64,000 nucleotides of DNA from an uncultured Anaerolineae bacterium (GTDB taxonomy: Bacteria > Chloroflexota > Anaerolineae > JACIWP01). The notes under the pieces were generated by a model, which worked only from the letters and a program-made list of their open reading frames with translations, was not told the DNA's origin and did no database searches. The stretch covers positions 64,427 to 128,426 of the forward strand of contig CALIBQ010000025.1 in the NCBI GenBank assembly GCA_938049385.1. Reading direction: 5' to 3'. Below, piece after piece: positions 1-64,000 of this stretch. The first letter of the stretch is position 1. Each line of letters opens with the position of its first letter. The position numbers and the translations under genes are program-made.

Positions 1-1432
1 TGTAATCGTCGTGGATGGGGTTGACTGGGAAAAGAGCTTCCCAGGAACCGGTGCCCCAGCGGTAGTTGGAGTAGCCGCCAAAGCCGGCGCCGGGAGGGCG
101 GTTGTTCTCCGTGGCGCCCACCGTCAGCACGTTCTTGGCAGTGCCCGGCGAACCGATGCGGTCGAGATCAATCACGCCGTTGGCATCGGCGTCGCGGCCG
201 GCGTTGCCGGCGGCGAACAGCACCAGCGCCTGCGGGTTCTGCCACATGTATTCATCGGCATAGCGGGCCGAGGCATCATAGGCGCCGTACGTGTAGTTCG
301 GATAACTGCCTCCTGTCGGATGCCCCCAACTGTTGGTATGGATGCGCGCCCCTTCGGCATAGGCCTGGTTGAAGAGGGTCTTGAGGTCATAGGGGATGCC
401 GCCCAGGCCGCCCTCAGAATCCATAACCGATTGGAATACCAGGCTGGCCTCCGGGGCAACGCCGGCGAAGGAGCTGGCGTACTGGTGCGCGGCCGGGTTG
501 GCGCCGGAGAGGGAGCCGTTGCCCAGCACCGAGCCGGCGACATGCGTGCCGTGTCCTCCCTGCGGCTCTCCGCCGTACCAGAGGCCGTCGCTCCAGTCGC
601 CGGGCCGGCCGAGGGCGAAGGCGCGCACCAGCCGGCCGCGAAAGTCCAGGCTCAAGGTGGACTCACTGCCGGTATCCAGGCCTGTATCGGCCACCGCCAC
701 GATCTGGCCGGCGCCGTACAGATTCGTGCCCAGGCCGGCCAGCGTGCTCTGGGCCTGGTCCACCTGCATGATGGTGCGCGCCCGGTCGTTATACAGCTCC
801 ATAGGGAGATACGGCTCCACCCAGGCGACGCCCGGCAGGCCGGCCAGCGCGGGCACGCGGTCCGCCGGCAGGGTAACGCGCAGGCCGGCGCCCAGCAGTT
901 CGCTCCGAGCAAGCTCCTTCACTGCCCCACCCCAGGCACGCACCTGCGCCTCTACCTCCGCCGCATCCTCGCCGGGGAACAGGCTGATGGACAGCTCCAT
1001 CGGCCCGCTCGCTGTTATCCAGGCGTCCAGCTCTGGGGAGAGCTTGTAGACCATGCGGTACGGCCCGACCCAGCGCACGTGGGGTAAGGCACGTGCGGCA
1101 TCGGCGGACATGCCGGCCGGCAGGCGCACCACAAAGGCAAAATCGGGCACATAGCTCAACAGGCGGATGCCCGCCTCCTCCACCGATTGCTTCCACCCCT
1201 CCTGCACGGGACCTTCGAACTGCAGGAGGTAGTAGGGGCTGGCCGGCGCCGGCCCTTCCAGGGACGCCAGTGGAGCAGGGACGGAGGGTTCGCCGGCGGC
1301 AGGGTCGAAAGTGAAGCGCACGAGGTATATCAGCGGGCCGGGCGGTGCCGGCTGTGGCTGGGCGGCCGAGGGCATGATCCCCAACAGCGCCATAAGCACC
1401 ATGATCACCACGGTCAGACGCCATCTGCTCAT
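1..1432 (-). CDS. Subtilisin-like (S8) secreted serine protease, N-terminal part
   Basis: Exported serine endopeptidase of the subtilase family, cut by the left window edge, so only about 477 N-terminal residues are present. It opens with a basic start and a hydrophobic signal segment (about residues 6-24), followed by a long propeptide-like region to about residue 235. The catalytic Asp (D249 in VADTGLDTG), His (H294 in GHGTHVAGS) and oxyanion Asn (N410 in FAAGNAG) are all visible. The catalytic Ser (GTSMA region) lies outside the window. The start is the ATG at 1432, preceded by AGGAGAG. No certain promoter was found. Family assignment is firm; the substrate is unknown. Extracellular protein turnover is the likely role. 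Confidence 0.9.
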   Translation of the reverse strand, partial: MSRWRLTVVIMVLMALLGIMPSAAQPQPAPPGPLIYLVRFTFDPAAGEPSVPAPLASLEGPAPASPYYLLQFEGPVQEGWKQSVEEAGIRLLSYVPDFAFVVRLPAGMSADAARALPHVRWVGPYRMVYKLSPELDAWITASGPMELSISLFPGEDAAEVEAQVRAWGGAVKELARSELLGAGLRVTLPADRVPALAGLPGVAWVEPYLPMELYNDRARTIMQVDQAQSTLAGLGTNLYGAGQIVAVADTGLDTGSESTLSLDFRGRLVRAFALGRPGDWSDGLWYGGEPQGGHGTHVAGSVLGNGSLSGANPAAHQYASSFAGVAPEASLVFQSVMDSEGGLGGIPYDLKTLFNQAYAEGARIHTNSWGHPTGGSYPNYTYGAYDASARYADEYMWQNPQALVLFAAGNAGRDADANGVIDLDRIGSPGTAKNVLTVGATENNRPPGAGFGGYSNYRWGTGSWEALFPVNPIHDDY

Positions 1433-1518
1433 TTTCGCTCTCCTTTTTCGGTTGGACAACAATATAAACGCTGTCGGGGCAAAACCGATACGCTTGCGGG
1501 GGAACCACGGCCTGAAGG

Positions 1519-2118
1519 TCAGATGAAGACCGCTTCGCCGGCGGTAACCTCGCGCAGTGCGGACCGGAACTCTTCGGACCTATCCTCTGGCACCAGTAGG
1601 TGGAACAGCACCTCTGCCTCGTGTTCGGTCTGCACGACAGAGGCCTGGAACGCCTGCGCCTGCCGCTGGACCGCTTCGTACCAGCGGTACGGGACGCGCA
1701 CGCACAGGCGCACTTGATCCACCCGTTCTGTTCGCGGCAGGGCATCCACGGCCATGCGGGCGGCTCGGGAGTAGGCGCGCACCAGGCCGCCGGTGCCCAA
1801 CTTCACCCCGCCGAAATAACGGGTGATGACGACGACGACATCGCCCAGGCCGGCATTCTGGAGTACCGAGAGCGCCGGCGGGCCGGCGGTGCCGCCCGGC
1901 TCTCCGTCATTGTGGCAGGCGTACTGGCTGGTAGGCCCGAAGCCCACCACGTAGGCCCAGACGTTGTGGGTAGCGTCATGGAACTCGGCTTTGATGGCGT
2001 TGATGAAAGCCATGGCCTCTTCGACGGAACCGGCCGGCCCGGCGGTAGCGATGAAGCGGGAGCCTTTTTCCATGAACTCGATGCGGACGGTGCCGGCCGG
2101 CACCGGGTATCGCGCCAT
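1519..2118 (-). CDS. yigZ: YigZ/IMPACT family protein (UPF0029)
   Basis: A 199-residue member of the YigZ/IMPACT family, full length for bacterial members. The N-terminal UPF0029 domain carries the hallmark stretch around FGPTSQYACHNDGEPGGTAG, followed by ITRYFGGVKLGTGGLVRAYS. The C-terminal part (about residues 130-199) matches the ferredoxin-like DUF1949 domain. Eukaryotic IMPACT modulates GCN2; the bacterial role is poorly defined, with proposed links to translation or nucleic-acid binding. It stands alone, divergent from the LarA-like gene, with its own candidate promoter. Family assignment is certain and function is not. Confidence 0.93.
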   Translation of the reverse strand: MARYPVPAGTVRIEFMEKGSRFIATAGPAGSVEEAMAFINAIKAEFHDATHNVWAYVVGFGPTSQYACHNDGEPGGTAGPPALSVLQNAGLGDVVVVITRYFGGVKLGTGGLVRAYSRAARMAVDALPRTERVDQVRLCVRVPYRWYEAVQRQAQAFQASVVQTEHEAEVLFHLLVPEDRSEEFRSALREVTAGEAVFI

Positions 2119-2148
2119 ACAGCCCTTCCACGAGAGATGTACAGCACT

Positions 2149-2176
2149 AGTATACTATGTTCGGTGGAAAACACAA
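2149..2176 (-). promoter_or_regulatory. Candidate promoter of yigZ
   Basis: On the minus strand TTGTGT (2171-2176) lies 16 bp from TATACT (2149-2154), about 30 bp upstream of the yigZ ATG. It is moderate quality and is supported by its position in the divergent intergenic region. Confidence 0.5.
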
Positions 2177-2190
2177 CCCCGCAATCTCCA

Positions 2191-2219
2191 TTGACGCCGG
2201 CAGACCAGCAGGATATAAT
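2191..2219 (+). promoter_or_regulatory. SigA-type promoter of the larA-like gene
   Basis: TTGACG (2191-2196), 17 bp, TATAAT (2214-2219). Transcription should start near 2226, which leaves a leader of about 90 nt and rules out the longer in-frame start at 2157. Confidence 0.8.
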
Positions 2220-2315
2220 GAAAACGTGGGACAGCAGGATTTCATCTACTTTATCCCTGGATGCCGTGTGTCAGCAGTTTTTCTTTACGGGCCAAAAGCC
2301 CAAAAGGAGTGTTTG

Positions 2316-3641
2316 ATGTGCGCAGACCGTATCCCCATTGATATTCCCTTTGGCAGTACGCGACAGCGGGTGGAAATCCCCGCCGGCCAGCTCGCCGGCG
2401 TCTGCTGGCCGGCGCCCGTCCCCACTGCACCGGACCCCGAAGCCCATTTGCGCCAGGTGATCCAGGAAGGGCTGGAGCGCACCGCCATCACCGCTAAGGC
2501 AAAACCCGGCGCCCGGGTCTGCCTGGTGGTGACCGACCGCACCCGCTCCACGCCCAACCGCCAGATCGTCCCCATCCTCATCGAGGAACTGGAGAAGCTG
2601 GGCATCCGGGACGAGGACATCACCATCATGGTGGGGGTGGGGATGCACGCCGCCGACAGCCCGGAGGCCATCGAGGCCAATCTGGGGCCGGCGGTTGCCC
2701 GGCGCTTCCCCGTGCTGAACAACGAGCCGGATAACCAAGCGGTCATGGTGCACCTGGGCACCACTTCCCTGGGCACGCCGGTGGAGGTGCATCAGCGTTT
2801 TGCCGAGGCGGATATCCGCATCGGCACCGGGTTGGTCAATCCCTGCATGCTGGCCGGCTGGTCGGCCGGCGCCAAAATCGTCCTGCCCGGCGTCGCCAGC
2901 CGGCGCTGTATCTACGAGAACCACAAGCGCTTCACTGGCATCCTGGCGGAACTGCGCTGTGGCTCCCTGCTGGGCGTCATGCCGCCGGCCAACATTGTGC
3001 GCTCGGACCTGGAGGAGGCGGCCGATATCGTCGGCATCGACATGGTGGTGGACGTCCTGCTGGACGCCGGCCGCAATCTGGTGCGCGCCTTCGCCGATCG
3101 CCATCTGCCGGCACACCGCGCGGCCGTGGAGTTCATGCGCCCCTACGTCGAGGTCTCTTTGCCCGAAAAGGTGGATATCCTTATCGCAGGCGTCGGAGAT
3201 GCCGGCTACGAGGTCAGCCTTTTCCAGGGCGGGTCGCGGGTCTGCGGCGGCGCCGACCGCTATCTGAAGCCGGGCGGGACCCTCATCCTAGTGAATCAGT
3301 GCCGCGAAGGGATTTACGAGGGCTTTGAGCACGAGGAGTTCCGCCAGTGGATGCGGGAGATGCCGACGCCGGCGGAGCTTCGCCGGCTGACCGAGGCGCT
3401 GGAGATCGGCGGGGAGAAGAGCTGTGTGCTGTACACCTTCTCATGGCTCCTGCATGAGATGCAATGCCGCATCGTTGTAGTGGCGGAGGGAATGGGGCCA
3501 GCGGAACTGCGCGAGGTGCACCTGGATTACGCGGAACATGTTCAGCCGGCGCTGGATGCCGCGCTGGCCGACTACGGCCCGGGCGCATCCGTCGGGGTCA
3601 TGCCCTACGGCGCGCTGGTGCTCCCCATCCTGCGAGAGTGA
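2316..3641 (+). CDS. LarA-family (nickel-pincer racemase-like, DUF2088) protein
   Basis: A 441-residue protein of the LarA superfamily, whose founder is the nickel-dependent lactate racemase that uses a pyridinium-thiocarboxylate pincer cofactor covalently held on a Lys. The start is the ATG at 2316 behind AAGGAG (2304-2309). Visible motifs are DRTR (74-77), H111, K187 in AGWSAGAK, and H203 in YENH. These align with LarA H108, K184 and H200 at a constant offset of three. The position of catalytic H174 is Cys177 here, so lactate racemization should not be assumed; another hydroxyacid racemase or epimerase is possible. LarB, LarC and LarE are not in the window. The gene is monocistronic or runs into birA (23 bp gap). 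Confidence 0.85.
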   Translation: MCADRIPIDIPFGSTRQRVEIPAGQLAGVCWPAPVPTAPDPEAHLRQVIQEGLERTAITAKAKPGARVCLVVTDRTRSTPNRQIVPILIEELEKLGIRDEDITIMVGVGMHAADSPEAIEANLGPAVARRFPVLNNEPDNQAVMVHLGTTSLGTPVEVHQRFAEADIRIGTGLVNPCMLAGWSAGAKIVLPGVASRRCIYENHKRFTGILAELRCGSLLGVMPPANIVRSDLEEAADIVGIDMVVDVLLDAGRNLVRAFADRHLPAHRAAVEFMRPYVEVSLPEKVDILIAGVGDAGYEVSLFQGGSRVCGGADRYLKPGGTLILVNQCREGIYEGFEHEEFRQWMREMPTPAELRRLTEALEIGGEKSCVLYTFSWLLHEMQCRIVVVAEGMGPAELREVHLDYAEHVQPALDAALADYGPGASVGVMPYGALVLPILRE

Positions 3642-3664
3642 GCGCCGCGGATGTGAGATAGTGT

Positions 3665-4552
3665 ATGATGCTGGGTTCCGATCAAGCCGTGTACGAGCCG
3701 CTGTCGCCGGCGGTGCTCTTGGCCGGCATGCCGACGCGTCGGCTGGGCCGCCCCCTCATTTATCATCGGGTCATTGACTCCACCAACGAGGAAGCGCGCC
3801 GCCTGGCCGCCGCCGGCAGTCCGGAAGGCACGCTGGTCATCGCAGAGACCCAAACCGCCGGCCGGGGTCGGCGTGGCCGGCGCTGGGTGGCGCCCGCCGG
3901 CCGCTGTCTGCTATTCTCCCTCCTGCTGCGCCCGAAACTGCCGCCGGCGCGTCTCTTTGCCCTGACCATGGCCGCCGGCCTGGCGGTGCGGGGGGCAGTG
4001 ATGGACCAGCTTGGGCTTGTGCCGGCGCTCAAATGGCCCAATGACGTGTATATCGCCGGCCGCAAGGCCGCCGGCATCCTGGTGGAAAGCGCTTTCGCCG
4101 GCGGGGAGCTAGATTTTATGGTGCTCGGCATCGGCATCAACGTCAACGTGCGGCCGGAGGAGCTGGCGGAACCCACGGCAGGGGATCATGATGATCGCAC
4201 GCTGGGGCGGTTATCCGATACTGCCACCAGCCTGATGGCGGCGGCCGGCCGGCCGGTAAGCCGGCAGGAACTGCTGTGGGGCATCCTGCGCCGTTTCGAG
4301 GGCTGGTACGAGCGCATCCTGGCCGGCGAGTCGCCCCTGGAGGAATGGAAAGGCGCGCTGATGGAATGGGGGCAGGAGGTAGCGATCGAGGCCGGCGGCG
4401 AGCGCATTGTCGGCCGCGTCGTGGAGGTGACGGATGACGGTGCATTGGGGTTGGCACTGCCCGACGGCCGACTTCGCTGCTTCTACGGCGGCGAGGCCAG
4501 CCTGCGCCCGAGGCCGGCATGGGCAGGGGATAACTTGCCAGAAACCTCATAG
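3665..4552 (+). CDS. birA: Biotin--[acetyl-CoA-carboxylase] ligase
   Basis: Monofunctional biotin protein ligase of 295 residues. It activates biotin with ATP and transfers it to a Lys of carboxyl-carrier proteins. The catalytic domain shows DSTNEEARR (38-46), the biotinyl-AMP loop GRGRRGRRW (72-80), KWPNDVYI, KAAGILVE and GIGINVN. The C-terminal SH3-like domain follows from about residue 235. There is no N-terminal helix-turn-helix, so it should not be a repressor. Two adjacent ATGs (3665, 3668) are possible starts, with only a weak ribosome site. Its 3' end contains the nusA promoter. Confidence 0.94.
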   Translation: MMLGSDQAVYEPLSPAVLLAGMPTRRLGRPLIYHRVIDSTNEEARRLAAAGSPEGTLVIAETQTAGRGRRGRRWVAPAGRCLLFSLLLRPKLPPARLFALTMAAGLAVRGAVMDQLGLVPALKWPNDVYIAGRKAAGILVESAFAGGELDFMVLGIGINVNVRPEELAEPTAGDHDDRTLGRLSDTATSLMAAAGRPVSRQELLWGILRRFEGWYERILAGESPLEEWKGALMEWGQEVAIEAGGERIVGRVVEVTDDGALGLALPDGRLRCFYGGEASLRPRPAWAGDNLPETS

Positions 4553-4563
4553 CATGTTATAAT
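4535..4563 (+). promoter_or_regulatory. SigA-type promoter of nusA, partly inside birA
   Basis: TTGCCA (4535-4540), 17 bp, TATAAT (4558-4563). The -35 box lies in the last codons of birA and the -10 lies just after its stop. Transcription would start near 4570, about 120 nt upstream of the nusA start. Confidence 0.85.
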
Positions 4564-4596
4564 ATCGGTACAGTCGGAGCGAAGACGTATTCTCGG

Positions 4597-4623
4597 AAAA
4601 GTGGGGGGTTCCTTCCCACTTTT
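4597..4623 (+). terminator. Terminator-like hairpin in the nusA leader
   Basis: AAAAGTGGG (4597-4605) and CCCACTTTT (4615-4623) form a perfect 9-bp stem with a 9-nt loop, followed by a T-rich tail (CTTGTT). It lies between the nusA promoter and the nusA start. It could be an attenuator, or could simply end read-through from birA. Confidence 0.6.
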
Positions 4624-4690
4624 CTTGTTATCAGGGTTTTTCAGGCCTGACGGGTATGGCTGTTTTTGTGTTAAGGAGAGAGCGAGAGCA

Positions 4691-6160
4691 ATGAGAAACG
4701 AATTTATCCTGGCGGTGAATCAGGTGTGCGCCGAGCGCCAGTTGTCGAAAGAGGTGGTACTGGAAGCGGTGGAAGCCGCCTTGGTAACCGCCTACAAGCG
4801 CAACTTTGGCGCGGCCGGCAACGTCTCCGCCAAAATTGACCCTGAGACCGGCGAAGTAAAGGTCTACGCCCATAAGACCGTGGTGGAAGAGGTCAAGGAC
4901 CCACGGGTGCAGATCACCCTGGCCGAAGCGCGCCAGATCAGGCCCGATGCCGAGCTGGGGGATGTCGTCCTCATCGAGACGACCCCCAAGGACTTCGGCC
5001 GCATTGCCGCGCAAACGGCCAAGCAGGTCATCCTTCAGCGCATCCGCGAGGCAGAGCGCGACGCGCTTTATCAGGCCTTCGCCGAGCAAGAAGGGGAGAT
5101 CATCAACGGGGTCATCCAGAGCATTGATGCCCATGCTATTGTGGTGAACCTGGGCAAGGCAGAGGCGACACTGCCGAAGGCGGAACAGATACCCGGCGAG
5201 CGCTACCGCCTCAATCAGCGCATTCGGGCCTATGTGCTGGAGGTCGAGAAGACCTCGCGCGGGCCGCGTATCGTGCTTTCGCGCGCCCATCGCAACATGC
5301 TGCGCCGGCTGTTGGAGCTGGAAGTGCCGGAAATCGCCAACGGCGCAGTCGAGATCAAAGCCATCGCTCGCGAGGCCGGCAGTCGCTCTAAAGTCGCTGT
5401 GGCGGCGCTCCGCCCAGGCGTGGACCCAGTCGGCTCCTGCGTCGGCATGCGGGGCACCCGCATCCAGGGCATCGTCAACGAGCTGAACGGCGAGAAAATT
5501 GATGTCGTCGAGTGGAGCCCCGACCCTGCCGTCTTCATCGCCAACGCGCTCAGCCCCGCCCAGGTGGCGAAAGTGCACCTGTACGAGGATGCAGAGGGCG
5601 GCAAGACCGCACTGGTCATCGTGCCGGACAAACAGCTCTCGCTGGCCATTGGCAAAGAAGGACAGAACGCCCGTCTGGCGGCCAAACTGACCGGCTGGCG
5701 GATTGACATCAAGAGCACTTCCGAGGCGGCCGCCGAGATGTTCGCGCCGGCCCAGCCCAAGCCGGAACCGAAGCCGGTGAGCGCCGAAGACCTGCTGGCA
5801 CGCGCCGAGGCGATCCTGGCCTCGCGCCCGCCGGCCGAGGAACCCGAACCGGTGGAAGAAGCGGTGAAGATATGGCTCGATGACGAGGAACTGCCGGCCG
5901 CCGGCGAGGAGCCCGTCGCGGCAGAGGCTCCGACGGCGGAAGCCGCTGTGCTGGAGGACGCAGAAAATAATGAGGAGGCACCAGAGCCGGCCGCACTGGA
6001 CATCCTGCGCTGGGACCCGAACGCCGATGACGATGAGTTCGAGCCGCGCAGTAAACCCAAGGACAAGCGCGCCGCGCTGGAATTCGACGAGGCCACCGGC
6101 AAGCTGGTGGTAAAGCGCCAGCGCAAGCCCAGCCGCCAGCGTTCCGAATGGGACTCCTGA
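4691..6160 (+). CDS. nusA: Transcription termination/antitermination factor NusA
   Basis: RNA polymerase-binding factor of 489 residues that modulates pausing, termination and antitermination. The start is the ATG at 4691 after AAGGAGAG. The domain order is an N-terminal polymerase-binding domain (1-125), an S1 RNA-binding domain (about 130-200, [12 protein letters not shown] onward), then two KH domains (about 200-350; [19 protein letters not shown] and [18 protein letters not shown]). An acidic low-complexity tail of about 130 residues, rich in Ala, Glu and Pro, ends in a basic patch; it replaces the acidic repeats of E. coli NusA. It heads the ylxR/infB block. rimP, the usual upstream neighbour, is missing here. 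Confidence 0.97.
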
Positions 6161-6192
6161 TCGCGAGGCTGGCGGGATAAGGAAGCGGGAAG

Positions 6193-6486
6193 ATGGCGCC
6201 CAAGCATATCCCCATGCGCACATGCGTGGCATGCCGGCAAACACAGCCCAAGCGCTCGTTGGTGCGGGTGGTGCGCACACCCGAGGGCCAGATCGTGGTG
6301 GACCCGACGGGCAAGCGCGCTGGCCGCGGCGCCTATCTCTGCCGCCGGCGCTCCTGCTGGGAGCTGGCGCTGAAGCGCGGCTCCTTGGAACATGCGCTGA
6401 AGACCACCTTGTCGGAAGAGGAGCGCGCCCAACTGCGGGAACATATGGAGGGCATGCCCGAGGAAGCCGGCGATGAGATGCTGTAA
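6193..6486 (+). CDS. ylxR: YlxR/RnpM family RNA-binding protein
   Basis: A 97-residue YlxR (DUF448) protein, usual length for the family and in its classic place between nusA and infB. It has the conserved start [20 protein letters not shown] and the GRGAYLCR motif. Bacillus and clostridial homologues bind the RNase P RNA (hence the name RnpM) and modulate its activity. It lies 32 bp after nusA and is probably co-transcribed. Cys residues in CVAC and in the CRRRSC region could hold a metal, but this is not established. Confidence 0.92.
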
Positions 6487-6793
6487 TAATCCTCGCCCCT
6501 TTCCCTGTGCACGGGGAGGGATGTAGGGGATAAAAAGTGGACATCACCATGGGAACGGTATGGGGACAGCGGGAGAAGACGCGGAGGAGCATATGAGCAC
6601 GTAAGCAGGCGCCTGTGTGCGGACATATGTCCGCGAAAACGTGCTGAACGGGGAAATATCCACATATTCCTCCTGAACGAATGCCTCCGCGAATCCACCC
6701 GTTATCCTCACTGGCCTGTCTTCCGCGAACCAGGAATCCGTCTGGTCCAGCGGGAAGTCAGCATATGCTGATTCACGAAATTGTCGGAAAAAT
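6487..6793. other. Intergenic region before infB with two CATATG-centred palindromes
   Basis: No coding capacity is evident in this 307-bp stretch. It holds two perfect palindromes: GCGGACATATGTCCGC (6619-6634) and TCAGCATATGCTGA (6758-6771). Both are centred on CATATG, and the second ends 22 bp before the infB -35 box. A C-rich/G-rich imperfect hairpin just after ylxR (about 6495-6522) could end the nusA-ylxR transcript. The palindromes look like operator half-sites, but the binding protein is unknown. Confidence 0.55.
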
Positions 6794-6822
6794 TTTACAA
6801 AAGCCCAGATTATTTATACAAT
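6794..6822 (+). promoter_or_regulatory. SigA-type promoter of infB
   Basis: TTTACA (6794-6799), 17 bp, TACAAT (6817-6822). The leader to the infB start is about 75 nt and contains a stem-loop, so infB has its own promoter apart from nusA. Confidence 0.8.
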
Positions 6823-6842
6823 GATAGTTGGGTAACGCTGGG

Positions 6843-6879
6843 CCCGCTGGCAGGATAGCAAGCCCTGCCGGCGAGCGGG
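6843..6879 (+). other. Stem-loop in the infB 5' leader
   Basis: CCCGCT (6843-6848) pairs with AGCGGG (6874-6879), and GGCAGG (6849-6854) pairs with CCTGCC (6864-6869), with a 4-nt bulge. It starts about 14 nt after the predicted transcription start and has no U-tract, so it is a leader structure and not a terminator. Confidence 0.5.
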
Positions 6880-6903
6880 GGACCCGACTGGAAAGGAGCA
6901 GGA

Positions 6904-9081
6904 GTGTCCATGACCAAACCGAACAAACCTACCGTCGAGGAAAAAGCGAAGGAAAGCGCGAAAAAGCCGGATAAAGCCCGGGAGAAGCCGGCGCGCGCCC
7001 CAGAAGAAGAGGATTTGCTGGGGCCGGACCTGCTGGGTAAGCGCCGTCTGCGCATATTACGGGACTTTGAAATCGAAGAGGAAGATGCAGAGGACGAAAT
7101 GCTGAAACTGCGCGCGCCGGCTCGCCGCAAGGTGCGCTCACCGGATGAAGAGAAGGTCGAGGAGAAGGTCCTGGATCGCCGGCCGAAGCCGGGAGCCGCC
7201 AAAAAACCCAAGCCCGCGCCAACTCCTGCGGCCCGGCCGCTAAAGAAGGAAAGGCACGCGGACTCCACTCCTGCTCATACGCCGGAAAAGCCGGCGGAAA
7301 AGGTGCTGGTACTGCCAGCCAGCATCAGTGTGCGCGATCTGGCCGGCAAGATGGGCATCAGCCCCATTGACGTCATCAAGGAGCTGATGAACAACGGCGT
7401 GATGGCCAACATCAACCAGATGATTGACTTTGACACGGCGGCCATCGTCGCCTCGGAGCTGGGCTTTACCCCAGTGGAGGAGAAGCCGGCGGAGCCTGAG
7501 GAAGCCGAGGAAAAGGCGCCGGAGAAGGCCAAGCCGCTGTGGAAGCTCATCTGCGAGCGGGAGGACCCGAGCAAGCTGAAGCCGCGCCCGCCGGTGGTGA
7601 CGGTGCTGGGCCATGTAGACCACGGCAAGACGACTCTGCTGGACGCCATCCGGCATGCCAATGTGGCGGCCAGCGAGGCCGGCGGCATCACTCAGCGCAT
7701 CGGTGCCTACCAGGTGGAAGTGCATGGGAAGAAAATCACCTTCATCGACACGCCGGGCCATGAGGCGTTTACCGCCATGCGCGCCCGGGGTGCCCAGGTG
7801 ACCGACCTGGCGGTGCTGGTAGTGGCCGCGGATGACGGCGTCATGCCGCAGACGCGCGAGGCCATCAACCATGCGCGCGCCGCGCAGGTGCCCATCCTGG
7901 TGGCCCTGAACAAGATTGATAAGCCCAACGCCAACCCGGAGCGGGTGAAACAGCAGTTGGCCGATGAGGGCCTGGTGGTGGAAGATTGGGGCGGCGATGT
8001 CATCTGTGTGCCCATTTCCGCCAAGCTGGGCCAGGGCATTGACGAGCTGTTGGAGAACATCCTGCTGGTCACCGAAGTGGCGGAGCTGAAGGCCAATCCG
8101 GACTGCCCGGCCATGGGCACGGTGCTGGAGAGCAAGATTGACAAGGCGCGCGGCCCTATCGCCACCCTGCTGGTGCAGAACGGCACCCTGCGCTTGGGCG
8201 ATAACGTGGTCGCCGGCGAGGTGTACGGGCGCGTGCGCGCCATGTTCGACGACCGCGGCAGCCTGGTCAAAGAGGCGCCGCCTTCCACGCCTGTGGCGGT
8301 GCTGGGGCTTTCCGGCCTGCCAAGCCCGGGCGATACGTTCGAGGTGGTGGCCTCGGAGCGCGAGGCCAAAGCCATCGCCGAGGAGCGCATCCGCCAGCGG
8401 GAGGCCGCGGCTGTCCGGGCCGCCCGGCGTGTGCTGACACTGGAGGACATCGCCAGCCGCATCAAAGCCGGCCAGGCCAAGGAGCTGAACATCATCCTCA
8501 AGGCCGATGTCCAAGGTGCTATCGAACCCATCGTCAAATCCCTGGAGCGGCTGGGGGATGAGGAACTGCGGGTCAAAATCCTGCATACCGGCACCGGCAA
8601 TATCAGCGAGTCGGACGTGATGCTGGCCGCCGCCTCGGATGCCATTGTGGTGGGCTTCGGCGTGCAGGTGGACCAGGCCGCCCGCCGGCTGGCGGAGCAG
8701 GAAGGCGTTGACATCCGCCTGTACACCGTCATCTACATGCTCCTGGAAGACATAGAGAAGGCACTCAAAGGCATGCTGGAGCCCAAGTTCGAGGAGAAGG
8801 TGCTCGGCCATGCCGAGGTGCGGGCGGTCTTCAAGGTCTCCAAGCTGGGCCAGGTCGCCGGCTGTTACGTCATGGACGGCGTCATCACGCGCGATGCCCA
8901 GGTGCGGGTGCACCGCGGCGACGCCGTGGTATTCGAAGGTCGGGTGGCCTCGCTGAAGCGCTTCACCGAGGACGTGAAGGAGGTCGCCGCCGGCTTCGAA
9001 TGCGGCATCGGCCTGGACGGCTTCGCCGACTTCCGCGAGGGCGATATCCTGGAATTCTACCGCAAACAGCAAGTCCAGTAA
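6904..9081 (+). CDS. infB: Translation initiation factor IF-2
   Basis: GTPase of 725 residues that brings initiator tRNA to the 30S subunit and promotes subunit joining. A charged, Lys/Glu/Pro-rich N-terminal region (1-130) precedes the IF2_N fold (about 135-190). The G domain has G1 GHVDHGKTT (about 235-243), switch [11 protein letters not shown]3 DTPGHEAF, G4 NKID and G5 SAKLGQG. Domains II, III and IV follow to the end ([24 protein letters not shown]). GTG at 6904 and ATG at 6910 are both served by nearby AGGAG sequences. It is shorter at the N-terminus than the enterobacterial protein. rbfA follows after 44 bp. Confidence 0.97.
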
Positions 9082-9125
9082 GGATACATGCCCGGCTGAC
9101 AGTTGGGCTGGGCGTTGAAGGGAAG

Positions 9126-9497
9126 ATGAAAGTGGTATCTCGCAGACAACGTCGGGTGGCGGAACTGATCCACGAGGAGCTGGGGCTTCTGCTGGAACGG
9201 CGCATCTCGGACCCGCGCCTGGCAGAGGTGACCATCACCGACGTGGAGATCACCCCCGACCTGAAACTGGCAACGGTATATTTCAGCGTGCTGGATGATG
9301 AGCCGGCGCGGGTGGAGCTGGCCCTGGCCGGCCTGGAACATGCCCGCGGCTTCTTCCGCAAATCACTGGCCGAGACGCTGTACCTGCGCTTCGTGCCCGA
9401 ACTGCGCTTCCGCTGGGACCAGTCCATCCGCAAGGGCGAGCGGATCGATCGTCTGCTGGCCTCACTGCGTGAGGAATCGCCGGAAGAAGGGGAATGA
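9126..9497 (+). CDS. rbfA: 30S ribosome-binding factor A
   Basis: A 123-residue single KH-like domain protein that binds the 30S subunit during late 16S rRNA maturation and cold adaptation. Family features are the start RRQRRVAELIHEELGLLL, ISDPRLAEVTITDVEITPDLKLATVYFSV, and LRFVPELRFRWDQSI near the end. ATG 9126 is chosen because it begins the domain and follows GGGAAG; a longer in-frame extension overlaps infB and is not credible. Its last four bases overlap the nrnA start (ATGA), implying translational coupling. Confidence 0.95.
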   Translation: MKVVSRRQRRVAELIHEELGLLLERRISDPRLAEVTITDVEITPDLKLATVYFSVLDDEPARVELALAGLEHARGFFRKSLAETLYLRFVPELRFRWDQSIRKGERIDRLLASLREESPEEGE

Positions 9498-10474
9498 GCG
9501 ACGTCATCGCGCAAATCGCCGGCCTTCTGCTTCAGGCCAGACGCAGTCTGCTCATTGGGCATATGGACCCTGATGGAGATGTCATTGGGGCGGTGCTGGG
9601 CCTGCGGGAAGCACTGCGCCGGCTGGGCAAAGAGGCAGTGCCGGCCCTGCCGGACCGGCCGCCTTCCAAATATGCCTTCCTGCCGGGCTTTGCGGAGCTG
9701 ACCACAGCGCCGGCCGGCTCCTTCGACCTGTTCGTCAGCCTGGACAGCAGTGACACGGCGCGGCTGGAGCCGATTTACTCGACCGTGATTGCCCCCGCCG
9801 GCCGGCCGGTCATCAACATTGACCATCATGTTACCAACGTCATGTTCGGCACGCTGAACTGGGTGGACCCGAAGGCGGCCTCCACCTCGGAGATGATCAT
9901 CTCCCTGGTGGATGCACTGGACGTGCCTATGGAGCGGGAGATTGCCCTGCCCCTGCTGACCGGCATCGTCATGGACACGCGGGGGTTTCGCACGTCCAAC
10001 ACCACATCGGACACCCTGCGGGCGGCCAGTCGGCTGATGGACGCCGGCGCCTCGCTGGGCGAGGTGATGGAGCGAGCATTGAACTCGCGGCCGTACGCCA
10101 TGCTGTGTTTGTGGGGCAAGATGCTCTCCACCGTGCGCCTGGAGGGGCGCATTGCCTGGGCGGTGCTGACGCCGGCGATGCAGGCCGAATGCGGCAACCC
10201 CGAAGAGGGCGACGGCGGCTTCATCAACCTGCTGGTCTCCCTCCAGGAGGCGGATGTGGGACTGCTCTTCTATGATAAGGGCGACCATGCCGTGGAAGTG
10301 GGCTTCCGCGCCAAACCAGGCATTGATATTTCCGGCGTGGCCTTTGCGCTGGGCGGCGGAGGGCATCCGCAGGCCGCCGGCTGTACCGTGGAAGGTTCGC
10401 TGGAGGAGGTGCGGGCGCGCGTGCTGGACATGGTGCGCCGCGCCATCGATGGACAGCGTGCCCTGTACCGGTAA
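9494..10474 (+). CDS. nrnA: DHH-family bifunctional oligoribonuclease/pAp phosphatase NrnA
   Basis: A 326-residue DHH/DHHA1 phosphoesterase that degrades nanoRNAs and can dephosphorylate 3'-phosphoadenosine 5'-phosphate. The metal-binding motifs are HMDPDGD (about 22-28), DSSD (about 83-86), the DHH signature in INIDHHVTN (about 108-116), and MDTRGF. The C-terminal DHHA1 domain ends in the nucleotide-binding GGGGHPQAAGC. Placement between rbfA and truB is common in Firmicutes and Chloroflexota. It overlaps rbfA by 4 bp and precedes truB by 5 bp, so it sits within one translationally coupled run. Confidence 0.95.
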   Translation: MSDVIAQIAGLLLQARRSLLIGHMDPDGDVIGAVLGLREALRRLGKEAVPALPDRPPSKYAFLPGFAELTTAPAGSFDLFVSLDSSDTARLEPIYSTVIAPAGRPVINIDHHVTNVMFGTLNWVDPKAASTSEMIISLVDALDVPMEREIALPLLTGIVMDTRGFRTSNTTSDTLRAASRLMDAGASLGEVMERALNSRPYAMLCLWGKMLSTVRLEGRIAWAVLTPAMQAECGNPEEGDGGFINLLVSLQEADVGLLFYDKGDHAVEVGFRAKPGIDISGVAFALGGGGHPQAAGCTVEGSLEEVRARVLDMVRRAIDGQRALYR

Positions 10475-10479
10475 GGCCT

Positions 10480-11454
10480 ATGGCAGACAGGCGAACCAGC
10501 GCCCGGGCCGGCTCTTCGTCCCCCTCTCACCCTGTCTCCGGCATTCTCCTCATCAATAAGCCGGCCGGGTGGACCTCCCATGATGTCGTGGAGAAGGTGC
10601 GCCGGCTGACCTGTCAGCGGAAAGCCGGCCACGCCGGCACGCTGGACCCGCTGGCTACCGGCCTGCTGGTGGTCTGCCTGGGTCAGGCAGCGCGGCTGGT
10701 GCCCTATCTGATCGGACATGACAAGAGCTACCGGGCGAAACTGCGCCTGGGACAGAGCACCGATACCTACGACGCGGAAGGGCACATCACGTATGAACAC
10801 CACGGCCCACTGCCCGACCGCTCACAGGTAGAGGCGGTACTGCCGGCCTTCATCGGGGAGATCGAGCAGGTACCGCCGGCGTACTCAGCGGTGAAGCAGG
10901 CCGGCGAGCCGTTATACCGCCGTGCCCGGCGCGGCGAGGCGGTTTCGGCGCCTGCCAGGCGGGTGCGGATTCACCGGCTGGCGCTGGTCGAATGGGACCC
11001 GCCCTATCTGATGCTGGAGGTGGACTGCTCCGCCGGCACCTATGTGCGTTCTCTGGCCCATGACATCGGACAGCGGCTGGGATGCGGCGCCCATGTGGCC
11101 GGCCTGGTGCGCACCCGGAACGGCCCTTTCCGGCTGGAGGAAGCGGTCTCGCTGGAGGAATTGGCGGATACGGGCGAATGGGAGCGCCATTTGCTCCCTA
11201 TGGATGCTGGGCTGAGGGATTTGCCGGCCATTACCCTGTCACCCGACGAAGCCGCCCGCGTGGGCTGCGGCCAGGCGGTGGCCGGCCCGGCGCCGGCGGA
11301 TGACCGGCCCGCAAGGGCGTACTCCCAGGACGGCCGGCTGATCGCCGTACTGCATTTTGACCCGGCGGCGAACCTCTGGCGGCCCAAGGTGGTGCTGGCC
11401 GCCATGGAACGTGGGGCAACAACTTCGCACAGCGACAAGCGGGAAGGCCCATGA
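10480..11454 (+). CDS. truB: tRNA pseudouridine(55) synthase
   Basis: A 324-residue enzyme making pseudouridine-55 in the T loop of tRNAs. The conserved GILLINKPAGWTSHDVV opens the domain after a short Ser/Arg-rich leader. The catalytic Asp is in GHAGTLDPLATGLL (about 48-61). RAKLRLGQSTDTYDAEG, PPAYSAVKQAGEPLYRRAR and the SAGTYVRSLAHDIG motif follow. A C-terminal extension after about residue 245 could be a PUA-like tail. The start may lie a few codons downstream. The stop overlaps the ribF start by four bases. Confidence 0.96.
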   Translation: MADRRTSARAGSSSPSHPVSGILLINKPAGWTSHDVVEKVRRLTCQRKAGHAGTLDPLATGLLVVCLGQAARLVPYLIGHDKSYRAKLRLGQSTDTYDAEGHITYEHHGPLPDRSQVEAVLPAFIGEIEQVPPAYSAVKQAGEPLYRRARRGEAVSAPARRVRIHRLALVEWDPPYLMLEVDCSAGTYVRSLAHDIGQRLGCGAHVAGLVRTRNGPFRLEEAVSLEELADTGEWERHLLPMDAGLRDLPAITLSPDEAARVGCGQAVAGPAPADDRPARAYSQDGRLIAVLHFDPAANLWRPKVVLAAMERGATTSHSDKREGP

Positions 11455-12434
11455 GAGTCTTCGACGATATTGACCATACCTGGCTGGACGGCGAGAGCGT
11501 TATCACTATCGGGGCATTTGACGGCGTGCATGTGGGGCATCAGGCACTGGTGCGGGAGGTGCTGGCGGAGGCGCGGGCGAGCGGCCGGCAGGCCGGCGTG
11601 GTGACCTTTTACCCACACCCGGTGAATGTGCTCAGCGCCCAGAACCGGGTGCGCTATATCACGACGCCGGGGGAAAAGGCCGCCATCCTGGAACGGTTGG
11701 GCCTGGATTTCATGGCCCTGATGCAGTTCACCATGGAGCTGGCCCGCAAATCGGCCGGCGAGTTCGTCCGCATCCTGGTGGAGCATTTACACCCCAGGAG
11801 CATATGGGTGGGGCCGGATTTCACCTTCGGCTATCAGCGCGAGGGCAATGTGGAGGTACTGCGCCGACTGGGTGCGGAATGGGGGTTCAGCGTGCACGTC
11901 CTGCCGGCAGTATGCCTGAACGGCGCGGTGGTGTCCAGCACGCGCATCCGCCAGCTCCTCGCCGAGGGGAAGATCGAGGAGGTGACGGCCCTGCTCGGCC
12001 GCTATTATCTGGTCTCGGGTGAGGTGGTTCCCGGCCGGCATCGCGGCCGGGCGCTAGGCTTTCCAACAGCCAACCTGGAGGTGCACGACGACCGTGCCTT
12101 GCCGCGCGACGGGGTGTATGCCTGCTTCGCTCTGCTGGGACAACAGCGCTTCCCGGCGGTGGCGAACCTGGGCGTCCGCCCGACCTTTGGAGAGGGCCGG
12201 CATATCCTGGAAGTGCATTTGCTGGATGTAGACCTGGAGCTGTACGGGTGTGACCTGGCAGTGGAATTTGTGCGCTGGATGCGGCCGGAAATGTGCTTCC
12301 GTTCCGCCGGCGAGCTGGTGGAACAACTGCGGCGGGACGCCGCGGAGGCGCGCCGCATCCTGCAGGAAGCGCGGCGGGACGGCGTGGATATCGCCATACG
12401 CGATTGGGGCCTTCTGCGCGTGGGAGGTAAGTAA
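11451..12434 (+). CDS. ribF: Bifunctional riboflavin kinase/FAD synthetase
   Basis: A 327-residue enzyme making FMN from riboflavin and then FAD. The N-terminal adenylyltransferase domain (about 15-185) shows ITIGAFDGVHVGHQAL, the HxGH-like nucleotide motif, VGPDFTFGYQREGN and the SSTRIRQLLAEG signature. The C-terminal flavokinase domain (about 190-315) shows GRALGFPTANLE and VANLGVRPTFGEGRHILEVHLLD. The standard truB-ribF pairing of the translation block is kept, with a 4-bp overlap. It supplies flavin for the reductases found later in the window. Confidence 0.96.
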   Translation: MRVFDDIDHTWLDGESVITIGAFDGVHVGHQALVREVLAEARASGRQAGVVTFYPHPVNVLSAQNRVRYITTPGEKAAILERLGLDFMALMQFTMELARKSAGEFVRILVEHLHPRSIWVGPDFTFGYQREGNVEVLRRLGAEWGFSVHVLPAVCLNGAVVSSTRIRQLLAEGKIEEVTALLGRYYLVSGEVVPGRHRGRALGFPTANLEVHDDRALPRDGVYACFALLGQQRFPAVANLGVRPTFGEGRHILEVHLLDVDLELYGCDLAVEFVRWMRPEMCFRSAGELVEQLRRDAAEARRILQEARRDGVDIAIRDWGLLRVGGK

Positions 12435-12439
12435 CAGAG

Positions 12440-12862
12440 ATGGAGGGCCTCAGCACGTCCGCCGGCTTCGAGGAGCTGAACCACGTGGCGGACCGCGCCG
12501 TGCATGTCTGGGCACCCAGCCTCGAGGCGCTCTTTGAGCAGGCGGCGCGCGCCATGTTCAGCCTGATGACCGACATCTCGGGTATTCGGCCGGAGCGCCG
12601 GCATGAGATTACCTTGGAAGCGGAAGACCTCGAGGCCGCGCTGGTGGACTGGCTGAACGAGCTTCTCTTCTGGCGCGAGACCCAGGGCGAGATGTACAGC
12701 GATTTTCGGGTGCGGTGGGAGAACGGCCTTCTGCGGGGGGAGTTCGCCGGCCAGCCCGGGCATCCCACCTTTGCGGTGGTCAAGGCGGCCACGTTCCATG
12801 ACCTGCAGATTGTGCAGGACGAGCAGGGCATATGGCATGCTACCATCGTGTTTGACACGTGA
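12440..12862 (+). CDS. Archease
   Basis: A 140-residue archease, a metal-binding cofactor that accelerates guanylylation and multiple turnover of the RNA ligase RtcB. Typical features are FEELNHVADRAVHVWA near the start (metal-ligand His and Asp), LFEQAARAMFSLMTD, the LVDWLNELLFW helix and a C-terminal IVFDT. It lies 46 bp before rtcB and 5 bp after ribF, so the RNA repair pair appears to share the translation-operon transcript. Family assignment is confident from motifs and neighbourhood. Confidence 0.93.
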   Translation: MEGLSTSAGFEELNHVADRAVHVWAPSLEALFEQAARAMFSLMTDISGIRPERRHEITLEAEDLEAALVDWLNELLFWRETQGEMYSDFRVRWENGLLRGEFAGQPGHPTFAVVKAATFHDLQIVQDEQGIWHATIVFDT

Positions 12863-12908
12863 GGGGGCGCGGCCGGCGGTGTTTGCGGCATGGACAAGGA
12901 GGTGAGCC

Positions 12909-14360
12909 ATGGTAAAGAAGACCGATCTGCGAAAGATTGATGAGTACCTGTACGAGATTCCCAAGGAGTTTCGTCATGATATGCGGGTGCCGGCACGGCT
13001 GTATGCCGATGACGCCATACTGGAAGACGCCCTGGGCGACCGCTCCATCGAGCAGTTGGTCAATACCGCCACACTCCCCGGTGTGGTGCGCTATACGCTG
13101 GCCATGCCGGATATCCATCAGGGATACGGCCCACCCATCGGCGGGGTGATCGCCACGCGCCATCCCGACGGCATCATCTCACCCGGCGCCACCGGGTACG
13201 ACATCAACTGCGGTGTGCGCGTGCTGGTGAGCAAGATTACCGCCGATGAGCTTCGGCCCCATCTGGAGACGCTGGTCAATGCCCTCTTCCAGAACATCCC
13301 GAGCGGCGTGGGAAAGGGCGGGGCTATCCGGCTGAACGCCAAGGAGCTGGAGGAGGTGATGGTGCGCGGGGCGGCCTTTGCGGTGGAACGGGGCTATGGC
13401 TCCCGCGAGGACCTGGAGCGCACGGAGGAGCGGGGCGCCCTCGCCGGCGCGGACCCTGCCGCGGTCAGCCGGCATGCCCGCGAGCGCGGCAGTCCCCAAT
13501 TGGGCACCCTCGGCTCCGGCAACCACTTCATCGAGGTTTCGGTGGTGGAAGAGGTCTATGACCCCGAGGTGGCCGATGCCTGGGGTCTCTTCCCCGGCCA
13601 GATCGCGGTCTGGGTCCATTCCGGGTCACGCGGGCTGGGCCATCAGGTGTGCTCCGATTACGTGCGCGACTTCCAGAAGGCGGTGCAGAAGTACAACATC
13701 TCCCTGCCCGACCGCGAGCTGGTGTGCGCGCCCTTCAATTCCCCGGAGGGGCAGGCGTACTTCGGCGCCATGGCCTCGGCCGCCAACTACGCCTGGGCCA
13801 ACCGGCAGGTCATGGCGGAGCTGGTGCGGCGCACCTTTGAACAGGTGCTGGCCGGCAAGGTCTCCGACTGGCATCTGCGACAGATTTACGACGTGGCCCA
13901 TAACATCGTCAAGATTGAGGAGCATGACGTTGACGGCAAGCGCATGAAGCTCATCGTGCACCGCAAGGGCGCCACGCGCGCCTTTGGGCCGGGGCATCCT
14001 GTGCTTCCGCCGGCGTACCGGGATACCGGCCAGCCGGTGCTCATCCCTGGAGATATGGGGACCGGGTCGTACCTGTTGGTCGGCACGGAGAAAGCCATGC
14101 GCGACGCCTTCGGCACCACCTGCCACGGCGCCGGCCGCGTTTGGAGCCGCGCCCAAGCGAAGAAGTCCATCCGCGGGGAGGAGCTGATCCAGGAACTGCG
14201 GCAGAAGGGCATCATCGTGCGGGCCGGCAGTATGGCCGGCCTGGCCGAGGAAGCCCCCGAGGCCTATAAGGACGTGGACCGAGTGGTGAACGTCGTGCAC
14301 AAGGCCGGCCTGGCGCGCAAGGTCGCCCGCTTCCGCCCGCTGGGCGTCATCAAGGGGTAA
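12909..14360 (+). CDS. rtcB: RNA-splicing ligase RtcB
   Basis: A 483-residue 3'-phosphate/5'-OH RNA ligase (GTP and Mn dependent) that repairs broken RNAs or joins tRNA halves. The family signatures are all present: AMPDIHQGYGPPIGGV, the DINCGVRVL metal motif (Cys in DINCG), LGTLGSGNHFIEVS, WVHSGSRGLGHQV, the VAHNI histidine, and GTTCHGAGR with the guanylation-site His region near the C-terminus. AAGGAGGTG directly precedes the ATG. Coupling with archease suggests a high-turnover ligase. Whether its substrate is tRNA or stress-cleaved RNA cannot be told from sequence. Confidence 0.97.
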   Translation: MVKKTDLRKIDEYLYEIPKEFRHDMRVPARLYADDAILEDALGDRSIEQLVNTATLPGVVRYTLAMPDIHQGYGPPIGGVIATRHPDGIISPGATGYDINCGVRVLVSKITADELRPHLETLVNALFQNIPSGVGKGGAIRLNAKELEEVMVRGAAFAVERGYGSREDLERTEERGALAGADPAAVSRHARERGSPQLGTLGSGNHFIEVSVVEEVYDPEVADAWGLFPGQIAVWVHSGSRGLGHQVCSDYVRDFQKAVQKYNISLPDRELVCAPFNSPEGQAYFGAMASAANYAWANRQVMAELVRRTFEQVLAGKVSDWHLRQIYDVAHNIVKIEEHDVDGKRMKLIVHRKGATRAFGPGHPVLPPAYRDTGQPVLIPGDMGTGSYLLVGTEKAMRDAFGTTCHGAGRVWSRAQAKKSIRGEELIQELRQKGIIVRAGSMAGLAEEAPEAYKDVDRVVNVVHKAGLARKVARFRPLGVIKG

Positions 14361-14374
14361 TCCACAACACCGTA

Positions 14375-14397
14375 GGGGCACAGTGCCGCTGTGCCCC
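14375..14397. repeat. GGGGCACAG palindromic hairpin, copy 1
   Basis: GGGGCACAG (14375-14383) pairs perfectly with CTGTGCCCC (14389-14397) across a 5-nt loop, 15 bp after rtcB. A near-identical motif with the same GTAGGGGC edge is at 35098-35126, so this looks like a dispersed palindromic repeat that may also end transcription. Confidence 0.6.
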
Positions 14398-14410
14398 TGT
14401 ATTTAATCGA

Positions 14411-14439
14411 TTGACATCTGCACCAACCTGATGTATAAT
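14411..14439 (+). promoter_or_regulatory. Consensus SigA promoter of the thiamine transporter operon
   Basis: A perfect TTGACA (14411-14416), exactly 17 bp, and a perfect TATAAT (14434-14439). Transcription should begin near 14446, some 14 nt before the riboswitch. Confidence 0.93.
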
Positions 14440-14459
14440 TAAAGTAACAATTGAATAAG

Positions 14460-14554
14460 GCCAGCTGGGGGAGCTCCGTAGGGGGCTGAGAGGATGCGAA
14501 GGCATCGACCCCTTGAACCTGACCTGGGTAATGCCAGCGTAGGGAAGCTGTGGT
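14460..14554 (+). ncRNA. TPP (THI element) riboswitch
   Basis: The two conserved THI-box cores are present: GGGGGCTGAGAGGA at about 14480-14493, which binds the pyrimidine side, and CCCCTTGAACCTGACC followed by GGGTAATGCCAGCGTAGGGA (about 14509-14545). The closing stem P1 is CAGCT (14462-14466) with AGCTG (14546-14550). It lies between a consensus promoter and an intrinsic terminator, upstream of ykoEDC, the classic arrangement for transcriptional OFF control by thiamine pyrophosphate. Confidence 0.97.
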
Positions 14555-14568
14555 GATTGCGAACATCA

Positions 14569-14614
14569 AACGGCTGCCTGACTGACATGCGCGGGTCAGG
14601 CAGCCGTTCGTTTT
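14569..14614 (+). terminator. Intrinsic terminator of the TPP riboswitch
   Basis: AACGGCTGCCTGAC (14569-14582) and GTCAGGCAGCCGTT (14595-14608) form a perfect 14-bp stem, followed by CGTTTT. It should form when TPP is bound and stop transcription before ykoE. Confidence 0.93.
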
Positions 14615-14650
14615 ATCACGCGCAGAAATGTTTTACGAAGGAGGTATGCG

Positions 14651-15430
14651 ATGACTGGTGAGCGACGTGCACGAGGTAGTCTGGCCATTCTCATCGGTGG
14701 AGCGGTGCTGGGCATCGCCGCGGTGGTGGTGTACTGGTTCGCTTCGCATGAGGAAGAGGCCTGGGTGAGCTGGAACAGCCTGCACGCGGTGATGCTGGCG
14801 GCTATGGGTGTGGCGGCCGGCGTCGCCATCGGTTCCAGCGCGGAGGTGCGGCGCTGGACCACCTGGGAATCCATCCTGACGGCGGTGCTGGGCGGCGTCA
14901 TCGGCATCCTCTTCTGGCTGTGGGGCCTGTTCTGGGAACTGCTGGAGTTCATCAAGGCCGGCATTCCCGGGTACGGCTATGCCGTGCGCGACCTTTTCTA
15001 CGGCCTCTGGTTCCTAGCCGCCATCATGGTGCCCTACATCGTGCGCCGGCCGGGCGCGGCGCTGTCCGCGGAGATGGTGGGCGCCATCATCTCCTCCCTC
15101 CTTGGACAGCAGTGGGGGCTGACGGTGCTCATCAGCGGCCTGGCGCAGGGCGGCTTGGCCGAGGTGGTCTTCGCCCTGCGCGGCTACAAGCATTATGACT
15201 GGCTTACGCTGATGGCCGCCTCCGCCGGCGCCGCGCTGGGAAGCTGGATCGTGGACTACGCTTTCTGGTACAACACCCTGCGGGTAGACATCGTTATCCT
15301 GATGCTCATCGCCCGCTTTATCTCGGCGGCGGTGCTGTCCGGCTGGCTGGGCAAGGCACTGAGCGACGCGCTGGCGGCCACCGGTGTGCTCGACAATACC
15401 GCGCTGGGCCGCGCCCGCATCGGGGGATAA
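14651..15430 (+). CDS. ykoE: ECF transporter substrate-binding (S) component, YkoE family
   Basis: A 259-residue integral membrane protein with about six hydrophobic segments. It contains the YkoE hallmark run from YAVRDLFYGLWFLAA through YIVRRPGAALSAEMVGAI to LLGQQWGLTVLISGLAQG. YkoE binds thiamine or its hydroxymethylpyrimidine moiety and works with YkoD (ATPase) and YkoC (transmembrane T component). AAGGAGG precedes the ATG. It is the first gene under the TPP riboswitch, which strongly supports the substrate class. An N-terminal basic stretch precedes the first membrane helix. Thiamine versus precursor cannot be separated from sequence. Confidence 0.92.
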   Translation: MTGERRARGSLAILIGGAVLGIAAVVVYWFASHEEEAWVSWNSLHAVMLAAMGVAAGVAIGSSAEVRRWTTWESILTAVLGGVIGILFWLWGLFWELLEFIKAGIPGYGYAVRDLFYGLWFLAAIMVPYIVRRPGAALSAEMVGAIISSLLGQQWGLTVLISGLAQGGLAEVVFALRGYKHYDWLTLMAASAGAALGSWIVDYAFWYNTLRVDIVILMLIARFISAAVLSGWLGKALSDALAATGVLDNTALGRARIGG

Positions 15431-15434
15431 GCCC

Positions 15435-17192
15435 ATGGCCTGGATCGATGTCCGCCATCTGACGGTGCGCTATCCGCGTGCTCCTCGGCCGGCGCTCCAG
15501 GATGTGAGCTTCCAGGCCGAGCGCGGGGAGACGCTCCTGCTCCTGGGCCCCAGCGGAAGCGGCAAGAGCACCCTAGGGCTGTGTCTGGCCGGCCTTATCC
15601 CGGATTCGGTGCCGGCGGCCATGCAGGGCGAGGTATTCATCGGAGGGCAGAACATCGCAAACCTGAGCGTCGGCCAGCGCACCGCACAGGTGGGCATCGT
15701 CTTCCAGGACCCGGAAGCCCAGTTCTGCATGCTGACGGTGGAGGACGAGGTCGCCTTCGGCCTGGAGAACATGGCCCTGCCGCGGGAAGAGATGGGGGCG
15801 CGCATCGCCGAAAGCCTGCGGCTGGTGGGGCTGGAGGAGCGCCGGCGCGAGCGGGTGGACCGTCTGAGCGGGGGACAGAAACAGCGCCTGGCGCTGGCCT
15901 GTGCCCTGGCGCGCCGGCCCTCCATCCTCTTCCTGGATGAGCCTACCGCCAACCTGGACCCGGCGGCGCGCTTTGAGTTCTTCCAATGGCTGGCCCGACT
16001 GCGCGCCGAACAGCCAGAGACAACCATCATTATCGTGGAGCACATCCTGGATGACCTGATCGCCATGATAGATCGGGTCATGCTGTTGAGCCACGAGGGC
16101 CGGCTGGTGCTGAGCGGCGCGCCGGCGCAGGTATTCCAAACCAACGGCGAAGTGCTGGACGAGATGGGCATCTGGCTTCCCCAGGTAACCGCCCTGGCCC
16201 GCAAACTGCGGGCCGCCGGCCTCCCCTTGGACCATTTGCCCCTGACCGTGGACGAGGCGGAGGAGGCGCTCGCCGGCATCCTCCCCAGGGGGCCTCTGCC
16301 GGCAGAGCCGCCCCGCCGTGTGCAGGGAGTCTCTGCCGGCGGCCCGCCGGCGCTGGAAGCGCGCCGGCTCTCCTTCCGCTACCGGGCCGACGCTCCCGAG
16401 GTACTGCGCGATCTGTCGCTGACGGTACCGCAGGGGGCATTCATGGCACTGGTGGGGCCCAACGGTGCCGGCAAGACGACCCTCGCTCTGCATTTCGTGG
16501 ACATCCTGCGGCCGCCGGCCGGCCGCGTCTTCCTGCTGGGCCGGGACATCACCGAACTCACCACCGCGGACATCACCGCGCAGGTCGGCTTCGTCTTCCA
16601 GAACCCAGAGCACCAGTTCGTGGAGCGCACGGTGGAGGCGGAGCTGGCGTACAGCCTGCGAGTGCGCCGGCGCCCGGAATCCGAGATCGCGCAGCTCACC
16701 GATGCCCTGCTCGCCTCGTTCGGGCTGACGCCGTACCGCAAGATGAACCCCTTCGCGCTGAGCCAGGGACAGAAGCGCCGGCTGAGCGTGGCCACCATGT
16801 TGGCAGTCGGACAGCGCATCCTTATCCTGGACGAGCCGACGTTCGGTCAGGACCGCAATACGGCGCACGCGTTGATGGAGCGTCTGCAGACCCTGCATGC
16901 CGCCGGCGTCACCATCCTGGCCATCACCCATGATATGCAGTTGGTGGCCGATTACGCCGGCTCCGCTGTCGCGGTGGTGGATGGGCAGGTGCGCTTTCAG
17001 GGGACCCCGCATGCGCTCTTCGCCAATGAGGAGCTGGTGGCCGTGGCGGAACTGCGCCCACCGCCCCTCTATCAACTGGCGCGGCGCTTCGGCCTGCGCT
17101 ACGGCGATGGGACATCGCCGCTGTCCATCCGGGAATGGATGGCGCTTCTGCAGGGAGCGCCGGCGGCCGGCGGGCCGGCAAAGCGAGGGTAA
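15435..17192 (+). CDS. ykoD: ECF transporter ATPase with two nucleotide-binding domains
   Basis: A 585-residue cytoplasmic ATPase that powers uptake with YkoE and YkoC. Two complete ABC domains are fused. The first has Walker A GPSGSGKST, signature LSGGQKQR and Walker B ILFLDEPTANLDP. The second (from about 310) has GPNGAGKTT, LSQGQKRR and ILILDEPTFGQDR. The start at 15435 (MAWIDVRH) is preferred because it begins the ABC fold 4 nt after ykoE; the upstream in-frame extension overlaps ykoE. ykoC begins one base after the stop, so the proteins should be made in step. Confidence 0.95.
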   Translation: MAWIDVRHLTVRYPRAPRPALQDVSFQAERGETLLLLGPSGSGKSTLGLCLAGLIPDSVPAAMQGEVFIGGQNIANLSVGQRTAQVGIVFQDPEAQFCMLTVEDEVAFGLENMALPREEMGARIAESLRLVGLEERRRERVDRLSGGQKQRLALACALARRPSILFLDEPTANLDPAARFEFFQWLARLRAEQPETTIIIVEHILDDLIAMIDRVMLLSHEGRLVLSGAPAQVFQTNGEVLDEMGIWLPQVTALARKLRAAGLPLDHLPLTVDEAEEALAGILPRGPLPAEPPRRVQGVSAGGPPALEARRLSFRYRADAPEVLRDLSLTVPQGAFMALVGPNGAGKTTLALHFVDILRPPAGRVFLLGRDITELTTADITAQVGFVFQNPEHQFVERTVEAELAYSLRVRRRPESEIAQLTDALLASFGLTPYRKMNPFALSQGQKRRLSVATMLAVGQRILILDEPTFGQDRNTAHALMERLQTLHAAGVTILAITHDMQLVADYAGSAVAVVDGQVRFQGTPHALFANEELVAVAELRPPPLYQLARRFGLRYGDGTSPLSIREWMALLQGAPAAGGPAKRG

Positions 17193-17193
17193 C

Positions 17194-18021
17194 ATGGAAG
17201 GACTGCTCAACTATTACGCCGCTGATTCGTTCATCCACCGGCTGAACCCGACGCTCAAGCTGGCTGGCATCATGGCACTTATGGTGGCGGTGACCATGGC
17301 GTTCGACCCCTGGACGCCGCTGGCTTTCTTCCTGCTGGGGCTGTTCATGCTGAAGGTGCTGGCGCGTGTGCCGGTCCGTCAGTTCATCCGGCCGCTCCTG
17401 CTGTTCGTAGTGCTGGGCGCGCTGGGATTCATCAGCGCCAACGCCTTTTTCTACACGCCCCTGCCCGGCCGGCCGGTAACCATCCTGTGGCAGGCCGGCG
17501 GTGTGCGCATCATCCTCGAGGGCATCCGGGTTGGCATCTCGCTCACCCTGCGCATGCTGGCCATCGTCACCCTCTCCATATTGTTCGTCTCCACGACCGA
17601 CCCGACCGATTTCGTCCTGAGCCTGATCCAGCAGGCACGCTTTCCTTTCCGGCTGGGCTACGGCATCCTGGTGGCCTACCGCTTCCTGCCGCTGTGGCGC
17701 ACAGAGCTGGAGATCATCCGCGCCGCGCACCGCATACGCGGCGCCGGCGAGCGTCCCACTCTGCGCGGCCGCTGGGAGCAGTTACAGCGCTACGCTGTGC
17801 CCCTGCTGGCCAGCGCCATCCGCAAATCGGAGCGGGTGGCCATTGCCATGGACTCGAAAGCCTTCGGTGCCCTGCCCCAGCGGACCTATTATCGGGATGT
17901 GCATGTCCGCCCTATGGATTGGGCCTTCCTGGCCGGCTGTGTGCTGGCCGCGGCCGCTATCGTCTGGGGCATGGCGCAGTTGGGTCTGCTGGAAGGATAC
18001 GGCGTGGTGCCGGAGGCGTAG
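17194..18021 (+). CDS. ykoC: ECF transporter transmembrane (T) component
   Basis: A 275-residue CbiQ/YkoC-type T component with about five hydrophobic segments. It couples the ATPase YkoD to the S component YkoE. It has the LNPTLKLAGI start and the cytoplasmic coupling motifs around EIIRAAHRIRGAGE and RKSERVAIAMDSKAFG, which match the family's short Ala-Arg-Gly type signatures. It is the last gene of the riboswitch operon and meets the minus-strand radical SAM gene tail to tail without spacing. No clear terminator separates the two. Confidence 0.94.
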   Translation: MEGLLNYYAADSFIHRLNPTLKLAGIMALMVAVTMAFDPWTPLAFFLLGLFMLKVLARVPVRQFIRPLLLFVVLGALGFISANAFFYTPLPGRPVTILWQAGGVRIILEGIRVGISLTLRMLAIVTLSILFVSTTDPTDFVLSLIQQARFPFRLGYGILVAYRFLPLWRTELEIIRAAHRIRGAGERPTLRGRWEQLQRYAVPLLASAIRKSERVAIAMDSKAFGALPQRTYYRDVHVRPMDWAFLAGCVLAAAAIVWGMAQLGLLEGYGVVPEA

Positions 18022-18918
18022 CTAGAAGATACAGCACTCGCGCCGGCGCTCGACCCGCAGGCCAAGCGCTTCGGCGGTCTGCACGGCCGGGCGCGCCGGG
18101 CTGACGATGCGGTTGACGCCGGCGTATACCGCCAGCGGGTCCAGCCGATCCCGGTATTCGCCGCGCGGCCGCATGCACCCCAGAGAAATTTCCACGTCTG
18201 GGAACATCAGCCGGCCCTCAAGGATGATGTCCAGCGCCGCCTCGACGGCCGGCGGCTGACGGCCTTCGTACGCGGTACCGGCGGTAGGGATAAGCACCAG
18301 GAAGACCAGTGTGTCGAAGTGAGGCATATCCCGCAGGATGCGCAGGGCCGGCAGTTCATGCCCGATGGCGCCGCCGCGCAGGCCGATGGTGATATGCGGC
18401 ACGACGCGGAAACGCCGGCTCAGCGCCGCCAGGGTCCGTGTATAGTCCTCGACCGTGCGCTCCAGGCCGTAGACCTCGCGAATCGTGGCGTCATCTCCCA
18501 CGAAATCGAAGGAAACCGTGTGCACATAGGGCGCGATGGCGTCCATCTCCTGCTCGTCAATCAAGCCCACGTGCCAGTTCAGCCGGCCGTGCTGGGCCAG
18601 CGCAGCGATCTCGTCCAAATGCGAGGTCACCGGCACCTTGCCGGCACGGTCGCTTCCTCCGGAAATGAGATAGCTGGGAGCGTCTGGCACCCTCTCCAGT
18701 GCCTGCTCGATGGGGAGCATATGTTCCAGATAGCGGGCGTTGCAGTGGGCACAGTGCAGGGCGCAGGCCATGCCTGTCAGGCTGACCACCGCGGTGTCCA
18801 CGGGGTAGTCGAAGATGATGCGCTGATCCGGGAAATAGCGCTGGCGTACTGCCCAGCCCTGGGCGATTTTTTCCCGCAGAGCGGCGGGGAGAGCGGCAAA
18901 CTCCGGTTCGAACGGCAT
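18022..18918 (-). CDS. Radical SAM protein, uncharacterised biotin-synthase-like family
   Basis: A 298-residue radical SAM enzyme. The 4Fe-4S cluster motif is CALHCAHCN (CxxxCxxC), followed by a TIM-barrel-like body with SGGSDRAG and VVPHITIGLRGG. The C-terminus ends in ECCIF, a Cys pair that could bind a second cluster. The start at 18918 follows AGGA by 9 nt and lies downstream of a good promoter, so longer starts are unlikely. It resembles the uncharacterised biotin-synthase homologue family (COG1856-like), some members of which are reported as one half of a two-protein lipoyl synthase. Given the lipoyl-dependent E2 in this window a lipoyl role is possible, but unproven. Confidence 0.8.
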   Translation of the reverse strand: MPFEPEFAALPAALREKIAQGWAVRQRYFPDQRIIFDYPVDTAVVSLTGMACALHCAHCNARYLEHMLPIEQALERVPDAPSYLISGGSDRAGKVPVTSHLDEIAALAQHGRLNWHVGLIDEQEMDAIAPYVHTVSFDFVGDDATIREVYGLERTVEDYTRTLAALSRRFRVVPHITIGLRGGAIGHELPALRILRDMPHFDTLVFLVLIPTAGTAYEGRQPPAVEAALDIILEGRLMFPDVEISLGCMRPRGEYRDRLDPLAVYAGVNRIVSPARPAVQTAEALGLRVERRRECCIF

Positions 18919-18991
18919 ACAGGACATTCCTGCGTCCTGGCACCGATGCCAAGCAGAGCGGCGCCAATGATTGAGTAAAATGCAAACGTTT

Positions 18992-19019
18992 ATTGTATGG
19001 AAGACCGCATCCGTGTCAA
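18992..19019 (-). promoter_or_regulatory. SigA-type promoter of the radical SAM gene
   Basis: On the minus strand, TTGACA (19014-19019), 16 bp, TACAAT (18992-18997). The predicted start near 18985 leaves a leader of about 65 nt. Confidence 0.8.
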
Positions 19020-19138
19020 ATCGGTTCGGTATCACCCGCAACCGCGTGTGCTCTCCTAGGCGGCCAGGCTGTTCCTTACTCCGATGCCCAGCACATCATG
19101 TTTTCGCGGCCCTTTCCACACCCTCTTAATTAGGCCAT

Positions 19139-19166
19139 TTGACAATCAGTACGGATGTGGTATAAT
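19139..19166 (+). promoter_or_regulatory. SigA-type promoter of the corrinoid methyltransferase cluster
   Basis: TTGACA (19139-19144), 16 bp, TATAAT (19161-19166). It gives a leader of about 85 nt before the GTPase gene and probably drives all four genes to the terminator at 22150. Confidence 0.85.
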
Positions 19167-19257
19167 GATATAGTACATAGGTATATACCAATTTTGCGCC
19201 TTCCTTCGAACCTTCGCCGGCAGAATCATCGCGGATTCCTGGGCAAAGGAGCGCGAG

Positions 19258-19848
19258 GTGAAGCTTTTAATTGTAAGTGGGTTTCTGGGCGCCGGCAAGA
19301 CCACCCTCATCCTGCACTTGGCCCGGGCAATCACGAACGACGGTCGGCGTGTCGCCATCCTGGTCAACGAAATCGGGGAAATCGGCATTGATGACCAGTT
19401 GATGCGCCGGCTGGGCCTGTCCGTCTGGGAGCTGTACAGCGGCTGTATCTGCTGTACCCTCTCCGGTGACCTGGTCACTACCCTCCACACCCTCGATGCC
19501 GAATACCAGCCGGACCTGGTCATTATCGAACCCACCGGCATTGCCGAACCCGGCAAAATCCATCAAGCCCTCCAGTACTACCGCGGCCGGCCCCTGGAAT
19601 CCATCCGCACCATCAGCATCATAGACCCCTTGCGCCTGCCCATGATGTGGGAAATCCTCACCCCGCTCATCACCGACCAGATTCGGGGCGCCAACATTTT
19701 GCTCATCAACAAAGCAGACCTGGCGAGAGCAGAAGAGATCGCACAGGCGGAAAAGATCGCGCGTGAGGTCAATCCTCACGCCCTGATACATGTCATCTCT
19801 GCACAGCAGGGATTGGATGACGCGCTTTTGCGCGAGCTACTGCCATGA
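19258..19848 (+). CDS. G3E (CobW/UreG-type, COG0523) GTPase
   Basis: A 196-residue metallochaperone-type GTPase. Walker A is GFLGAGKTT (8-16), the family metal motif is CICC (63-66), then IIEPTGIAEPG (G3) and NKAD (G4). At 196 residues it has the G domain only and lacks the C-terminal CobW domain of full-length (about 320-residue) relatives. The start codon is GTG, with AAGGAG 7 nt upstream. The stop overlaps the next start by four bases. Placement before a corrinoid protein and its methyltransferase suggests cobalamin or metal handling, or activation for that system; this is inference from context. Confidence 0.88.
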   Translation: MKLLIVSGFLGAGKTTLILHLARAITNDGRRVAILVNEIGEIGIDDQLMRRLGLSVWELYSGCICCTLSGDLVTTLHTLDAEYQPDLVIIEPTGIAEPGKIHQALQYYRGRPLESIRTISIIDPLRLPMMWEILTPLITDQIRGANILLINKADLARAEEIAQAEKIAREVNPHALIHVISAQQGLDDALLRELLP

Positions 19849-20255
19849 ATGTGATATTTGCGCCGTACGCCGCTCGGCTGAGATGCGAAACAGCATCACC
19901 TTTGAACGCTGAAACTGCCCGGGCAGTGGTGGCCGGCCTCCTGGAAGGGGTCAGCCGGCAGTGTCAACAGGCCGGCGCGCGCCTCATCGGCCACATCAAA
20001 TGCCTGGCCGAGTTCGCCGGCGGCTATCTGCGCGGCAGTCTGACGGACTTCCGGCGGCCGGCGGATGTGGCCGGCGAAGTACCCGCGCCGATTCACCAGA
20101 TGGATGTGCTCCTGCATGTGCTGGTGTACGGCCTGACCGATGAACAGGTGGACAAGTGTGTCCGTGCCGCGCTGGCGGAGCTGGAGCAGGCCTACAGCAC
20201 CCGCTGGGTGCATACCTGGCTGAGGCATGAGCACCCCTTCCATTCCGAGGAGTAA
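19845..20255 (+). CDS. Unrecognised 136-residue protein coupled to the G3E GTPase
   Basis: I do not recognise this family. The protein is soluble-looking, with several His and Cys residues (IGHIKCLAEF, DKCV, WVHTWLRHEHPFH) and a predominantly helical C-terminal half. It overlaps the GTPase gene by 4 bp (ATGA), so the two products are probably made in equal amounts. Together they total 332 residues, close to a full-length CobW protein, so this might replace the missing C-terminal domain, although no CobW_C motif is visible. Codon use matches its neighbours. A small partner of the GTPase or the corrinoid protein is the simplest idea. Confidence 0.7.
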   Translation: MNVIFAPYAARLRCETASPLNAETARAVVAGLLEGVSRQCQQAGARLIGHIKCLAEFAGGYLRGSLTDFRRPADVAGEVPAPIHQMDVLLHVLVYGLTDEQVDKCVRAALAELEQAYSTRWVHTWLRHEHPFHSEE

Positions 20256-20358
20256 GCAGACGGGTCGGCGAGCCTGACTGTGGGTTGGAGAGGGTTATCC
20301 CCCGGGGTTGGGGTACTGCCGCCAATCGTGTCCCGCATAAAGGAAAGGAGAGGGTACC

Positions 20359-20985
20359 ATGAGTGAGCAGTTGGTTAAAGCGTTCGTGGAGCTGGACGAA
20401 GGGGGTGTCCTCAAGCTGGTGGAGCAGAGGATAGGCGCCGGCGAAGAGCCCCTCGTCATCCTGGAGGACTGCCGGCAGGGCATGACCGAGGTCGGCAAGC
20501 TCTTCGAGCAGGGGGAGTACTTCATCTCGGAGCTGATCATGGCCGGCGAGATCTTCAAGCAAGCCATGCAGTTCCTCCTCCCCAAGCTGGCGGCCGGCGG
20601 GCCGGCGGCGCGCGGTAGGGTCGTCATCGGTACCGTCAAGGGCGACATCCATGACCTGGGCAAGAACATCGTGGTGACCCTGCTGAGGGCCGCTAACTAC
20701 GAGGTGCATGACCTGGGGGTGGACGTCCCGCCGGAGCGCTTTGTCGAGGTCGTGAAGGAGACGGACGCCAAGGTGCTGGGGATGTCTGGCCTGCTGACCA
20801 TCTCCTTTGACTCGATGAAGCGCACGGTGCAGGCGCTCACCGAGGCCGGCCTGCGCGACAAGGTGAAGGTCATGGTCGGCGGCGGCATGACATCAGCAGA
20901 TGTCTGCCAGTACGTCGGTGCTGATGCCTGGGGTGCCGATGCCCAGGCGGCAGTCACGCTGTGCAATCAGTGGATGGAGGGATAA
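20359..20985 (+). CDS. Corrinoid (B12-binding) methyl-carrier protein
   Basis: A 208-residue MtaC/MtbC/MetH-like corrinoid protein. A helical N-terminal cap domain (about 1-85) is followed by a Rossmann B12-binding domain with GTVKGDIHDLGKNIV (about 94-108), where the DxHxxG His is the lower cobalt ligand. SGLLTISFDSMK and GGGMTSADVC follow. It carries the methyl group between a substrate methyltransferase and an acceptor such as tetrahydrofolate or CoM. The ATG follows AAAGGAGAGG. It lies 2 bp before the UroD-family methyltransferase gene. No RamA-type reductive activator is seen here. Confidence 0.94.
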   Translation: MSEQLVKAFVELDEGGVLKLVEQRIGAGEEPLVILEDCRQGMTEVGKLFEQGEYFISELIMAGEIFKQAMQFLLPKLAAGGPAARGRVVIGTVKGDIHDLGKNIVVTLLRAANYEVHDLGVDVPPERFVEVVKETDAKVLGMSGLLTISFDSMKRTVQALTEAGLRDKVKVMVGGGMTSADVCQYVGADAWGADAQAAVTLCNQWMEG

Positions 20986-20987
20986 CC

Positions 20988-22118
20988 ATGGACAAGGAGA
21001 CCCTGTATCAGGAACGGCTTCAGCGTATCGAGAAGGCGATCAACCTCGAACCGGTAGATCGCATCCCGATCATTTATTTGGGCCCAGCGTTTTCTCCGCG
21101 GTACATGGGTATGAGCTTGGCTCAATTTTGCAATGACCCTGAAGCTGCGATGAATGTCACTATCGCGGCCATGGAACGTCTGGGTGACGTAGATGGCCTT
21201 AGCAGCCTTGTCCCCGTGAAATTCCACATTATGCTATCCAGCTTGTGGCTCTCGCGGGTGGCCGTTCCCGGTCGCGACCTGCCTCCCGACAGTCTCTGGC
21301 AGATTCGAGAGGCCGAGGTGATGAAGGTCGAAGACTATGACTACATCATCGAGCACGGCTGGCAGGCGTTCCTGGGATATTATCTCCCGCGGATCGTGGA
21401 CATGGCGGAGTTTCAGGAAGCCATGGCCTGGGGCATGGCCAATGTACGCCGCATGGTCGAAACATTCCGCCAGCACGGATTCGTGGTGGTCGCCGGCGGC
21501 GCCACTACCATCCCCTTCGAGTACTTCTCCGGGGGCCGTTCTATGGAGCGCTTCTTTATTGACCTGTACCGCATCCCCGACAAGGTCAAGGCGGCCATGG
21601 ATGTCATTTTGCCAGACCTGATCCAAACCGGCATTATGCTGTCGCGCGGTTCAGGGGTCCCGCGGGTCTGGGTGGGTGGCTGGCGTTCCGCCAGTGCCTT
21701 GGTTGGGCGCAAGATATGGGATACCTTTGTCTTCCCCTACTACCTCCAGATGGTGAACGCCCTGGCGGAGAACGACATCATCTCCGTCCTGCACTTCGAC
21801 CAGAGCTGGACGCGCGACCTCGAGCGCTTCCGAGAGTTTCCCGCCAAGAAGTGCATCCTCAACCCCGACGGTATGACCGATGTGCGCAAGGCCAAGGAGC
21901 TGTTGGGGGACCGCATGGCCATCATGGGGGATGTGCCGGCATCGCTCTTTGCCGCCGGCACGCCGGACGACATCTACAACTACGTGCGCGACCTGGTGCG
22001 CGACATTGGCCCCACTGGCCTCCTGCTCAGCTCTGGTTGTGATATTCCCGTCAATGCCAAGCCAGAGAACGTGGAGGCCTTTGTCGCCGCGGCGCACGAG
22101 TACGGCGTAGTGCATTGA
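20988..22118 (+). CDS. Uroporphyrinogen decarboxylase-family (MtaA/CmuA-type) methyltransferase
   Basis: A 376-residue member of the UroD-like cobalamin methyltransferase family (MtaA, MtbA, CmuA). It has the typical opening ERLQRIEKAINLEPVDRIPI, the middle GGATTIPFEYFSGG, and the C-terminal region from LHFDQSWTRDLERFREF to LLLSSGCDIPVNAKPENVEAF. In characterised relatives a His/Cys set binds zinc and activates a thiol; SGCDIP matches the Cys position seen in those enzymes. It follows its corrinoid protein by 2 bp. The substrate (methanol, methylamine, methoxy compound or other) cannot be named. A GC-rich hairpin follows the stop. Confidence 0.88.
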   Translation: MDKETLYQERLQRIEKAINLEPVDRIPIIYLGPAFSPRYMGMSLAQFCNDPEAAMNVTIAAMERLGDVDGLSSLVPVKFHIMLSSLWLSRVAVPGRDLPPDSLWQIREAEVMKVEDYDYIIEHGWQAFLGYYLPRIVDMAEFQEAMAWGMANVRRMVETFRQHGFVVVAGGATTIPFEYFSGGRSMERFFIDLYRIPDKVKAAMDVILPDLIQTGIMLSRGSGVPRVWVGGWRSASALVGRKIWDTFVFPYYLQMVNALAENDIISVLHFDQSWTRDLERFREFPAKKCILNPDGMTDVRKAKELLGDRMAIMGDVPASLFAAGTPDDIYNYVRDLVRDIGPTGLLLSSGCDIPVNAKPENVEAFVAAAHEYGVVH

Positions 22119-22149
22119 GCAGAACTTCTGTATAAGAACAACAAAGCCA

Positions 22150-22176
22150 AGGGGGCCGGCTTTCCGCCGGCCCCCT
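22150..22176 (+). terminator. GC-rich hairpin ending the methyltransferase cluster
   Basis: AGGGGGCCGGC (22150-22160) and GCCGGCCCCCT (22166-22176) form a perfect 11-bp stem with a 5-nt loop. The downstream tract is AAAACTTTTG and not a pure T run, so this is a probable intrinsic terminator. Confidence 0.75.
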
Positions 22177-22206
22177 AAAACTTTTGAAGCGAAACGTGAG
22201 CTTCCC

Positions 22207-22235
22207 TTGACAGCGGCGCCTCCTCTTGCTACAAT
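22207..22235 (+). promoter_or_regulatory. SigA-type promoter of the SH3-domain lipoprotein gene
   Basis: TTGACA (22207-22212), 17 bp, TACAAT (22230-22235). The predicted start is near 22242, upstream of the ATG at 22349. Confidence 0.85.
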
Positions 22236-22348
22236 GGTATGTGATACGCGGTATCTTGTCCCCCGGCCTTTCGGTACTGTTGACTGGGTTCCTTCTGACC
22301 GCGTGCAGGGTTCGCCGCTACAGACGCAGAGAGGTGGAGCGGCTGGTG

Positions 22349-23200
22349 ATGCGAGAAATCCCTATCCCCCTGGTTTGTCTGGTGGTTGCACTGTCCGCCG
22401 GCTTGATCCTGGCTGGCTGTCAATTCCCCCTGCCCCTGTTCCGGGCCGCTCCGACAGCCACCATCCCGCCTGCGCCGACATCTACCGCCACGACGCCGGC
22501 CAGCCCGACCTTCACCCCCTCACCAGAACCTACGTCCACTCCCACCCCTCTGCCGGCGACCATCCGGGTGCGCGCCGACGTGCTGAATGTGCGCAAAGCT
22601 CCCTCTACCAGCGCGGATATCGTGACCAAATTACAGCAAGGGACCATGCTGCCTGCCCTGGCACGCACGCCCGCCGGCGACTGGCTGTTGATCCGTCTGG
22701 GCAGTGGGGAGCAGGCCTGGGTTGCCAGCGAGTGGGTGGAGGTCTCTGTACCAATTGAAAGCCTGCCGGTGGCTCCCGGCTTGGAAGCGGCCCCCACCCG
22801 GCCGCCCGCGGCGCCTACCGCCGCCCCCGCCCCCACCCAGCCTCCCACGCCCGCCCTCCAGCCGGCGCCGGTACTGCTGGAGCCGGGGGATGGACAGGTC
22901 TTTGATGCCGCCGGCCCACGAATCCTGCGCTGGCAGTGGGCCGGCAGTCTGAGGCCCGAAGAGTACTTTGTCGTGACCATCGCCTATCCGCACAACGGCG
23001 CCATCTGGTACGATGTGCACTGGGTGCGGGAAACCTCCTTCCAACCGCCGGCGTACCTCAAAGACCTGATCACCGGCGACCGCCGCTGTACCTGGCAGGT
23101 GGTGGTGATGCGCAAGACCGGCGTGGATGAGCGGGGATGGAACGTCGGCGAAGCGGTCAGCCAGCCCAGTGCTCAACGCTCTTTCGTGTGGGGGCCATAA
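22349..23200 (+). CDS. Lipoprotein with Thr/Pro-rich linker and bacterial SH3 domain
   Basis: A surface lipoprotein of 283 residues. A hydrophobic signal ends in the lipobox LAGC (about residues 19-22). A Thr/Pro/Ser-rich spacer follows to about 70, then an SH3b domain (IRVRADVLNVRKAPSTSADIV to QAWVASEWVEV, about 72-132). Next are an Ala/Pro-rich linker and a C-terminal beta-type domain beginning at LLEPGDGQ that ends in FVWGP. SH3b domains usually bind cell-wall peptides or glycans. The ATG at 22349 is chosen because it starts the signal peptide directly; longer starts add a non-conserved hydrophobic segment. The specific role is unknown. Confidence 0.85.
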   Translation: MREIPIPLVCLVVALSAGLILAGCQFPLPLFRAAPTATIPPAPTSTATTPASPTFTPSPEPTSTPTPLPATIRVRADVLNVRKAPSTSADIVTKLQQGTMLPALARTPAGDWLLIRLGSGEQAWVASEWVEVSVPIESLPVAPGLEAAPTRPPAAPTAAPAPTQPPTPALQPAPVLLEPGDGQVFDAAGPRILRWQWAGSLRPEEYFVVTIAYPHNGAIWYDVHWVRETSFQPPAYLKDLITGDRRCTWQVVVMRKTGVDERGWNVGEAVSQPSAQRSFVWGP

Positions 23201-23240
23201 ACTTATACAGAATTGTTGACGCTTTGTCTGAAAATATTTA

Positions 23241-23269
23241 TTGACAGCGACCGATGTATCGGGTATAAT
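23241..23269 (+). promoter_or_regulatory. Consensus SigA promoter upstream of metF
   Basis: A perfect TTGACA (23241-23246), 17 bp and a perfect TATAAT (23264-23269), with a start expected near 23276. It may also drive the downstream oxygen/iron cluster. Confidence 0.92.
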
Positions 23270-23331
23270 GGGGTGCCGGCAGGATACAGCACACGACACT
23301 CGCCGGGAAAGGGGTACAGCCGCATCCATCA

Positions 23332-24183
23332 ATGAATTCACTGCGGAACACGTTTTGCGAGAAGCTGGGCAAACAGTTCCTGCTGAACGTGGAGCTGGTA
23401 CCGCCGGCGGCCCCCCAAACCGATATCGGGACGCGGGCCTGTCAGGCTTTCGCCGCACTCTCGGTAGACGGCCTGAATATCGCGGACAGCCCTATGGCTC
23501 GGGCGCGGATGAATCCCCTGCTGGTGGCGCATCTTGTGGAGCGGGAGTGCCCAGGCAGGTTCAGTTTCGTGCCGCATGTCAACTGCCGGGACCACAATCG
23601 CGTGGCCGTCCGCGGACTGCTGTGGGGAGCGGCCGCGATGGGTGTGCGGGCAGTGCTGGTCGTGAGCGGGGATTCGGTCACCTTCAGCGATGATTCGCGC
23701 ACCCGGGCGGTGGCCGATGTCAGCGTACCGGATGTGGTGGGGATGGCTCGCGAGGCCGGCCTGCTCCCCGGCGTGGTCCTGGACCCGCGGGCAAGCCAGT
23801 GGGAGGTGGAACAGCGGAAGATGGCTCGCAAGGTTGAGGCCGGCGCCGGCTTCGTCATCACTCAGCCGCTGTTTGTCCCCGACCAACTGGTATGGATCGC
23901 AGAGCGAATGCGGCCGTTCGGCATATCCCTTATCGCCGGCATCCTTCCGCTGGTCAGCGCACGGCATGCGCGCTTTCTCGATGAGCGTGTGCCGGGGATA
24001 GCTGTGCCGGCGGAGCTGATCGAGCGCATGGAGCGCGCCGGCCCGGAAGCCCTGCACATCGGGCTGGAAAATGCCAGGCAGATGCTGGATACGGCGCGGC
24101 AGGTCTGCGCCGGCGCCTGCATTATGCCGCCGTTCGAACGCTTTCAACTTGTGCAGGAAATCCTGCAACCGCAAATCGCGTAG
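23332..24183 (+). CDS. metF: Methylenetetrahydrofolate reductase family protein
   Basis: A 283-residue MetF-family flavoprotein reducing 5,10-methylene-THF to 5-methyl-THF. The TIM-barrel features are NVELVPP at the start, SFVPHVNCRDHNR (substrate/flavin region), VRAVLVVSGDS, and AGAGFVITQPLF before the C-terminal helices. In Wood-Ljungdahl organisms this step feeds a corrinoid methyl carrier, which fits the neighbouring methyltransferase cluster and CooC. The start has no strong ribosome site, so a nearby alternative is possible. The gene ends 14 bp before the glutaredoxin-PDZ gene. Confidence 0.88.
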   Translation: MNSLRNTFCEKLGKQFLLNVELVPPAAPQTDIGTRACQAFAALSVDGLNIADSPMARARMNPLLVAHLVERECPGRFSFVPHVNCRDHNRVAVRGLLWGAAAMGVRAVLVVSGDSVTFSDDSRTRAVADVSVPDVVGMAREAGLLPGVVLDPRASQWEVEQRKMARKVEAGAGFVITQPLFVPDQLVWIAERMRPFGISLIAGILPLVSARHARFLDERVPGIAVPAELIERMERAGPEALHIGLENARQMLDTARQVCAGACIMPPFERFQLVQEILQPQIA

Positions 24184-24197
24184 AAAGGATGTTTTCC

Positions 24198-24725
24198 ATG
24201 GAAGTCGTGGTATATACTACGCCAACCTGCCCATACTGCCGGCAGGCCAAAGAATTTCTCCGGCAGAAGGGCATCCCCTTCGTGGAAAAGGACGTGACCA
24301 GCAACCCGGCGTACGCCCAAGAGATGATCCAGGTCTCTGGCCAGCGCGGCGTGCCAGTGCTGATCATCAACGGCCAGGTAATCGTCGGCTTCAACCGCCC
24401 CCTTATCGAGCAGGCACTGGCCTCCGTCGGCACGGCCGGCGAAGGCCGGCCGCGGCTGGGCGCCGCTGTGGCAGACGCGGCCAAGGTAGCGGCCAAATAC
24501 GGCCTGGGGGTGTATCAAGGCGCCTACGTCGGCCAGGTAACACCGGGTTCGCCGGCGGATCGGGCCGGCATTCGTGTCGGCGATGTGATCCTCGGCATGG
24601 CCGGTTACTCCATCCAAAATGCGGATGATGTCCAGCACTTGGTGGAGCGGATGGCGCCTGGTCAGTCGGTGCCGGTGGTGGTCTGGCGCGACGGCCGGCA
24701 GATTCAGTTGGAAGTGCGGTTTTAA
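24198..24725 (+). CDS. Glutaredoxin-PDZ domain fusion
   Basis: A 175-residue protein joining two domains. Residues 1-76 are a glutaredoxin-like thioredoxin fold with the redox motif TCPYC (C10-x-x-C13 region), GVPVLIINGQ (cis-Pro) and a GF motif. A linker follows, then a PDZ domain (about 95-175) with YVGQVTPGSPADRAGIRVGDVILGMAG. No signal peptide is visible, so it is probably cytoplasmic. ATG 24198 is preferred over 24189 because AAAGGA lies 9 nt upstream of it but abuts the other. It heads the ferritin-like/rubrerythrin run. The PDZ may dock the redox domain onto a C-terminal peptide of a partner. Confidence 0.9.
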   Translation: MEVVVYTTPTCPYCRQAKEFLRQKGIPFVEKDVTSNPAYAQEMIQVSGQRGVPVLIINGQVIVGFNRPLIEQALASVGTAGEGRPRLGAAVADAAKVAAKYGLGVYQGAYVGQVTPGSPADRAGIRVGDVILGMAGYSIQNADDVQHLVERMAPGQSVPVVVWRDGRQIQLEVRF

Positions 24726-24753
24726 CAGGGCATCAGATACAGGAGGTATCTTT

Positions 24754-25251
24754 ATGAACTTGTCTTCGGAATGCCAGGCGATCGAGATGGGGATGCAGTT
24801 AGAGAGGGACGGCAGGGCCTTCTACCTGAAGGCCGCCGAGCGCACCACGGACCCGCGAGGTCGTGCCATGTTCCTTTCCCTGGCGGACGATGAGGCCATC
24901 CATCTGCGCGTGCTGGAGGAGCAGTTAGCGGCCATCCAGCAGAAGGGCTACTGCGAGGTCCTGCCGGAGATGGGCGAGGCCGAGGCCGGCTGGGATGAGG
25001 AACTGTTCCCCAAAGACCCCACCCTGCTGGAGAAAATCGTCCACCCCGAGGCCAGCGATATCGACGCGCTGGTCTTCGCCCTGCAGGCGGAGCATAAGAG
25101 CTACGAGCTGTACCGCCGCATGGCGCAAGAGACGCAGGATGAGAAGGCCCGTCAGATGTTCCGCTGGCTGGCCAGCGCGGAGCGCGGCCACTTCAACCAA
25201 TTGATGCTGAACTACGAATCGTTATTGCAGTCGGGCCATTGGGCCAACTGA
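24754..25251 (+). CDS. Ferritin-like diiron protein (rubrerythrin-related, no rubredoxin domain)
   Basis: A 165-residue four-helix protein. Two Glu-plus-ExxH halves are visible: MQLERDGRAFYLKAAE with DDEAIHLRVL, and LQAEHKSYELYRRMA with SAERGHFNQL. This is the ligand pattern of a diiron centre. An insertion between the halves is Glu- and Pro-rich. There is no C-terminal rubredoxin domain, so electrons would come from a separate rubredoxin such as that at 26404. A strong AGGAGGT lies 6 nt before the ATG. It is the first of two related tandem genes and probably acts in peroxide or oxygen reduction. Confidence 0.88.
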   Translation: MNLSSECQAIEMGMQLERDGRAFYLKAAERTTDPRGRAMFLSLADDEAIHLRVLEEQLAAIQQKGYCEVLPEMGEAEAGWDEELFPKDPTLLEKIVHPEASDIDALVFALQAEHKSYELYRRMAQETQDEKARQMFRWLASAERGHFNQLMLNYESLLQSGHWAN

Positions 25252-25268
25252 GGGAAAGGAGCTGTGAA

Positions 25269-25796
25269 ATGAGGCTACAAGAGGCATTGGATATCCTGGT
25301 GCGGGCGATGGTCAATGAACAGGACGGCTACGACTTTTACGTGGCGGCCGCCGGCCGGGTGAGCGACCCAAAGGGCAAGAAGATGTTCATGAGCCTGGCG
25401 AACGATGAGCTGGGGCATCTGCACATTATCAAAACCGAATATGATAAGGTCCAGGCCAGCGGCGCCTTTGTGGACCTCGAAGAGGCGCGGCGAAGCCTGC
25501 CCCCGGACCCATCTCTCCAGCTTTTCCCCGACAAGCGCCAGGTGAAAAGCATGCTCGAAGCCGCCACGGACGATGAAGCCGCTCTGCGCATCGCCCTGGA
25601 TTTCGAGCAGAAGGGCTACCACATGTATTCCGACGCGGCACAACGCAGTGCGGACCGCAACGCGCAGGAGGTCTTCCGCTTCCTGGCGGATCAGGAGGGC
25701 CAGCATTATGAGCTGATCCAGAACACCCTGCACTTTCTGACGGACAGCGGGGTGTGGTATTTCCAGGACTCGGAGAAGCCGTTCTTCGAGGGATAA
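25269..25796 (+). CDS. Second ferritin-like diiron protein
   Basis: A 175-residue paralogue-like neighbour of the preceding gene. Diiron ligands are visible in VNEQDGYDFYVAAAG with NDELGHLHII, and in DFEQKGYHMYSDAAQ with DQEGQHYELI. The C-terminus WYFQDSEKPFFEG is unlike that of the upstream protein. ATG 25269 follows AAGGAG by 10 nt. It lies 17 bp after the upstream gene and 70 bp before rubrerythrin. It lacks rubredoxin cysteines. A role in oxygen or peroxide scavenging or in iron handling is likely; which one is not decided by sequence. Confidence 0.87.
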   Translation: MRLQEALDILVRAMVNEQDGYDFYVAAAGRVSDPKGKKMFMSLANDELGHLHIIKTEYDKVQASGAFVDLEEARRSLPPDPSLQLFPDKRQVKSMLEAATDDEAALRIALDFEQKGYHMYSDAAQRSADRNAQEVFRFLADQEGQHYELIQNTLHFLTDSGVWYFQDSEKPFFEG

Positions 25797-25866
25797 ACCT
25801 GACAAGCACTCGGGCGCTTCGGAAGGGGGAGGAAGGCATTTCACACCAACACAGGAGGTGGACACG

Positions 25867-26370
25867 ATGCGTAAGATGACCAAATCGAACCTGGAATCGG
25901 CCTTCGCCGGCGAAAGCATGGCCTCCATGAAGTACTCCATCTTCGCCGACAAGGCCCGGGAGGAGGGCTTCAACAACGTCGCCCGGCTGTTCGAAGCCAT
26001 CGCCTTTGCCGAGCGGGTGCATGCCACCAATCACTTGCGCGTCCTGGGAGGTATTGGGTATTCCAGCAACAACCTCCAGACCGCCATTGACGGCGAGACC
26101 TTCGAAGTGGAAGAGATGTACCCCGCCTATCGGGTGGTGGCGGAATCGCAGGACGAGAAGGGCGCCATCGTCAGCATGACCTACGCGCTCGAGGCGGAGA
26201 AAATCCATGCCGCGCTGTACACCGAGGCCAAGCAAGCGGTGGAGGCCGGCAAGGACATTGAGCCGCGCGACATCTTCATCTGCAGTGTCTGCGGATACAC
26301 CGGCTACGGGGAACCGCCGGATGTCTGCCCGGTCTGCAAGGCCAAGAAAGAGAAATTCCGCCTGTTCTAA
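25867..26370 (+). CDS. rbr: Rubrerythrin
   Basis: A 167-residue rubrerythrin reducing hydrogen peroxide in anaerobes. The N-terminal diiron four-helix domain carries ESMASMKY, EAIAFAERVHA, ESQDEKGAI and YALEAEKIHAALY. The C-terminal rubredoxin-like domain has CSVCGYTG and CPVCKAKKEKF, two CxxC pairs that bind one iron. ATG 25867 is 8 nt after AGGAGGT; the upstream GTG is inside the ribosome site. Its electron donors, rubredoxin and rubredoxin reductase, are the next two genes. It is cytoplasmic. Confidence 0.95.
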   Translation: MRKMTKSNLESAFAGESMASMKYSIFADKAREEGFNNVARLFEAIAFAERVHATNHLRVLGGIGYSSNNLQTAIDGETFEVEEMYPAYRVVAESQDEKGAIVSMTYALEAEKIHAALYTEAKQAVEAGKDIEPRDIFICSVCGYTGYGEPPDVCPVCKAKKEKFRLF

Positions 26371-26403
26371 GTCGTTCGCACATCAATTTTGGAGGGTGCA
26401 CAC

Positions 26404-26568
26404 ATGAAGAAATGGGAATGCCTGGCCTGCGGCTATATCTATGACCCGGCGAAGGGCGACCCCGAAGCCGGCATCGCCCCGGGAACCCCTTTCGAAGACC
26501 TGCCCGATGACTGGGTCTGTCCCGAATGCGGCGCCGCCAAAGACATGTTTGAGCCGCTCGACGAGTAA
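26404..26568 (+). CDS. Rubredoxin
   Basis: A small 54-residue electron carrier that is easily missed. The iron ligands are CLACGY and CPECGA, with the conserved [15 protein letters not shown] between them. A GGAGG ribosome site lies upstream of the ATG. It passes electrons from the downstream NADH:rubredoxin reductase to rubrerythrin and perhaps to the ferritin-like proteins. Length and motifs match canonical one-iron rubredoxins. Confidence 0.97.
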
Positions 26569-26579
26569 GCAAATACCAC

Positions 26580-26620
26580 CTGTGGTGCGGGATGCGGTCT
26601 TCCCGCCTCCCGCACCACAG
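26580..26620 (+). other. Strong hairpin between rubredoxin and its reductase
   Basis: CTGTGGTGCGGGA (26580-26592) pairs perfectly with TCCCGCACCACAG (26608-26620), a 13-bp stem. No T-tract follows. It may be an RNA-processing or mRNA-stability element that raises rubredoxin over its reductase, or a partial terminator. Confidence 0.65.
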
Positions 26621-26666
26621 TACCAACGTGCCAAGCAATCGCACCGATGTCAGGAGGGCTAGTTCC

Positions 26667-27887
26667 ATGCGGTATGTGATCATCGGGCAGGGGGTGGCCG
26701 GCGTCAATGCCGCCCGCAGTCTTGCCCAGGTCCGCTCCGATCATGATGAAATCCACATCTATACCGATGAGCAGTATCTGTATTATCCGCGGCCGCGTCT
26801 GCCGGCGTTCCTGGCCGGCGAAATTACCCTCGATGAGCTGATCCTCTATCCGGCCGAGTGGTACGAGAAACGCGGCATCCAGGTGCATCTCGGTGAGACC
26901 GTAACGGCGGTGGATCCTGGAGCACGACAGGTCACTTTGGCCAGTGGCCGGCAGGTGGCCTATGACCGTCTCCTGCTGGCCAACGGGAGCCGGCCGAACG
27001 TCCCTCCCATCAAGGGCGCGGACAAGAAAGGCGTTTTCACCCTGCGCACCATTGCCAATGCCCTCGATATCCAGGCCTTTGCCCGCACCATCGAGCAGGC
27101 CGTGGTCATCGGGGGCGGACTGCTGGGGCTGGAAGCGGCGCGGGCGGTCAGCGCCCTCGGGCCGAAGGTCACGGTGGTGGAATTCTTCGAGCGCCTGCTC
27201 CCCCGTCAGCTCGATGTGGAGGGTGCCCAAGTATTACAGCGAGAGATGGAGCGCTTCGGGATGACCATCGTCACGGGTGCCACCACGGAAGAAATCCTCG
27301 GCGATGGCGCGGTGCGCGGCATCCGGCTGAAGGACGGCCGCGAAATCCCTGGCCAAATGGTCATCATCTCTGCCGGCATCCGCCCTAACACGGAGCTGGC
27401 CGCGGCCGCCGGCATCCAGGTCAACCGCGGCGTGGTGGTGGATCCCGCCATGCGCACCTCCGCGGAGCATATCTGGGCGGCCGGCGACGTGGCGGAGTTC
27501 GAGGGGCGCGTCTGGGGCATCGTTACCGCCGCGACGGAGCAAGCACGTGTGGCCGCCGCCAATATGGCCGCGCCGGCCGGTGAGACGCCGGCGACCTACG
27601 TGGACATCATCCCATCCAACACGCTGAAGGTGGTGGGGATAGACCTCACATCCATCGGCCTGGTCAATCCGGAAGGGGATGGATACGAAGAAATTCGGCG
27701 CAAAGAGGCGGAGGCCGGCCGCTACGAAAAGCTGGTGCTCAAGGACGGCCGCATCGTCGGCGCCATTATTCTTGGCAATAAAGAGAAGGTGCGGCCTCTC
27801 ACGGAGCTGATCACCCGAGGGATCAATGTCGCCGCCCACAAAGATGTCCTTCTGAATGACCAGTTTGACCTGAATTCCCTGCTGTGA
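26667..27887 (+). CDS. NAD(P)H:rubredoxin oxidoreductase-type flavoprotein
   Basis: A 406-residue FAD/NAD-binding reductase of the rubredoxin/nitrite-reductase small-subunit type. The FAD site is GQGVAGVNAARS (8-19), the NAD site is VVIGGGLLGLEAARAV (about 148-163), and the second FAD motif is HIWAAGDVAEFEG (about 268-280). A C-terminal domain of about 80 residues follows, ending in a rubredoxin-reductase-like region. AGGAGGGCT precedes the ATG. Position after rubredoxin indicates rubredoxin as partner. NADH versus NADPH use is not resolved. Confidence 0.92.
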   Translation: MRYVIIGQGVAGVNAARSLAQVRSDHDEIHIYTDEQYLYYPRPRLPAFLAGEITLDELILYPAEWYEKRGIQVHLGETVTAVDPGARQVTLASGRQVAYDRLLLANGSRPNVPPIKGADKKGVFTLRTIANALDIQAFARTIEQAVVIGGGLLGLEAARAVSALGPKVTVVEFFERLLPRQLDVEGAQVLQREMERFGMTIVTGATTEEILGDGAVRGIRLKDGREIPGQMVIISAGIRPNTELAAAAGIQVNRGVVVDPAMRTSAEHIWAAGDVAEFEGRVWGIVTAATEQARVAAANMAAPAGETPATYVDIIPSNTLKVVGIDLTSIGLVNPEGDGYEEIRRKEAEAGRYEKLVLKDGRIVGAIILGNKEKVRPLTELITRGINVAAHKDVLLNDQFDLNSLL

Positions 27888-27926
27888 TTTGGTGGGGACT
27901 CACTATAGACCACGCGAGGGAGGGAT

Positions 27927-28871
27927 ATGGACAAAGAGAAAATCATCGAGATGTTGCATAAGGATATGCAGGACGAGCATGCCGCCGTCATCCAGTATCT
28001 TCGGCACGCGTACGCCTTCGGGGAAGGGGAGCTGGCGGCAGAGCTGGAAGCCATCGCCCGGGAGGAGATGCAACATTTCCGATGGCTGGCGGATATCGTG
28101 GTGCGCCTGGGCGGTAAGCCCAGCATGGTGCGCGGAGAAGTGGTATTTGCCGGCCCCAAGGTCGTGGACATGCTCGAGGCCGATGTCACAGCGGAGCAGA
28201 AGGCCATTGATCAGTATCTGACCCATATCGCGCTGATTGATGACCCGGAGATCGTCGAGGTCCTGCGGCGCATTGTGGCGGATGAGCGCGCCCATATGGG
28301 GAAGTTCGAGAAATATGCCGGCGAACAAGACCCCACCGCCGAGGTACGCATGGAACCCACCATCGCCGAGGCCGACCGCCCCAAGGCCGAATATCTCCAG
28401 AAGGACCTCACGCACGAATACACCGTGGTCCTGCAGTACCTGGCGCACGCCTTCATGACCCCGCACTGTGAGGTCGAACATGAGATGGAGTGGCAGGCCA
28501 TCGAGGAGATGCGCCATATGGGCTGGCTGGCCGAGGAGATGGAATCGCTCGGTACCCGCGCCGAGATGGTGCATGATCCGCTGATCCTGCCCGATGATAC
28601 GGCGGAGATGCTCCAGGCGGACATCGCCATCGAGAAAGAGGTGTCGTCCGAGTACCGCCGGCAGGCGGTTTCACTGGGCGAACACGAGCTGGCAGACCTG
28701 CTGGAGCGCATTGCCGGCGAAGAGGATCATCACGTAGTGATCTTCTCCAAACTGCTGGAAGAGGTGAAGGAGGCCGAGAAACCCGCCCAGCCGGCGTCCA
28801 AACCGACCCCGCCGGCCGGCTCGAAGCCCGGCTTTACCGTCGGGAGCCTGTTGGGCAAGCCGCAGAAGTAG
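27927..28871 (+). CDS. Tandem bacterioferritin-like protein with encapsulin-targeting tail
   Basis: A 314-residue fusion of two ferritin-like four-helix domains. Domain 1 ligands are E17, E47/H50, E90 and E120/H123. Domain 2 ligands are E164, E194/H197, E236 and E266/H269. Both diiron sites look complete, with bacterioferritin-like spacing. A Pro/Ala/Lys linker (about 284-301) leads to the C-terminal GFTVGSLLGKPQK, which matches the cargo-loading peptides of family 1 encapsulins (core TVGSL). The next gene is the encapsulin shell, 35 bp away. The likely role is ferroxidase cargo feeding iron into the shell, or peroxide/oxygen reduction inside it. Heme-ligand Met residues could not be judged. 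Confidence 0.93.
   Translation: MDKEKIIEMLHKDMQDEHAAVIQYLRHAYAFGEGELAAELEAIAREEMQHFRWLADIVVRLGGKPSMVRGEVVFAGPKVVDMLEADVTAEQKAIDQYLTHIALIDDPEIVEVLRRIVADERAHMGKFEKYAGEQDPTAEVRMEPTIAEADRPKAEYLQKDLTHEYTVVLQYLAHAFMTPHCEVEHEMEWQAIEEMRHMGWLAEEMESLGTRAEMVHDPLILPDDTAEMLQADIAIEKEVSSEYRRQAVSLGEHELADLLERIAGEEDHHVVIFSKLLEEVKEAEKPAQPASKPTPPAGSKPGFTVGSLLGKPQK
28830..28868 (+). other. Predicted encapsulin cargo-loading peptide (C-terminus)
   Basis: Codons 302-314 of the tandem ferritin-like protein encode GFTVGSLLGKPQK behind a flexible Pro/Ala linker. The TVGSL core is the usual docking sequence on the inner face of family 1 encapsulin shells. Identification is by motif and adjacency. Confidence 0.88.
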
Positions 28872-28906
28872 CAAAGACTACCGCGAACAATGAGGAGGGA
28901 ATACCC

Positions 28907-29680
28907 ATGACAGATTTACTGCTGCGCGAAAATGCTCCGTTTGACGCGTCGTTCTGGCAGATGATTGACGAGGAAGTGCGTGCTGTGGCATCCCAGCATC
29001 TGGTGGGCCGGCGCTTTCTCCACCTGGTAGGTCCGCTGGGAGCCGGCGCCCTGGGTGTGCCGATCTCGCACCTGGCGCCGGAAGGTGCACCGCGGGTGGA
29101 AAGCCGGGAACTGGTGCCCTTCACCACCCTGAGCAAAGAGTTCGTGCTGTCCTGGGAGGATTTCACCACCGCCGAGCAGTTCGGGCTTCCGCTGGAAATG
29201 GGGCCGGTGGCCTTCGCCACCATCCAGTTGGCCGCCGAGGAGGATGGGCTGATCTTCGCCGGCCTGCGCCAGGCCAAGGGCACGCATCATGTCTCTATCG
29301 AGAAATGGGCGGAGAACGGCGGCGCCCTCGCCACGGTGACCGCCGCCCTGGAGAAGCTGACCAGCGCCGGCATCTACGGACCCTATGTCCTGGTCTTGAG
29401 CGCCCCGCTGTACGCTCAGGCACAGCGCATCGTGGCCGGCACGGATGAGATGGAGCTGGAGTTCATCGAAGAGCTGGTGGACAAGGTGTACTTCTCCCCC
29501 CATCTGCCGGCGAAAGAGGGCTTCCTGATCGCCAATGCGCCCTATCACCTCGATCTGGCGGTCGCCATGGATATGAGCGTCGCCTATCTCGGGAATGAAG
29601 GTCTCGACCATCACTTCCGCATCTTGGAGCGCATCGCCCTGCGGCTGAAGCATCCGCCGGCGGTCTGCGTGCTGAAATAA
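28907..29680 (+). CDS. Encapsulin shell protein (family 1, HK97-fold)
   Basis: A 257-residue nanocompartment shell protein of the linocin M18/encapsulin family, near the usual 260-270 residues. Typical regions are the N-terminal APFDASFWQMIDEEVRAVA, which lines the cargo-binding side, RRFLHLVGPLGAGALGV, the E-loop region RVESRELVPFTTLSKEF, and the P-domain. The C-terminal A-domain includes GPYVLVLSAPLYAQA and ends in VCVLK. Family 1 shells with this length usually form 60-mers (T=1). GAGGAGGG precedes the ATG. It is paired with the tandem ferritin-like cargo just upstream. Confidence 0.95.
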   Translation: MTDLLLRENAPFDASFWQMIDEEVRAVASQHLVGRRFLHLVGPLGAGALGVPISHLAPEGAPRVESRELVPFTTLSKEFVLSWEDFTTAEQFGLPLEMGPVAFATIQLAAEEDGLIFAGLRQAKGTHHVSIEKWAENGGALATVTAALEKLTSAGIYGPYVLVLSAPLYAQAQRIVAGTDEMELEFIEELVDKVYFSPHLPAKEGFLIANAPYHLDLAVAMDMSVAYLGNEGLDHHFRILERIALRLKHPPAVCVLK

Positions 29681-29688
29681 CCCCTTGC

Positions 29689-29740
29689 GGGCATAGGCCG
29701 GCGGGCGCATCCAGCCGCTCCTGCCCGCCGGCCCATGCCC
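29689..29740 (+). other. Long GC-rich hairpin between encapsulin and corA
   Basis: GGGCAT plus GGCCGGCGGGC (29689-29706) pairs with GCCCGCCGGCC plus ATGCCC (29723-29740), with one mismatch. No T-tract follows. It could end or stabilise the encapsulin transcript ahead of corA. Confidence 0.6.
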
Positions 29741-29765
29741 CGACACGTCGGATGGGAGAATCACC

Positions 29766-30680
29766 ATGACCCTGCAGGCCCTGACCGAGGCCGGCAGTAT
29801 GTGGGTGCACATCGCGCCCCTTTCCACGGAAGACCTGGAGTATCTGCGCCGGCACTTCCGCTTCCATCCCCTCGACCTGGAAGACCTGACCAGCAAGACC
29901 GAGCATCCCAAGCTGGATGTCTACGAGGATTATTTCTTCACGGTGATGCACTTCCCGGTCTATAACACCACCCACCGCTTCAGCGCGCCGTGCGAACTGC
30001 ACTGCTTCGTCGGGACGAACTATGTGGTGACGGTGCATGACGGCCGGCTGAAACCCGTGGACGACCTCTTCGCGGAATGTCAGCGCAACCCCGCCCTGCG
30101 CCAGGACGTGCTGGGCAAGGGTGCTGGCCGGCTTTTCTATGTGATCCTCGACCGGCTGGTGGATTACATCTTTCCCATGCTGGGCAGGGTCGGCGGGGAG
30201 ATATCCGAGATCGAGGAAGAGCTTTTCAGCGCCAACATGGGCGAGATGATCACACGCATCGCTTATCTGCGGCGCGATATCATCACCCTGCGCGGCATCC
30301 TCCAGCCCCAGAAGATGGTCATCAGCCATCTGGAAGAGACGCGTTTCCCCTTCCTGCCGGCGGAGATGCGTGCCTATTTCGGCGACATCCTGGACGGCTT
30401 CACCCGGGCGCTGGACCTGGTGCAGAATTATCATGAGGTGATCCAAAGCCTGAGCGACACCAGCATGGCGCTGACATCCTACCGCATCAACGAGGTGATG
30501 CGCATCCTGACCATCATTTCCGTGATTCTCCTGCCCCTCAGTCTCATCGCCGGCATATATGGGATGAACATCGCGCTCCCGCTGGCCGGCTCGCCGTGGG
30601 CATTCGCCATCATCCTGGGCCTTATGGCGCTGGTGGCCGGCGTCATGCTGGCCTTTTTCCGCCGGCGCGGCTGGCTGTAA
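29766..30680 (+). CDS. corA: CorA-family divalent metal (Mg/Co) channel
   Basis: A 304-residue CorA-type pentameric channel. A cytoplasmic N-terminal domain (1-235) with a long helix is followed by two transmembrane helices. The selectivity motif is present as IYGMN (GMN) at the end of helix one, and the C-terminal tail FFRRRGWL is basic. It transports Mg2+ and possibly Co2+ or Ni2+. It lies 85 bp after the encapsulin gene behind a strong hairpin, so co-transcription is uncertain. Magnesium is the default substrate; a cobalt role is tempting given the corrinoid genes but is unsupported. Confidence 0.94.
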   Translation: MTLQALTEAGSMWVHIAPLSTEDLEYLRRHFRFHPLDLEDLTSKTEHPKLDVYEDYFFTVMHFPVYNTTHRFSAPCELHCFVGTNYVVTVHDGRLKPVDDLFAECQRNPALRQDVLGKGAGRLFYVILDRLVDYIFPMLGRVGGEISEIEEELFSANMGEMITRIAYLRRDIITLRGILQPQKMVISHLEETRFPFLPAEMRAYFGDILDGFTRALDLVQNYHEVIQSLSDTSMALTSYRINEVMRILTIISVILLPLSLIAGIYGMNIALPLAGSPWAFAIILGLMALVAGVMLAFFRRRGWL

Positions 30681-30702
30681 TGCCAGTGCCTTGAAAACAA
30701 GC

Positions 30703-30734
30703 GGCCCGGCCGTGTGGGACGGCCGGGCCTTTCT
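30703..30734. terminator. Bidirectional terminator between corA and the E2 gene
   Basis: GGCCCGGCCGT (30703-30713) and ACGGCCGGGCC (30719-30729) form a perfect 11-bp stem, followed by TTTCT on the plus strand and CTTGTTTTC on the minus strand. It serves two convergent genes. Confidence 0.85.
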
Positions 30735-30751
30735 GTATGCCTGAGCAGTGC

Positions 30752-32080
30752 TCAGGCCAGGAGGAGGTAGGGGCGCTCGATAAGCTGTTTGACGCGCTGG
30801 AGGAAACGACCCGCCGGCGCGCCGTCGTTGATGCGGTGGTCAAAGGTCAGGCTGAGCACCATCATCGGCCGGATGACCACCTGGCCGTTGAGAGCGACCG
30901 GCTTTTCCACGATGCGGCCGACGCCCAGGATGGCGCATTCCGGCAGGTTGATGATGGGAGTGAAGCCGTCAACTTCGTACATGCCCAGGTTGGTGATGGT
31001 GAAGGTGCCGCCGCTCAGGTCATCGGGGAGGCTCTGGCCGGCGCGCGCCCGCTCCACCAGCATGCGGAACTCCGCCACAATATCCCCCAGGCGCTTGGAG
31101 GCTACGTCACGAATGACCGGCACCAGCAAGCCGCGCTCCGTGTCCACCGCCACGCCAATGTTGATGACAGCCAACTGCTCGATGCGGTTCTCCACCAGCC
31201 GGACGTTCATGTTGGGATGTTCCTGCAGTGCCCGCCCGACGATGAGCACCAGTATCTCGTTGTAGCCGGGCACCAACCCGCCGGCCAATGGGGACTGCTT
31301 GAAGCTCTCGCGCAACTGCACCAGCGCAGTGGCATCCACCTCGGTGAAGAGGGTTACGGCGGCGGTAGTGCGGGCGCTGGCGCTCATGCGCTCGGCGATG
31401 ATCGCGCGCACGCCGGCCATCGGGATGGCCTGCACTGCCGGCGCGGGCGCTGGAGCGGCCGGCGGAGGAACGGGCGCGGCGGCTCGCTCCACCTCGGCCC
31501 GGGTGATGCGCTCCGGGCCGGCGGCCAGGGTCTCCAGTGGGACACCCATCTCAGCGGCCAATTTGCGTGCGGCCGGCGTAGCCTTCGGCAGGGACTGCGC
31601 GTACGCCAGCACATCACGCTCCACGATGCGGCCGCCCGGCCCCGTTCCAGTGATGCGCTCCAACGGGACGCCCAACTGCTTGGCCACCATACGAGCGCGG
31701 GGAGAGGCGAAGCGGCGGCCTTCAGGAATGGGGGGCGCGGCCGGCGCGGCAGGCGTGACCGCCGTCGGGGCTTCCGGCGCGCCGGCGGGTGCCGCGGCTT
31801 CTGGCGCGGCCCCCGGCTTCAGGAAACGGCTGATATCCTCGCCCGGCTCTCCGATGACGGCCACCACTTCGAGGATGGGGACTGTCTCCCCCGGGTGGTG
31901 GAGGATTTTGAGGACGGTGCCGCTGGCCGGCGCTTCCGCTTCCAGCGCCGCCTTGTCCGACTCAAACTTGAAGATGGGTTCGCCCTTCTTGACCGTGTCG
32001 CCTTCCTTGACGTACCATTCGATGATGGTGCCGGCCTCCATGGTCTGGCCCATCTTGGGCATGATCACTTCTTTCGCCAT
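30752..32080 (-). CDS. 2-oxoacid dehydrogenase E2 (dihydrolipoamide acyltransferase)
   Basis: A 442-residue E2 core enzyme, probably of a pyruvate or acetoin dehydrogenase complex. A lipoyl domain (1-80) has the lipoylated Lys in ESDKAAL. Two peripheral subunit-binding domains follow: a canonical one (about 125-160, SPRARMVAKQLGVPLERITG) and a second degenerate one (about 172-203) lacking GTGPGGRI. Ala/Pro linkers separate them. The catalytic acyltransferase domain (about 220-442) ends with the active-site DHRINDG. The start is the ATG at 32080 after AGGAG. It lies 19 bp after the fused E1 gene. No E3 is present here. Confidence 0.93.
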   Translation of the reverse strand: MAKEVIMPKMGQTMEAGTIIEWYVKEGDTVKKGEPIFKFESDKAALEAEAPASGTVLKILHHPGETVPILEVVAVIGEPGEDISRFLKPGAAPEAAAPAGAPEAPTAVTPAAPAAPPIPEGRRFASPRARMVAKQLGVPLERITGTGPGGRIVERDVLAYAQSLPKATPAARKLAAEMGVPLETLAAGPERITRAEVERAAAPVPPPAAPAPAPAVQAIPMAGVRAIIAERMSASARTTAAVTLFTEVDATALVQLRESFKQSPLAGGLVPGYNEILVLIVGRALQEHPNMNVRLVENRIEQLAVINIGVAVDTERGLLVPVIRDVASKRLGDIVAEFRMLVERARAGQSLPDDLSGGTFTITNLGMYEVDGFTPIINLPECAILGVGRIVEKPVALNGQVVIRPMMVLSLTFDHRINDGAPAGRFLQRVKQLIERPYLLLA

Positions 32081-32099
32081 GGCGCTACTCCTCTCCTGT

Positions 32100-34172
32100 T
32101 TAATACACCAGTTGACGGACAGCGGCTTCGATGCGCTCAACGCTCGGGATAGCCGCGTCCTCCAGCGTCTCCGCCATAGGGACGGGCACATCCGCCGCCG
32201 CCACCCGCACCATCGGCGCATCCAGATAATCGAACGCCAGTTCGTTGATGATGGTGAAAATCTCGCTGATGAAACTGCCTGTCTTATACGCCTCGGTGAC
32301 GCCGACGACGCGTCCCGTCTTTTTCACCGATTCGATAATGGTGTCCACATCGAGGGGCTTCAGGCACCGCAGGTCCACCACCTCGACGTCAATGCCCTCT
32401 TTGGCGAGGTTCTCGGCGGCCTCCAGGGCGCGCAGGACCATGCGGGAATAGGTGATGATGGTAACATCCTTGCCTGGGCGCTTGATGTCGGCGACCCCAA
32501 GAGGGATGGTGTATTCTTCCTCTGGCACCGGGCCTTTGGTGCCGTAGAGCATTTTGTGTTCGATGAACATGATGGGGTTATCGTTGCGGATGCACTCTTT
32601 GAGCAGGCCTTTGGCGTCGTACGGGGTGGCCGGCATGACGACATAGATGCCCGGGAAGTGCGTCCACAGGGCCTCCAGGCTCTGGGAGTGGTGCGCGGCG
32701 ATGGAGCGGCCGGCGCCCCCTTCGGTGCGGATGACCATAGGCACCTTCGTCTTGCCGCCGAACATGTAGCGGTTCTTGGCGCCCTGGTTGGCGATCTGGT
32801 CCATGGCCAGCGGGGTGAAGTCCACGTACATGATCTCGGCCACCGGGCGCATGCCGGTCATGGCGGCGCCCACCGCCGCGCCACCGATGGCGGCCTCGGA
32901 GATGGGGGTGTCGATCACGCGCTCCGGGCCGAACTCCTGATACAACCCACGCGTAGCGCCGTATGCGCCGCCGTATAAGCCTACATCCTCACCCATGATG
33001 AACACGCGGGGATCGCGCGTCATCTCCTCGCGGAAGGCCTCTACCAGCGCTTCCCAGTAGTAAATCTGGCGCATGTTGGGGTCACTGCGCACCCGTTCGC
33101 GCAGTTCCCGCTCTTTGGCGATCTGGCTGGGGGTGTAGACCGTCGGGACGTACACGTCGTCGTACAGCTCGGACGGGTCGGGGAAGGGGGAGTTCAGGGC
33201 GAAATCAATGGAGATTTCGACGGCTTTCTCGCAGGCTCTGGCCAGCTCGTCCAGTTCCTGCGGGGTGACCAGGCCGGCCTCCAGCATGCGCCGCTCCAGG
33301 GTAGGAATGGGATCGCGCTCCTTCCAGGCCTTCTCCTCCTCACGGGTGCGGTACACGCGCGGGTCGGAGCGCGAGTGCCCGTACCAGCGGTAGGTCTTGC
33401 ATTCGACGATGGTAGGGCCTTCACCGTGGCGGGCGCGATCCACGGCGCGAGAAACGGCATCGCGTACGGCCAGCACATCCATGCCGTCCACCACCTCGCC
33501 CGGCATGCAGTAGGCACAGCCGCGGTCAGCGATGTTCTTACAGCTTGAGGCCTTTTCGAAGGGTACGGACATGCCGTACAGGTTGTTCTCGACGATGTAG
33601 ACGACGGGGAGCTTCCAGATGGCGGCCATGTTCAGCGATTCATGGAAGTTGCCGGTGTTAGCCGCGCCGTCTCCGAAGAAGCAGAGCACCACACGGTCCG
33701 ATTTTTGTAGCTTCATAGAGAGCGCGGCGCCGGTGGCGACGGGAATGTTGCCGCCGACGATGCCGGTGGCGCCCAGGTTGCCGCGTTCCACATCGGCGAT
33801 GTGCATGGAGCCGCCGCGGCCGCGGCAGTAGCCGGTAGCACGGCCGCACAGCTCGGCCATCATTTTGTTGAGATGCTCCTGCTTCTCTTCGGGTGTCTTG
33901 GCCAGCCGGTCGCCGCGGGCGTAGCAGTGTCCGTGGCCGCGGTGGGTGCTGGTGATGAGGTCGTCATCGCGCAGGACGCTGATGGCGCCGACGGCGACAG
34001 CCTCCTGGCCGGCGTACAGGTGGGACGCCCCTTTGATGATGTTGCGCCCCAGAAGGTCATAGACCGCTTCCTCAAAGTTGCGGATGACGCGCATCTGGCG
34101 CAGATAATCCAGCAAATCCTCGCGGGTGATGCCCTGTGCTTGCATGATGGTCTTCAGGTCTGTGGCGTTCAT
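32100..34172 (-). CDS. Fused E1 alpha-beta thiamine-dependent dehydrogenase
   Basis: A 690-residue single-chain E1, where most relatives have separate alpha and beta subunits. The alpha part (1 to about 335) carries THRGHGHCYARG and the TPP-Mg motif GDGAANTGNFHESLN ending in ENN. The beta part (about 365-690) has MGEDVGLYGGAYGATRGL, the conserved acidic TPP-contact region ISEAAIGGAAVGAA and a C-terminal transketolase-like domain. Pyruvate or acetoin is the likely substrate; branched-chain acids are less likely. Translation starts 18 bp after the DeoR gene and E2 follows directly, giving one operon. Thiamine supply may come through YkoEDC. Confidence 0.92.
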   Translation of the reverse strand: MNATDLKTIMQAQGITREDLLDYLRQMRVIRNFEEAVYDLLGRNIIKGASHLYAGQEAVAVGAISVLRDDDLITSTHRGHGHCYARGDRLAKTPEEKQEHLNKMMAELCGRATGYCRGRGGSMHIADVERGNLGATGIVGGNIPVATGAALSMKLQKSDRVVLCFFGDGAANTGNFHESLNMAAIWKLPVVYIVENNLYGMSVPFEKASSCKNIADRGCAYCMPGEVVDGMDVLAVRDAVSRAVDRARHGEGPTIVECKTYRWYGHSRSDPRVYRTREEEKAWKERDPIPTLERRMLEAGLVTPQELDELARACEKAVEISIDFALNSPFPDPSELYDDVYVPTVYTPSQIAKERELRERVRSDPNMRQIYYWEALVEAFREEMTRDPRVFIMGEDVGLYGGAYGATRGLYQEFGPERVIDTPISEAAIGGAAVGAAMTGMRPVAEIMYVDFTPLAMDQIANQGAKNRYMFGGKTKVPMVIRTEGGAGRSIAAHHSQSLEALWTHFPGIYVVMPATPYDAKGLLKECIRNDNPIMFIEHKMLYGTKGPVPEEEYTIPLGVADIKRPGKDVTIITYSRMVLRALEAAENLAKEGIDVEVVDLRCLKPLDVDTIIESVKKTGRVVGVTEAYKTGSFISEIFTIINELAFDYLDAPMVRVAAADVPVPMAETLEDAAIPSVERIEAAVRQLVY

Positions 34173-34190
34173 GTGCTCCTCTTACCTCTT

Positions 34191-35012
34191 TTATCGTTCT
34201 GGTCTGCGCAGTGGCAGGGTTGGGACAGGTGCGGCGGCCGGCTCCTGGAGTGGGGCGACGCGCACGTCCACGCCGGCGGAGCGGATGCGCGCGACCGTGT
34301 CGGCCGGCGTTCCCTCATCGGTGATGAGGCAGTCGAAGGCCTGGATGGGTGCCACGATGGCGTAGGAAGTGCGGCCGAACTTGGTGTGGTCCACCAGCAG
34401 TATCTTCTGGCGGGCAATTTCCAGCATCACTGCTTTGACCTCGGCCTCGTAAAGGTTGCTGTTGGTGACGCCGGCCTCCAGGGAGATGGCCGGCGTGGCC
34501 AGGAAGGCCTTGCCGGCGGTGAAGCGGCGCAAGGCGGCCACCGCCAGCGGCCCGACGAAGGAGGCCGTTGGTTCCCAGAGGGTGCCGCCGGTGTGGATAA
34601 CGGTGATGTCCGGCGCGCCGATGAGGATGTTCACGACGTAGAGCGAGTTGGTGATGACAGTGAGGTGTCGTTTACCGATGAGCCGGCGGGCGAAATGGGC
34701 GATGGTAGTGCCGGCGTCCAGGACTATTGTATCGCCGTCCTCCACCAGTTCTACCGCCAGGCGTGCGATGGCCTCTTTCTCCGCCAGTTGCGTCCCCTCG
34801 CGGGCATAGTAGGGCAGGTCGCCAGGCGGATATTTCAGCAGTACCGCGCCGCCGTGGGTGCGCCGCAGGACGCCGCGCTCTTCCAGCCGCGCCAGATCAC
34901 GGCGAATGGTCATCTCCGAAACGCCAAATTCCGCGCTCAATTCGGTCACGGAGATGCTCTGCCGCTCGTTGATCAGTTGGAGAATCCTGGTCTGGCGTTC
35001 CGCCGGCTGCAT
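34191..35012 (-). CDS. DeoR-family transcriptional regulator
   Basis: A 273-residue regulator. The N-terminal DeoR helix-turn-helix (about 5-58) reads QTRILQLINERQSISVTELSAEFGVSEMTIRRDL, ending in LRRTHGGAVL. The C-terminal DeoR sensor domain (about 75-250) resembles sugar-phosphate isomerases and has LDAGTTIAHFARRL and VDHTKFGR. The start is ATG 35012 behind AGGGGG. It heads the E1-E2 operon, so it probably controls that operon and itself, responding to a sugar phosphate or related metabolite. A Pro/Ala tail of about 25 residues is unusual. Confidence 0.92.
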   Translation of the reverse strand: MQPAERQTRILQLINERQSISVTELSAEFGVSEMTIRRDLARLEERGVLRRTHGGAVLLKYPPGDLPYYAREGTQLAEKEAIARLAVELVEDGDTIVLDAGTTIAHFARRLIGKRHLTVITNSLYVVNILIGAPDITVIHTGGTLWEPTASFVGPLAVAALRRFTAGKAFLATPAISLEAGVTNSNLYEAEVKAVMLEIARQKILLVDHTKFGRTSYAIVAPIQAFDCLITDEGTPADTVARIRSAGVDVRVAPLQEPAAAPVPTLPLRRPER

Positions 35013-35040
35013 ACCGGCCCCCTTTTGTTCATTCAAACAC

Positions 35041-35069
35041 ATTATATCACATGTTCCTGCGTATTTCAA
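35041..35069 (-). promoter_or_regulatory. SigA-type promoter of the deoR-E1-E2 operon
   Basis: On the minus strand TTGAAA (35064-35069), 17 bp, TATAAT (35041-35046). It lies about 30 bp upstream of the deoR ATG. Confidence 0.85.
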
Positions 35070-35097
35070 GACCAATAGCACAGGAGATGCAAAAATA

Positions 35098-35126
35098 GTA
35101 GGGGCGCAGCGCCGCTACGCCCCTAC
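35098..35126. repeat. GTAGGGGCG palindromic hairpin, copy 2
   Basis: GTAGGGGCG (35098-35106) pairs with CGCCCCTAC (35118-35126). It shares the GTAGGGGC edge and the GCCGCT loop sequence with the copy at 14375-14397, indicating a dispersed palindrome family. Confidence 0.6.
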
Positions 35127-35156
35127 CTGCCGCGGTGGTCATGACAGATGATAAAT

Positions 35157-35187
35157 AAAAGGCCTGGGCTACGCTCCCAGGCCTTTC
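35157..35187 (-). terminator. Terminator of the rseP-tldD-tldE-VIT operon
   Basis: GGCCTGGG (35161-35168) and CCCAGGCC (35176-35183) form an 8-bp stem flanked by A and T runs on both sides. The stop codon of the VIT-family gene (35169-35171) lies in the loop, so the terminator overlaps the coding end. Confidence 0.85.
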
Positions 35188-35987
35188 AACAGGGCGCCGA
35201 CAGCGTAAGCGACGCCGGCGGCCAGCCCGCCCACAATCAGCATCTCCAGCCCACTGCGCAGGGGATTCTGCCCAGTGACGTACACCTTGGCCGCCCCCAG
35301 GCCGAACAGCGCCAGACCAGAAAGAGCAAGGGAAATGGGGAATGACAGGTGTGACGGAATGGGAATGACCATGCCGGCCAGGTAGACCAGCAGGGGCAGG
35401 GCGCCGGCGACCACAAAAGCCGCCAGTGTCGCCAGGGCGCTCAGCAGGGGCTTGCGCTCATCCGGCAGAAGCCCCAGCTCCTCCACCATCATGCTCTGGA
35501 GCCAAGCCTCCGGCTCTTTCGTCTTGATCTCCACCAGCTTACGGGCATCCTCTTCCGAATATCCCTGATGGAGATACAGGTGATACAGCTCCAGACGCTC
35601 GCCCTCGGGGAAGTGTTCGATCTCCCACTTCTCGCGGGCAAGCTCGTTCTCGTAATATTCCTGCTCGCTTCTCGATGAGAGAAAGGCGCCGGTGGCCATG
35701 GAAAAGCCGTCAGCGAAGAGGTTGGCCAGGCCGAGGATAAGGATCACGTGCGTGCCCAGTTCGGCGCCGGCCACGCCGCTGACCACCGCGAAGGTGGTGA
35801 TAATGCCGTCCAGGCCGCCGTAGACCAGGTCACCGATGTACTGATGGCTGGTGCCGCCGTGGCGCTCTGTATGCCGCCTCTCAAATGCGCGCGCGATGGC
35901 GTCCGGTGAGTGTGCCTGGGCAGACGCCCGCCCGTCCTTCTGACGAAAGGCTTTGCGCGCTTCCTCAAGACGCTTCGAGATGCTCAT
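35169..35987 (-). CDS. VIT1/CCC1-family iron/manganese transporter
   Basis: A 272-residue membrane protein of the vacuolar iron transporter family. After a charged N-terminus, a first helix has YGGLDGIITTFAVVSG, then GLANLFADGFSMATGAFLS. A long Glu-rich cytoplasmic segment (about 110-180) is followed by three C-terminal hydrophobic helices. In eukaryotes and plants such proteins move Fe2+ or Mn2+ into vacuoles; bacterial members are thought to export or relocate iron. It is the last gene of the rseP operon, 9 bp after tldE. It complements the iron-storage encapsulin elsewhere in the window. Confidence 0.9.
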   Translation of the reverse strand: MSISKRLEEARKAFRQKDGRASAQAHSPDAIARAFERRHTERHGGTSHQYIGDLVYGGLDGIITTFAVVSGVAGAELGTHVILILGLANLFADGFSMATGAFLSSRSEQEYYENELAREKWEIEHFPEGERLELYHLYLHQGYSEEDARKLVEIKTKEPEAWLQSMMVEELGLLPDERKPLLSALATLAAFVVAGALPLLVYLAGMVIPIPSHLSFPISLALSGLALFGLGAAKVYVTGQNPLRSGLEMLIVGGLAAGVAYAVGALLKGLGA

Positions 35988-35996
35988 CCAGCACCC

Positions 35997-37328
35997 TCAT
36001 GTTTCTTTGCTGGCCACACCCAGCGCCGGCAGGTAAATGTACGGGAGCCGGAGCGAACCACCGACCCAATACAGCTCTTTCCCCAGGGCGGCGATACTGC
36101 TCAACGCCTGAAAGACATTGCCGGCGATCATGGTATCCTTGACCCGTCCTACAATCTGGCCGTTCTCAATGCGGTAGCCCAGATGCACATTGCCCGAGAA
36201 CTCGCCGGCCAGGATGTTGCCGGCCCAGGCACCCATGACCTGGTCCACCAGCAGTCCCTCTTTGATGTCCGCCAGCATGTCCTCCAGGGACGCGTCGCCG
36301 GGAGCGATCCAGACATTGTGCAAGGCGGGTGAGGGTAGGGAAGAGAGGGAGCGCTCGGCGTTGCCGGTGGACTGCGTGCCGGCCAGATAGGCGGTGAACA
36401 GGTCGTAGATAAAGGCAGTCACCACGCCTTCGGTTACCAGGGCGGTGCGCCGGGTGGGCATGCCCTCATCATCAAAGGGGGCACTGCCGGCGCCGTAATC
36501 AATAAGCCCATCGTCGTACAGCGTGAGCTTTTCGGAGAAGGCCTTTTTACCCAGCTTGTCCCCCACCGGGGATGCGCCCTGTAGGACGATCTTGCCGTTG
36601 AAGCCGGCGGCGAGCGACTCGACCAGGGTGCCGGCGGCGCCCTTGGGCGAGAGGATCACAGGCAGTTGGGCGGTGGGTACCTTTGCAGTGCGGTCTGCCA
36701 GGCGCACCTTGTGCAGGACCGTTTCCACCATCACGTCGGCACGGATGTCCCGCCGGCGCGAGGACTGCCACTCCCAGACATCCAGCATATCGGTGCCGCG
36801 AATCAAGTTGACGCCGAAGCTCAGGGAGAAGCTCGTGGCGCGGTAACTGCCGGCGGCGCCGCGGCTGTTGCGGATGCGCACGGTGCTGACCACCTTATCC
36901 AGATGCGCCTCGCACAGGAGCGCGCTGTTCTCGGCCCGCGCCCGGTCAATCATGCGCTGGCCGGTCTCGACCATTTCATCCACGCTGAGCGATTCGACCG
37001 CCGGGTCGAAGACCGCCGGCGGGGAGGCTTCAATGGCGGCGGGCAGATCAAAGCCGGCCTGCGCCCCGAATTCAGCCACGGCCAGGGCGTCGCGCACCAG
37101 TTCGTCGGGGTTCTCCAGCAGGGTGGTGCTGGCCAGCCCGATCCTGCCGCCGGCGATGACCCGCAGGGCGACGCCCCGCGTGCGGCGCGTCTTCAACTGC
37201 TTCAACCGGTTGGCCTCGAAGGTTACCGGCGTCTCGAGGGTTTCGACCGAAAAGACCTCGGCCTGGTCCGCTTGGCGGCGCGCCAGCTCCAGCACCTGCT
37301 CCTCAAAGTCCTGCAGTGTCAGGCCCAT
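35997..37328 (-). CDS. pmbA: TldE/PmbA-family protein (metalloprotease partner)
   Basis: A 443-residue member of the TldD/PmbA family, the catalytically inactive partner that forms a heterodimer with TldD. It lacks the HExxxH motif of TldD. Family features are visible in the N-terminal beta-rich half (TRRTRGVALRVIAGGRIGLAST), PVILSPKGAAGTLVESLAAGFNG, the GSAPFDDEGMPTRRT region and the C-terminal ALHNVWIAPGDASLEDML. The start at 37328 lies one base after the tldD stop. TldD/TldE degrades unfolded peptides and processes some ribosomal peptides; no peptide precursor gene is evident nearby. Confidence 0.92.
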   Translation of the reverse strand: MGLTLQDFEEQVLELARRQADQAEVFSVETLETPVTFEANRLKQLKTRRTRGVALRVIAGGRIGLASTTLLENPDELVRDALAVAEFGAQAGFDLPAAIEASPPAVFDPAVESLSVDEMVETGQRMIDRARAENSALLCEAHLDKVVSTVRIRNSRGAAGSYRATSFSLSFGVNLIRGTDMLDVWEWQSSRRRDIRADVMVETVLHKVRLADRTAKVPTAQLPVILSPKGAAGTLVESLAAGFNGKIVLQGASPVGDKLGKKAFSEKLTLYDDGLIDYGAGSAPFDDEGMPTRRTALVTEGVVTAFIYDLFTAYLAGTQSTGNAERSLSSLPSPALHNVWIAPGDASLEDMLADIKEGLLVDQVMGAWAGNILAGEFSGNVHLGYRIENGQIVGRVKDTMIAGNVFQALSSIAALGKELYWVGGSLRLPYIYLPALGVASKET

Positions 37329-37329
37329 C

Positions 37330-38697
37330 TCATTCGCCTCCCACCACGACGTTGCGCACCCGGATGTGGGGACTGCCCTCATCCACGGGCAGAGGGCTTT
37401 GCCCGCCCTTGCCGCATCCTCCGCCGCTGTGGTTCCAGCGGAAGTCGTTCCCGATGGCCTCGATATTGGCCAGGGTTTCGAAGACGTTGCCGGTCAGGTT
37501 GACGCCGCGCACTTCTTCGGCGATCTGGCCGTTGCGAATCATAAAGGCTTGGGCGGCGGAAAAGGTGAACATTTCCATGGTTGTCTCGCCGCCGTAGGCG
37601 TCCTTGGCGTAAATGCCCAGCTTGATATCCGCCAGCATGTCCTCAAAGGGGACCGTGCCGTTTTCAATCGCTGTGTTGGTCATGCGCACCAGCGGCGGGA
37701 ACTGGTAGTTGATGGCGCGGGCGTTGCCGGTGGGGGCCTCGCTCATTTTGCCGGCGGTCTCGCGGGAATGGAGCCGGCCGACCAGCACGCCCTCGCGAAT
37801 CAGGTAGCTCTTCTGCGCCGGCACCCCCTCGTCGTCATAGCGGTAGGAGCCGCGCAGGCCAGGTACGGCGGCACCATCAAAGACGTTCAGCTCCGGGGGA
37901 CCAAAGCGCCGGCCCAACTGCATGAGTTCGCGCAGCCGTTCGTTCTCATAGACGTGATCCGCCTCGGAGAGGTGGCCGAAGGCCTCATGGATGAAGACGC
38001 CGGCAAGCCGCGGGTCAATAATGACGGTGTACGTACCGCCCTTGACCGGTTGGGCGGACAGCAAGCGCACTGCCCGCCGGGCCACATCTTCCACCTCGGC
38101 ATGCAGGTTCTCGAGGGCGCCAAAGTCGGTGGCGCTCCCGCGGCTGAGGAATGCCTGCTGGACATCCCCGCCGTCACGCGCGACGGCGACGATTACCAGC
38201 GACATATCCACCATTTCCTGCTCGATGTAGCTTCCCTCGGAATTGGCGAAGTAGCTGAAGCGAGATAGGTCATGATAGCGGATGATGGAGGTCTGGATTT
38301 TGTCGGATGTCCGCCAGATGACTTCATTGTACTCGTCCAGCAGACGTTTCTTCTCGGAGAGGGGGATGAGGCGGGGGTCTTTGCCCAAGGCTGGCCACAC
38401 GCTGTCCACCACCGGTTCCGCCGGCGCGAAGCGGCTCTCCTCGCGCCCTACCAGCCGCGCTTGGTGCACCGCCAGCTCAACACTGGAACGGAGGTCCGCC
38501 AGGTCGTTGAAGCAAACGAATCCCCATCCTCCTTTGACCAGCGCGCGCACCGCACCTCCGAGTCCGGTGGCGCGGCCGACTTGTTCGATCTCCCGGCCGC
38601 GATAGGACAGGTGGGTGGACGCACTGCGCTGGAGCCGGATTTCGACGTAATCGGCGCCGGCGCCGGCCTTCAGGGCATCCGCAAGTTGATCACGCAT
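37330..38697 (-). CDS. tldD: TldD metalloprotease
   Basis: A 455-residue zinc protease subunit. The zinc-binding motif is HEAFGHLSEAD (HExxxH), about residues 239-249. YRGREIEQVGRATGLGGAVR marks the N-terminal half, FDGAAVPGLRGSYRYDDEGVPAQ the middle, and GGGCGKGGQSPLPVDEG the C-terminal cluster with the third ligand region. It acts as a dimer with the downstream TldE. The gene follows rseP by 123 bp and is presumably co-transcribed. The substrate is unknown. Confidence 0.95.
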   Translation of the reverse strand: MRDQLADALKAGAGADYVEIRLQRSASTHLSYRGREIEQVGRATGLGGAVRALVKGGWGFVCFNDLADLRSSVELAVHQARLVGREESRFAPAEPVVDSVWPALGKDPRLIPLSEKKRLLDEYNEVIWRTSDKIQTSIIRYHDLSRFSYFANSEGSYIEQEMVDMSLVIVAVARDGGDVQQAFLSRGSATDFGALENLHAEVEDVARRAVRLLSAQPVKGGTYTVIIDPRLAGVFIHEAFGHLSEADHVYENERLRELMQLGRRFGPPELNVFDGAAVPGLRGSYRYDDEGVPAQKSYLIREGVLVGRLHSRETAGKMSEAPTGNARAINYQFPPLVRMTNTAIENGTVPFEDMLADIKLGIYAKDAYGGETTMEMFTFSAAQAFMIRNGQIAEEVRGVNLTGNVFETLANIEAIGNDFRWNHSGGGCGKGGQSPLPVDEGSPHIRVRNVVVGGE

Positions 38698-38820
38698 AAC
38701 GAGATTCTCCTCCTGTATGGGGCCGTTCGATCGCGCGTGGGACGAGGTGTATAAGGCTTAGATGGCTGGATTGGTGGATAAGGTGTCAGCAGATTTGCCA
38801 TCGCCGCCCGCCGGCTCTCG

Positions 38821-39879
38821 TCAGAGCATATTGCTCCAGTCCACGCTGGGGAGCGGATTCATGATGTCAACGTAGGTAATGATGGCCAAAAGAAAGATCA
38901 GGAGCATAAATCCGATAAAGTGGATGCGCCCCTCTTGCTCCGGGGGAATGCGCTTGCCGCGAATCGCCTCGACGATAACGAACAAGATGCGTCCGCCGTC
39001 CAGCGCCGGCAGGGGCAGAAGGTTGGTGATGCCGATAGCGGCGCTGAGCACGCCCATGAGCTGAAGGATAGGGAACCACCAGTCCATGGCGATGGACTGC
39101 TGGACAGCACCGCTGGCGAGCTGGGCGATGCCTACCGGGCCAATAGGGCGGGCCGCTTCCAGCGGGATGACGCCCCGCAGAAGCATGATGGGTACGGAGA
39201 GGGTCAGTAAGATAACCTGCGCGGTCTGGAGAAAGCCTTCCAGAATGGCTTCGCCCCAGGTGAGTTTGGGGCCGAGGTACAGCCCGATTTGTGCCCGGCC
39301 GGCCTCTTCGCTGAATTCGGGCGTCACATTCAGGTCAACGGTATCATGGTTGCGGCGCACCGTGACCCGCACGGGTTGGCCGGCGCGCACGCTGATATAA
39401 TCCACGAACTGGGTGGTCGTCTGGACCGGGGTCCCGTCCACAGCAATGATGACGTCGCCAGATCGAAAGCCGGCGGCGACCGCAGGGGTATTCTCGATGA
39501 TGCCGGTAACGCGGATGCCGTCGCCGCTGGCCCAGCCCAGGCCGAAGGCCAGGATGAAGCAGATCACCGCCAGGACGAAGTTCATGATCGGGCCGGCGGC
39601 CAGGATGGCGGCGCGCACGCGTTTAGGCTGACTGGCCAGGCCGTCGGGGACATTGGGGTTATCCTCGCCGGCCAGGCGCACGAACCCGCCGAAGGGGATA
39701 GCATTGATGGTGTAGAGGGTATCACCGCGCCGGCCAAGGGCCAGCAGGCGCGGGGGATATCCGAAACCGAATTCTTCCACGCGCACGCCGGCGCGCTTAG
39801 CAACCAGGAAATGCCCCAGCTCATGCACGAACACCATTATGCTCAGGACGACAAAGAAAGAAACAAGGGTGAGTATCAT
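38821..39879 (-). CDS. rseP: Site-2 intramembrane metalloprotease RseP
   Basis: A 352-residue M50 protease that cuts transmembrane segments, for example in anti-sigma factors or signal peptides. The zinc motif HELGH (about residues 19-23) is in the first helix. A second conserved helix has NLLPLPALDGGR (third ligand Asp). A central PDZ domain (about 115-205) contains NTPAVAAGFRSGDVIIAVDG. At least four hydrophobic helices are visible. It starts the minus-strand operon with tldD, tldE and a metal transporter, and it has its own strong promoter. Confidence 0.95.
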   Translation of the reverse strand: MILTLVSFFVVLSIMVFVHELGHFLVAKRAGVRVEEFGFGYPPRLLALGRRGDTLYTINAIPFGGFVRLAGEDNPNVPDGLASQPKRVRAAILAAGPIMNFVLAVICFILAFGLGWASGDGIRVTGIIENTPAVAAGFRSGDVIIAVDGTPVQTTTQFVDYISVRAGQPVRVTVRRNHDTVDLNVTPEFSEEAGRAQIGLYLGPKLTWGEAILEGFLQTAQVILLTLSVPIMLLRGVIPLEAARPIGPVGIAQLASGAVQQSIAMDWWFPILQLMGVLSAAIGITNLLPLPALDGGRILFVIVEAIRGKRIPPEQEGRIHFIGFMLLIFLLAIITYVDIMNPLPSVDWSNML

Positions 39880-39908
39880 TGTCCCGGTTAACCTCGCCTT
39901 TTGCGGCC

Positions 39909-39937
39909 ATTATAGCGTCGAATAGGGGAGAAGACAA
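39909..39937 (-). promoter_or_regulatory. SigA-type promoter of the rseP operon
   Basis: On the minus strand TTGTCT (39932-39937), 17 bp, TATAAT (39909-39914). It lies 14 bp from the edge of the inverted-repeat element at 39952. Confidence 0.82.
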
Positions 39938-39951
39938 GTTCGCAAGGATTT

Positions 39952-40083
39952 GGGTGTTGAAAAAGCTCATCGCCTGGCAGTTGAAACTGCGGCTGTGCCT
40001 GCGAAGTCGACCTATACCGACTTCGCGAAGCCTGCGCGGGCTTCGCAGTTATTGCTGTAGCTTCAGCCGCCAGGCCGCGTTTT
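39952..40083 (+). mobile_element. MITE-like inverted-repeat element, copy 1 (right end degraded)
   Basis: It starts with GGGTGTTGAAAAAGC, shared with the complete copy at 47502. The body is also shared: CCTGGCAGTTGAAACTGCGG, a palindromic ACTTCGCGAAG region, AAGCCTGCGCGGGCTTCGC, then CTTCAGCCGCCAGGCCGC. The terminal CTTTTTCAACACCC is missing. It has no coding capacity and lies between two divergent promoters. Confidence 0.75.
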
Positions 40084-40110
40084 GTCATGGGGATAGCAAA
40101 CCCATATAAT
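40082..40110 (+). promoter_or_regulatory. SigA-type promoter of the spermidine synthase-like gene
   Basis: TTGTCA (40082-40087), 17 bp, TATAAT (40105-40110), directly at the right edge of the repeat element. AAGGAGG lies just before the ATG at 40141. Confidence 0.8.
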
Positions 40111-40140
40111 CACCCCAGGTGACTGCCGCAAGGAGGAATC

Positions 40141-41682
40141 ATGACTGCACGGCCCCTGCTCCTGCTGACCGTTTTTCTCGCCGGCATGACCACCATGGCG
40201 GTCGAAATGGCTGGCTCGCGCCTGCTGGATCCATACTTCGGCAGTTCGCTGATCGTCTGGGCCAGCCTCATCGGCCTCATCATGCTCTACCTGGCCGCCG
40301 GCTATTTCCTGGGAGGCCGGCTGGCCGACCGCTGGCCCCATGAGCGCATCTTCTACCGCCTCACGGCCTGGGCCGCCTTCTGGGTAGGCCTGATCCCCTT
40401 TGCCGCCCGACCGATCTTGCGCCTGGCCGCGCAGGGCATGGCCGGCTACCAGACAGGATTGCTGGCCGGCTCCCTGCTGGCGGTGTTGATGCTCTTCTCC
40501 GTGCCCATCGTCCTGCTGGGGTGTGTCTCGCCTTTCGCCATCCGGCTGGCCGTGCGGGAGGTGGAACGGGCCGGCCATGTCAGCGGCCGCATCTACGCCC
40601 TTTCCACCATTGGTAGCCTCTTCGGCACCTTCCTGCCGGCGCTGGCGCTCATCCCGAACATCGGCACCCGCGCCACATTCTTCCTCACCAGCTTCGTACT
40701 GCTCATCCCCTCGCTGGTCGGGCTGGTGCTGGCGGACCGCCGGCGCGCCTTTCTGTACCTTTTTCTCCCCATCATCCTGACCGCCTGCGCCCTCTGGCAG
40801 GGGAACACCCCTATTAAAGAGACGGAGCGTCTGATTTTCGAGACCGAGTCCGCCTATAATTACATCCAGGTGTTGGATATGGATGGGGTGACCGCGCTGA
40901 AGTTGAACGAGGGCGAAGGCGTGCACTCGGTGTACGATCCGCGCGAGGTGATGACCTTTGCCACCTGGGATTATTTCCTCATCGTGCCCTATTTCAACCC
41001 GCCGCCCTATGGGCCGGAGCGCGTGGGGTCCCTGTGCATGATCGGCCTGGCCGCCGGCACCATCCCCAAGCTGTACACCACCGTGTACGGCCCCATCCCC
41101 ATTGACGGCGCGGAGATAGACCCGACCATCATCGAGATAGGCCGGCGCTACTTCGCTATGAACGAGCCGAACCTGAATGCTGTGGCGGAGGACGGCCGGC
41201 GCTTCCTGGCCCAGAGCCGGCGGCAGTACGACGTGATCGCCATTGACGCCTACCGCCCGCCGTACATCCCCTTTCACCTGACCACGCGGGAGTTCTTCGA
41301 GGAGGTGCGCCGGCATCTGACATCGGACGGTGTCGCCGCCATCAACGTCATGCGCACGGCGGACGACACCCGCCTGGTGGACGCCCTGGCCTCCACCATG
41401 CTGACGGTGTTCCCCAGCGTGTTCATTATCCATGAGCCGCTGTACGGCCATGACCTGGGCAACAGCATCGTCGTGGCGACCAATCGGCCGGCCCAGGTCG
41501 AGAACTTCGCCGCCAACATGCCCCTGCTGGCCGGCCATCCCGTCCTGCAGGAGGTGGCGCGGCGGGCCGCGCCCCATATCGTGCCGGCGCGCTTCACCGG
41601 CCCTGTCTTCACCGACGACAAGGCGCCGGTAGAGCAGGTCGTGCACTCCATTATTTTCCGCTATGCCCTGGGACGGGATTAA
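40141..41682 (+). CDS. Membrane-fused spermidine synthase-like protein
   Basis: A 513-residue protein. The first part (about 1-215) contains six or seven hydrophobic helices (FLAGMTTMAVEMAGSRLL, ALSTIGSLFGTF). The C-terminal domain (about 230-513) has the spermidine-synthase Rossmann fold, with YNYIQVLD, a motif-I-like GLAAGTIPKLY, AEIDPTIIEIGRRYF and VIAIDAYRPPYIPFHLTTREFF. The canonical Asp used for aminopropyl transfer is not clearly in place, so polyamine synthesis is uncertain; many such fusions have unknown function. It overlaps tail to tail with the amidase gene, sharing stop-codon bases. Confidence 0.88.
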   Translation: MTARPLLLLTVFLAGMTTMAVEMAGSRLLDPYFGSSLIVWASLIGLIMLYLAAGYFLGGRLADRWPHERIFYRLTAWAAFWVGLIPFAARPILRLAAQGMAGYQTGLLAGSLLAVLMLFSVPIVLLGCVSPFAIRLAVREVERAGHVSGRIYALSTIGSLFGTFLPALALIPNIGTRATFFLTSFVLLIPSLVGLVLADRRRAFLYLFLPIILTACALWQGNTPIKETERLIFETESAYNYIQVLDMDGVTALKLNEGEGVHSVYDPREVMTFATWDYFLIVPYFNPPPYGPERVGSLCMIGLAAGTIPKLYTTVYGPIPIDGAEIDPTIIEIGRRYFAMNEPNLNAVAEDGRRFLAQSRRQYDVIAIDAYRPPYIPFHLTTREFFEEVRRHLTSDGVAAINVMRTADDTRLVDALASTMLTVFPSVFIIHEPLYGHDLGNSIVVATNRPAQVENFAANMPLLAGHPVLQEVARRAAPHIVPARFTGPVFTDDKAPVEQVVHSIIFRYALGRD

Positions 41683-42404
41683 GGGCTTGGGGTCGGCGTT
41701 CCCGCCCCTTCTTCCAGGAAGGCGATGAGGCCGCGCGCGATGCCGCGGGCGATGATGTCCGGCCGGCGGGTCAGCAGTTCTCGATCGCCGCCCATGAAGC
41801 CGACTTCGATGATGGCGCCAGGGGTCTGAGGGGATATTTCCCGGAAGGCGTGATACTCGCGCATATCGAAGGTGATGGTATCGTAATGGGGCCGAAGGCC
41901 GGTGACGGCCGCATATTCCCGGTACAGCGCCGCCACCAGGCGGTCGGCCTGCTCGCCCACAGCACTCTCCGGTAGGCGCGCGATCTTGAAGCCGCTCAGG
42001 TCGTAGACGCAGGAATCGGTGTGGATGGACAGGAAGGCGTCGGCGGAGTACCCTTCCAATTTGGGGTCAAACTCTGCCATGAGGTCCACGGAGTAGCCGG
42101 CGCGGCGCAGGAGCACTGCCGTGCGCTGGGCGATATCGTAGTTGATCTGCACCTCTTCCAACCCGTCGGGGCAGACGGCGCCGGAGTCGTGTTGCCAGTG
42201 GCCGGCCACCAGCCCAATGCGCCGGCCGCCCCCGCGGAACATGCGCTCCAGCGCGGACCACAGGCCATCGGAGGCGCTCAACTGCGCCCCGAGCTGGAAG
42301 AGCAGGAAGACGCCGGCCAGCACCAGCAGGGCCAGGAGCCACTGCCCCAGCAGTCTCTTCCCGCGAGAGCGTCTGGATGCGGAGGATTTCCGGCGTTTGG
42401 CCAT
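41679..42404 (-). CDS. N-acetylmuramoyl-L-alanine amidase (Amidase_3)
   Basis: A 241-residue zinc amidase that cleaves the peptide stem from peptidoglycan. A Lys/Arg/Ser-rich N-terminus and one membrane helix (about 20-42) anchor it outside the membrane. The zinc and catalytic residues are visible in AGHWQHDSG, EEVQINYDIA, SIHTDS and the catalytic Glu in IIEVGFMGGD. ATG 42404 is used because it starts the basic anchor. It ends the Ptb-epimerase-SMR operon and acts in cell-wall remodelling. Its stop codon overlaps that of the convergent gene. Confidence 0.92.
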   Translation of the reverse strand: MAKRRKSSASRRSRGKRLLGQWLLALLVLAGVFLLFQLGAQLSASDGLWSALERMFRGGGRRIGLVAGHWQHDSGAVCPDGLEEVQINYDIAQRTAVLLRRAGYSVDLMAEFDPKLEGYSADAFLSIHTDSCVYDLSGFKIARLPESAVGEQADRLVAALYREYAAVTGLRPHYDTITFDMREYHAFREISPQTPGAIIEVGFMGGDRELLTRRPDIIARGIARGLIAFLEEGAGTPTPSP

Positions 42405-42424
42405 ATGGTCCTCCACGACGCCGG

Positions 42425-42802
42425 TCAGGATTGGGCCACCAGCGCTACCCCGACGATGATGAGCGCCATGCCGGCCCAACGCAGTGGCGGGATGGCCGGC
42501 TCGTTCAGGAACAGCCAGGCCGCCAGCGGCACCAGCACGTAGGTCAAGGCGATCATGGGATAGGCATAGCTCAGGTTGGCGCGCGACAGCACGATGAGCC
42601 AGATGAAGGCGCCCACGCCGTACATGGCCAGCCCCAGCAGGACCAGCGGGGTGGTGGTGAACATGCGCCAGATGCCGGCCAGCGGGTTGGAGAAGAAGGC
42701 CGCGTCGATCTTGCCGACCTCCATCATGCCGCGCTTCAGGGTGAGCTGGCCGGCGACCGACACCAGCACATCAAACAGGATCAGCAGTATTGTCTTGGTC
42801 AT
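42425..42802 (-). CDS. EamA/SMR-type small transporter
   Basis: A 125-residue membrane protein with four hydrophobic helices, of the small DMT/EamA type. ILFDVLVSVAGQLTLKRGM at the start and SRANLSYAYPMIALTYVLVPLAAWLFL in the middle are characteristic. Relatives include ArnE-like lipid-sugar flippases and drug/metabolite exporters. It overlaps the upstream epimerase gene by 32 bp and precedes the amidase by 20 bp. The sugar-nucleotide epimerase next door hints at moving a lipid-linked sugar, but this is inference. ATG 42802 is preferred over GTG 42808 because of GAGG spacing. Confidence 0.85.
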   Translation of the reverse strand: MTKTILLILFDVLVSVAGQLTLKRGMMEVGKIDAAFFSNPLAGIWRMFTTTPLVLLGLAMYGVGAFIWLIVLSRANLSYAYPMIALTYVLVPLAAWLFLNEPAIPPLRWAGMALIIVGVALVAQS

Positions 42803-43766
42803 GCTCACGACCTCGGAAGTAGTCTATGACGCTCTGCAGGGTCTCATCCAGGCTGTAGCGCGGACGGTATCCCAGCAGTCGCTCGATCTTTGAAATGTCG
42901 GGCACACGCCGCTGGAAATCCTCGAACCCCTCTTCATAGGCCTGCTCGTACGGGACAAAGACGATTTCAGACGGGCTGTCGGCCAGCGTTTTGACCCGCT
43001 GGGCCAGCGCCAGGATGGTGATCTCTTCGGTGCTTCCCACGTTGAAGACCTGCCCCACCGCCGCCGGCGCCTCGGCCAGCCCGATGATGGCGCGCACCGC
43101 ATCGCGCACATCCAAGAAACAGCGCGTTTGCCGGCCGTCCCCGTAAACGGTGATGGGGGCCCCGCGCAGGGCCTGCCGCACGAAGCGCGGCACCACCATG
43201 CCGTAGCGCCCTGTCTGGCGCGGCCCAATGGTGTTGAACAGACGGAAAATCACGATGGGCAGGCGGTGCTGTTTATGATAGGCCAGCGCCAGGAACTCAT
43301 CCATGGCCTTGGAACAGGCGTAGCTCCAGCGGCTGCGCGTGGTGGGCCCCAGCAGACGGTCATCGTCCTCCCGAAATGGGACCTGCACCCCTTTGCCGTA
43401 CACCTCAGAGGTCGAGGCCAACAGCACCTTACAGCGGTAGCGGTTGGCCAGGCGCAGGACCATGGCGGATCCGTAGACATTCGTCTCGATGACCTGCACC
43501 GGCCGGCTGACCACCAACTGCACCCCCACCGCCGCCGCCAGATGAAAGATGACATCGCACTCGCTCACCAACCGGTCCATGACGGTTTCGTTGGTGATGG
43601 TCTCGATGGCGAAGCGGAAGGAAGGGTGGCCGACCAGGTGGGCGATATTCTCGAAGCGGCCGGTGGAGAGGTCGTCTATGATGGTGACCTGATGACCCTG
43701 CGCCAGCAGGGCTTCTGCGAGATGACTGCCGATGAAGCCGGCACCGCCGGTGATAAGCGCGCGCAA
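42771..43766 (-). CDS. NAD-dependent sugar-nucleotide epimerase/dehydratase
   Basis: A 331-residue extended short-chain dehydrogenase. The Rossmann motif GGAGFIGSHLAEAL (7-20), DDLSTG and the catalytic Ser plus YACSK (Tyr-x-x-x-Lys, about 151-155) are present. A substrate loop with NTIGPRQTGRYGMVVPRF and the RCFLDVRDAVRA region follow. It resembles UDP-glucuronate decarboxylases or UDP-glucose 4-epimerases but is not the galE-like gene at 48045. It likely makes a surface-polysaccharide precursor. Operon neighbours are ptb (18 bp upstream) and the SMR gene (32-bp overlap). Confidence 0.88.
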   Translation of the reverse strand: MRALITGGAGFIGSHLAEALLAQGHQVTIIDDLSTGRFENIAHLVGHPSFRFAIETITNETVMDRLVSECDVIFHLAAAVGVQLVVSRPVQVIETNVYGSAMVLRLANRYRCKVLLASTSEVYGKGVQVPFREDDDRLLGPTTRSRWSYACSKAMDEFLALAYHKQHRLPIVIFRLFNTIGPRQTGRYGMVVPRFVRQALRGAPITVYGDGRQTRCFLDVRDAVRAIIGLAEAPAAVGQVFNVGSTEEITILALAQRVKTLADSPSEIVFVPYEQAYEEGFEDFQRRVPDISKIERLLGYRPRYSLDETLQSVIDYFRGREHDQDNTADPV

Positions 43767-43784
43767 CTCCCGCTGTGCCCCCTG

Positions 43785-44708
43785 TCAGGATGAATGCCGG
43801 CGCTGATGCTGGACGATGATGGCGGCCATCGCCAGGGAGAGGAAGCGCGTTTCCGCCGTGTCCGCCCGGGAGCTGATCAGGATGGGCACGCGCGCGCCGA
43901 CGACCAAGCCGGCCATCCTGCCCTGGCCGAAATATTGGATGGATTTGGCCATGATATTGCCTGAGACTACATCGGGCACGATGAGGATATCAGCGCGGCC
44001 GGCCACCGGGCCAGAGACGTTCTTGACGCGGGCCGAGTGGGGCGAGATAGCCACGTCCAGGGACATGGGACCGTCCACCACCGCGCCCTCGACCCATCCG
44101 TCGCGGGCCATGCGGCTGAGGGCCAGGCTTTCAATGGAAACTGGCAGGCTGGGGTCCACATCCTCAGTGGCGGAGAGGATGGCAACCTTGGGACGTTCCA
44201 GCCCGAAACAGTGGGCCACATCCACCGCGTTCTGGATGATCTCCACCTTCTGGTAGATGTCCGGGCGCACCACGACGCCGCTGTCGCTGATATAAATCAG
44301 GCGGTCCATGCGGGGAATCTCGAAGATGCCGACATGGGAAAGGAGCCGGCGCTCGCGGATGCCGCCCTCGCGGCGCAGTGCCGCGCTCAGCAGTTCATCG
44401 GTCTTGATGTTCCCCTTGACGATGACGTCGGCGCGCGCTTGGGCGGCCAGGCTGACCACATCGAAAACCGCCCGTTTAGGCTCCGGCTCGTTCAGCACCG
44501 TGATGCCGGCCAGGTTCAGGCCGTTCTCCTCCGAGATCTGGTAGATGAGCCGCTCATCCCCTACCAAGGTCACTTCCGCCACGCCCATCTGATGGGCCTG
44601 GACGGATGCCTGGAGGACCTCCTTATGGGCCGCCGCCGCCACCGCCGCGCGCACCGGACCGCCCTTTTGCGCCTGCTCAACCATTTGCGCGAATGTGGAG
44701 ATGATCAT
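43785..44708 (-). CDS. ptb: Phosphate butyryltransferase/acetyltransferase family protein
   Basis: A 307-residue Pta/Ptb-family enzyme that exchanges CoA and phosphate on short acyl groups. Family features are AAVAAAAHKEVLQASVQA at the start, ADVIVKGNIKTDELL, SHVGIFEIPRMDRLIYISDSG, and a C-terminal GRADILIVPDVVSGNIMAKSIQYF. Butyryl or acetyl specificity cannot be told, and no butyrate kinase is in the window. It is the first gene of the operon running to the amidase and has a clear promoter. It could link acyl-CoA to energy conservation in fermentation. Confidence 0.9.
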   Translation of the reverse strand: MIISTFAQMVEQAQKGGPVRAAVAAAAHKEVLQASVQAHQMGVAEVTLVGDERLIYQISEENGLNLAGITVLNEPEPKRAVFDVVSLAAQARADVIVKGNIKTDELLSAALRREGGIRERRLLSHVGIFEIPRMDRLIYISDSGVVVRPDIYQKVEIIQNAVDVAHCFGLERPKVAILSATEDVDPSLPVSIESLALSRMARDGWVEGAVVDGPMSLDVAISPHSARVKNVSGPVAGRADILIVPDVVSGNIMAKSIQYFGQGRMAGLVVGARVPILISSRADTAETRFLSLAMAAIIVQHQRRHSS

Positions 44709-44777
44709 ATCCCAGCCCCCTCAGCGAACCATTGACACGGGTATGCACAAGGCCATCCGGCTTCTCGACACCCCATG

Positions 44778-44806
44778 TTTATAACACATCTGCACTGCTG
44801 GGTCAA
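44778..44806 (-). promoter_or_regulatory. SigA-type promoter of the ptb operon
   Basis: On the minus strand TTGACC (44801-44806), 17 bp, TATAAA (44778-44783). Its -35 box lies 14 bp from the repeat element starting at 44821. Confidence 0.82.
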
Positions 44807-44820
44807 AGAAATGGTGATAA

Positions 44821-45001
44821 GGGTATCGAAAGAGTCCAAACATACAATCTGGTGAAAGAGCGGCCTGGCGGCGGAAGTCACAGCAACAATTGCGAAGCCT
44901 GCGTAGGCTTCGCGGAGTCGGCGCAGGCCCGCAGTTTCAACTGTCAGGCAATGCGCCAATACCCGCAAATCGAATGATAATCTTGACCTTTTTCAACACC
45001 C
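44821..45001 (-). mobile_element. MITE-like inverted-repeat element, copy 2 (inverted)
   Basis: Relative to the copy at 47502 this one is inverted. It begins at 44821 with GGGTATCGAAAGAGTCCAAA, a diverged form of the complete copy's right end, and finishes with CTTTTTCAACACCC (44988-45001). The body holds GCGGCCTGGCGGC, GAAGCCTGCGTAGGCTTCGC and CAGTTTCAACTG. It is non-coding and lies between the ptb promoter and the end of the FtsZ-like gene. Confidence 0.78.
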
Positions 45002-45044
45002 ACTGGTGATGAAGGTATCGAAAAAGCACTGCTGGCATATCGTT

Positions 45045-46352
45045 TCAAGGTTCCAGCGCATCCCCGGTCAGGAAAGACGGAATGGTGAAAGCATCCTCCG
45101 CTGTGCGCGGCGCCGGCGCCTCCGCTATCCCCACGAATGCCGCCCACAGCGGCGCTTCCAATTCAGCGGATGTCCAGGCGCCGATGGCAAAGGAGGCCGC
45201 CGGCGCCAGCAAACCCTCCATCACGGAGGTCACCTGCTGTACCTCTGCCAGCGTCAGGTCCACCGGCCCCTCCAACAGGCAGAGCGCTCGAGAGAACCGC
45301 CGGCGCAGGCCGCGCCGCTCCCCGATGTCCCGCAGTCGCGCGCAAACCTCCTGCGCCCGCTGGGCGCCGGCGCTTTCGGCGAAGAGCAGTTCGGACGCGC
45401 TGGCCGCGTCCAGGATGGCGCGCAGGCCGGCCAGGTCCAGGGGGAATACTCCGTATCCGAGCACCGAGGCCGCCAGGCCGGCCGCCAGCCGCGCCATGCG
45501 CTCCTCCATACGGCGCAGGCTCTCTGCGGCGGTGAGGGACACGCTTTCCCCCAGGAGCATGTCATTCGGGAGCGCCAGCACACAGTGCGCTGTTTGCTGG
45601 AGGCCGGCCAATCCTTCTTCCGCCAGCAGGCGCCGGCGCTGTCCCTCGAAGCGGAAGGGCAGGGTCACGATCCCGATGGTCAGGGCGCCGGCTTCCCGCG
45701 CCAGGCCAGCCAGGTAAGGAGCCAGCGCGGTGCCTGTCCCTCCGCCCAGGCCGGCCAGCAGGATGAGCATATCCGCGCCGGCCACCGCGCCGGCAAGGAT
45801 CTCGTGGCAAGAGGCGGCGATGCGTCGGCCCAACAACACATCGCCCCCCAAGCCATAGCCCTCCGTCCATTCGGTGCCCAGCACCAGATGATGGTCGGCT
45901 TCGGCGGTCAGCACCTCGTGGACATTGGTGCCGGCGGCGATCAGCTCCGCCGGTAGGGCGAAGCGCCGGCGCACCTGCGTCAGGACGCGTGAGCCTGTCC
46001 CGCCCAAGCTAATAATGCGCACGCGGGGCGCCACCAGCGCCGGGTCGAGGGGAGAAGAAAGGCCGGCCAGGTGGGTGAAAGGCGCCAGGCTCTGTGCCAG
46101 CCAGGCGCGGGCACCCGGCACCAAGCGGTAGCGAAGGGTAGGGGCACCTCGGCGTGCCGGCCGGCCCTCCTCCGGCTCGGCTTCAATCCATCCGAGGCGT
46201 TTGAGGCGCGTGATCTCCGTGCGGACGCTGGGTTCGCGCAGGCCGGTGCGCTGGACCAGCTCCGCCACCGTAAAATGAGGGAGCTGGAGGATTTCCTGCC
46301 GAACGCGCAGGCGGACCTGTCCTCGCTGGGCCATCGGTATCATCCCGGTCAT
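45045..46352 (-). CDS. FtsZ-like GTPase fused to an N-terminal winged-helix DNA-binding domain
   Basis: A 435-residue fusion. Residues about 12-80 form a winged helix-turn-helix (RQEILQLPHFTVAELVQRTG, PSVRTEITRLKRLGWIEA). Residues about 110-330 match the FtsZ/tubulin GTP-binding fold: SLGGTGSRVL (T1), GTNVHEVL (T2), GYGLGGDVLLGR (T3), AGLGGGTGTALAP (T4, 200-212), TLPFRFEG (T5) and PNDMLL (T6). In the T7 loop the FtsZ pattern NxDxxD is P304-L-D306-L-A-G309, so one catalytic Asp and the Asn are lost. It is unlikely to be the division FtsZ. A DNA-bound or regulatory polymer is possible. It lies 35 bp after manA, with its own candidate promoter. Confidence 0.9.
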   Translation of the reverse strand: MTGMIPMAQRGQVRLRVRQEILQLPHFTVAELVQRTGLREPSVRTEITRLKRLGWIEAEPEEGRPARRGAPTLRYRLVPGARAWLAQSLAPFTHLAGLSSPLDPALVAPRVRIISLGGTGSRVLTQVRRRFALPAELIAAGTNVHEVLTAEADHHLVLGTEWTEGYGLGGDVLLGRRIAASCHEILAGAVAGADMLILLAGLGGGTGTALAPYLAGLAREAGALTIGIVTLPFRFEGQRRRLLAEEGLAGLQQTAHCVLALPNDMLLGESVSLTAAESLRRMEERMARLAAGLAASVLGYGVFPLDLAGLRAILDAASASELLFAESAGAQRAQEVCARLRDIGERRGLRRRFSRALCLLEGPVDLTLAEVQQVTSVMEGLLAPAASFAIGAWTSAELEAPLWAAFVGIAEAPAPRTAEDAFTIPSFLTGDALEP

Positions 46353-46366
46353 TGCCAGATGGCCTC

Positions 46367-46395
46367 ATCATAATACACGCCGGCGCATCAGGCAA
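46367..46395 (-). promoter_or_regulatory. Candidate promoter of the winged-helix-FtsZ gene
   Basis: On the minus strand TTGCCT (46390-46395), 17 bp, TATGAT (46367-46372). The -35 box overlaps the end of manA. The start would be near 46360, giving a very short leader to ATG 46352, or about 26 nt to the in-frame ATG 46334. Confidence 0.6.
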
Positions 46396-47410
46396 GCGCT
46401 GGCGCTGGCACATAGGTCCGCAGGAAGGCCGAGGGGCTGGAGGCTGTCCAGCAGTATGTGCCCAGGCACGCCGGCAGGAGGACAAACCGCACGCCGGCAA
46501 ACTCCAACCGTCCGCCGGCCCATTCCAGCGCGGCGCTCCCGTGCAGGATGCCCCAGATTTCAAACGTTTCACCACTGCATACGCCCTGCCGCCTCGCGCC
46601 GGCGTCCAGCTCCCAACGCTCGGTCGCGAAATAGGCGGACTGTCCCAGCAGTTCCCCGCGCGCCCCCGGCGGGGCCGGCAGAGGCGCTGGCTGTGCCGGC
46701 CCCGGCCTCACGAAGCCGAAATCCACCACCTCCAGCGCCTTTTCGATGTGCAGCGGGCGCGGCCGGCCGTCCGGCCCCAGACGGTCCCAATCGTAGACGC
46801 GGTAGGTGAGGTCGGAGGTCTGCTGTATCTCCACCACCAGCACGCCGCCCAGCAGGGCATGCACGGCGCCGGCCGGCACCAACACCGCATCTCCCGTCCG
46901 CACCGGCAGAAAGTGCAGGCATTCCTCCAGCCGGCCTTCGGCGAGAGCGCGGCGGAACCGCTCCCGATCCACCCCGGGCTGGAGGCCGTAGATGATGTGG
47001 GCATCTGGTTCCGCGTGCAGGAAGTACCACATTTCGGTCTTGCCCCATTCGCCGGCCTCGTGCTGGGCGGCATAGCCGTCGGGAGGGTGCACCTGCACGC
47101 TGAGCCGGTCAGCGGCATCCAGGAGCTTGATGAGCAGGGGAAAGCGCCCTCGGGCCAGGGCATCCTCACAACGCCGGCCGACCAGTTCCTCGCCGTACGC
47201 CTGCATGATTGCAGTGAGGGGCAGGCCTTCCAGGGGGCCGGCGTCCACACGCGTGGGGGAATCGGGATGGCCGCTGATTTCCCAGCTCTCCGCCACGGGC
47301 ACAGCCGGCGGCAGACTGCGGCCCAATCGTTCCAGACCGCGTCCGCCCCACAGATAATGGCGATATTCGGGCTGAAAGGTCAACGGATATAACGCTGTTC
47401 GCCGATTCAT
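46388..47410 (-). CDS. manA: Class I mannose-6-phosphate isomerase
   Basis: A 340-residue zinc cupin enzyme interconverting mannose 6-phosphate and fructose 6-phosphate. The zinc and active-site motifs are SVQVHPPDGYA, GKTEMWYFL, VPAGAVHAL and EIQQTSDLTYRVYDWDR. The start follows GGAGAGAGG. It supplies GDP-mannose precursors or channels mannose into glycolysis. It sits upstream of the winged-helix-FtsZ gene, 35 bp away; the metabolic link between them is unclear. A weak candidate promoter (TTGGCT, 17 bp, TAGATT on the minus strand) lies upstream. Confidence 0.94.
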   Translation of the reverse strand: MNRRTALYPLTFQPEYRHYLWGGRGLERLGRSLPPAVPVAESWEISGHPDSPTRVDAGPLEGLPLTAIMQAYGEELVGRRCEDALARGRFPLLIKLLDAADRLSVQVHPPDGYAAQHEAGEWGKTEMWYFLHAEPDAHIIYGLQPGVDRERFRRALAEGRLEECLHFLPVRTGDAVLVPAGAVHALLGGVLVVEIQQTSDLTYRVYDWDRLGPDGRPRPLHIEKALEVVDFGFVRPGPAQPAPLPAPPGARGELLGQSAYFATERWELDAGARRQGVCSGETFEIWGILHGSAALEWAGGRLEFAGVRFVLLPACLGTYCWTASSPSAFLRTYVPAPALA

Positions 47411-47501
47411 GCGCCTCTCTCCGTTTGCCGCACATGCAATCTATCACGAGGTCGCTTGGGAGCCAAATTTGGGCCGGCGGAGGGGCAAATGGAATATCCT
47501 G

Positions 47502-47662
47502 GAGGGTGTTGAAAAAGCCTGGCAGTTGAAACTGCGGCTGTGTTTGCGGAGTCGGCGCAAGCCGACTCCGCAAAGCCTGCGCAGGCTTCCAGTTGCTACC
47601 GTGGCTTCAGCCACCAGGCCGCTTTTCCACAGATTGCATGTTTGGACTTTTTCAACACCCTC
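47502..47662 (+). mobile_element. MITE-like element with perfect 16-bp terminal inverted repeats, copy 3 (complete)
   Basis: GAGGGTGTTGAAAAAG (47502-47517) is the exact inverse of CTTTTTCAACACCCTC (47647-47662). Between them are nested palindromes: GCCTGGCAG with CCACCAGGC, AGTCGGCGCAAGCCGACT, and AAGCCTGCGCAGGCTT. It is 161 bp with no ORF. No clear target duplication is seen. Related copies lie at 39952 and 44821, and degraded ones at about 52455 and 60028. Confidence 0.85.
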
Positions 47663-47673
47663 ATTCTGGCCGT

Positions 47674-47701
47674 TTGACACCCGTCCCCTCCGATGTATAC
47701 T
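47674..47701 (+). promoter_or_regulatory. SigA-type promoter of the CooT-like gene
   Basis: TTGACA (47674-47679), 16 bp, TATACT (47696-47701). It begins 11 bp after the terminal repeat of the MITE-like element. Confidence 0.82.
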
Positions 47702-47753
47702 TTTCGGCGTATCCCACACAAGGGGGACCAAACCAAGGAGGCCGTGTGCCCGT

Positions 47754-47966
47754 ATGTGTCAGGCGAAAGTCTTTCTGGATGCGCCAAAAGATGAGAACCT
47801 GGTGATGGAGGATGTGGCGCGAATCTTTCGTGAGGCCGGCAATGACGCTCACGCCGAAGTGCTGGTGCTGGTGAACCTGTTCGGCGAGGAGAAGCGGATC
47901 GAGGGCCGCATCGCCAGCATTGACCTTCTGCGGCATCATGTGGTCATCGAACGAGAGGAACCTTGA
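47754..47966 (+). CDS. CooT-like small nickel-binding protein
   Basis: A 70-residue protein beginning MCQAKVFLDAP. In CooT, a nickel-binding accessory protein for carbon monoxide dehydrogenase maturation, Cys2 directly after the initiator Met binds nickel, and that Cys is present here. The rest fits the small beta-barrel family (VLVLVNLFGEEKRIEGRIASIDLLRHHVVIE). ATG 47754 is the only start preserving MC. CooC at 57519 strengthens the CODH link, although the CODH genes themselves are outside the window. A perfect terminator follows. Confidence 0.85.
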   Translation: MCQAKVFLDAPKDENLVMEDVARIFREAGNDAHAEVLVLVNLFGEEKRIEGRIASIDLLRHHVVIEREEP

Positions 47967-47990
47967 GCCTACCGCGGCTTGAGGCCGACA

Positions 47991-48028
47991 GGGCAGGAAC
48001 GGATATCCTGTTCCTGCCCCGGTTTTCC
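47991..48028 (+). terminator. Intrinsic terminator after the CooT-like gene
   Basis: GGGCAGGAAC (47991-48000) and GTTCCTGCCC (48010-48019) form a perfect 10-bp stem with a 9-nt loop, followed by CGGTTTTCC. The convergent galE gene ends at 48045 and may share it. Confidence 0.85.
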
Positions 48029-48044
48029 CTGGCGCAGTAAGCCT

Positions 48045-49028
48045 TCAGCGGTCGCCGTAGCCCTGGGGATGCCGGCGGTGCCACTCCCAGGCGCTGGCGA
48101 CGATATCTTCCAGTGAGGTCCAGCGCGGTCGCCATCCCAGTTCGCGCTGAATCTTGGCCGAGCTGGCGATCAGCACCGGCGGATCACCTGGCCGGCGCGG
48201 TGCTTCCACCGCTGGGATGGGATGGCCGGTCACCTTGCGGCAGACCTCGATTACCTCACGCACGGAGAACCCCCGCCCGTTCCCCAGGTTGTAGATAAGC
48301 CGTTCGTGCTGGTCGAGCGCCTGCAGGGCCAGCACATGGGCGGAAGCCAGGTCATCCACGTGGATGTAATCCCGCACACAGGTGCCATCGGGTGTGGGGT
48401 AATCGGTGCCGAAGATGGCGATGTGCGGGCGCTGGCCGAGCGCCACCTGGAGGGTCAGCGGGATGAGGTGTGTCTCGGGATGGTGGTCCTCGCCCCGTTC
48501 CGGCCGGCCGCCGGCGGCGTTGAAATAGCGCAGGGCGGCGTAGCGCAGGCCGTGGAGGCGCCCGTACCATTCCAGCATGCGCTCCACCATAAGCTTGGAC
48601 TCCCCATACACATTCACCGGGTGCAGAGGGGCATCCTCGGTGATGGGAATTTCCTCCGCAATGCCGTAGACGGCGGCGGTCGAGGAGAAGACCAAGCGCT
48701 GGACGCCGGCACTCACACAGGCCTCCAGCAGGTTCAGCGTCCCACAGACATTGTTGCGGAAATAGCGTCCCGGCTCTTTCATAGACTCGCCGGCCTCGAT
48801 GAAGGCGGCGAAGTCCATTACTGCTTCTATCTGAAAGCGCCGTAGGACATCCTCTATTTGCTCGCGATGCGCCAGGTCTCCCTGCACGAACTCTGCCCCG
48901 GCCGGCACTGCGGCGCGGTGGCCCTTTACGAGCGAGTCGAAAACTACCACCTCATGGCCGGCATCCAGCAGGCACTGCGCGGTCGCACTGCCAATATAGC
49001 CGGCGCCTCCGACAACCAGCACACGCAT
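48045..49028 (-). CDS. galE: UDP-glucose 4-epimerase
   Basis: A 327-residue enzyme interconverting UDP-glucose and UDP-galactose. The NAD motif is GGAGYIGSATAQCL (7-20). Also present are DSLVKGH, SSTAAVYG, the catalytic YGESK (Tyr-x-x-x-Lys, about 146-150), RYFNAAG, the FGTDYPTPDGTCVRDYIHVDDL signature and a C-terminal ELGWRPRW. It provides galactose for glycolipids or wall polymers. It is monocistronic and convergent with the CooT-like gene. GGAGGTG precedes the ATG. Confidence 0.95.
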   Translation of the reverse strand: MRVLVVGGAGYIGSATAQCLLDAGHEVVVFDSLVKGHRAAVPAGAEFVQGDLAHREQIEDVLRRFQIEAVMDFAAFIEAGESMKEPGRYFRNNVCGTLNLLEACVSAGVQRLVFSSTAAVYGIAEEIPITEDAPLHPVNVYGESKLMVERMLEWYGRLHGLRYAALRYFNAAGGRPERGEDHHPETHLIPLTLQVALGQRPHIAIFGTDYPTPDGTCVRDYIHVDDLASAHVLALQALDQHERLIYNLGNGRGFSVREVIEVCRKVTGHPIPAVEAPRRPGDPPVLIASSAKIQRELGWRPRWTSLEDIVASAWEWHRRHPQGYGDR

Positions 49029-49120
49029 CGTATGCTCACCTCCGTTGCAAGGATGAATGGGCGTCAGGAGCTGTCATGATTCAGCAGGGCGGAAAATAAG
49101 GGGCAACCTATCTCGGCCGA

Positions 49121-49600
49121 TCACATACCCGTGATAAACCCCTTGTCCCAGGAGAATGTCCGGCCCGGTGTGCGCAGGTCAATACCCCCCTCGGCGATGG
49201 ACTTCAGCGTCAGCAGGTGCATGGTCCAGCCGACCAGTTCCTCAATTTGCAGTTCGGCCACCGCGGTGGAGTCACCCACATAGGTGCACTGCAGTTTCAA
49301 GAGGGTGACGGTATTCTGGCGGGCCAGTTCGAAGGTGAGCTGTACCGCCGGCCAGGTGAAGCCGAAGCGCCTGGGAGGGTCAAAGGCGGTTACCTTGTGC
49401 AGAGAGATATCTTCGGGGCGCGGGTTTGGGCTCCATATCAGGCGGAATTCGGCATCCTCTCCGATCTCTCCCTCGCAGGCCAGGGCGAACCAGCGCGGGA
49501 TGCCCTGGGGGGTGGCCAATAGTTCCCATACGGTCTGCTGGGGAGCGTAGATAGGCACCTTCAGAACTGTGCGGTTGTGCTGGATAAATGGGATAGCCAT
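49121..49600 (-). CDS. SRPBCC (AHSA1/START-like) domain protein
   Basis: A 159-residue protein with a single SRPBCC fold. It shows the typical opening VPIYAPQQTVWELLATPQGIPRWFA, VTAFDPPRRFGFTWP and the C-terminal GWTMHLLTLKSIAEGGIDLR helix. Such proteins bind hydrophobic ligands or stimulate chaperones such as Hsp90 (AHSA1). ATG 49600 is selected since GGAGG lies 7 nt upstream and a strong promoter is close; the longer frame runs across the tRNA-Sec gene and is not real. The ligand is unknown. Confidence 0.88.
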   Translation of the reverse strand: MAIPFIQHNRTVLKVPIYAPQQTVWELLATPQGIPRWFALACEGEIGEDAEFRLIWSPNPRPEDISLHKVTAFDPPRRFGFTWPAVQLTFELARQNTVTLLKLQCTYVGDSTAVAELQIEELVGWTMHLLTLKSIAEGGIDLRTPGRTFSWDKGFITGM

Positions 49601-49655
49601 GGACGAACCTCCATGGATGCGCGGCCTGGCTGTCCTTTTGCTCGAACGCCGGCCC

Positions 49656-49684
49656 ATTATAGCACGGAATGCCGGCACTGACAA
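49656..49684 (-). promoter_or_regulatory. SigA-type promoter of the SRPBCC gene
   Basis: On the minus strand TTGTCA (49679-49684), 17 bp, TATAAT (49656-49661). Its -35 box is 13 bp from the -35 box of the divergent tRNA-Sec promoter. Confidence 0.85.
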
Positions 49685-49697
49685 TGTTATGTGCCAT

Positions 49698-49726
49698 TTG
49701 ACGCGCAGGCCCCTTCCGGGTATCAT
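49698..49726 (+). promoter_or_regulatory. Promoter of the selenocysteine tRNA gene
   Basis: TTGACG (49698-49703), 17 bp, TATCAT (49721-49726). The expected start, about 49733, falls right at the 5' end of the tRNA. Confidence 0.8.
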
Positions 49727-49733
49727 TATACGT

Positions 49734-49830
49734 GGGGGTGGTTGAGTCCCGGTGGGCTCCGCGGTCTTCAAAACCGTCTGAGGGGCGCTGCTGAGGCGGC
49801 CCTGGTGGGTTCGACTCCCATCCACTCCCG
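49734..49830 (+). tRNA. selC: tRNA-Sec (anticodon UCA)
   Basis: A 97-nt selenocysteine tRNA. The acceptor stem has 8 bp (GGGGGTGG at 49734-49741 with CCACTCCC at 49822-49829), then discriminator G. The D stem is 6 bp with a 4-nt loop, a Sec hallmark. The anticodon stem GCGGT/ACCGT holds the loop CTTCAAA with anticodon TCA at 49768-49770. A long variable arm and a 5-bp T stem with TTCGACT follow. CC but not the final A of CCA is encoded. The genome should therefore read UGA as selenocysteine; SelA, SelB and SelD are not in this window. Confidence 0.96.
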
Positions 49831-49881
49831 CCTTTTGTTTCTCGCACGCCGGCACAGGTCCAGGAGGCTGGAGCACGGGCC

Positions 49882-51225
49882 ATGTCCTCCAAAATCACCC
49901 ACGTCATGAAGCGTAGCGGCGCAGTGGTCCCATTCAATAAGGACCGCATCACCAACGCCATCTACCGCGCCGCCGTGGCCGTCGGCGGCCGCGACCGCTC
50001 CATCGCGGAACGCCTCAGCGACCAAGTGGTGGCCATTCTGGAGCAGACCTTCCCCCCGGGCCGCATCCCCACCGTCGAGGAAATCCAGGACATTGTGGAA
50101 AAGGTGCTGATCGAGAACGGCCACGCCCGCACTGCCAAGGCCTATATTTTATACCGCGCCGAACGCGCCCGCCAGCGCGCCCTGGAGGCCGCCGGCCTGG
50201 AACGCGATCCCAACAATATCCCCTACCGCAAGCTCTGGGAGGCCCTCGTCTGGGCACTGGACCATGAGCTTCATTCCCTGGCCCTGCTCAACGAGCGCAT
50301 CCAGCGCGGCGAGTTCGCCGAAATCGTGCGCGAATGCGAGGAATTCTACCAGGCGGAGCTGGACTTCGCTGTCCAGCACATCCTGCCGCGCAGGGATCAA
50401 ATTCGCATCGTCATCATCGCCGGCCCCTCCTCCTCTGGCAAAACCACCACCACCATCAAGCTGAAAGAGTGCCTGTCCAAAGAGGGCCTGAACCTGGTGC
50501 CTTTCCACGTAGACAATTACTTCTTCGACTGGGAACTGCACCCCAAGGATGAGTTCGGGGACTATGATTTCGAGACACCGCAGGCGCTGGACCTGGAGCT
50601 GGTCAATGATCATCTGCGCCGGCTGTTGGCCGGCGAGGAAATCCGCATGCCCTATTACGACTTCCGCACGGGCAAGCGCTATGACGCGGTCACGCCGCTC
50701 CGGCTGGAGGCCGGCCAGATACTGCTTATCGACAGCCTGCACGGCCTGTACCCCGACATGACGAAGGGCATCCCCCAGGAACAGATGATGCGCCTGTACG
50801 TCGAGGCCCTGCTTCAAATGAAAGGCCCCAACGGCCAGTTCATCCGCTGGTCCGATGTACGCCTCATGCGCCGTATGGTGCGCGATGCCGCCTTCCGCTC
50901 CTACAACCCGACCCAGACCCTGGAGCACTGGCACTACGTGCGCAACAGCGAACTGCGCAACATCATCCCTTACATCCATCGCGCCGACTGCATCATCAAC
51001 AGCGCCTTGGCCTATGAGGTGGCAGTCATGCGGCCGCGCCTGATCGGCTACTGCCCGGAGTGGCTGGAGCGCTATCGCAATGACCCGCTCAAGCAGGACG
51101 CCTTCCTGCGGGCGGAGCGAGTTTGCCGGCTCCTGCATGCTGTGCCGCCGGCGGTGGACGAATCGGTCATCCCCCCGACCTCCCTCATCCGCGAGTTCAT
51201 CGGCGGCAGTGCCTACACCTATTGA
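49882..51225 (+). CDS. ATP-cone/uridine kinase-like P-loop fusion
   Basis: A 447-residue fusion. The N-terminal ATP-cone regulatory domain (about 4-95: HVMKRSGAVVPFNKDRITNAI to ARTAKAYILYR) is best known from ribonucleotide reductases. The C-terminal kinase has Walker A GPSSSGKTTT (about 181-190), a uridine-kinase/phosphoribulokinase-like lid and LLIDSLHGLYPDM. It probably phosphorylates a nucleoside or related substrate, with nucleotide feedback through the cone. It begins 49 bp after tRNA-Sec and may share its transcript. Such fusions occur in anaerobes; the substrate is not certain. Confidence 0.88.
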   Translation: MSSKITHVMKRSGAVVPFNKDRITNAIYRAAVAVGGRDRSIAERLSDQVVAILEQTFPPGRIPTVEEIQDIVEKVLIENGHARTAKAYILYRAERARQRALEAAGLERDPNNIPYRKLWEALVWALDHELHSLALLNERIQRGEFAEIVRECEEFYQAELDFAVQHILPRRDQIRIVIIAGPSSSGKTTTTIKLKECLSKEGLNLVPFHVDNYFFDWELHPKDEFGDYDFETPQALDLELVNDHLRRLLAGEEIRMPYYDFRTGKRYDAVTPLRLEAGQILLIDSLHGLYPDMTKGIPQEQMMRLYVEALLQMKGPNGQFIRWSDVRLMRRMVRDAAFRSYNPTQTLEHWHYVRNSELRNIIPYIHRADCIINSALAYEVAVMRPRLIGYCPEWLERYRNDPLKQDAFLRAERVCRLLHAVPPAVDESVIPPTSLIREFIGGSAYTY

Positions 51226-51289
51226 CCCGCTCCCACACAACTTTAACGTAAATTATCCCCGGAACACACCGCCGCTTCGCGCGAATCTA

Positions 51290-51318
51290 TTGCCCGCCCC
51301 TTATCTTTTATGTATAAT
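51290..51318 (+). promoter_or_regulatory. SigA-type promoter of the peptidyl-prolyl isomerase gene
   Basis: TTGCCC (51290-51295), 17 bp, TATAAT (51313-51318). The predicted start is near 51325, about 50 nt before the ATG. Confidence 0.82.
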
Positions 51319-51376
51319 TTCAGCCAGGACGGCTCCTGTGCCGCCCTCAATCTGCCATGCAGGAGACACTTCATCC

Positions 51377-52336
51377 ATGAATCGGTGCGGGATTGCAGGA
51401 TTACTGTTGTTCGCGCTGCTGGCCGGCCTCCTGGCCGGATGCTCCGCCAGCACGGCGAACCCGCCGGCCGAACCATCACCGGCCGAGGTCCAGCTTGTCA
51501 CCCAGGAACCGGCCTCCAGCGCCTCGGCCGCTGCCCCTCCTGCGGACATCGTCGCCCGGGTCAACGGGCAGGCCATCGGCCGGCAGGAGTTCGAACGGCA
51601 GGTCGCCCGCTTTGAGGCCGCCATGATCGGCCAGGGATACGATTTCTCCGGCGAAGCGGGCAAGGAGCTGGACCAGCAGATCCGCCGGCAGGTGCTGGAA
51701 GCGATGATTGATGAACTGCTTATCGCTCAGGCGGCGCAGGAGGCCGGCGTGACGGTCACCGATGAGGTGGTGCAACAGCGCATCCAGAACGATATCGCCG
51801 CAGTGGGCAGTGAGGAAGCCTTCCGCGCCTGGCTCAGCCAGAACGGCATGACCCTTGAGGAATACCAGGTCATGACCCGCTCCACCATCCTCACCGAGGA
51901 AATGGTGCGCCGGCTGGCCAACAGCCTGCCCCAGACCCTGCCGCAGGTGCACGTGCGCCAGATTCTGGTGGCGGCGGAAGCGGATGCTCAGGCTCTGCGC
52001 CAGCAGTTGGAGGCCGGCGCGGATTTCGCCGAATTAGCGCGCACCCATTCCCTAGACGAAAGCACCCGCGGCCAGGGCGGAGACCTGGGGTTTATCCCGC
52101 TGGGGCAGGGGGTGCTCCTGCCGGCGGTCGAGGAAGCGGTGAAAGGCCTATCCGCCGGCCAGATCGCCGGCCCCATCGCCTCGCCGTACGGCTATTACCT
52201 CGTGCAGGTGGTGGAAGCGGCCTCCGAACGAGAGGTGCCGGCAGAGATGCGCCAGGGCCTCACCCAGGCCTATTTCCAGAAATGGATCGAGGAACTGCGC
52301 TCCAAGGCCCAGATCGAGCGCTTCCTGACAGAATAA
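51377..52336 (+). CDS. Lipoprotein peptidyl-prolyl isomerase (PrsA/SurA-like, parvulin type)
   Basis: A 319-residue extracytoplasmic folding factor. The signal peptide ends in the lipobox LAGCS (about 18-22), followed by a Ser/Pro/Ala spacer. A SurA N-like helical chaperone domain spans about 55-175 (VARVNGQAIGRQEFERQVARFE, AMIDELLIAQAAQEAGV). The parvulin rotamase domain spans about 190-290 (VHVRQILVAAEADAQALRQQL, GGDLGFIPLGQGVLLPAVEEA, IASPYGYYLVQV). It helps secreted proteins fold, which fits the neighbouring large surface proteins. It is anchored on the outer face of the membrane. Confidence 0.93.
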   Translation: MNRCGIAGLLLFALLAGLLAGCSASTANPPAEPSPAEVQLVTQEPASSASAAAPPADIVARVNGQAIGRQEFERQVARFEAAMIGQGYDFSGEAGKELDQQIRRQVLEAMIDELLIAQAAQEAGVTVTDEVVQQRIQNDIAAVGSEEAFRAWLSQNGMTLEEYQVMTRSTILTEEMVRRLANSLPQTLPQVHVRQILVAAEADAQALRQQLEAGADFAELARTHSLDESTRGQGGDLGFIPLGQGVLLPAVEEAVKGLSAGQIAGPIASPYGYYLVQVVEAASEREVPAEMRQGLTQAYFQKWIEELRSKAQIERFLTE

Positions 52337-52617
52337 CAATCTGAACATATAGTACTATAAGATATCGCCAATTCATCTGGACATTCACCGCTTAATTATG
52401 ATATACTATGTTAGGATGGCGAAAAGGCTGAGATAGTGGTTCTACCCTGCATGTTGGTGCACTGCCAAGCAGTTAAAACGGCAGGCTGTGCCGACTGGAA
52501 GAGACCTGCGCAGGCAGGCTTTGCAAACCCAGCCGCGACGTGGATCGCCAGGCAAATTTTCCGGCCGGCAGGCGGTACCATCTGGAATTGGGCAAGCCCA
52601 GGCCAGGAGAAGCGGGC
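52337..52617 (+). other. Intergenic region with candidate promoter and degraded repeat
   Basis: No gene is evident. A candidate promoter is TGGACA (52378-52383), 18 bp, TATACT (52402-52407). From about 52455 to 52545 the sequence resembles the inverted-repeat element family (CAGTTAAAACGGCAGGCTG, CCTGCGCAGGCAGGCTTTGC) but is much degraded. Confidence 0.45.
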
Positions 52618-53343
52618 ATGAACAACCCTTTCGACCGCATGAGTGATCGGACGCTGGAAGTCATCACGATCATCATCCTGCTTCTGACCGTGCTGACAGC
52701 CATGGTATATGTCGCCATCGGTGTCAACCCGTATATCTTCCTGAACCCGTTCCCGCCGCCGCGGCCGGGCCAGACAACCGCCGGCCAACAGTCAGCGGGC
52801 ATCGCCGCCCTGCCGGCCGAAACAGCCACACCCACCTTCCCACCTACTTGGACCCCTACACTGACCAATACGCCGACCATGACCAAGACGCCGACGCCCA
52901 CCGGCACCCCGACGGCGACGGCCACCCCTACCGCCACCCACACACCGCCGCCGACCAGCACGTCTCTGCCGCCGGCCACGCGGCGTCCGCCGCCCCCGCC
53001 GACGCCCACTCCACCCCCGCCGTTCGAATTCGTGCAGTTGTTGGTCGGCCCCAACTGCCAGTGGGCCGGCTTCCACGGCATCATCTGGGGCGCCAACGAC
53101 CTGCCCTTGAGCGGCGTGCAGGTGAAGGTCTGGAACGAAGAGGGTTGGTGGACGCTCTCCAGCGCCTCGGATATCAACGGCATTTACCAGGCGCCCATCC
53201 CCTATGACAAGGCGAAAGGCCGCTGGTGGCTCCAGGTCTGGGCCAACAACGGGCCGGCATCGGAACCCTTGGGTGTAGACATGGGTGGGGGATGTATCAA
53301 CGGCATCCAGGAAGTGAAAATGGACTGGCGCCGGCGCTACTGA
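52618..53343 (+). CDS. Membrane-anchored Thr/Pro-rich protein with C-terminal beta domain
   Basis: A 241-residue protein of unknown function. A single membrane helix (about 15-36) anchors it, with the bulk outside. A long TPTPT-type spacer (about 68-140) leads to a C-terminal domain (FEFVQLLVGPNCQWAGFHGIIWGANDLPLSGVQV, then WALQV-like beta strands) that resembles carboxypeptidase regulatory-like beta-sandwiches. AGGAGA precedes the ATG. It is the first of three adjacent Thr/Pro-rich surface proteins, typical of Chloroflexota. The domain may present or sense a wall ligand, but this is not shown by sequence. Confidence 0.8.
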   Translation: MNNPFDRMSDRTLEVITIIILLLTVLTAMVYVAIGVNPYIFLNPFPPPRPGQTTAGQQSAGIAALPAETATPTFPPTWTPTLTNTPTMTKTPTPTGTPTATATPTATHTPPPTSTSLPPATRRPPPPPTPTPPPPFEFVQLLVGPNCQWAGFHGIIWGANDLPLSGVQVKVWNEEGWWTLSSASDINGIYQAPIPYDKAKGRWWLQVWANNGPASEPLGVDMGGGCINGIQEVKMDWRRRY

Positions 53344-53365
53344 TGCCGGCCGAGGATGGGAACCC

Positions 53366-54364
53366 ATGAGCGGACATACCCGTAAAACGCATGTCCCATA
53401 TTCCATCAGCCTGCGGCGCACAGCCCTCATGCTGACCCTCGCCCTGCTGTTGGTTTTCGCCCTGGCGCGCCTGGCCGCCGCCGAGGAGCCCACCCCGCGT
53501 CCCACCCCCACGCCGGCCTTTTTCCTGGAAGTCTCCCCCTCCAGCGGCATGCCCGGCACCCTGGTCCAGGTGCGGGGCTACGGCTTCGATGCCGGCGCCC
53601 GGGTAGACCTGCTGTGGGACGGTACCGTATTGGTGCATGAGGTGACGGTTGCTTCCGACGGCACCTTCGTGACCGAATTCCGCGTGCCGAACACAACCGC
53701 CGGCGAGCATCTCCTGCGCGCCGCCCTGGTAGACGACCCGGATGTGGGGGTCGAATTCGTCTTCCTCGTCTACCTGCCCATCGCCACACCCACGCGCACG
53801 CCCACCCCCACCGCAACGGCCACGGCGACCCCGCGGCCCACCAGCACCCTGCCGCCCACCAACACGCCGCCGCCCAGCGCCACGCCGTCCCCAACCCTGT
53901 CACCCACGCCGCAGCCTACCCTGCGCAAGGCGACGCCCATCCACCTGACGCCAACCGCCGCGCCTTATACGCCGCCGGCGCCCATCATCCGACCCCCATC
54001 CACGCCGACGCCCATCCCCTGGACGACGGCGACGTTCACGTTCACACCGCCGCCCACTGCCACGGCGACCCAGACCTTCACGCCGCAGCCCACGTCCACC
54101 TTCACGCCGGCACCTACCGCCACATGGACTCCTGTCCCGCCGACGGCGACGTTCACGCCCACCTTCACGCCATCGCCACTGCCGGCGACCACCGCGCCTG
54201 AAGCGGCCATGGGGCCGGCGTCCGTGCCTACCCTGCCTCCGCCCACGCCGGCGCCATCCTTTGTGGACACCGGCATCGGCCCCATCATCCTAATCATCGC
54301 CGGCGCCTTACTGCTCATCACAGGGCTTCTGGGTATCCGCTATATCCGCCAGCACGCCGTATGA
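53366..54364 (+). CDS. Thr/Pro-rich surface protein with IPT/TIG-like domain and C-terminal helix
   Basis: A 332-residue exported protein of unknown role. A signal segment (about 18-40) is followed by a short beta domain (about 52-135), opening EVSPSSGMPGTLVQVRGYGFDAGARVDLLWDG, a typical IPT/TIG or immunoglobulin-like start. A repetitive Thr/Pro spacer of about 150 residues leads to a C-terminal membrane helix (about 303-325) and a short basic tail. No LPXTG sorting motif is visible, so anchoring is by the helix. It probably projects a small domain away from the membrane. It lies between two other surface proteins. Confidence 0.8.
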   Translation: MSGHTRKTHVPYSISLRRTALMLTLALLLVFALARLAAAEEPTPRPTPTPAFFLEVSPSSGMPGTLVQVRGYGFDAGARVDLLWDGTVLVHEVTVASDGTFVTEFRVPNTTAGEHLLRAALVDDPDVGVEFVFLVYLPIATPTRTPTPTATATATPRPTSTLPPTNTPPPSATPSPTLSPTPQPTLRKATPIHLTPTAAPYTPPAPIIRPPSTPTPIPWTTATFTFTPPPTATATQTFTPQPTSTFTPAPTATWTPVPPTATFTPTFTPSPLPATTAPEAAMGPASVPTLPPPTPAPSFVDTGIGPIILIIAGALLLITGLLGIRYIRQHAV

Positions 54365-54442
54365 GCCAGGAGGAATAACATTGTGTGCCGGCTCACAGCA
54401 CCGACCAGGGCGGGAATGGGCTGTCCGAAGGAGAGAATGATC

Positions 54443-57184
54443 ATGGGGAAACGACTCGCTCTATGCGCTACCGCCGCCCTGCTGTTCGTCATCATCATCC
54501 TTGCATTCGGCCTCGCCATCCAGGCGGCACCGCCCATCCGCCCCACACCCACCCCGGGGACGCCCAGCCCGGAGGATGTCCTGGGGGAGCCGGCGGCTGT
54601 CCCGACACGCCTGCCCGATTTGACCATCGTCAGCATCACCCTGGGCGAGCCGGCGCGCATTGACATGACCACCACCGTGCGGGTCGTCATCCGCAATCAG
54701 GGTCAGGCCGACGTGGCGTCCACCAATAACTTTTACGTGGACCTGTACATTGACCCACCGGCCCCGCCGGAAAGCGGTCGGCCTGGCCAGCCCGGCACCC
54801 TCTCCCAGGGCGTGCAGGGCTATCTCCTGAAGCAGGGCGCCGAAGTACCTATCACCTTCTCCTTCGTCTTCACCCGTACCCGCAGCTACGTGCTCTATGC
54901 CCAGGTGGACACCGACGGCGATGTGGTGGAGTTGGACGAGGAGAACAACGTATTTGGGCCGCTCTTCGTCCCCGTGCGCTCTTCGGCGGTTTTCATCGAC
55001 ACGCGGCATGAGGATTTCCAGGCCGGCTTCTCCAACATGGACCTCTCCCATCCGCTCGGCCTGGTGACGCTGTCCGGGCTGTACGAAGAGCCTATCACCG
55101 CGCCGCTGACGCTCCCCATTTCCGAGCCGCTGGCCGGCCCCCATCTGTACAACCCGGACTTCGGCGTCAGCTCATATACAGAGCCGGTCAGTCAGATCGG
55201 GCCGGTGATGGCGCGCAATGCCGCCGGCCACCTGTACGTGGCCTGGGAGGACGGCCGCAACGGGGAAATCAGCAACCGCGATATATATTTTGCCCGCTCT
55301 ACCGACGGCGGTACTACCTGGGGGCCGGAGGTGCGCGTCAATCAGGACCCGCTGGGGCAAAACGTCAATCAGCGCGCGCCAGCGATGGTCTACGACCCGG
55401 TGCACGATGCCATCTACATCGCCTGGCAGGATAACCGCCGCGGGCATTACGACATCTGGTTCGCGCGTTCCACGGACAGCGGGCTGACCTGGACAGAGCC
55501 GGCCTCGAACCCTGTCAATGACGATGCCGGCACCGCCGACCAAATGAGCCCCTCCATGGCGGTGGACGATCTGGGCAATATCTATCTCGTGTGGCAGGAC
55601 CGCCGGCACGGCAACGACGACATTTACATGGCCGTCTCTGGTGACGGCGGGGAGACCTGGACCCGCAACATCTTCGTCACCGATTTTCCCGCCTCCACCG
55701 CGCAGTCCCAACGCTCGCCGGCGGTCACCGTGGTGGCCGGCCGCGTCTACATCGTGTGGGAGGACTCGCGCAGCATCGCCGCCGGCGACAGTGGCGACAT
55801 CTACTTCACCTGGGGGCGCACCTGCACCCCGCCCTGCGACGATTACTCCTTTGATGTGGACCGCCGCATCAACGACGACGAAACCCTGCTCCCCCAGCGG
55901 GACCCCACCATCATCCATTCGCATCCGCGCCTGGAGATCACCCTCACCGAGGTCTTCACGCCCGGCAGTTCGATCTGCGCTTCTCCACCGCCCGAGACTA
56001 CAGAGGTCACGTTCCACGGCATCTACAAAGGGCAAGCCGTCCATTTCGCCTGGCAGGACTACCGCAGTGGCATGGATGACCCCGATATCTACTACGCCTG
56101 GACCTTTGGCCCCTACTTTTACCTGGAGCGCATCGCGGCCGAGCCGGACTACGGCTGTCCGCCTTCGGAGCCGTTCCCGCCCCTGATCGAAAGCCCGTTC
56201 GGCACGAATTACACCATCTACGGCAATGTGCCGGCAAACGACGCGGTGCCGGCCATCCCGGAAAGCTGTTTCCAGCCGCCTTACGGCCAGGGGGACGCGC
56301 TCCCCTGCGAGCCGGCACCGGACCCCACCCTGCCCGGTGAGCGGCGCAAACAGGTGTGGCACTATGCCGGCGCCCGCCAGGCCTACCCGGCTTTCAGCCC
56401 CGGCCCGCCCGACACCGACATCGTCTATCTCATGTGGTCCGACTGGCGCAACTACGACGCCTGGAACGCGGATATCTATGTCGCCCGCCCCTATCGGGAG
56501 GAGTGGACCAGCCCGGAATATATCATTGACGAGAACATCATTGTCAATGATAACGCTAAGCTCCTGCGCTATCTCCAGGGCGATCGCTATCTGCAGTACG
56601 CGCCGGCCTCCGTACGGCAGTACCGGCCGGCCGGTACCTATCATGACAGCGCCAACCTGCCCTATGTGGTCTGGGACGACGACCGGCGCGCCGACCCGCT
56701 GGCCGGCTATGCGCTGGAGCGCAACATCTTCTTCGCACGGCCCGGCGCGCCGCCCAGCCCCGGCATCTACGTATCGCGCGTGTTCGAGGCCAACGATGAC
56801 ACGCGCTGGAACCGGCTGGAGTGGTGGGGCGTGACGCCAGCCGGCACCAAAATCTTCTTCCAGACCCGCGTCGGCAACACCCCTTGGCCGGATGCCTCGT
56901 GGAGCGATTGGAGCGGGCCGGTCTGGGACCCCAATGAGGGCATGTGGGTCTACACCGCGCCGGACGAGATCGTGGACGGCGCCGGCGGTCTCTATCCGGC
57001 TGCCCGCTACTTCCAATACCGTTTCTGGATCGAGGACTGCGGCGGCTTCTGGAAGTTCCCAGGCTCTGATTTCTCTCAACCCCAGCGCATGCCGCAGGCC
57101 TGGGTGAGCAAAGTGGTGGTGCATTACAGCCCGCAGATATATCCTGTGAGCCTGCCGCTGGTGATGCACCTCGCCTGGCGATGA
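54443..57184 (+). CDS. Large secreted protein with CARDB-type and sialidase-like repeat domains
   Basis: A 913-residue secreted protein. A signal segment (about 3-26) is followed by a Pro/Thr spacer and a CARDB-type domain (LPDLTIVSITLGEPARIDMTTTVRVVIRNQGQADV, about 57-175). A long region follows with BNR/sialidase-type repeats: FARSTDGGTTWGP, FARSTDSGLTWTEP and AVSGDGGETWT, each with the Asp-box SxDxGxTW. These suggest a beta-propeller, but Arg-triad residues of true sialidases were not identified, so enzymatic activity is uncertain. ATG 54443 has GAAGGAGA 8 nt upstream. It is extracellular and perhaps glycan-binding. Confidence 0.82.
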   Translation: MGKRLALCATAALLFVIIILAFGLAIQAAPPIRPTPTPGTPSPEDVLGEPAAVPTRLPDLTIVSITLGEPARIDMTTTVRVVIRNQGQADVASTNNFYVDLYIDPPAPPESGRPGQPGTLSQGVQGYLLKQGAEVPITFSFVFTRTRSYVLYAQVDTDGDVVELDEENNVFGPLFVPVRSSAVFIDTRHEDFQAGFSNMDLSHPLGLVTLSGLYEEPITAPLTLPISEPLAGPHLYNPDFGVSSYTEPVSQIGPVMARNAAGHLYVAWEDGRNGEISNRDIYFARSTDGGTTWGPEVRVNQDPLGQNVNQRAPAMVYDPVHDAIYIAWQDNRRGHYDIWFARSTDSGLTWTEPASNPVNDDAGTADQMSPSMAVDDLGNIYLVWQDRRHGNDDIYMAVSGDGGETWTRNIFVTDFPASTAQSQRSPAVTVVAGRVYIVWEDSRSIAAGDSGDIYFTWGRTCTPPCDDYSFDVDRRINDDETLLPQRDPTIIHSHPRLEITLTEVFTPGSSICASPPPETTEVTFHGIYKGQAVHFAWQDYRSGMDDPDIYYAWTFGPYFYLERIAAEPDYGCPPSEPFPPLIESPFGTNYTIYGNVPANDAVPAIPESCFQPPYGQGDALPCEPAPDPTLPGERRKQVWHYAGARQAYPAFSPGPPDTDIVYLMWSDWRNYDAWNADIYVARPYREEWTSPEYIIDENIIVNDNAKLLRYLQGDRYLQYAPASVRQYRPAGTYHDSANLPYVVWDDDRRADPLAGYALERNIFFARPGAPPSPGIYVSRVFEANDDTRWNRLEWWGVTPAGTKIFFQTRVGNTPWPDASWSDWSGPVWDPNEGMWVYTAPDEIVDGAGGLYPAARYFQYRFWIEDCGGFWKFPGSDFSQPQRMPQAWVSKVVVHYSPQIYPVSLPLVMHLAWR

Positions 57185-57518
57185 AGCGTCAGGCTCACAT
57201 GCCAAGCCCTGCAGGGGCTTCGCTTCATAAGCCGGTGGCTTCCAGCCGCCGGCGAACCTGCGACCTATGGCTCGTAGGCCAATGCGAATGAGAAGCGGTG
57301 GCGCTGGCCAGCCTTGATGAGCGCTTAAGACAACAGGCTTGTTGTCGAAGTAAAATTTGGAGTTTAATCAGCCGCCAAGCCACCGCCCATATTGCAGTGC
57401 AGATTTCCTCAGCACCCTTGTGCTGGACGGTTCGCTTGATGCGGCAACTTCGGGTATAATGACGCCGCCGGCGTGTGACGCCGGGGACATCAATCTCTCT
57501 CGAAGGAGCCTGGATGGG
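57185..57518. other. Intergenic region before cooC, no gene seen
   Basis: No credible coding sequence. The first 120 bp contain GC-rich inverted pieces (for example AAGCCGGTGGCTTCCAGCCG) that faintly resemble the repeat family, but degeneracy prevents certainty. A TATAAT at about 57456-57461 lacks a good -35 box. AAGGAG precedes the cooC ATG. Confidence 0.4.
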
Positions 57519-58310
57519 ATGAAGATCGCAATCAGCGGAAAGGGTGGGGTGGGCAAGACCACGCTGGCCGGCCTGCTGGCGTACGTGTACACGCGGCGCG
57601 GCCGGCGCGTCATCGCCATTGACGCAGACCCCGACGCCAACCTGGCCTCCGCGCTGGGATTCTCCCCGGAGACTCTGGCGCGGCTGAAGCCCATCGCCGA
57701 GCTGGAAGACCTGATCGAGGAGCGCACCGGTGCCAAGCCCGGCACCTACGGCGCTATGTTCAAGCTCAACCCGCGCGTGGACGATATCCCGGAGCGCTAC
57801 TCCGTGGAGGAGCGCGGCATTCGCCTGCTGGTGATGGGGTCGGTGGACAAGGGTGGGTCTGGCTGTGTCTGCCCGGAGAGCGTCCTGCTCAAATCCCTGG
57901 TCACGCATTTGCTACTGCACGAGCAGGAAGTGCTCATCATGGATATGGAAGCCGGCATCGAGCATCTTGGCCGCGCCACCGCCGGCGCGGTGGACGCCTT
58001 TATCGTCGTGGTGGAACCGGGCCTACGCAGTATCCAGACCGCGCAGACGGTGGCCCGGCTGGCACAGGACATCGGCGTCCGACGCGTGTATGTGGTGGGG
58101 AACAAGATTCGGGACGAGCGGGACCGCCAGTTCATCTTGGCCAACCTGCCGGAACTGCCGGCGCTGGGGTTCCTGCCCCTCAGCCCGCTGGCTGTCGAGG
58201 CCGATTTGCAGGGCAAGGCCATCTTCAATATGGACCCCGGCCTGGTGCAGGAGGCGGAGCGCATTGCCGACGAGCTGGAATCCCGTATCAAAATCAAAAC
58301 GCCCCAATGA
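57519..58310 (+). CDS. cooC: CooC-type nickel-insertion ATPase for CO dehydrogenase
   Basis: A 263-residue MinD/ParA-family P-loop ATPase. The deviant Walker A is GKGGVGKTTL (about 7-16), the CooC hallmark CxC is in GCVCPE (about 112-117), and Walker B is EVLIMDMEAGIEH. CooC dimerises around nickel and helps insert it into the C-cluster of carbon monoxide dehydrogenase. The CODH genes are not in the window. With the CooT-like gene and MetF it suggests CO/Wood-Ljungdahl metabolism. It lies 34 bp before the KaiC-like gene. Confidence 0.92.
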   Translation: MKIAISGKGGVGKTTLAGLLAYVYTRRGRRVIAIDADPDANLASALGFSPETLARLKPIAELEDLIEERTGAKPGTYGAMFKLNPRVDDIPERYSVEERGIRLLVMGSVDKGGSGCVCPESVLLKSLVTHLLLHEQEVLIMDMEAGIEHLGRATAGAVDAFIVVVEPGLRSIQTAQTVARLAQDIGVRRVYVVGNKIRDERDRQFILANLPELPALGFLPLSPLAVEADLQGKAIFNMDPGLVQEAERIADELESRIKIKTPQ

Positions 58311-58344
58311 GCAGTAGTTTTCACCCGCCCCAAAGGAGGTCTGT

Positions 58345-59112
58345 GTGTCCAAATCCGCCGAGCGTGTGAAAACAGGCATTGACCGTTTGGATGCCATGCT
58401 GGACGGCGGCGTGCCGGCCGGCTCCAGCGTGCTGATCCAAGGAGCACCTGGGGTTGGCAAAACGACCTTCGGCCTGCAGTTCCTGTACGAAGGGGCCATA
58501 CGCTACCATGAACCGGGTCTTTTCGTTACCTTTGAGGAGTTTCCGGTCTCCCTGTACCGCGATGCTCAGGCGATGGGTTGGGATTTCAAGGAGCTGGAGC
58601 GCCAGCGGCGTGTGCGGGTGGTCTTCACCTCGCCGGAGATATTCCTGGCCGGCCTGCAGGCCCCCGAAAGCCTCATCGCCGAGTTCATCCAGGACTGGAA
58701 CGTGCGGCGGGCGGTGATAGACAGCGTCTCCCTGTTCAAACGGGTAACCACGGACCCGGTGCGCTTGCGCGAGGTGTACCATCATCTGGTGAACGGGTTG
58801 AAGCGCGAGGGGATCACCTCGTTCCTGACGGTGGAGGACCGCATGCAGGGCATGACGCTGGAGGAAGAGGGCCGGCTGGGCTACGTAGTGGACGGCATCA
58901 TCCTCCTGCGCTACGTGGAAGTGGAGAGCGCCATGCAGAGGGCGCTGACCATCCTCAAGATGCGGGGCGTGAACCATGACCGCGGCATCTACCGCTTCAG
59001 CATCGGCGCCGGCGGCATCCAGATTCACGAGCGCTTTACCAACCTGGAGGGGATTTTATCCGGCACTTCCTATCACAGTCAGATGATGCCGGCAAAGAAG
59101 CGCGGCCGCTGA
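58345..59112 (+). CDS. KaiC-like RecA-superfamily ATPase (single domain)
   Basis: A 255-residue KaiC/RadA-like ATPase with GTG start behind AAAGGAGG. Walker A is GAPGVGKTTF (about 33-42), with TGIDRLDAMLDGGVPAGS preceding it. The Walker B-like segment is RRAVIDSVSLF, and SFLTVEDRMQG follows. It is a single KaiC domain, half the size of cyanobacterial KaiC, so it is not a clock protein as such. Single KaiC-domain ATPases in bacteria and archaea are linked to signalling. It follows cooC closely and faces an OmpR-type regulator. The role is unknown. Confidence 0.88.
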   Translation: MSKSAERVKTGIDRLDAMLDGGVPAGSSVLIQGAPGVGKTTFGLQFLYEGAIRYHEPGLFVTFEEFPVSLYRDAQAMGWDFKELERQRRVRVVFTSPEIFLAGLQAPESLIAEFIQDWNVRRAVIDSVSLFKRVTTDPVRLREVYHHLVNGLKREGITSFLTVEDRMQGMTLEEEGRLGYVVDGIILLRYVEVESAMQRALTILKMRGVNHDRGIYRFSIGAGGIQIHERFTNLEGILSGTSYHSQMMPAKKRGR

Positions 59113-59121
59113 ACGAGGGCA

Positions 59122-59844
59122 TCAGGCCGGCGGATGCCCGGGGGCGCGCGCCAGGCGGTAGCCCAGGCCGCGCTCCGTCAGGATATAGCGCGGGTGCTCC
59201 GGGTCTGGCTCGATCTTCCTGCGCAGATAGCGGATGTACGTCTTGATATACTGGCTGGCCTTGCCGGGCATATCCAACCCCCAGACCTGCGAGAGCAGGA
59301 AATCCGGGGGCAGTGTTTTCCCCACATGGCGCACCATGCACGCCAGCAGGTCAAACTCATGTGGCGTCAGATGAATGGGCCGGCCATCGTACTGCACCAG
59401 GTGCGCATCCAGGTCAATCAGCAGATGACCGTCGTCGTAGCGGTGGGTGGGGGACGGCGCCGGCGGAAGGGCCGGCCGAGCACGCCGCAGGATGGCGCGT
59501 ATCCGCAACAGCAGTTCGGGGATATCAAAGGGTTTGACCACATAGTCATCCGCTCCCAACGTCAGCCCCTTGATGCGGTTCTCCTGCTCGCAGTAGGCCG
59601 TCAGGATGAGGATGGGGATGTCGCTCATCTCGCGAATGCGCTGGCAGACATCCCAGCCGTTGATCTCAGGGATGCTGATATCGAGGATCACCAGGTCCGG
59701 CGGGCGCTGGAAGATGAGGCGCAGGGCCTGCAGTCCGCTGGTAGCGCATGACACCTCGTACCCATGTTCCGAGAGGGTCAGTTCCAGCACCTGGAGCAGT
59801 GCTTTGTCGTCATCCACGACAAGGATATGTTCGCGTGCTCCCAT
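59122..59844 (-). CDS. OmpR/PhoB-family response regulator
   Basis: A 240-residue two-component regulator. The receiver domain (about 6-115) has the acidic pocket VVDDD, the phospho-acceptor Asp in LVILDISIPEING and the conserved Lys in VVKPFDIPELL. The winged-helix DNA-binding domain (about 140-232) contains HLTPHEFDLLACMVRHVGKTL and TYIRYLRRKIEPDPEHPRYI. ATG 59844 is chosen because GAGG lies just upstream; ATG 59862 is an alternative. No histidine kinase is adjacent, so it is an orphan in this window. It converges with the KaiC-like gene. Confidence 0.93.
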   Translation of the reverse strand: MGAREHILVVDDDKALLQVLELTLSEHGYEVSCATSGLQALRLIFQRPPDLVILDISIPEINGWDVCQRIREMSDIPILILTAYCEQENRIKGLTLGADDYVVKPFDIPELLLRIRAILRRARPALPPAPSPTHRYDDGHLLIDLDAHLVQYDGRPIHLTPHEFDLLACMVRHVGKTLPPDFLLSQVWGLDMPGKASQYIKTYIRYLRRKIEPDPEHPRYILTERGLGYRLARAPGHPPA

Positions 59845-59946
59845 TCTGCCCTCAGATTCCATCGGGATCGCCCACTTTCACGCGGAACATGACGTATGCA
59901 TGGATGATACGAAGCACCTCTTTGGCTACTGGCCTTGCTACTACAT

Positions 59947-59975
59947 ATTATATCTCAATCACCGCCGGCTGTCTA
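59947..59975 (-). promoter_or_regulatory. Promoter of the response regulator gene
   Basis: On the minus strand TAGACA (59970-59975), 17 bp, TATAAT (59947-59952). It implies a leader of about 95 nt. Confidence 0.65.
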
Positions 59976-60027
59976 TCATCAATGCAGAGAGAACAGGGCT
60001 TTTCCTTAATTCAATATTATAACATTC

Positions 60028-60134
60028 TGGGCGACTGGAAGTCGCGACTACAGTTGCGAAGCCCGCCTGCGTGGGCTATACCAGTCGGCGCCGGCCGACT
60101 TCGCAGTCGTTGGTGCAGTTTCAACTACACCCCA
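60028..60134 (+). repeat. Degraded copy of the inverted-repeat element
   Basis: It contains GTTGCGAAGCCCGCCTGCG, CAGTCGGCGCCGGCCGACT and GTGCAGTTTCAACTACACC, matching the internal palindromes of the elements at 39952 and 47502, but without terminal inverted repeats. It lies just upstream of rsmI. Confidence 0.6.
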
Positions 60135-60149
60135 TTATTGAGGTATGGC

Positions 60150-60989
60150 ATGGGAACGCTGTACCTGGTCGCCACTCCGATCGGCAATCTCGAGGATATC
60201 ACCCTGCGCGCCCTGCGGGTGCTGAAAGAGGCATCCCTCATCGCCGCAGAGGACACCCGCACCACGCGCAAGCTCCTGGCACGCTACGAGATATCCACAC
60301 CCGTGGTGAGCTTCCACGAGCACAGCCCGCCGGCCCGCCTGACGGAGCTTCTGCGGGCATTAGCGGAAGGGGATGTGGCGGTCGTCTCCGAGGCCGGCAT
60401 GCCGGGCATCTCTGACCCGGGCTACCGCCTGGTGCAGGAAGCCATCGCCGCCGGCTTCCCGGTCGTGCCCATCCCCGGCCCTTCGGCAGTCATCACCGCG
60501 CTGGCCGCCTCGGGTCTGCCGGCAGACCGCTTCCTGTTCCTGGGGTTTCTGCCGGCACGGGCCTCGGCGCGCCGCAAGGCTCTGACAGAAGCCGCCCCAC
60601 TGCCCTATACCCTGGTGTTCTTCGAGGCCCCTCACCGATTATTAGAGACGCTGAAGGATGCTCTGGAGATACTGGGGGACCGGCGTATCGGGATCGCACG
60701 CGAGCTGACCAAGGTGCATGAGGAGATATGGCGCGGCACGCTGGACCAGGCGCTGGAGCACTTTCGGACGCGGGAGCCGCGCGGCGAATTCACGCTGGTG
60801 ATCGCCGGCGTCGGCGAGGAATCCACTGCGGCCGGCCGCTGGAGCGAGGAACAAGTCCGGCAGGAGCTGGCGCGACTCCTGGCAGAAGGCATCCCGTTAA
60901 AGGAAGCCTCGCGGCGGGTCGCCGGCCTGGCCGGCTGGCCCCGCCGCGAGGTCTATCAGCTCGGCCTGCAGTCGGATCGGAAGGGATAG
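60150..60989 (+). CDS. rsmI: 16S rRNA 2'-O-ribose C1402 methyltransferase
   Basis: A 279-residue SAM-dependent tetrapyrrole-methylase-fold enzyme that methylates the ribose of C1402 in the 16S rRNA P site. Motifs are [15 protein letters not shown] at the start, [27 protein letters not shown], and [17 protein letters not shown] with FLGFLPAR. The C-terminal extension (about 225-279) fits the RsmI tail. ATG 60150 begins the conserved fold; GAGG lies just upstream. It is monocistronic, between a response regulator and a DapA-family gene. Confidence 0.95.
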
Positions 60990-61034
60990 GCTGACAGTTG
61001 CCTAATCGGGCGGCGGCTCCCTTTCCAGCCCCTT

Positions 61035-61961
61035 TCACGGACGATATTCTAGAAACTCGGGCATAAGTTCGGCGGTGACTCTGCGCAGAAAAGCGAAATC
61101 CTCGTCCGACACGGGGTGGTACGGTTTGCGTGTGAGGCGGTTGCCGGGGAGCCAGCCGGCCATTTCCACGAAGGCCTTGTCCAGTGCCGGGTCCATATAC
61201 CCCTTCTCAATCAAGGGACGCACCGCCCGATCGAACCACAACGCCATCCGCATCATCATAGGGACCGCTTCGTCATAACGTCCATCGATACACTTCCGAT
61301 AGTAATCATGGAAGAAGGTCGGGTTCATCATGAACCAGGAGGTGTACATTCCTGGACAGCCCATCAGATGCGCCAAGGGGAAGGTCAACTCCCCGACAAA
61401 ATGATGCATGGCCGGCGCGTTCACCACCAGCTCCATGTACTCATCCAGGCTCATGCCGGCTTTGGAGCCGATCAGCGTCGGCACATGGGGCAGGATTCTG
61501 GCGTAGTCTTTGCCTCGAAAGAGCTTCTTCGTCCGGTGGATGTTGTAGTGAATGATGGGGATATCGGGCACGGCCTGGTATATGTCAATCAAAAATTGAT
61601 CGTAATCCTCTGGTCGCATTGGCATCCAGGAGGGGAAACAGATTTGCACGGCGTCCGCGCCGCGATCCCGGGCATACTGCACCCGCCGGATGGTGTCGCG
61701 GGTGTTGAACCAGTTACAGCCGACCTGGACCGGGATTTTGCCGGCGGCCTCCTTCAGGAAGACATCGGTCACCCGACACCACTCCCCCCAATCCAGGGCA
61801 TAAAATTCCCCGGTGGAACCGGTGGTGTACAACCCATGCGGCCGGGCCTCAATAAGCATGGCGATCTGCTCGCGGAATGTGCGCTCGTCGAATTCCCCAT
61901 GCGTGTCCCATTCCGTGAGCACCGAAACCCACAGCCCGCGAAGCTGTTCCCTGGTCAGCAT
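61035..61961 (-). CDS. DapA/NanA-family lyase (dihydrodipicolinate synthase-like)
   Basis: A 308-residue class I aldolase-fold enzyme. The substrate motif GSTGEFYAL, the catalytic Tyr in IIHYNIH and the Schiff-base Lys in IGSKAGMS are visible. It is more diverged than typical DapA, so 4-hydroxy-tetrahydrodipicolinate synthesis is not assured; a sugar-acid or sialic-acid-type lyase is equally possible. ATG 61961 follows GGAGGG by 8 nt. It lies downstream of the phosphofructokinase gene, perhaps in the same transcript (61 bp gap), hinting at carbohydrate catabolism. Confidence 0.87.
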   Translation of the reverse strand: MLTREQLRGLWVSVLTEWDTHGEFDERTFREQIAMLIEARPHGLYTTGSTGEFYALDWGEWCRVTDVFLKEAAGKIPVQVGCNWFNTRDTIRRVQYARDRGADAVQICFPSWMPMRPEDYDQFLIDIYQAVPDIPIIHYNIHRTKKLFRGKDYARILPHVPTLIGSKAGMSLDEYMELVVNAPAMHHFVGELTFPLAHLMGCPGMYTSWFMMNPTFFHDYYRKCIDGRYDEAVPMMMRMALWFDRAVRPLIEKGYMDPALDKAFVEMAGWLPGNRLTRKPYHPVSDEDFAFLRRVTAELMPEFLEYRP

Positions 61962-62022
61962 CTTCAAGCCCTCCGAAAAAGAGCCTCCCGAAAGCTTATG
62001 AGCCTGCGGGAGGCTGATGCGG

Positions 62023-63054
62023 TTAATAGAAAATTTCCGCCAGGTGGTACAGCTCCAGGTCCACCGTGCGGTTGTAGGCCAAGGCATCGCGCAAGGGCAC
62101 AGGAACGATCTTGTTGGCTTTGAGCGCTACCATGTAGCCGAACTTGCCCACCTGGATCAATTCGACGGCGCCGACGCCGAAGCGCGTCGCCAGCACCCGG
62201 TCGAAGACTGAAGGTGAGCCGCCGCGCTGGAGGTGGCCCAGCACCACACAACGGCTCTCAAAGCCGGTGCGCCGCTCGATCTCGCGGGCGACGGTCTCAC
62301 CGATGCCGCGGCGGTCCAGGCGCACATGGCCAAAGTCATCGCGTTCCCCAAGATCTTCCTCTTTGGCGACGATTTCGGGGATACGCGCCCCTTCGGCGAC
62401 GACGATGATGCTGAACTGCTTGCCGCGGTCCCACCGCCGGCGCACATGCTCCGCCGCCTGCTCCAGCGACATGGGCACCTCGGGGATCATGATGAGGTCA
62501 GCGCCGCCGGCCAATCCGCCCATGGTGGCCACCCAGCCGGCATCGCGCCCCATCACCTCGACCACGATAACCCGGTGATGGGCGCTGGCCGTCGTGTGGA
62601 GCTTGTCCAGCGCGTCTACCACCGTGCTGACGGCCGTGTCAAAGCCGATGCAGTATTCCGTCTCGGCCACGTCGTTGTCCATGGTCTTGGGGATGCCCAC
62701 GACCTTGGCACCGCGCTCGTACAGGCCCAGGGCCACGCTGAGGGTGTCATCCCCGCCGATGGCCACCAGGGCATCCAGGCCGAACTTTTCGAAGTTATCC
62801 AGGCAGGCCTGCATATCCTGCGGCCGCTTGAGCGGGTTGGTGCGGGATGCGCCGAGGATAGTGCCGCCGATGTGCAGGATGCCGGACACCTGGTCGGGGG
62901 TCAGCGGTTCGATCTCGCCGCTGACCATGCCGGCCCATCCCTTGCGCACCCCCATAACTTCCCAGCCCAGCTGGTACGCCCGGCGCGCCACGGCCCGGAT
63001 GGCCGCGTTCAGGCCAGGCACATCTCCTCCTCCTGTCAGTACACCGATTCGCAT
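62023..63054 (-). CDS. Phosphofructokinase, likely pyrophosphate-dependent
   Basis: A 343-residue enzyme phosphorylating fructose 6-phosphate at C1. The phosphoryl-donor motif is GGDDT (100-104), where ATP enzymes have GGDGS, and PKTMDND (122-128) has the Lys found in PPi-type enzymes instead of Gly. Both substitutions predict use of pyrophosphate. Also present are RTNPLKR, EVMGRDAGWVA and a C-terminal LGHLQRGGSPS, the fructose 6-phosphate site. AAGGAGG precedes the ATG. It sits between a class II aldolase and a DapA-like gene, a glycolytic neighbourhood. Confidence 0.92.
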   Translation of the reverse strand: MRIGVLTGGGDVPGLNAAIRAVARRAYQLGWEVMGVRKGWAGMVSGEIEPLTPDQVSGILHIGGTILGASRTNPLKRPQDMQACLDNFEKFGLDALVAIGGDDTLSVALGLYERGAKVVGIPKTMDNDVAETEYCIGFDTAVSTVVDALDKLHTTASAHHRVIVVEVMGRDAGWVATMGGLAGGADLIMIPEVPMSLEQAAEHVRRRWDRGKQFSIIVVAEGARIPEIVAKEEDLGERDDFGHVRLDRRGIGETVAREIERRTGFESRCVVLGHLQRGGSPSVFDRVLATRFGVGAVELIQVGKFGYMVALKANKIVPVPLRDALAYNRTVDLELYHLAEIFY

Positions 63055-63115
63055 CTCTTTCCTCCTTTGTCACACATCTGATGGTTGGTACAGTCTCTGT
63101 ATAAATAACCGCGGG

Positions 63116-63149
63116 AAAAAGGGGCTGGAGGAAACCCCACAGCCCCTTT
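63116..63149 (-). terminator. Intrinsic terminator after the class II aldolase
   Basis: AAAGGGGCTG (63118-63127) and CAGCCCCTTT (63140-63149) form a perfect 10-bp stem. Read on the minus strand it is followed by TTTTTCCC. It lies 46 bp beyond the aldolase stop and may limit read-through to the phosphofructokinase gene. Confidence 0.85.
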
Positions 63150-63195
63150 GCCACGGTTATCGAACGTAGCGACAGCGATTGTGCGAGCGCCGGCG

Positions 63196-64000
63196 CTACT
63201 CCAGCGCGCCCAGGTCCACTGCCCGATGCACTGTCCTAGGGCTGACAAAGCCCCCCGTCGAGTCAATGCGCCCGTTGGAGCCGAACAGCCGGATTTTCTC
63301 GCGCACGCGCTCCTTCACATATTCGCGCGCCACCTGCAGATGCTTGCGGTAGTCCGGCTCATAGGGCATTTTCTCGATGGTCTCCCGCAGGCCCTGGACA
63401 AAGGCCTGGTTCAGGTAAGTGGCCACGTTGATCTTACAAATGCCGTGCTCGATGGCCTCGCGGATGGAATCCTCCTTGACGCCCGAGGAACCGTGCAGGA
63501 CCAGCGGCACGTTGACCTTGGCGCGAATGGCCCGCAGGCGGTCAATGTCCAGCTCCGCCTCCGCCGAGCGCATGGCGTGTACAGAGCCGATGGCCACCGC
63601 CAAGGAATCCGCACCGGTCAGCTCAATGAAGAGTTTGGCCTGGTCCGGGTCGGTCATGGCGGCGCGCACCTGCTCCTCGCTGACGCCGTCGGTGCTTTGG
63701 AGGACTTGGCCCAGCTCCGCCTCAACCGGGATGCCGACGATATGCGCGATCTCCACCACACGTTTAGTGATGGCGACGTTCTCCTCAAAGGGCTTTTTGG
63801 AGCCGTCGTACATGAGGGAGGTGAAGCCGGCGCGCAGGCACATCACGTTCTGCTCAAAGTCGGTGCCGTGGTCCAGGTGCAGGATGACCGGCACATCCAC
63901 CAGGCTGGCGGCAATCTTGACCAGGCCGGCGGCATAGGCCAGGCCGGCGTAGCGGATAGCGCCCTGGCTGACCTGGATGAAGACCGGCGCCCGCTCCTCC
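63196..64000 (-). CDS. fba: Class II fructose-bisphosphate aldolase, C-terminal part
   Basis: A zinc aldolase splitting fructose 1,6-bisphosphate into two triose phosphates. The gene runs off the right edge; about 268 C-terminal residues are present. Visible motifs are VILHLDHGTDFEQ (zinc His and catalytic Asp region), SLMYDGSKKPFEEN, EAELGQV, VLHGSSGVKEDSI and GICKINVATYL. The usual downstream phosphate-binding region is complete. It precedes the PPi-type phosphofructokinase, so two consecutive glycolytic enzymes are adjacent, separated by a terminator. Confidence 0.94.
   Translation of the reverse strand, partial: EERAPVFIQVSQGAIRYAGLAYAAGLVKIAASLVDVPVILHLDHGTDFEQNVMCLRAGFTSLMYDGSKKPFEENVAITKRVVEIAHIVGIPVEAELGQVLQSTDGVSEEQVRAAMTDPDQAKLFIELTGADSLAVAIGSVHAMRSAEAELDIDRLRAIRAKVNVPLVLHGSSGVKEDSIREAIEHGICKINVATYLNQAFVQGLRETIEKMPYEPDYRKHLQVAREYVKERVREKIRLFGSNGRIDSTGGFVSPRTVHRAVDLGALE

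Follow-up and report, generated by a model that had tools for sequence, protein, structure and literature searches.

What does a cell do with a protein that carries a DNA-binding fold at one end and a cytoskeletal GTPase at the other? Within a 64,000-nucleotide stretch of DNA from an uncultured Anaerolineae bacterium (the window), one gene encodes such a protein, which a sequence-only reading had described as an FtsZ-like GTPase fused to a winged helix-turn-helix (wHTH). We compared the gene in its source genome (G000) with its counterparts in two related species of the same GTDB order (G001 and G002).

Reading frame and domains of the fusion protein

Counted from its first ATG, the open reading frame has 435 codons with no break in frame (Table 1). 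Both nearest relatives lack this ATG, and the only start codons they offer correspond to Met4 and Met7. Translation therefore probably begins at Met4 (46343), giving a protein of 432 residues. The fused gene was found in all three of the genomes of this order that were examined, 84% identical and in the same gene order. The fusion is a genuine gene rather than an artefact of assembly. Three independent assemblies agree in the fused frame and in gene order, on separate contigs, which rules out the sequencing error joining two genes that the sequence-only reading had considered.

Table 1. Features of the fusion gene and its surroundings, with positions in the window
Feature	Position	Strand	Basis
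manA, type I mannose-6-phosphate isomerase; upstream neighbour, 35 bp from fusion gene	46388..47410	(-), same strand	Pfam PF20511; gene order conserved
Sigma-70-like promoter TTGCCT-17-TATGAT, between manA stop and fusion gene, overlapping manA stop codon	46367..46395	(-)	consensus scan; block conserved in 3/3 species
wHTH-FtsZ fusion gene	45045..46352	(-)	intact ORF; fused orthologues in G001 and G002, 84% identity
Winged helix-turn-helix, residues 7-77 (recognition helix 40-52, wing 56-77)	46122..46334	(-)	MarR_2/PaaX profile matches; AlphaFold model; PDB fold matches AspA/PadR/MarR
Connector helix, residues 81-95	46068..46112	(-)	secondary structure; full-length model
FtsZ GTP-binding domain with H7, residues 109-300; T1, T2, H7 changed, T3-T6 kept	45453..46028	(-)	Pfam PF00091; alignment to 41 other Anaerolineae FtsZ proteins
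T4 glycine loop GGGTGT, residues 203-208	45729..45746	(-)	invariant in 3/3 orthologues
T7 loop GVFPLDLAGL (301-310); P304 in place of N, D306 retained, G309 (S in G002) in place of second D	45423..45452	(-)	alignment
FtsZ C-terminal domain, residues 301-409, fast evolving	45126..45452	(-)	model; 70% identity, omega 0.32 vs 98%, 0.03 in canonical FtsZ
Remnant FtsZ C-terminal peptide DAFTIPSFLTG (420-430), linker almost gone	45063..45095	(-)	tail compared with canonical DDLDIPAFLRRR
Phosphate acetyl/butyryltransferase family gene; downstream neighbour	43785..44708	(-)	Pfam PF01515; gene order conserved

The winged helix, earlier placed at residues 12-80, was recovered at residues 7-77 by profiles, AlphaFold models and PDB fold matches. 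Profile support was modest but consistent: MarR_2 matched at 3.5e-5 on the whole protein and 6e-6 on the isolated domain, where its score of 26.8 lay just under the Pfam cut-off of 27 bits, and PaaX matched at 8.7e-5. The order of secondary-structure elements (H7-23, H29-36, H40-52, E56-60, E73-77) is that of a winged-helix fold (H1-H2-H3-wing), and this fold was obtained whether the protein was modelled at full length or as the isolated domain, the latter with block-mean pLDDT values of 91-95 over residues 11-60. Its best PDB matches were the DNA-binding proteins AspA (centromere-binding), PadR and MarR, which were tied (VIA Z 10-11); TubR was absent among the fold matches listed. The domain is basic (16 R/K versus 8 E), and the arginines and lysines of the recognition helix (R39, R44, R49, K51, R52) and of the wing (R64, R67, R68, R74, R76) are all invariant across the three orthologues. 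Judged by these features, the N-terminal winged helix would bind DNA, although some winged helices bind proteins or RNA instead.

The FtsZ fold, with its GGGTGT at 203-208 and its T3, T5 and T6 motifs, was likewise borne out by Pfam Tubulin (PF00091; 1.6e-26, above cut-off), by structure matches and by alignment. The NCBIfam ftsZ profile TIGR00065 matched at 1.4e-44, but its 152.8 bits fall below the equivalog cut-off of 295.2. Solved FtsZ structures were matched down to 5.9e-37 (M. jannaschii FtsZ), and a full-length AlphaFold model (mean pLDDT 86.8, pTM 0.76) gave target-normalised TM scores mostly of 0.8-0.93 against FtsZ crystal structures in Foldseek. The protein is thus a MarR/PadR-type winged helix (7-77) joined to a complete FtsZ fold (109-409).

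Residue changes and selection in the FtsZ part

Residue changes were called against an alignment with 41 other Anaerolineae FtsZ sequences. T7 was altered as described in the sequence-only reading (P304, D306, G309): the family NxDxxD reads PxDxxG in G000 and G001 and PxDxxS in G002, so that the asparagine and the second aspartate are missing in all three species and only the middle D306 is retained. Further changes, beyond those noted earlier, affect T1, where GGGGSN has become GGTGSR, GGTGTH and GGIGAR in the three orthologues (N to R/H), T2 (NTD to GTN), the H7 pair (ADD to MEE) and the C-terminal peptide, which is a degenerate IPSFL. The loops T3 (GLGGD), T4 (GGGTGT), T5 (PFxFEGxRR) and T6 (PND) are kept, and these phosphate-side loops show almost no change in any of the three species, each of which has an altered T7 and H7. 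The nucleotide loops vary less than the remainder of the GTPase domain, a difference that is not significant (Fisher p = 0.67).

In Escherichia coli, the D212G change at the last T7 position lowers GTPase activity almost tenfold in a chimeric FtsZ-YFP-mts, and D212G is cited at less than 1% of wild-type GTPase, with static rings (PMC7320174). Since the fusion protein's T7 is without two of the three catalytic-loop residues, the behaviour of D212G makes it a sound inference that GTP hydrolysis would have been lost. The FtsZ part may plausibly bind nucleotide, but this is uncertain given the further changes in T1, T2 and H7 and the differences in T1 between species.

The fusion protein ends about 25 residues past the FtsZ fold. 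Compared with the canonical tail DDLDIPAFLRRR, its DAFTIPSFLTG has lost the arginines and almost all of the linker; the core of the peptide (IPSFL or IPFFL) is kept without the arginine that follows it in the family form, D/E-I-P-x-F-L-R.

Selection has acted unevenly along the protein. Between G000 and G001/G002, overall omega was about 0.20 at a dS of about 0.5. The wHTH was the most constrained part (94-96% identity, omega 0.03-0.05); in the domain-by-domain comparison it stood at 96% and 0.04, followed by the GTPase domain (86%, omega 0.19) and the C-terminal domain (Table 1). In the same genomes, the two domains of canonical FtsZ were 97% and 98% identical, with omega of 0.05 and 0.03, so that the GTPase and C-terminal domains of the fusion have about 4 and 12 times the omega of their canonical counterparts. 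The winged helix is thus under constraint as tight as that on a division protein, and constraint on the FtsZ part is looser. The sequence-only reading had allowed that the winged helix might be a chance helical segment absent in homologues; this does not hold, since every homologue of the order has it and no other part of them is better conserved. Within the FtsZ part, constraint is weakest in the domain bearing the T7 side of the filament contact; this C-terminal domain is free to vary, unlike that of a self-polymerising FtsZ. The proposal of a DNA-bound switch or filament with weak hydrolysis divides along this line: a switch is reasonable given the damaged catalytic loop, and a filament is less likely, since the C-terminal domain with the T7 side of the contact evolves fastest.

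The divergent catalytic residues and the faster evolution of the FtsZ part could also be what is left of a decaying duplicate, or of an assembly error joining two genes. We consider this very improbable, because the frame is intact in three species at a dS of about 0.5, with omega at 0.20 overall and far lower in the wHTH, and because gene order is identical on separate contigs, an assembly error having already been refuted.

Gene neighbourhood, promoter and repeats

Gene order around the fusion gene is conserved over at least 13 kb in the three genomes and takes in galE, cooT, manA, the phosphate acyltransferase gene, a sugar epimerase gene and others. No division genes adjoin the fusion gene. 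A 38-base block that starts at the manA stop codon shows two differences between G000 and G002, species between which about a third of synonymous sites have changed. With such conservation, the fusion gene is likely to have a promoter of its own downstream of manA.

The sequence-only reading had proposed looking near manA for a repeat array or an operator. No tubC-like or iteron tandem array was found in 43500-49100, nor were there iteron-like close direct repeats near the gene in G001 or G002, and no operator for the fusion protein was identified. Within the promoter spacer, the GCGCCGGCG dyad was considered as an operator and rejected as too common: the window contains 56 copies of this 9-mer, an overrepresented palindrome-based motif, where dinucleotide-preserving shuffles predict 6.4. 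These results bear on the notion that DNA binding and GTPase functions are combined here as in TubZRC, the FtsZ part polymerising and carrying the bound DNA along. The same two functions do sit on one chain, and the centromere-binding AspA is among the best fold matches of the wHTH, tied with PadR and MarR. The sequence supports a DNA-binding-type fold joined to an FtsZ GTPase but gives no support to a TubZRC-like module: the GTPase is bacterial FtsZ rather than TubZ, the gene is chromosomal with conserved gene order and no tandem, iteron or tubC array, T7 is damaged and the C-terminal domain is unconstrained. We consider a single-chain DNA mover very unlikely.

An intergenic element of about 150 bp lies at 44812-44970 and again at 47517-47664, and is present in at least 40 copies in the genome. 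The copy upstream of manA has the ends GTGTTGAAAAAG...CTTTTTCAACAC. Its absence from the manA-upstream site in G001 and G002 makes it look like a recently mobile, MITE-like repeat; that absence and the copy number ruled out the flanking inverted repeats as the ends of a cassette. Also upstream of manA is a small divergent CooT-family gene (PF10133; 47757-47966, (+) strand) with a near-perfect sigma-70 promoter (TTGACA-16-TATACT at 47674-47701).

Other FtsZ copies, possible function and known systems

A canonical ftsZ, its identity backed by a Pfam match, is present in the same genome (G000:C36). It follows genes that we take, by sequence recognition, to be murC, murB, ddl, ftsQ and ftsA (the dcw cluster), and the fusion gene lies outside this cluster. 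With a canonical ftsZ next to ftsA, division does not need the fusion copy. SepF was not found in the G000 genome. In the G001 assembly (92% complete) we found the fusion and no canonical ftsZ, probably because of missing sequence.

Second FtsZ copies are frequent in Anaerolineae, with 24 of 100 surveyed genomes of the class having one (counted from the match table), so extra FtsZ proteins with other jobs are common in the class. The wHTH was absent from the 20 extra second-FtsZ loci that we fetched (L034-L053), and no gene neighbourhood common to these copies and the fusion was found. Several encode a divergent second FtsZ without a wHTH (L034-L038, L040, L043, L046, L047). T7 reads NLNLMH and T6 reads SND in L037 and L043, and the last T7 aspartate is S or H in L038 and L040; catalytic-loop damage may therefore have arisen repeatedly among FtsZ copies. 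Three more divergent FtsZ-like proteins of other Anaerolineae (L051, L052, L053) align to the query over only part of the GTPase and C-terminal domains. In a tree of FtsZ sequences, the fusion trio sat on a very long branch, and we claim no placement for its FtsZ part.

That about a quarter of the surveyed genomes carry a second FtsZ lacking a wHTH, some with an altered T7, would suit an additional FtsZ for division or cell shape, its winged helix serving for protein-protein contact or dimerisation and not as a DNA reader. The invariant basic residues of recognition helix and wing, the DNA binders that are the fold neighbours of the wHTH and the lost constraint of the FtsZ part all argue the other way, and we regard this explanation as improbable.

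Beyond the trio, scans of 396 class and 400 phylum genomes, in which the best few candidates per genome were scored, returned no close homologue; the nearest relative outside the trio scored E 1e-45, the level of an ordinary FtsZ, and no other wHTH-FtsZ appeared in these Chloroflexota genomes. A wHTH-only profile run on 298 class genomes found ordinary regulators only. Viral contigs gave no matches, plasmid and phage records gave ordinary FtsZ-like matches (none with wHTH coverage among the matches listed), and defence-system libraries gave no match. We found no description of an FtsZ-wHTH fusion in the open-access literature. No family named in the searched profile libraries or open-access papers has this architecture, which is a new combination of known domains; within the scope of Chloroflexota genomes and open-access papers, this agrees with the earlier statement that no such family had been described.

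We favour, with a probability of roughly 0.45, the reading that this divergent FtsZ paralogue is a DNA-bound regulator whose FtsZ-derived part is a nucleotide switch or a contact domain; we infer its DNA binding, nucleotide binding, sensed signal and target genes. This reading is favoured because the wHTH has a DNA-binding fold with invariant basic residues and is constrained like canonical FtsZ, because T3-T6 are kept while T7 and H7 are altered and the C-terminal domain is free, and because a canonical ftsZ is present and a conserved promoter lies upstream. The N-terminal winged helix would bind DNA, the gene's own conserved promoter, overlapping the end of manA, being the obvious first candidate target. 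The FtsZ-derived domain would bind guanine nucleotide slowly or loosely and, if the residues lost act as in D212G, hardly hydrolyse it. A nucleotide-dependent contact between FtsZ domains could then change DNA occupancy; alternatively, the contact might be made by the remaining top face and the IPxFL tail with canonical FtsZ or with proteins that partner it. A slow or non-hydrolysing switch, or an FtsZ contact, is most likely when set against a self-treadmilling filament.

Several points speak against a regulator: no operator was identified, winged helices may bind proteins or RNA, the nucleotide loops are not significantly less variable than the remainder of the GTPase domain, T1 differs between species, which makes nucleotide binding uncertain, and the persistence of IPxFL is a hint of a role like that of FtsZ, together with division partners. 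The closest rival to the regulator reading, which we think somewhat unlikely, is a nucleoid-occlusion-like division regulator whose wHTH sits on the chromosome while its FtsZ-like domain binds, caps or poisons canonical FtsZ filaments near DNA, in the manner of SlmA, whose fold is unrelated. It would account for the retained FtsZ fold and top-face loops T3-T6, for a damaged T7 that could block subunit addition and for the remnant C-terminal peptide, and the genome has canonical FtsZ and FtsA for it to act on. It fits poorly with the omega of the GTPase and C-terminal domains, about 4 and 12 times that of canonical FtsZ, which did not co-diverge, and with a gene that adjoins no division genes. 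Unlikely too is that the protein is the first of its kind, a single-chain DNA-binding FtsZ that reads chromosomal DNA and directly joins or caps the cell's FtsZ filaments; if true, no adaptor would be needed to connect the Z ring with gene control or with nucleoid position.

The strongly conserved DNA-binding domain at the front end of a second FtsZ suggests that one small lineage of uncultured Chloroflexota has turned a partly disabled copy of a cytoskeletal GTPase into a DNA-bound regulator. Members of the FtsZ superfamily are known for forming filaments; the fusion would be a case of the tubulin/FtsZ fold being put to new use as a regulator or DNA-bound switch, a DNA-binding domain having been gained and kept under tight selection while the hydrolysis loop was left to decay. 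It also offers a compact system for asking whether a single chain can connect DNA with FtsZ.

Among known systems, bacterial FtsZ (TIGR00065) shares with the fusion the full GTPase and C-terminal fold, T3-T6 and a trace of the C-terminal peptide; the fusion differs in its N-terminal winged helix, its changed T1, T2, H7 and T7, its almost absent linker, its score of half the family cut-off and its place outside the dcw cluster. With MarR, PadR and ArsR factors and pNOB8 AspA it has in common a winged-helix fold with a basic recognition helix and wing (Z 10-11), but here the partner domain is an FtsZ fold and not a ligand pocket or dimer helices. TubZRC, the partition system of plasmids and phages and an analogy only, also combines a tubulin-superfamily GTPase with a winged-helix DNA-binding protein, although as two genes with a tubC array, whereas the fusion is one chromosomal chain with FtsZ in place of TubZ and no array seen; the phage tubulin PhuZ matched the fusion protein at only 0.0096. 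SlmA, of TetR-type fold, and Noc, of ParB-type fold, may be functional parallels as DNA-bound controls of FtsZ, but they have different folds and no FtsZ domain of their own. A further possible parallel is the read-out of guanine nucleotide by a wHTH regulator in GTP-sensing regulators of the CodY type, CodY using a GAF domain and not an FtsZ fold. FtsZl1 and FtsZl2 are likewise extra FtsZ-superfamily proteins besides canonical FtsZ; they are described with a C-terminal coiled coil, or a unique C-terminal region or extension of about 300 residues, and with no mention of an HTH (PMC2875224), whereas the fusion has neither coiled coil nor such an extension and is closer to true FtsZ.
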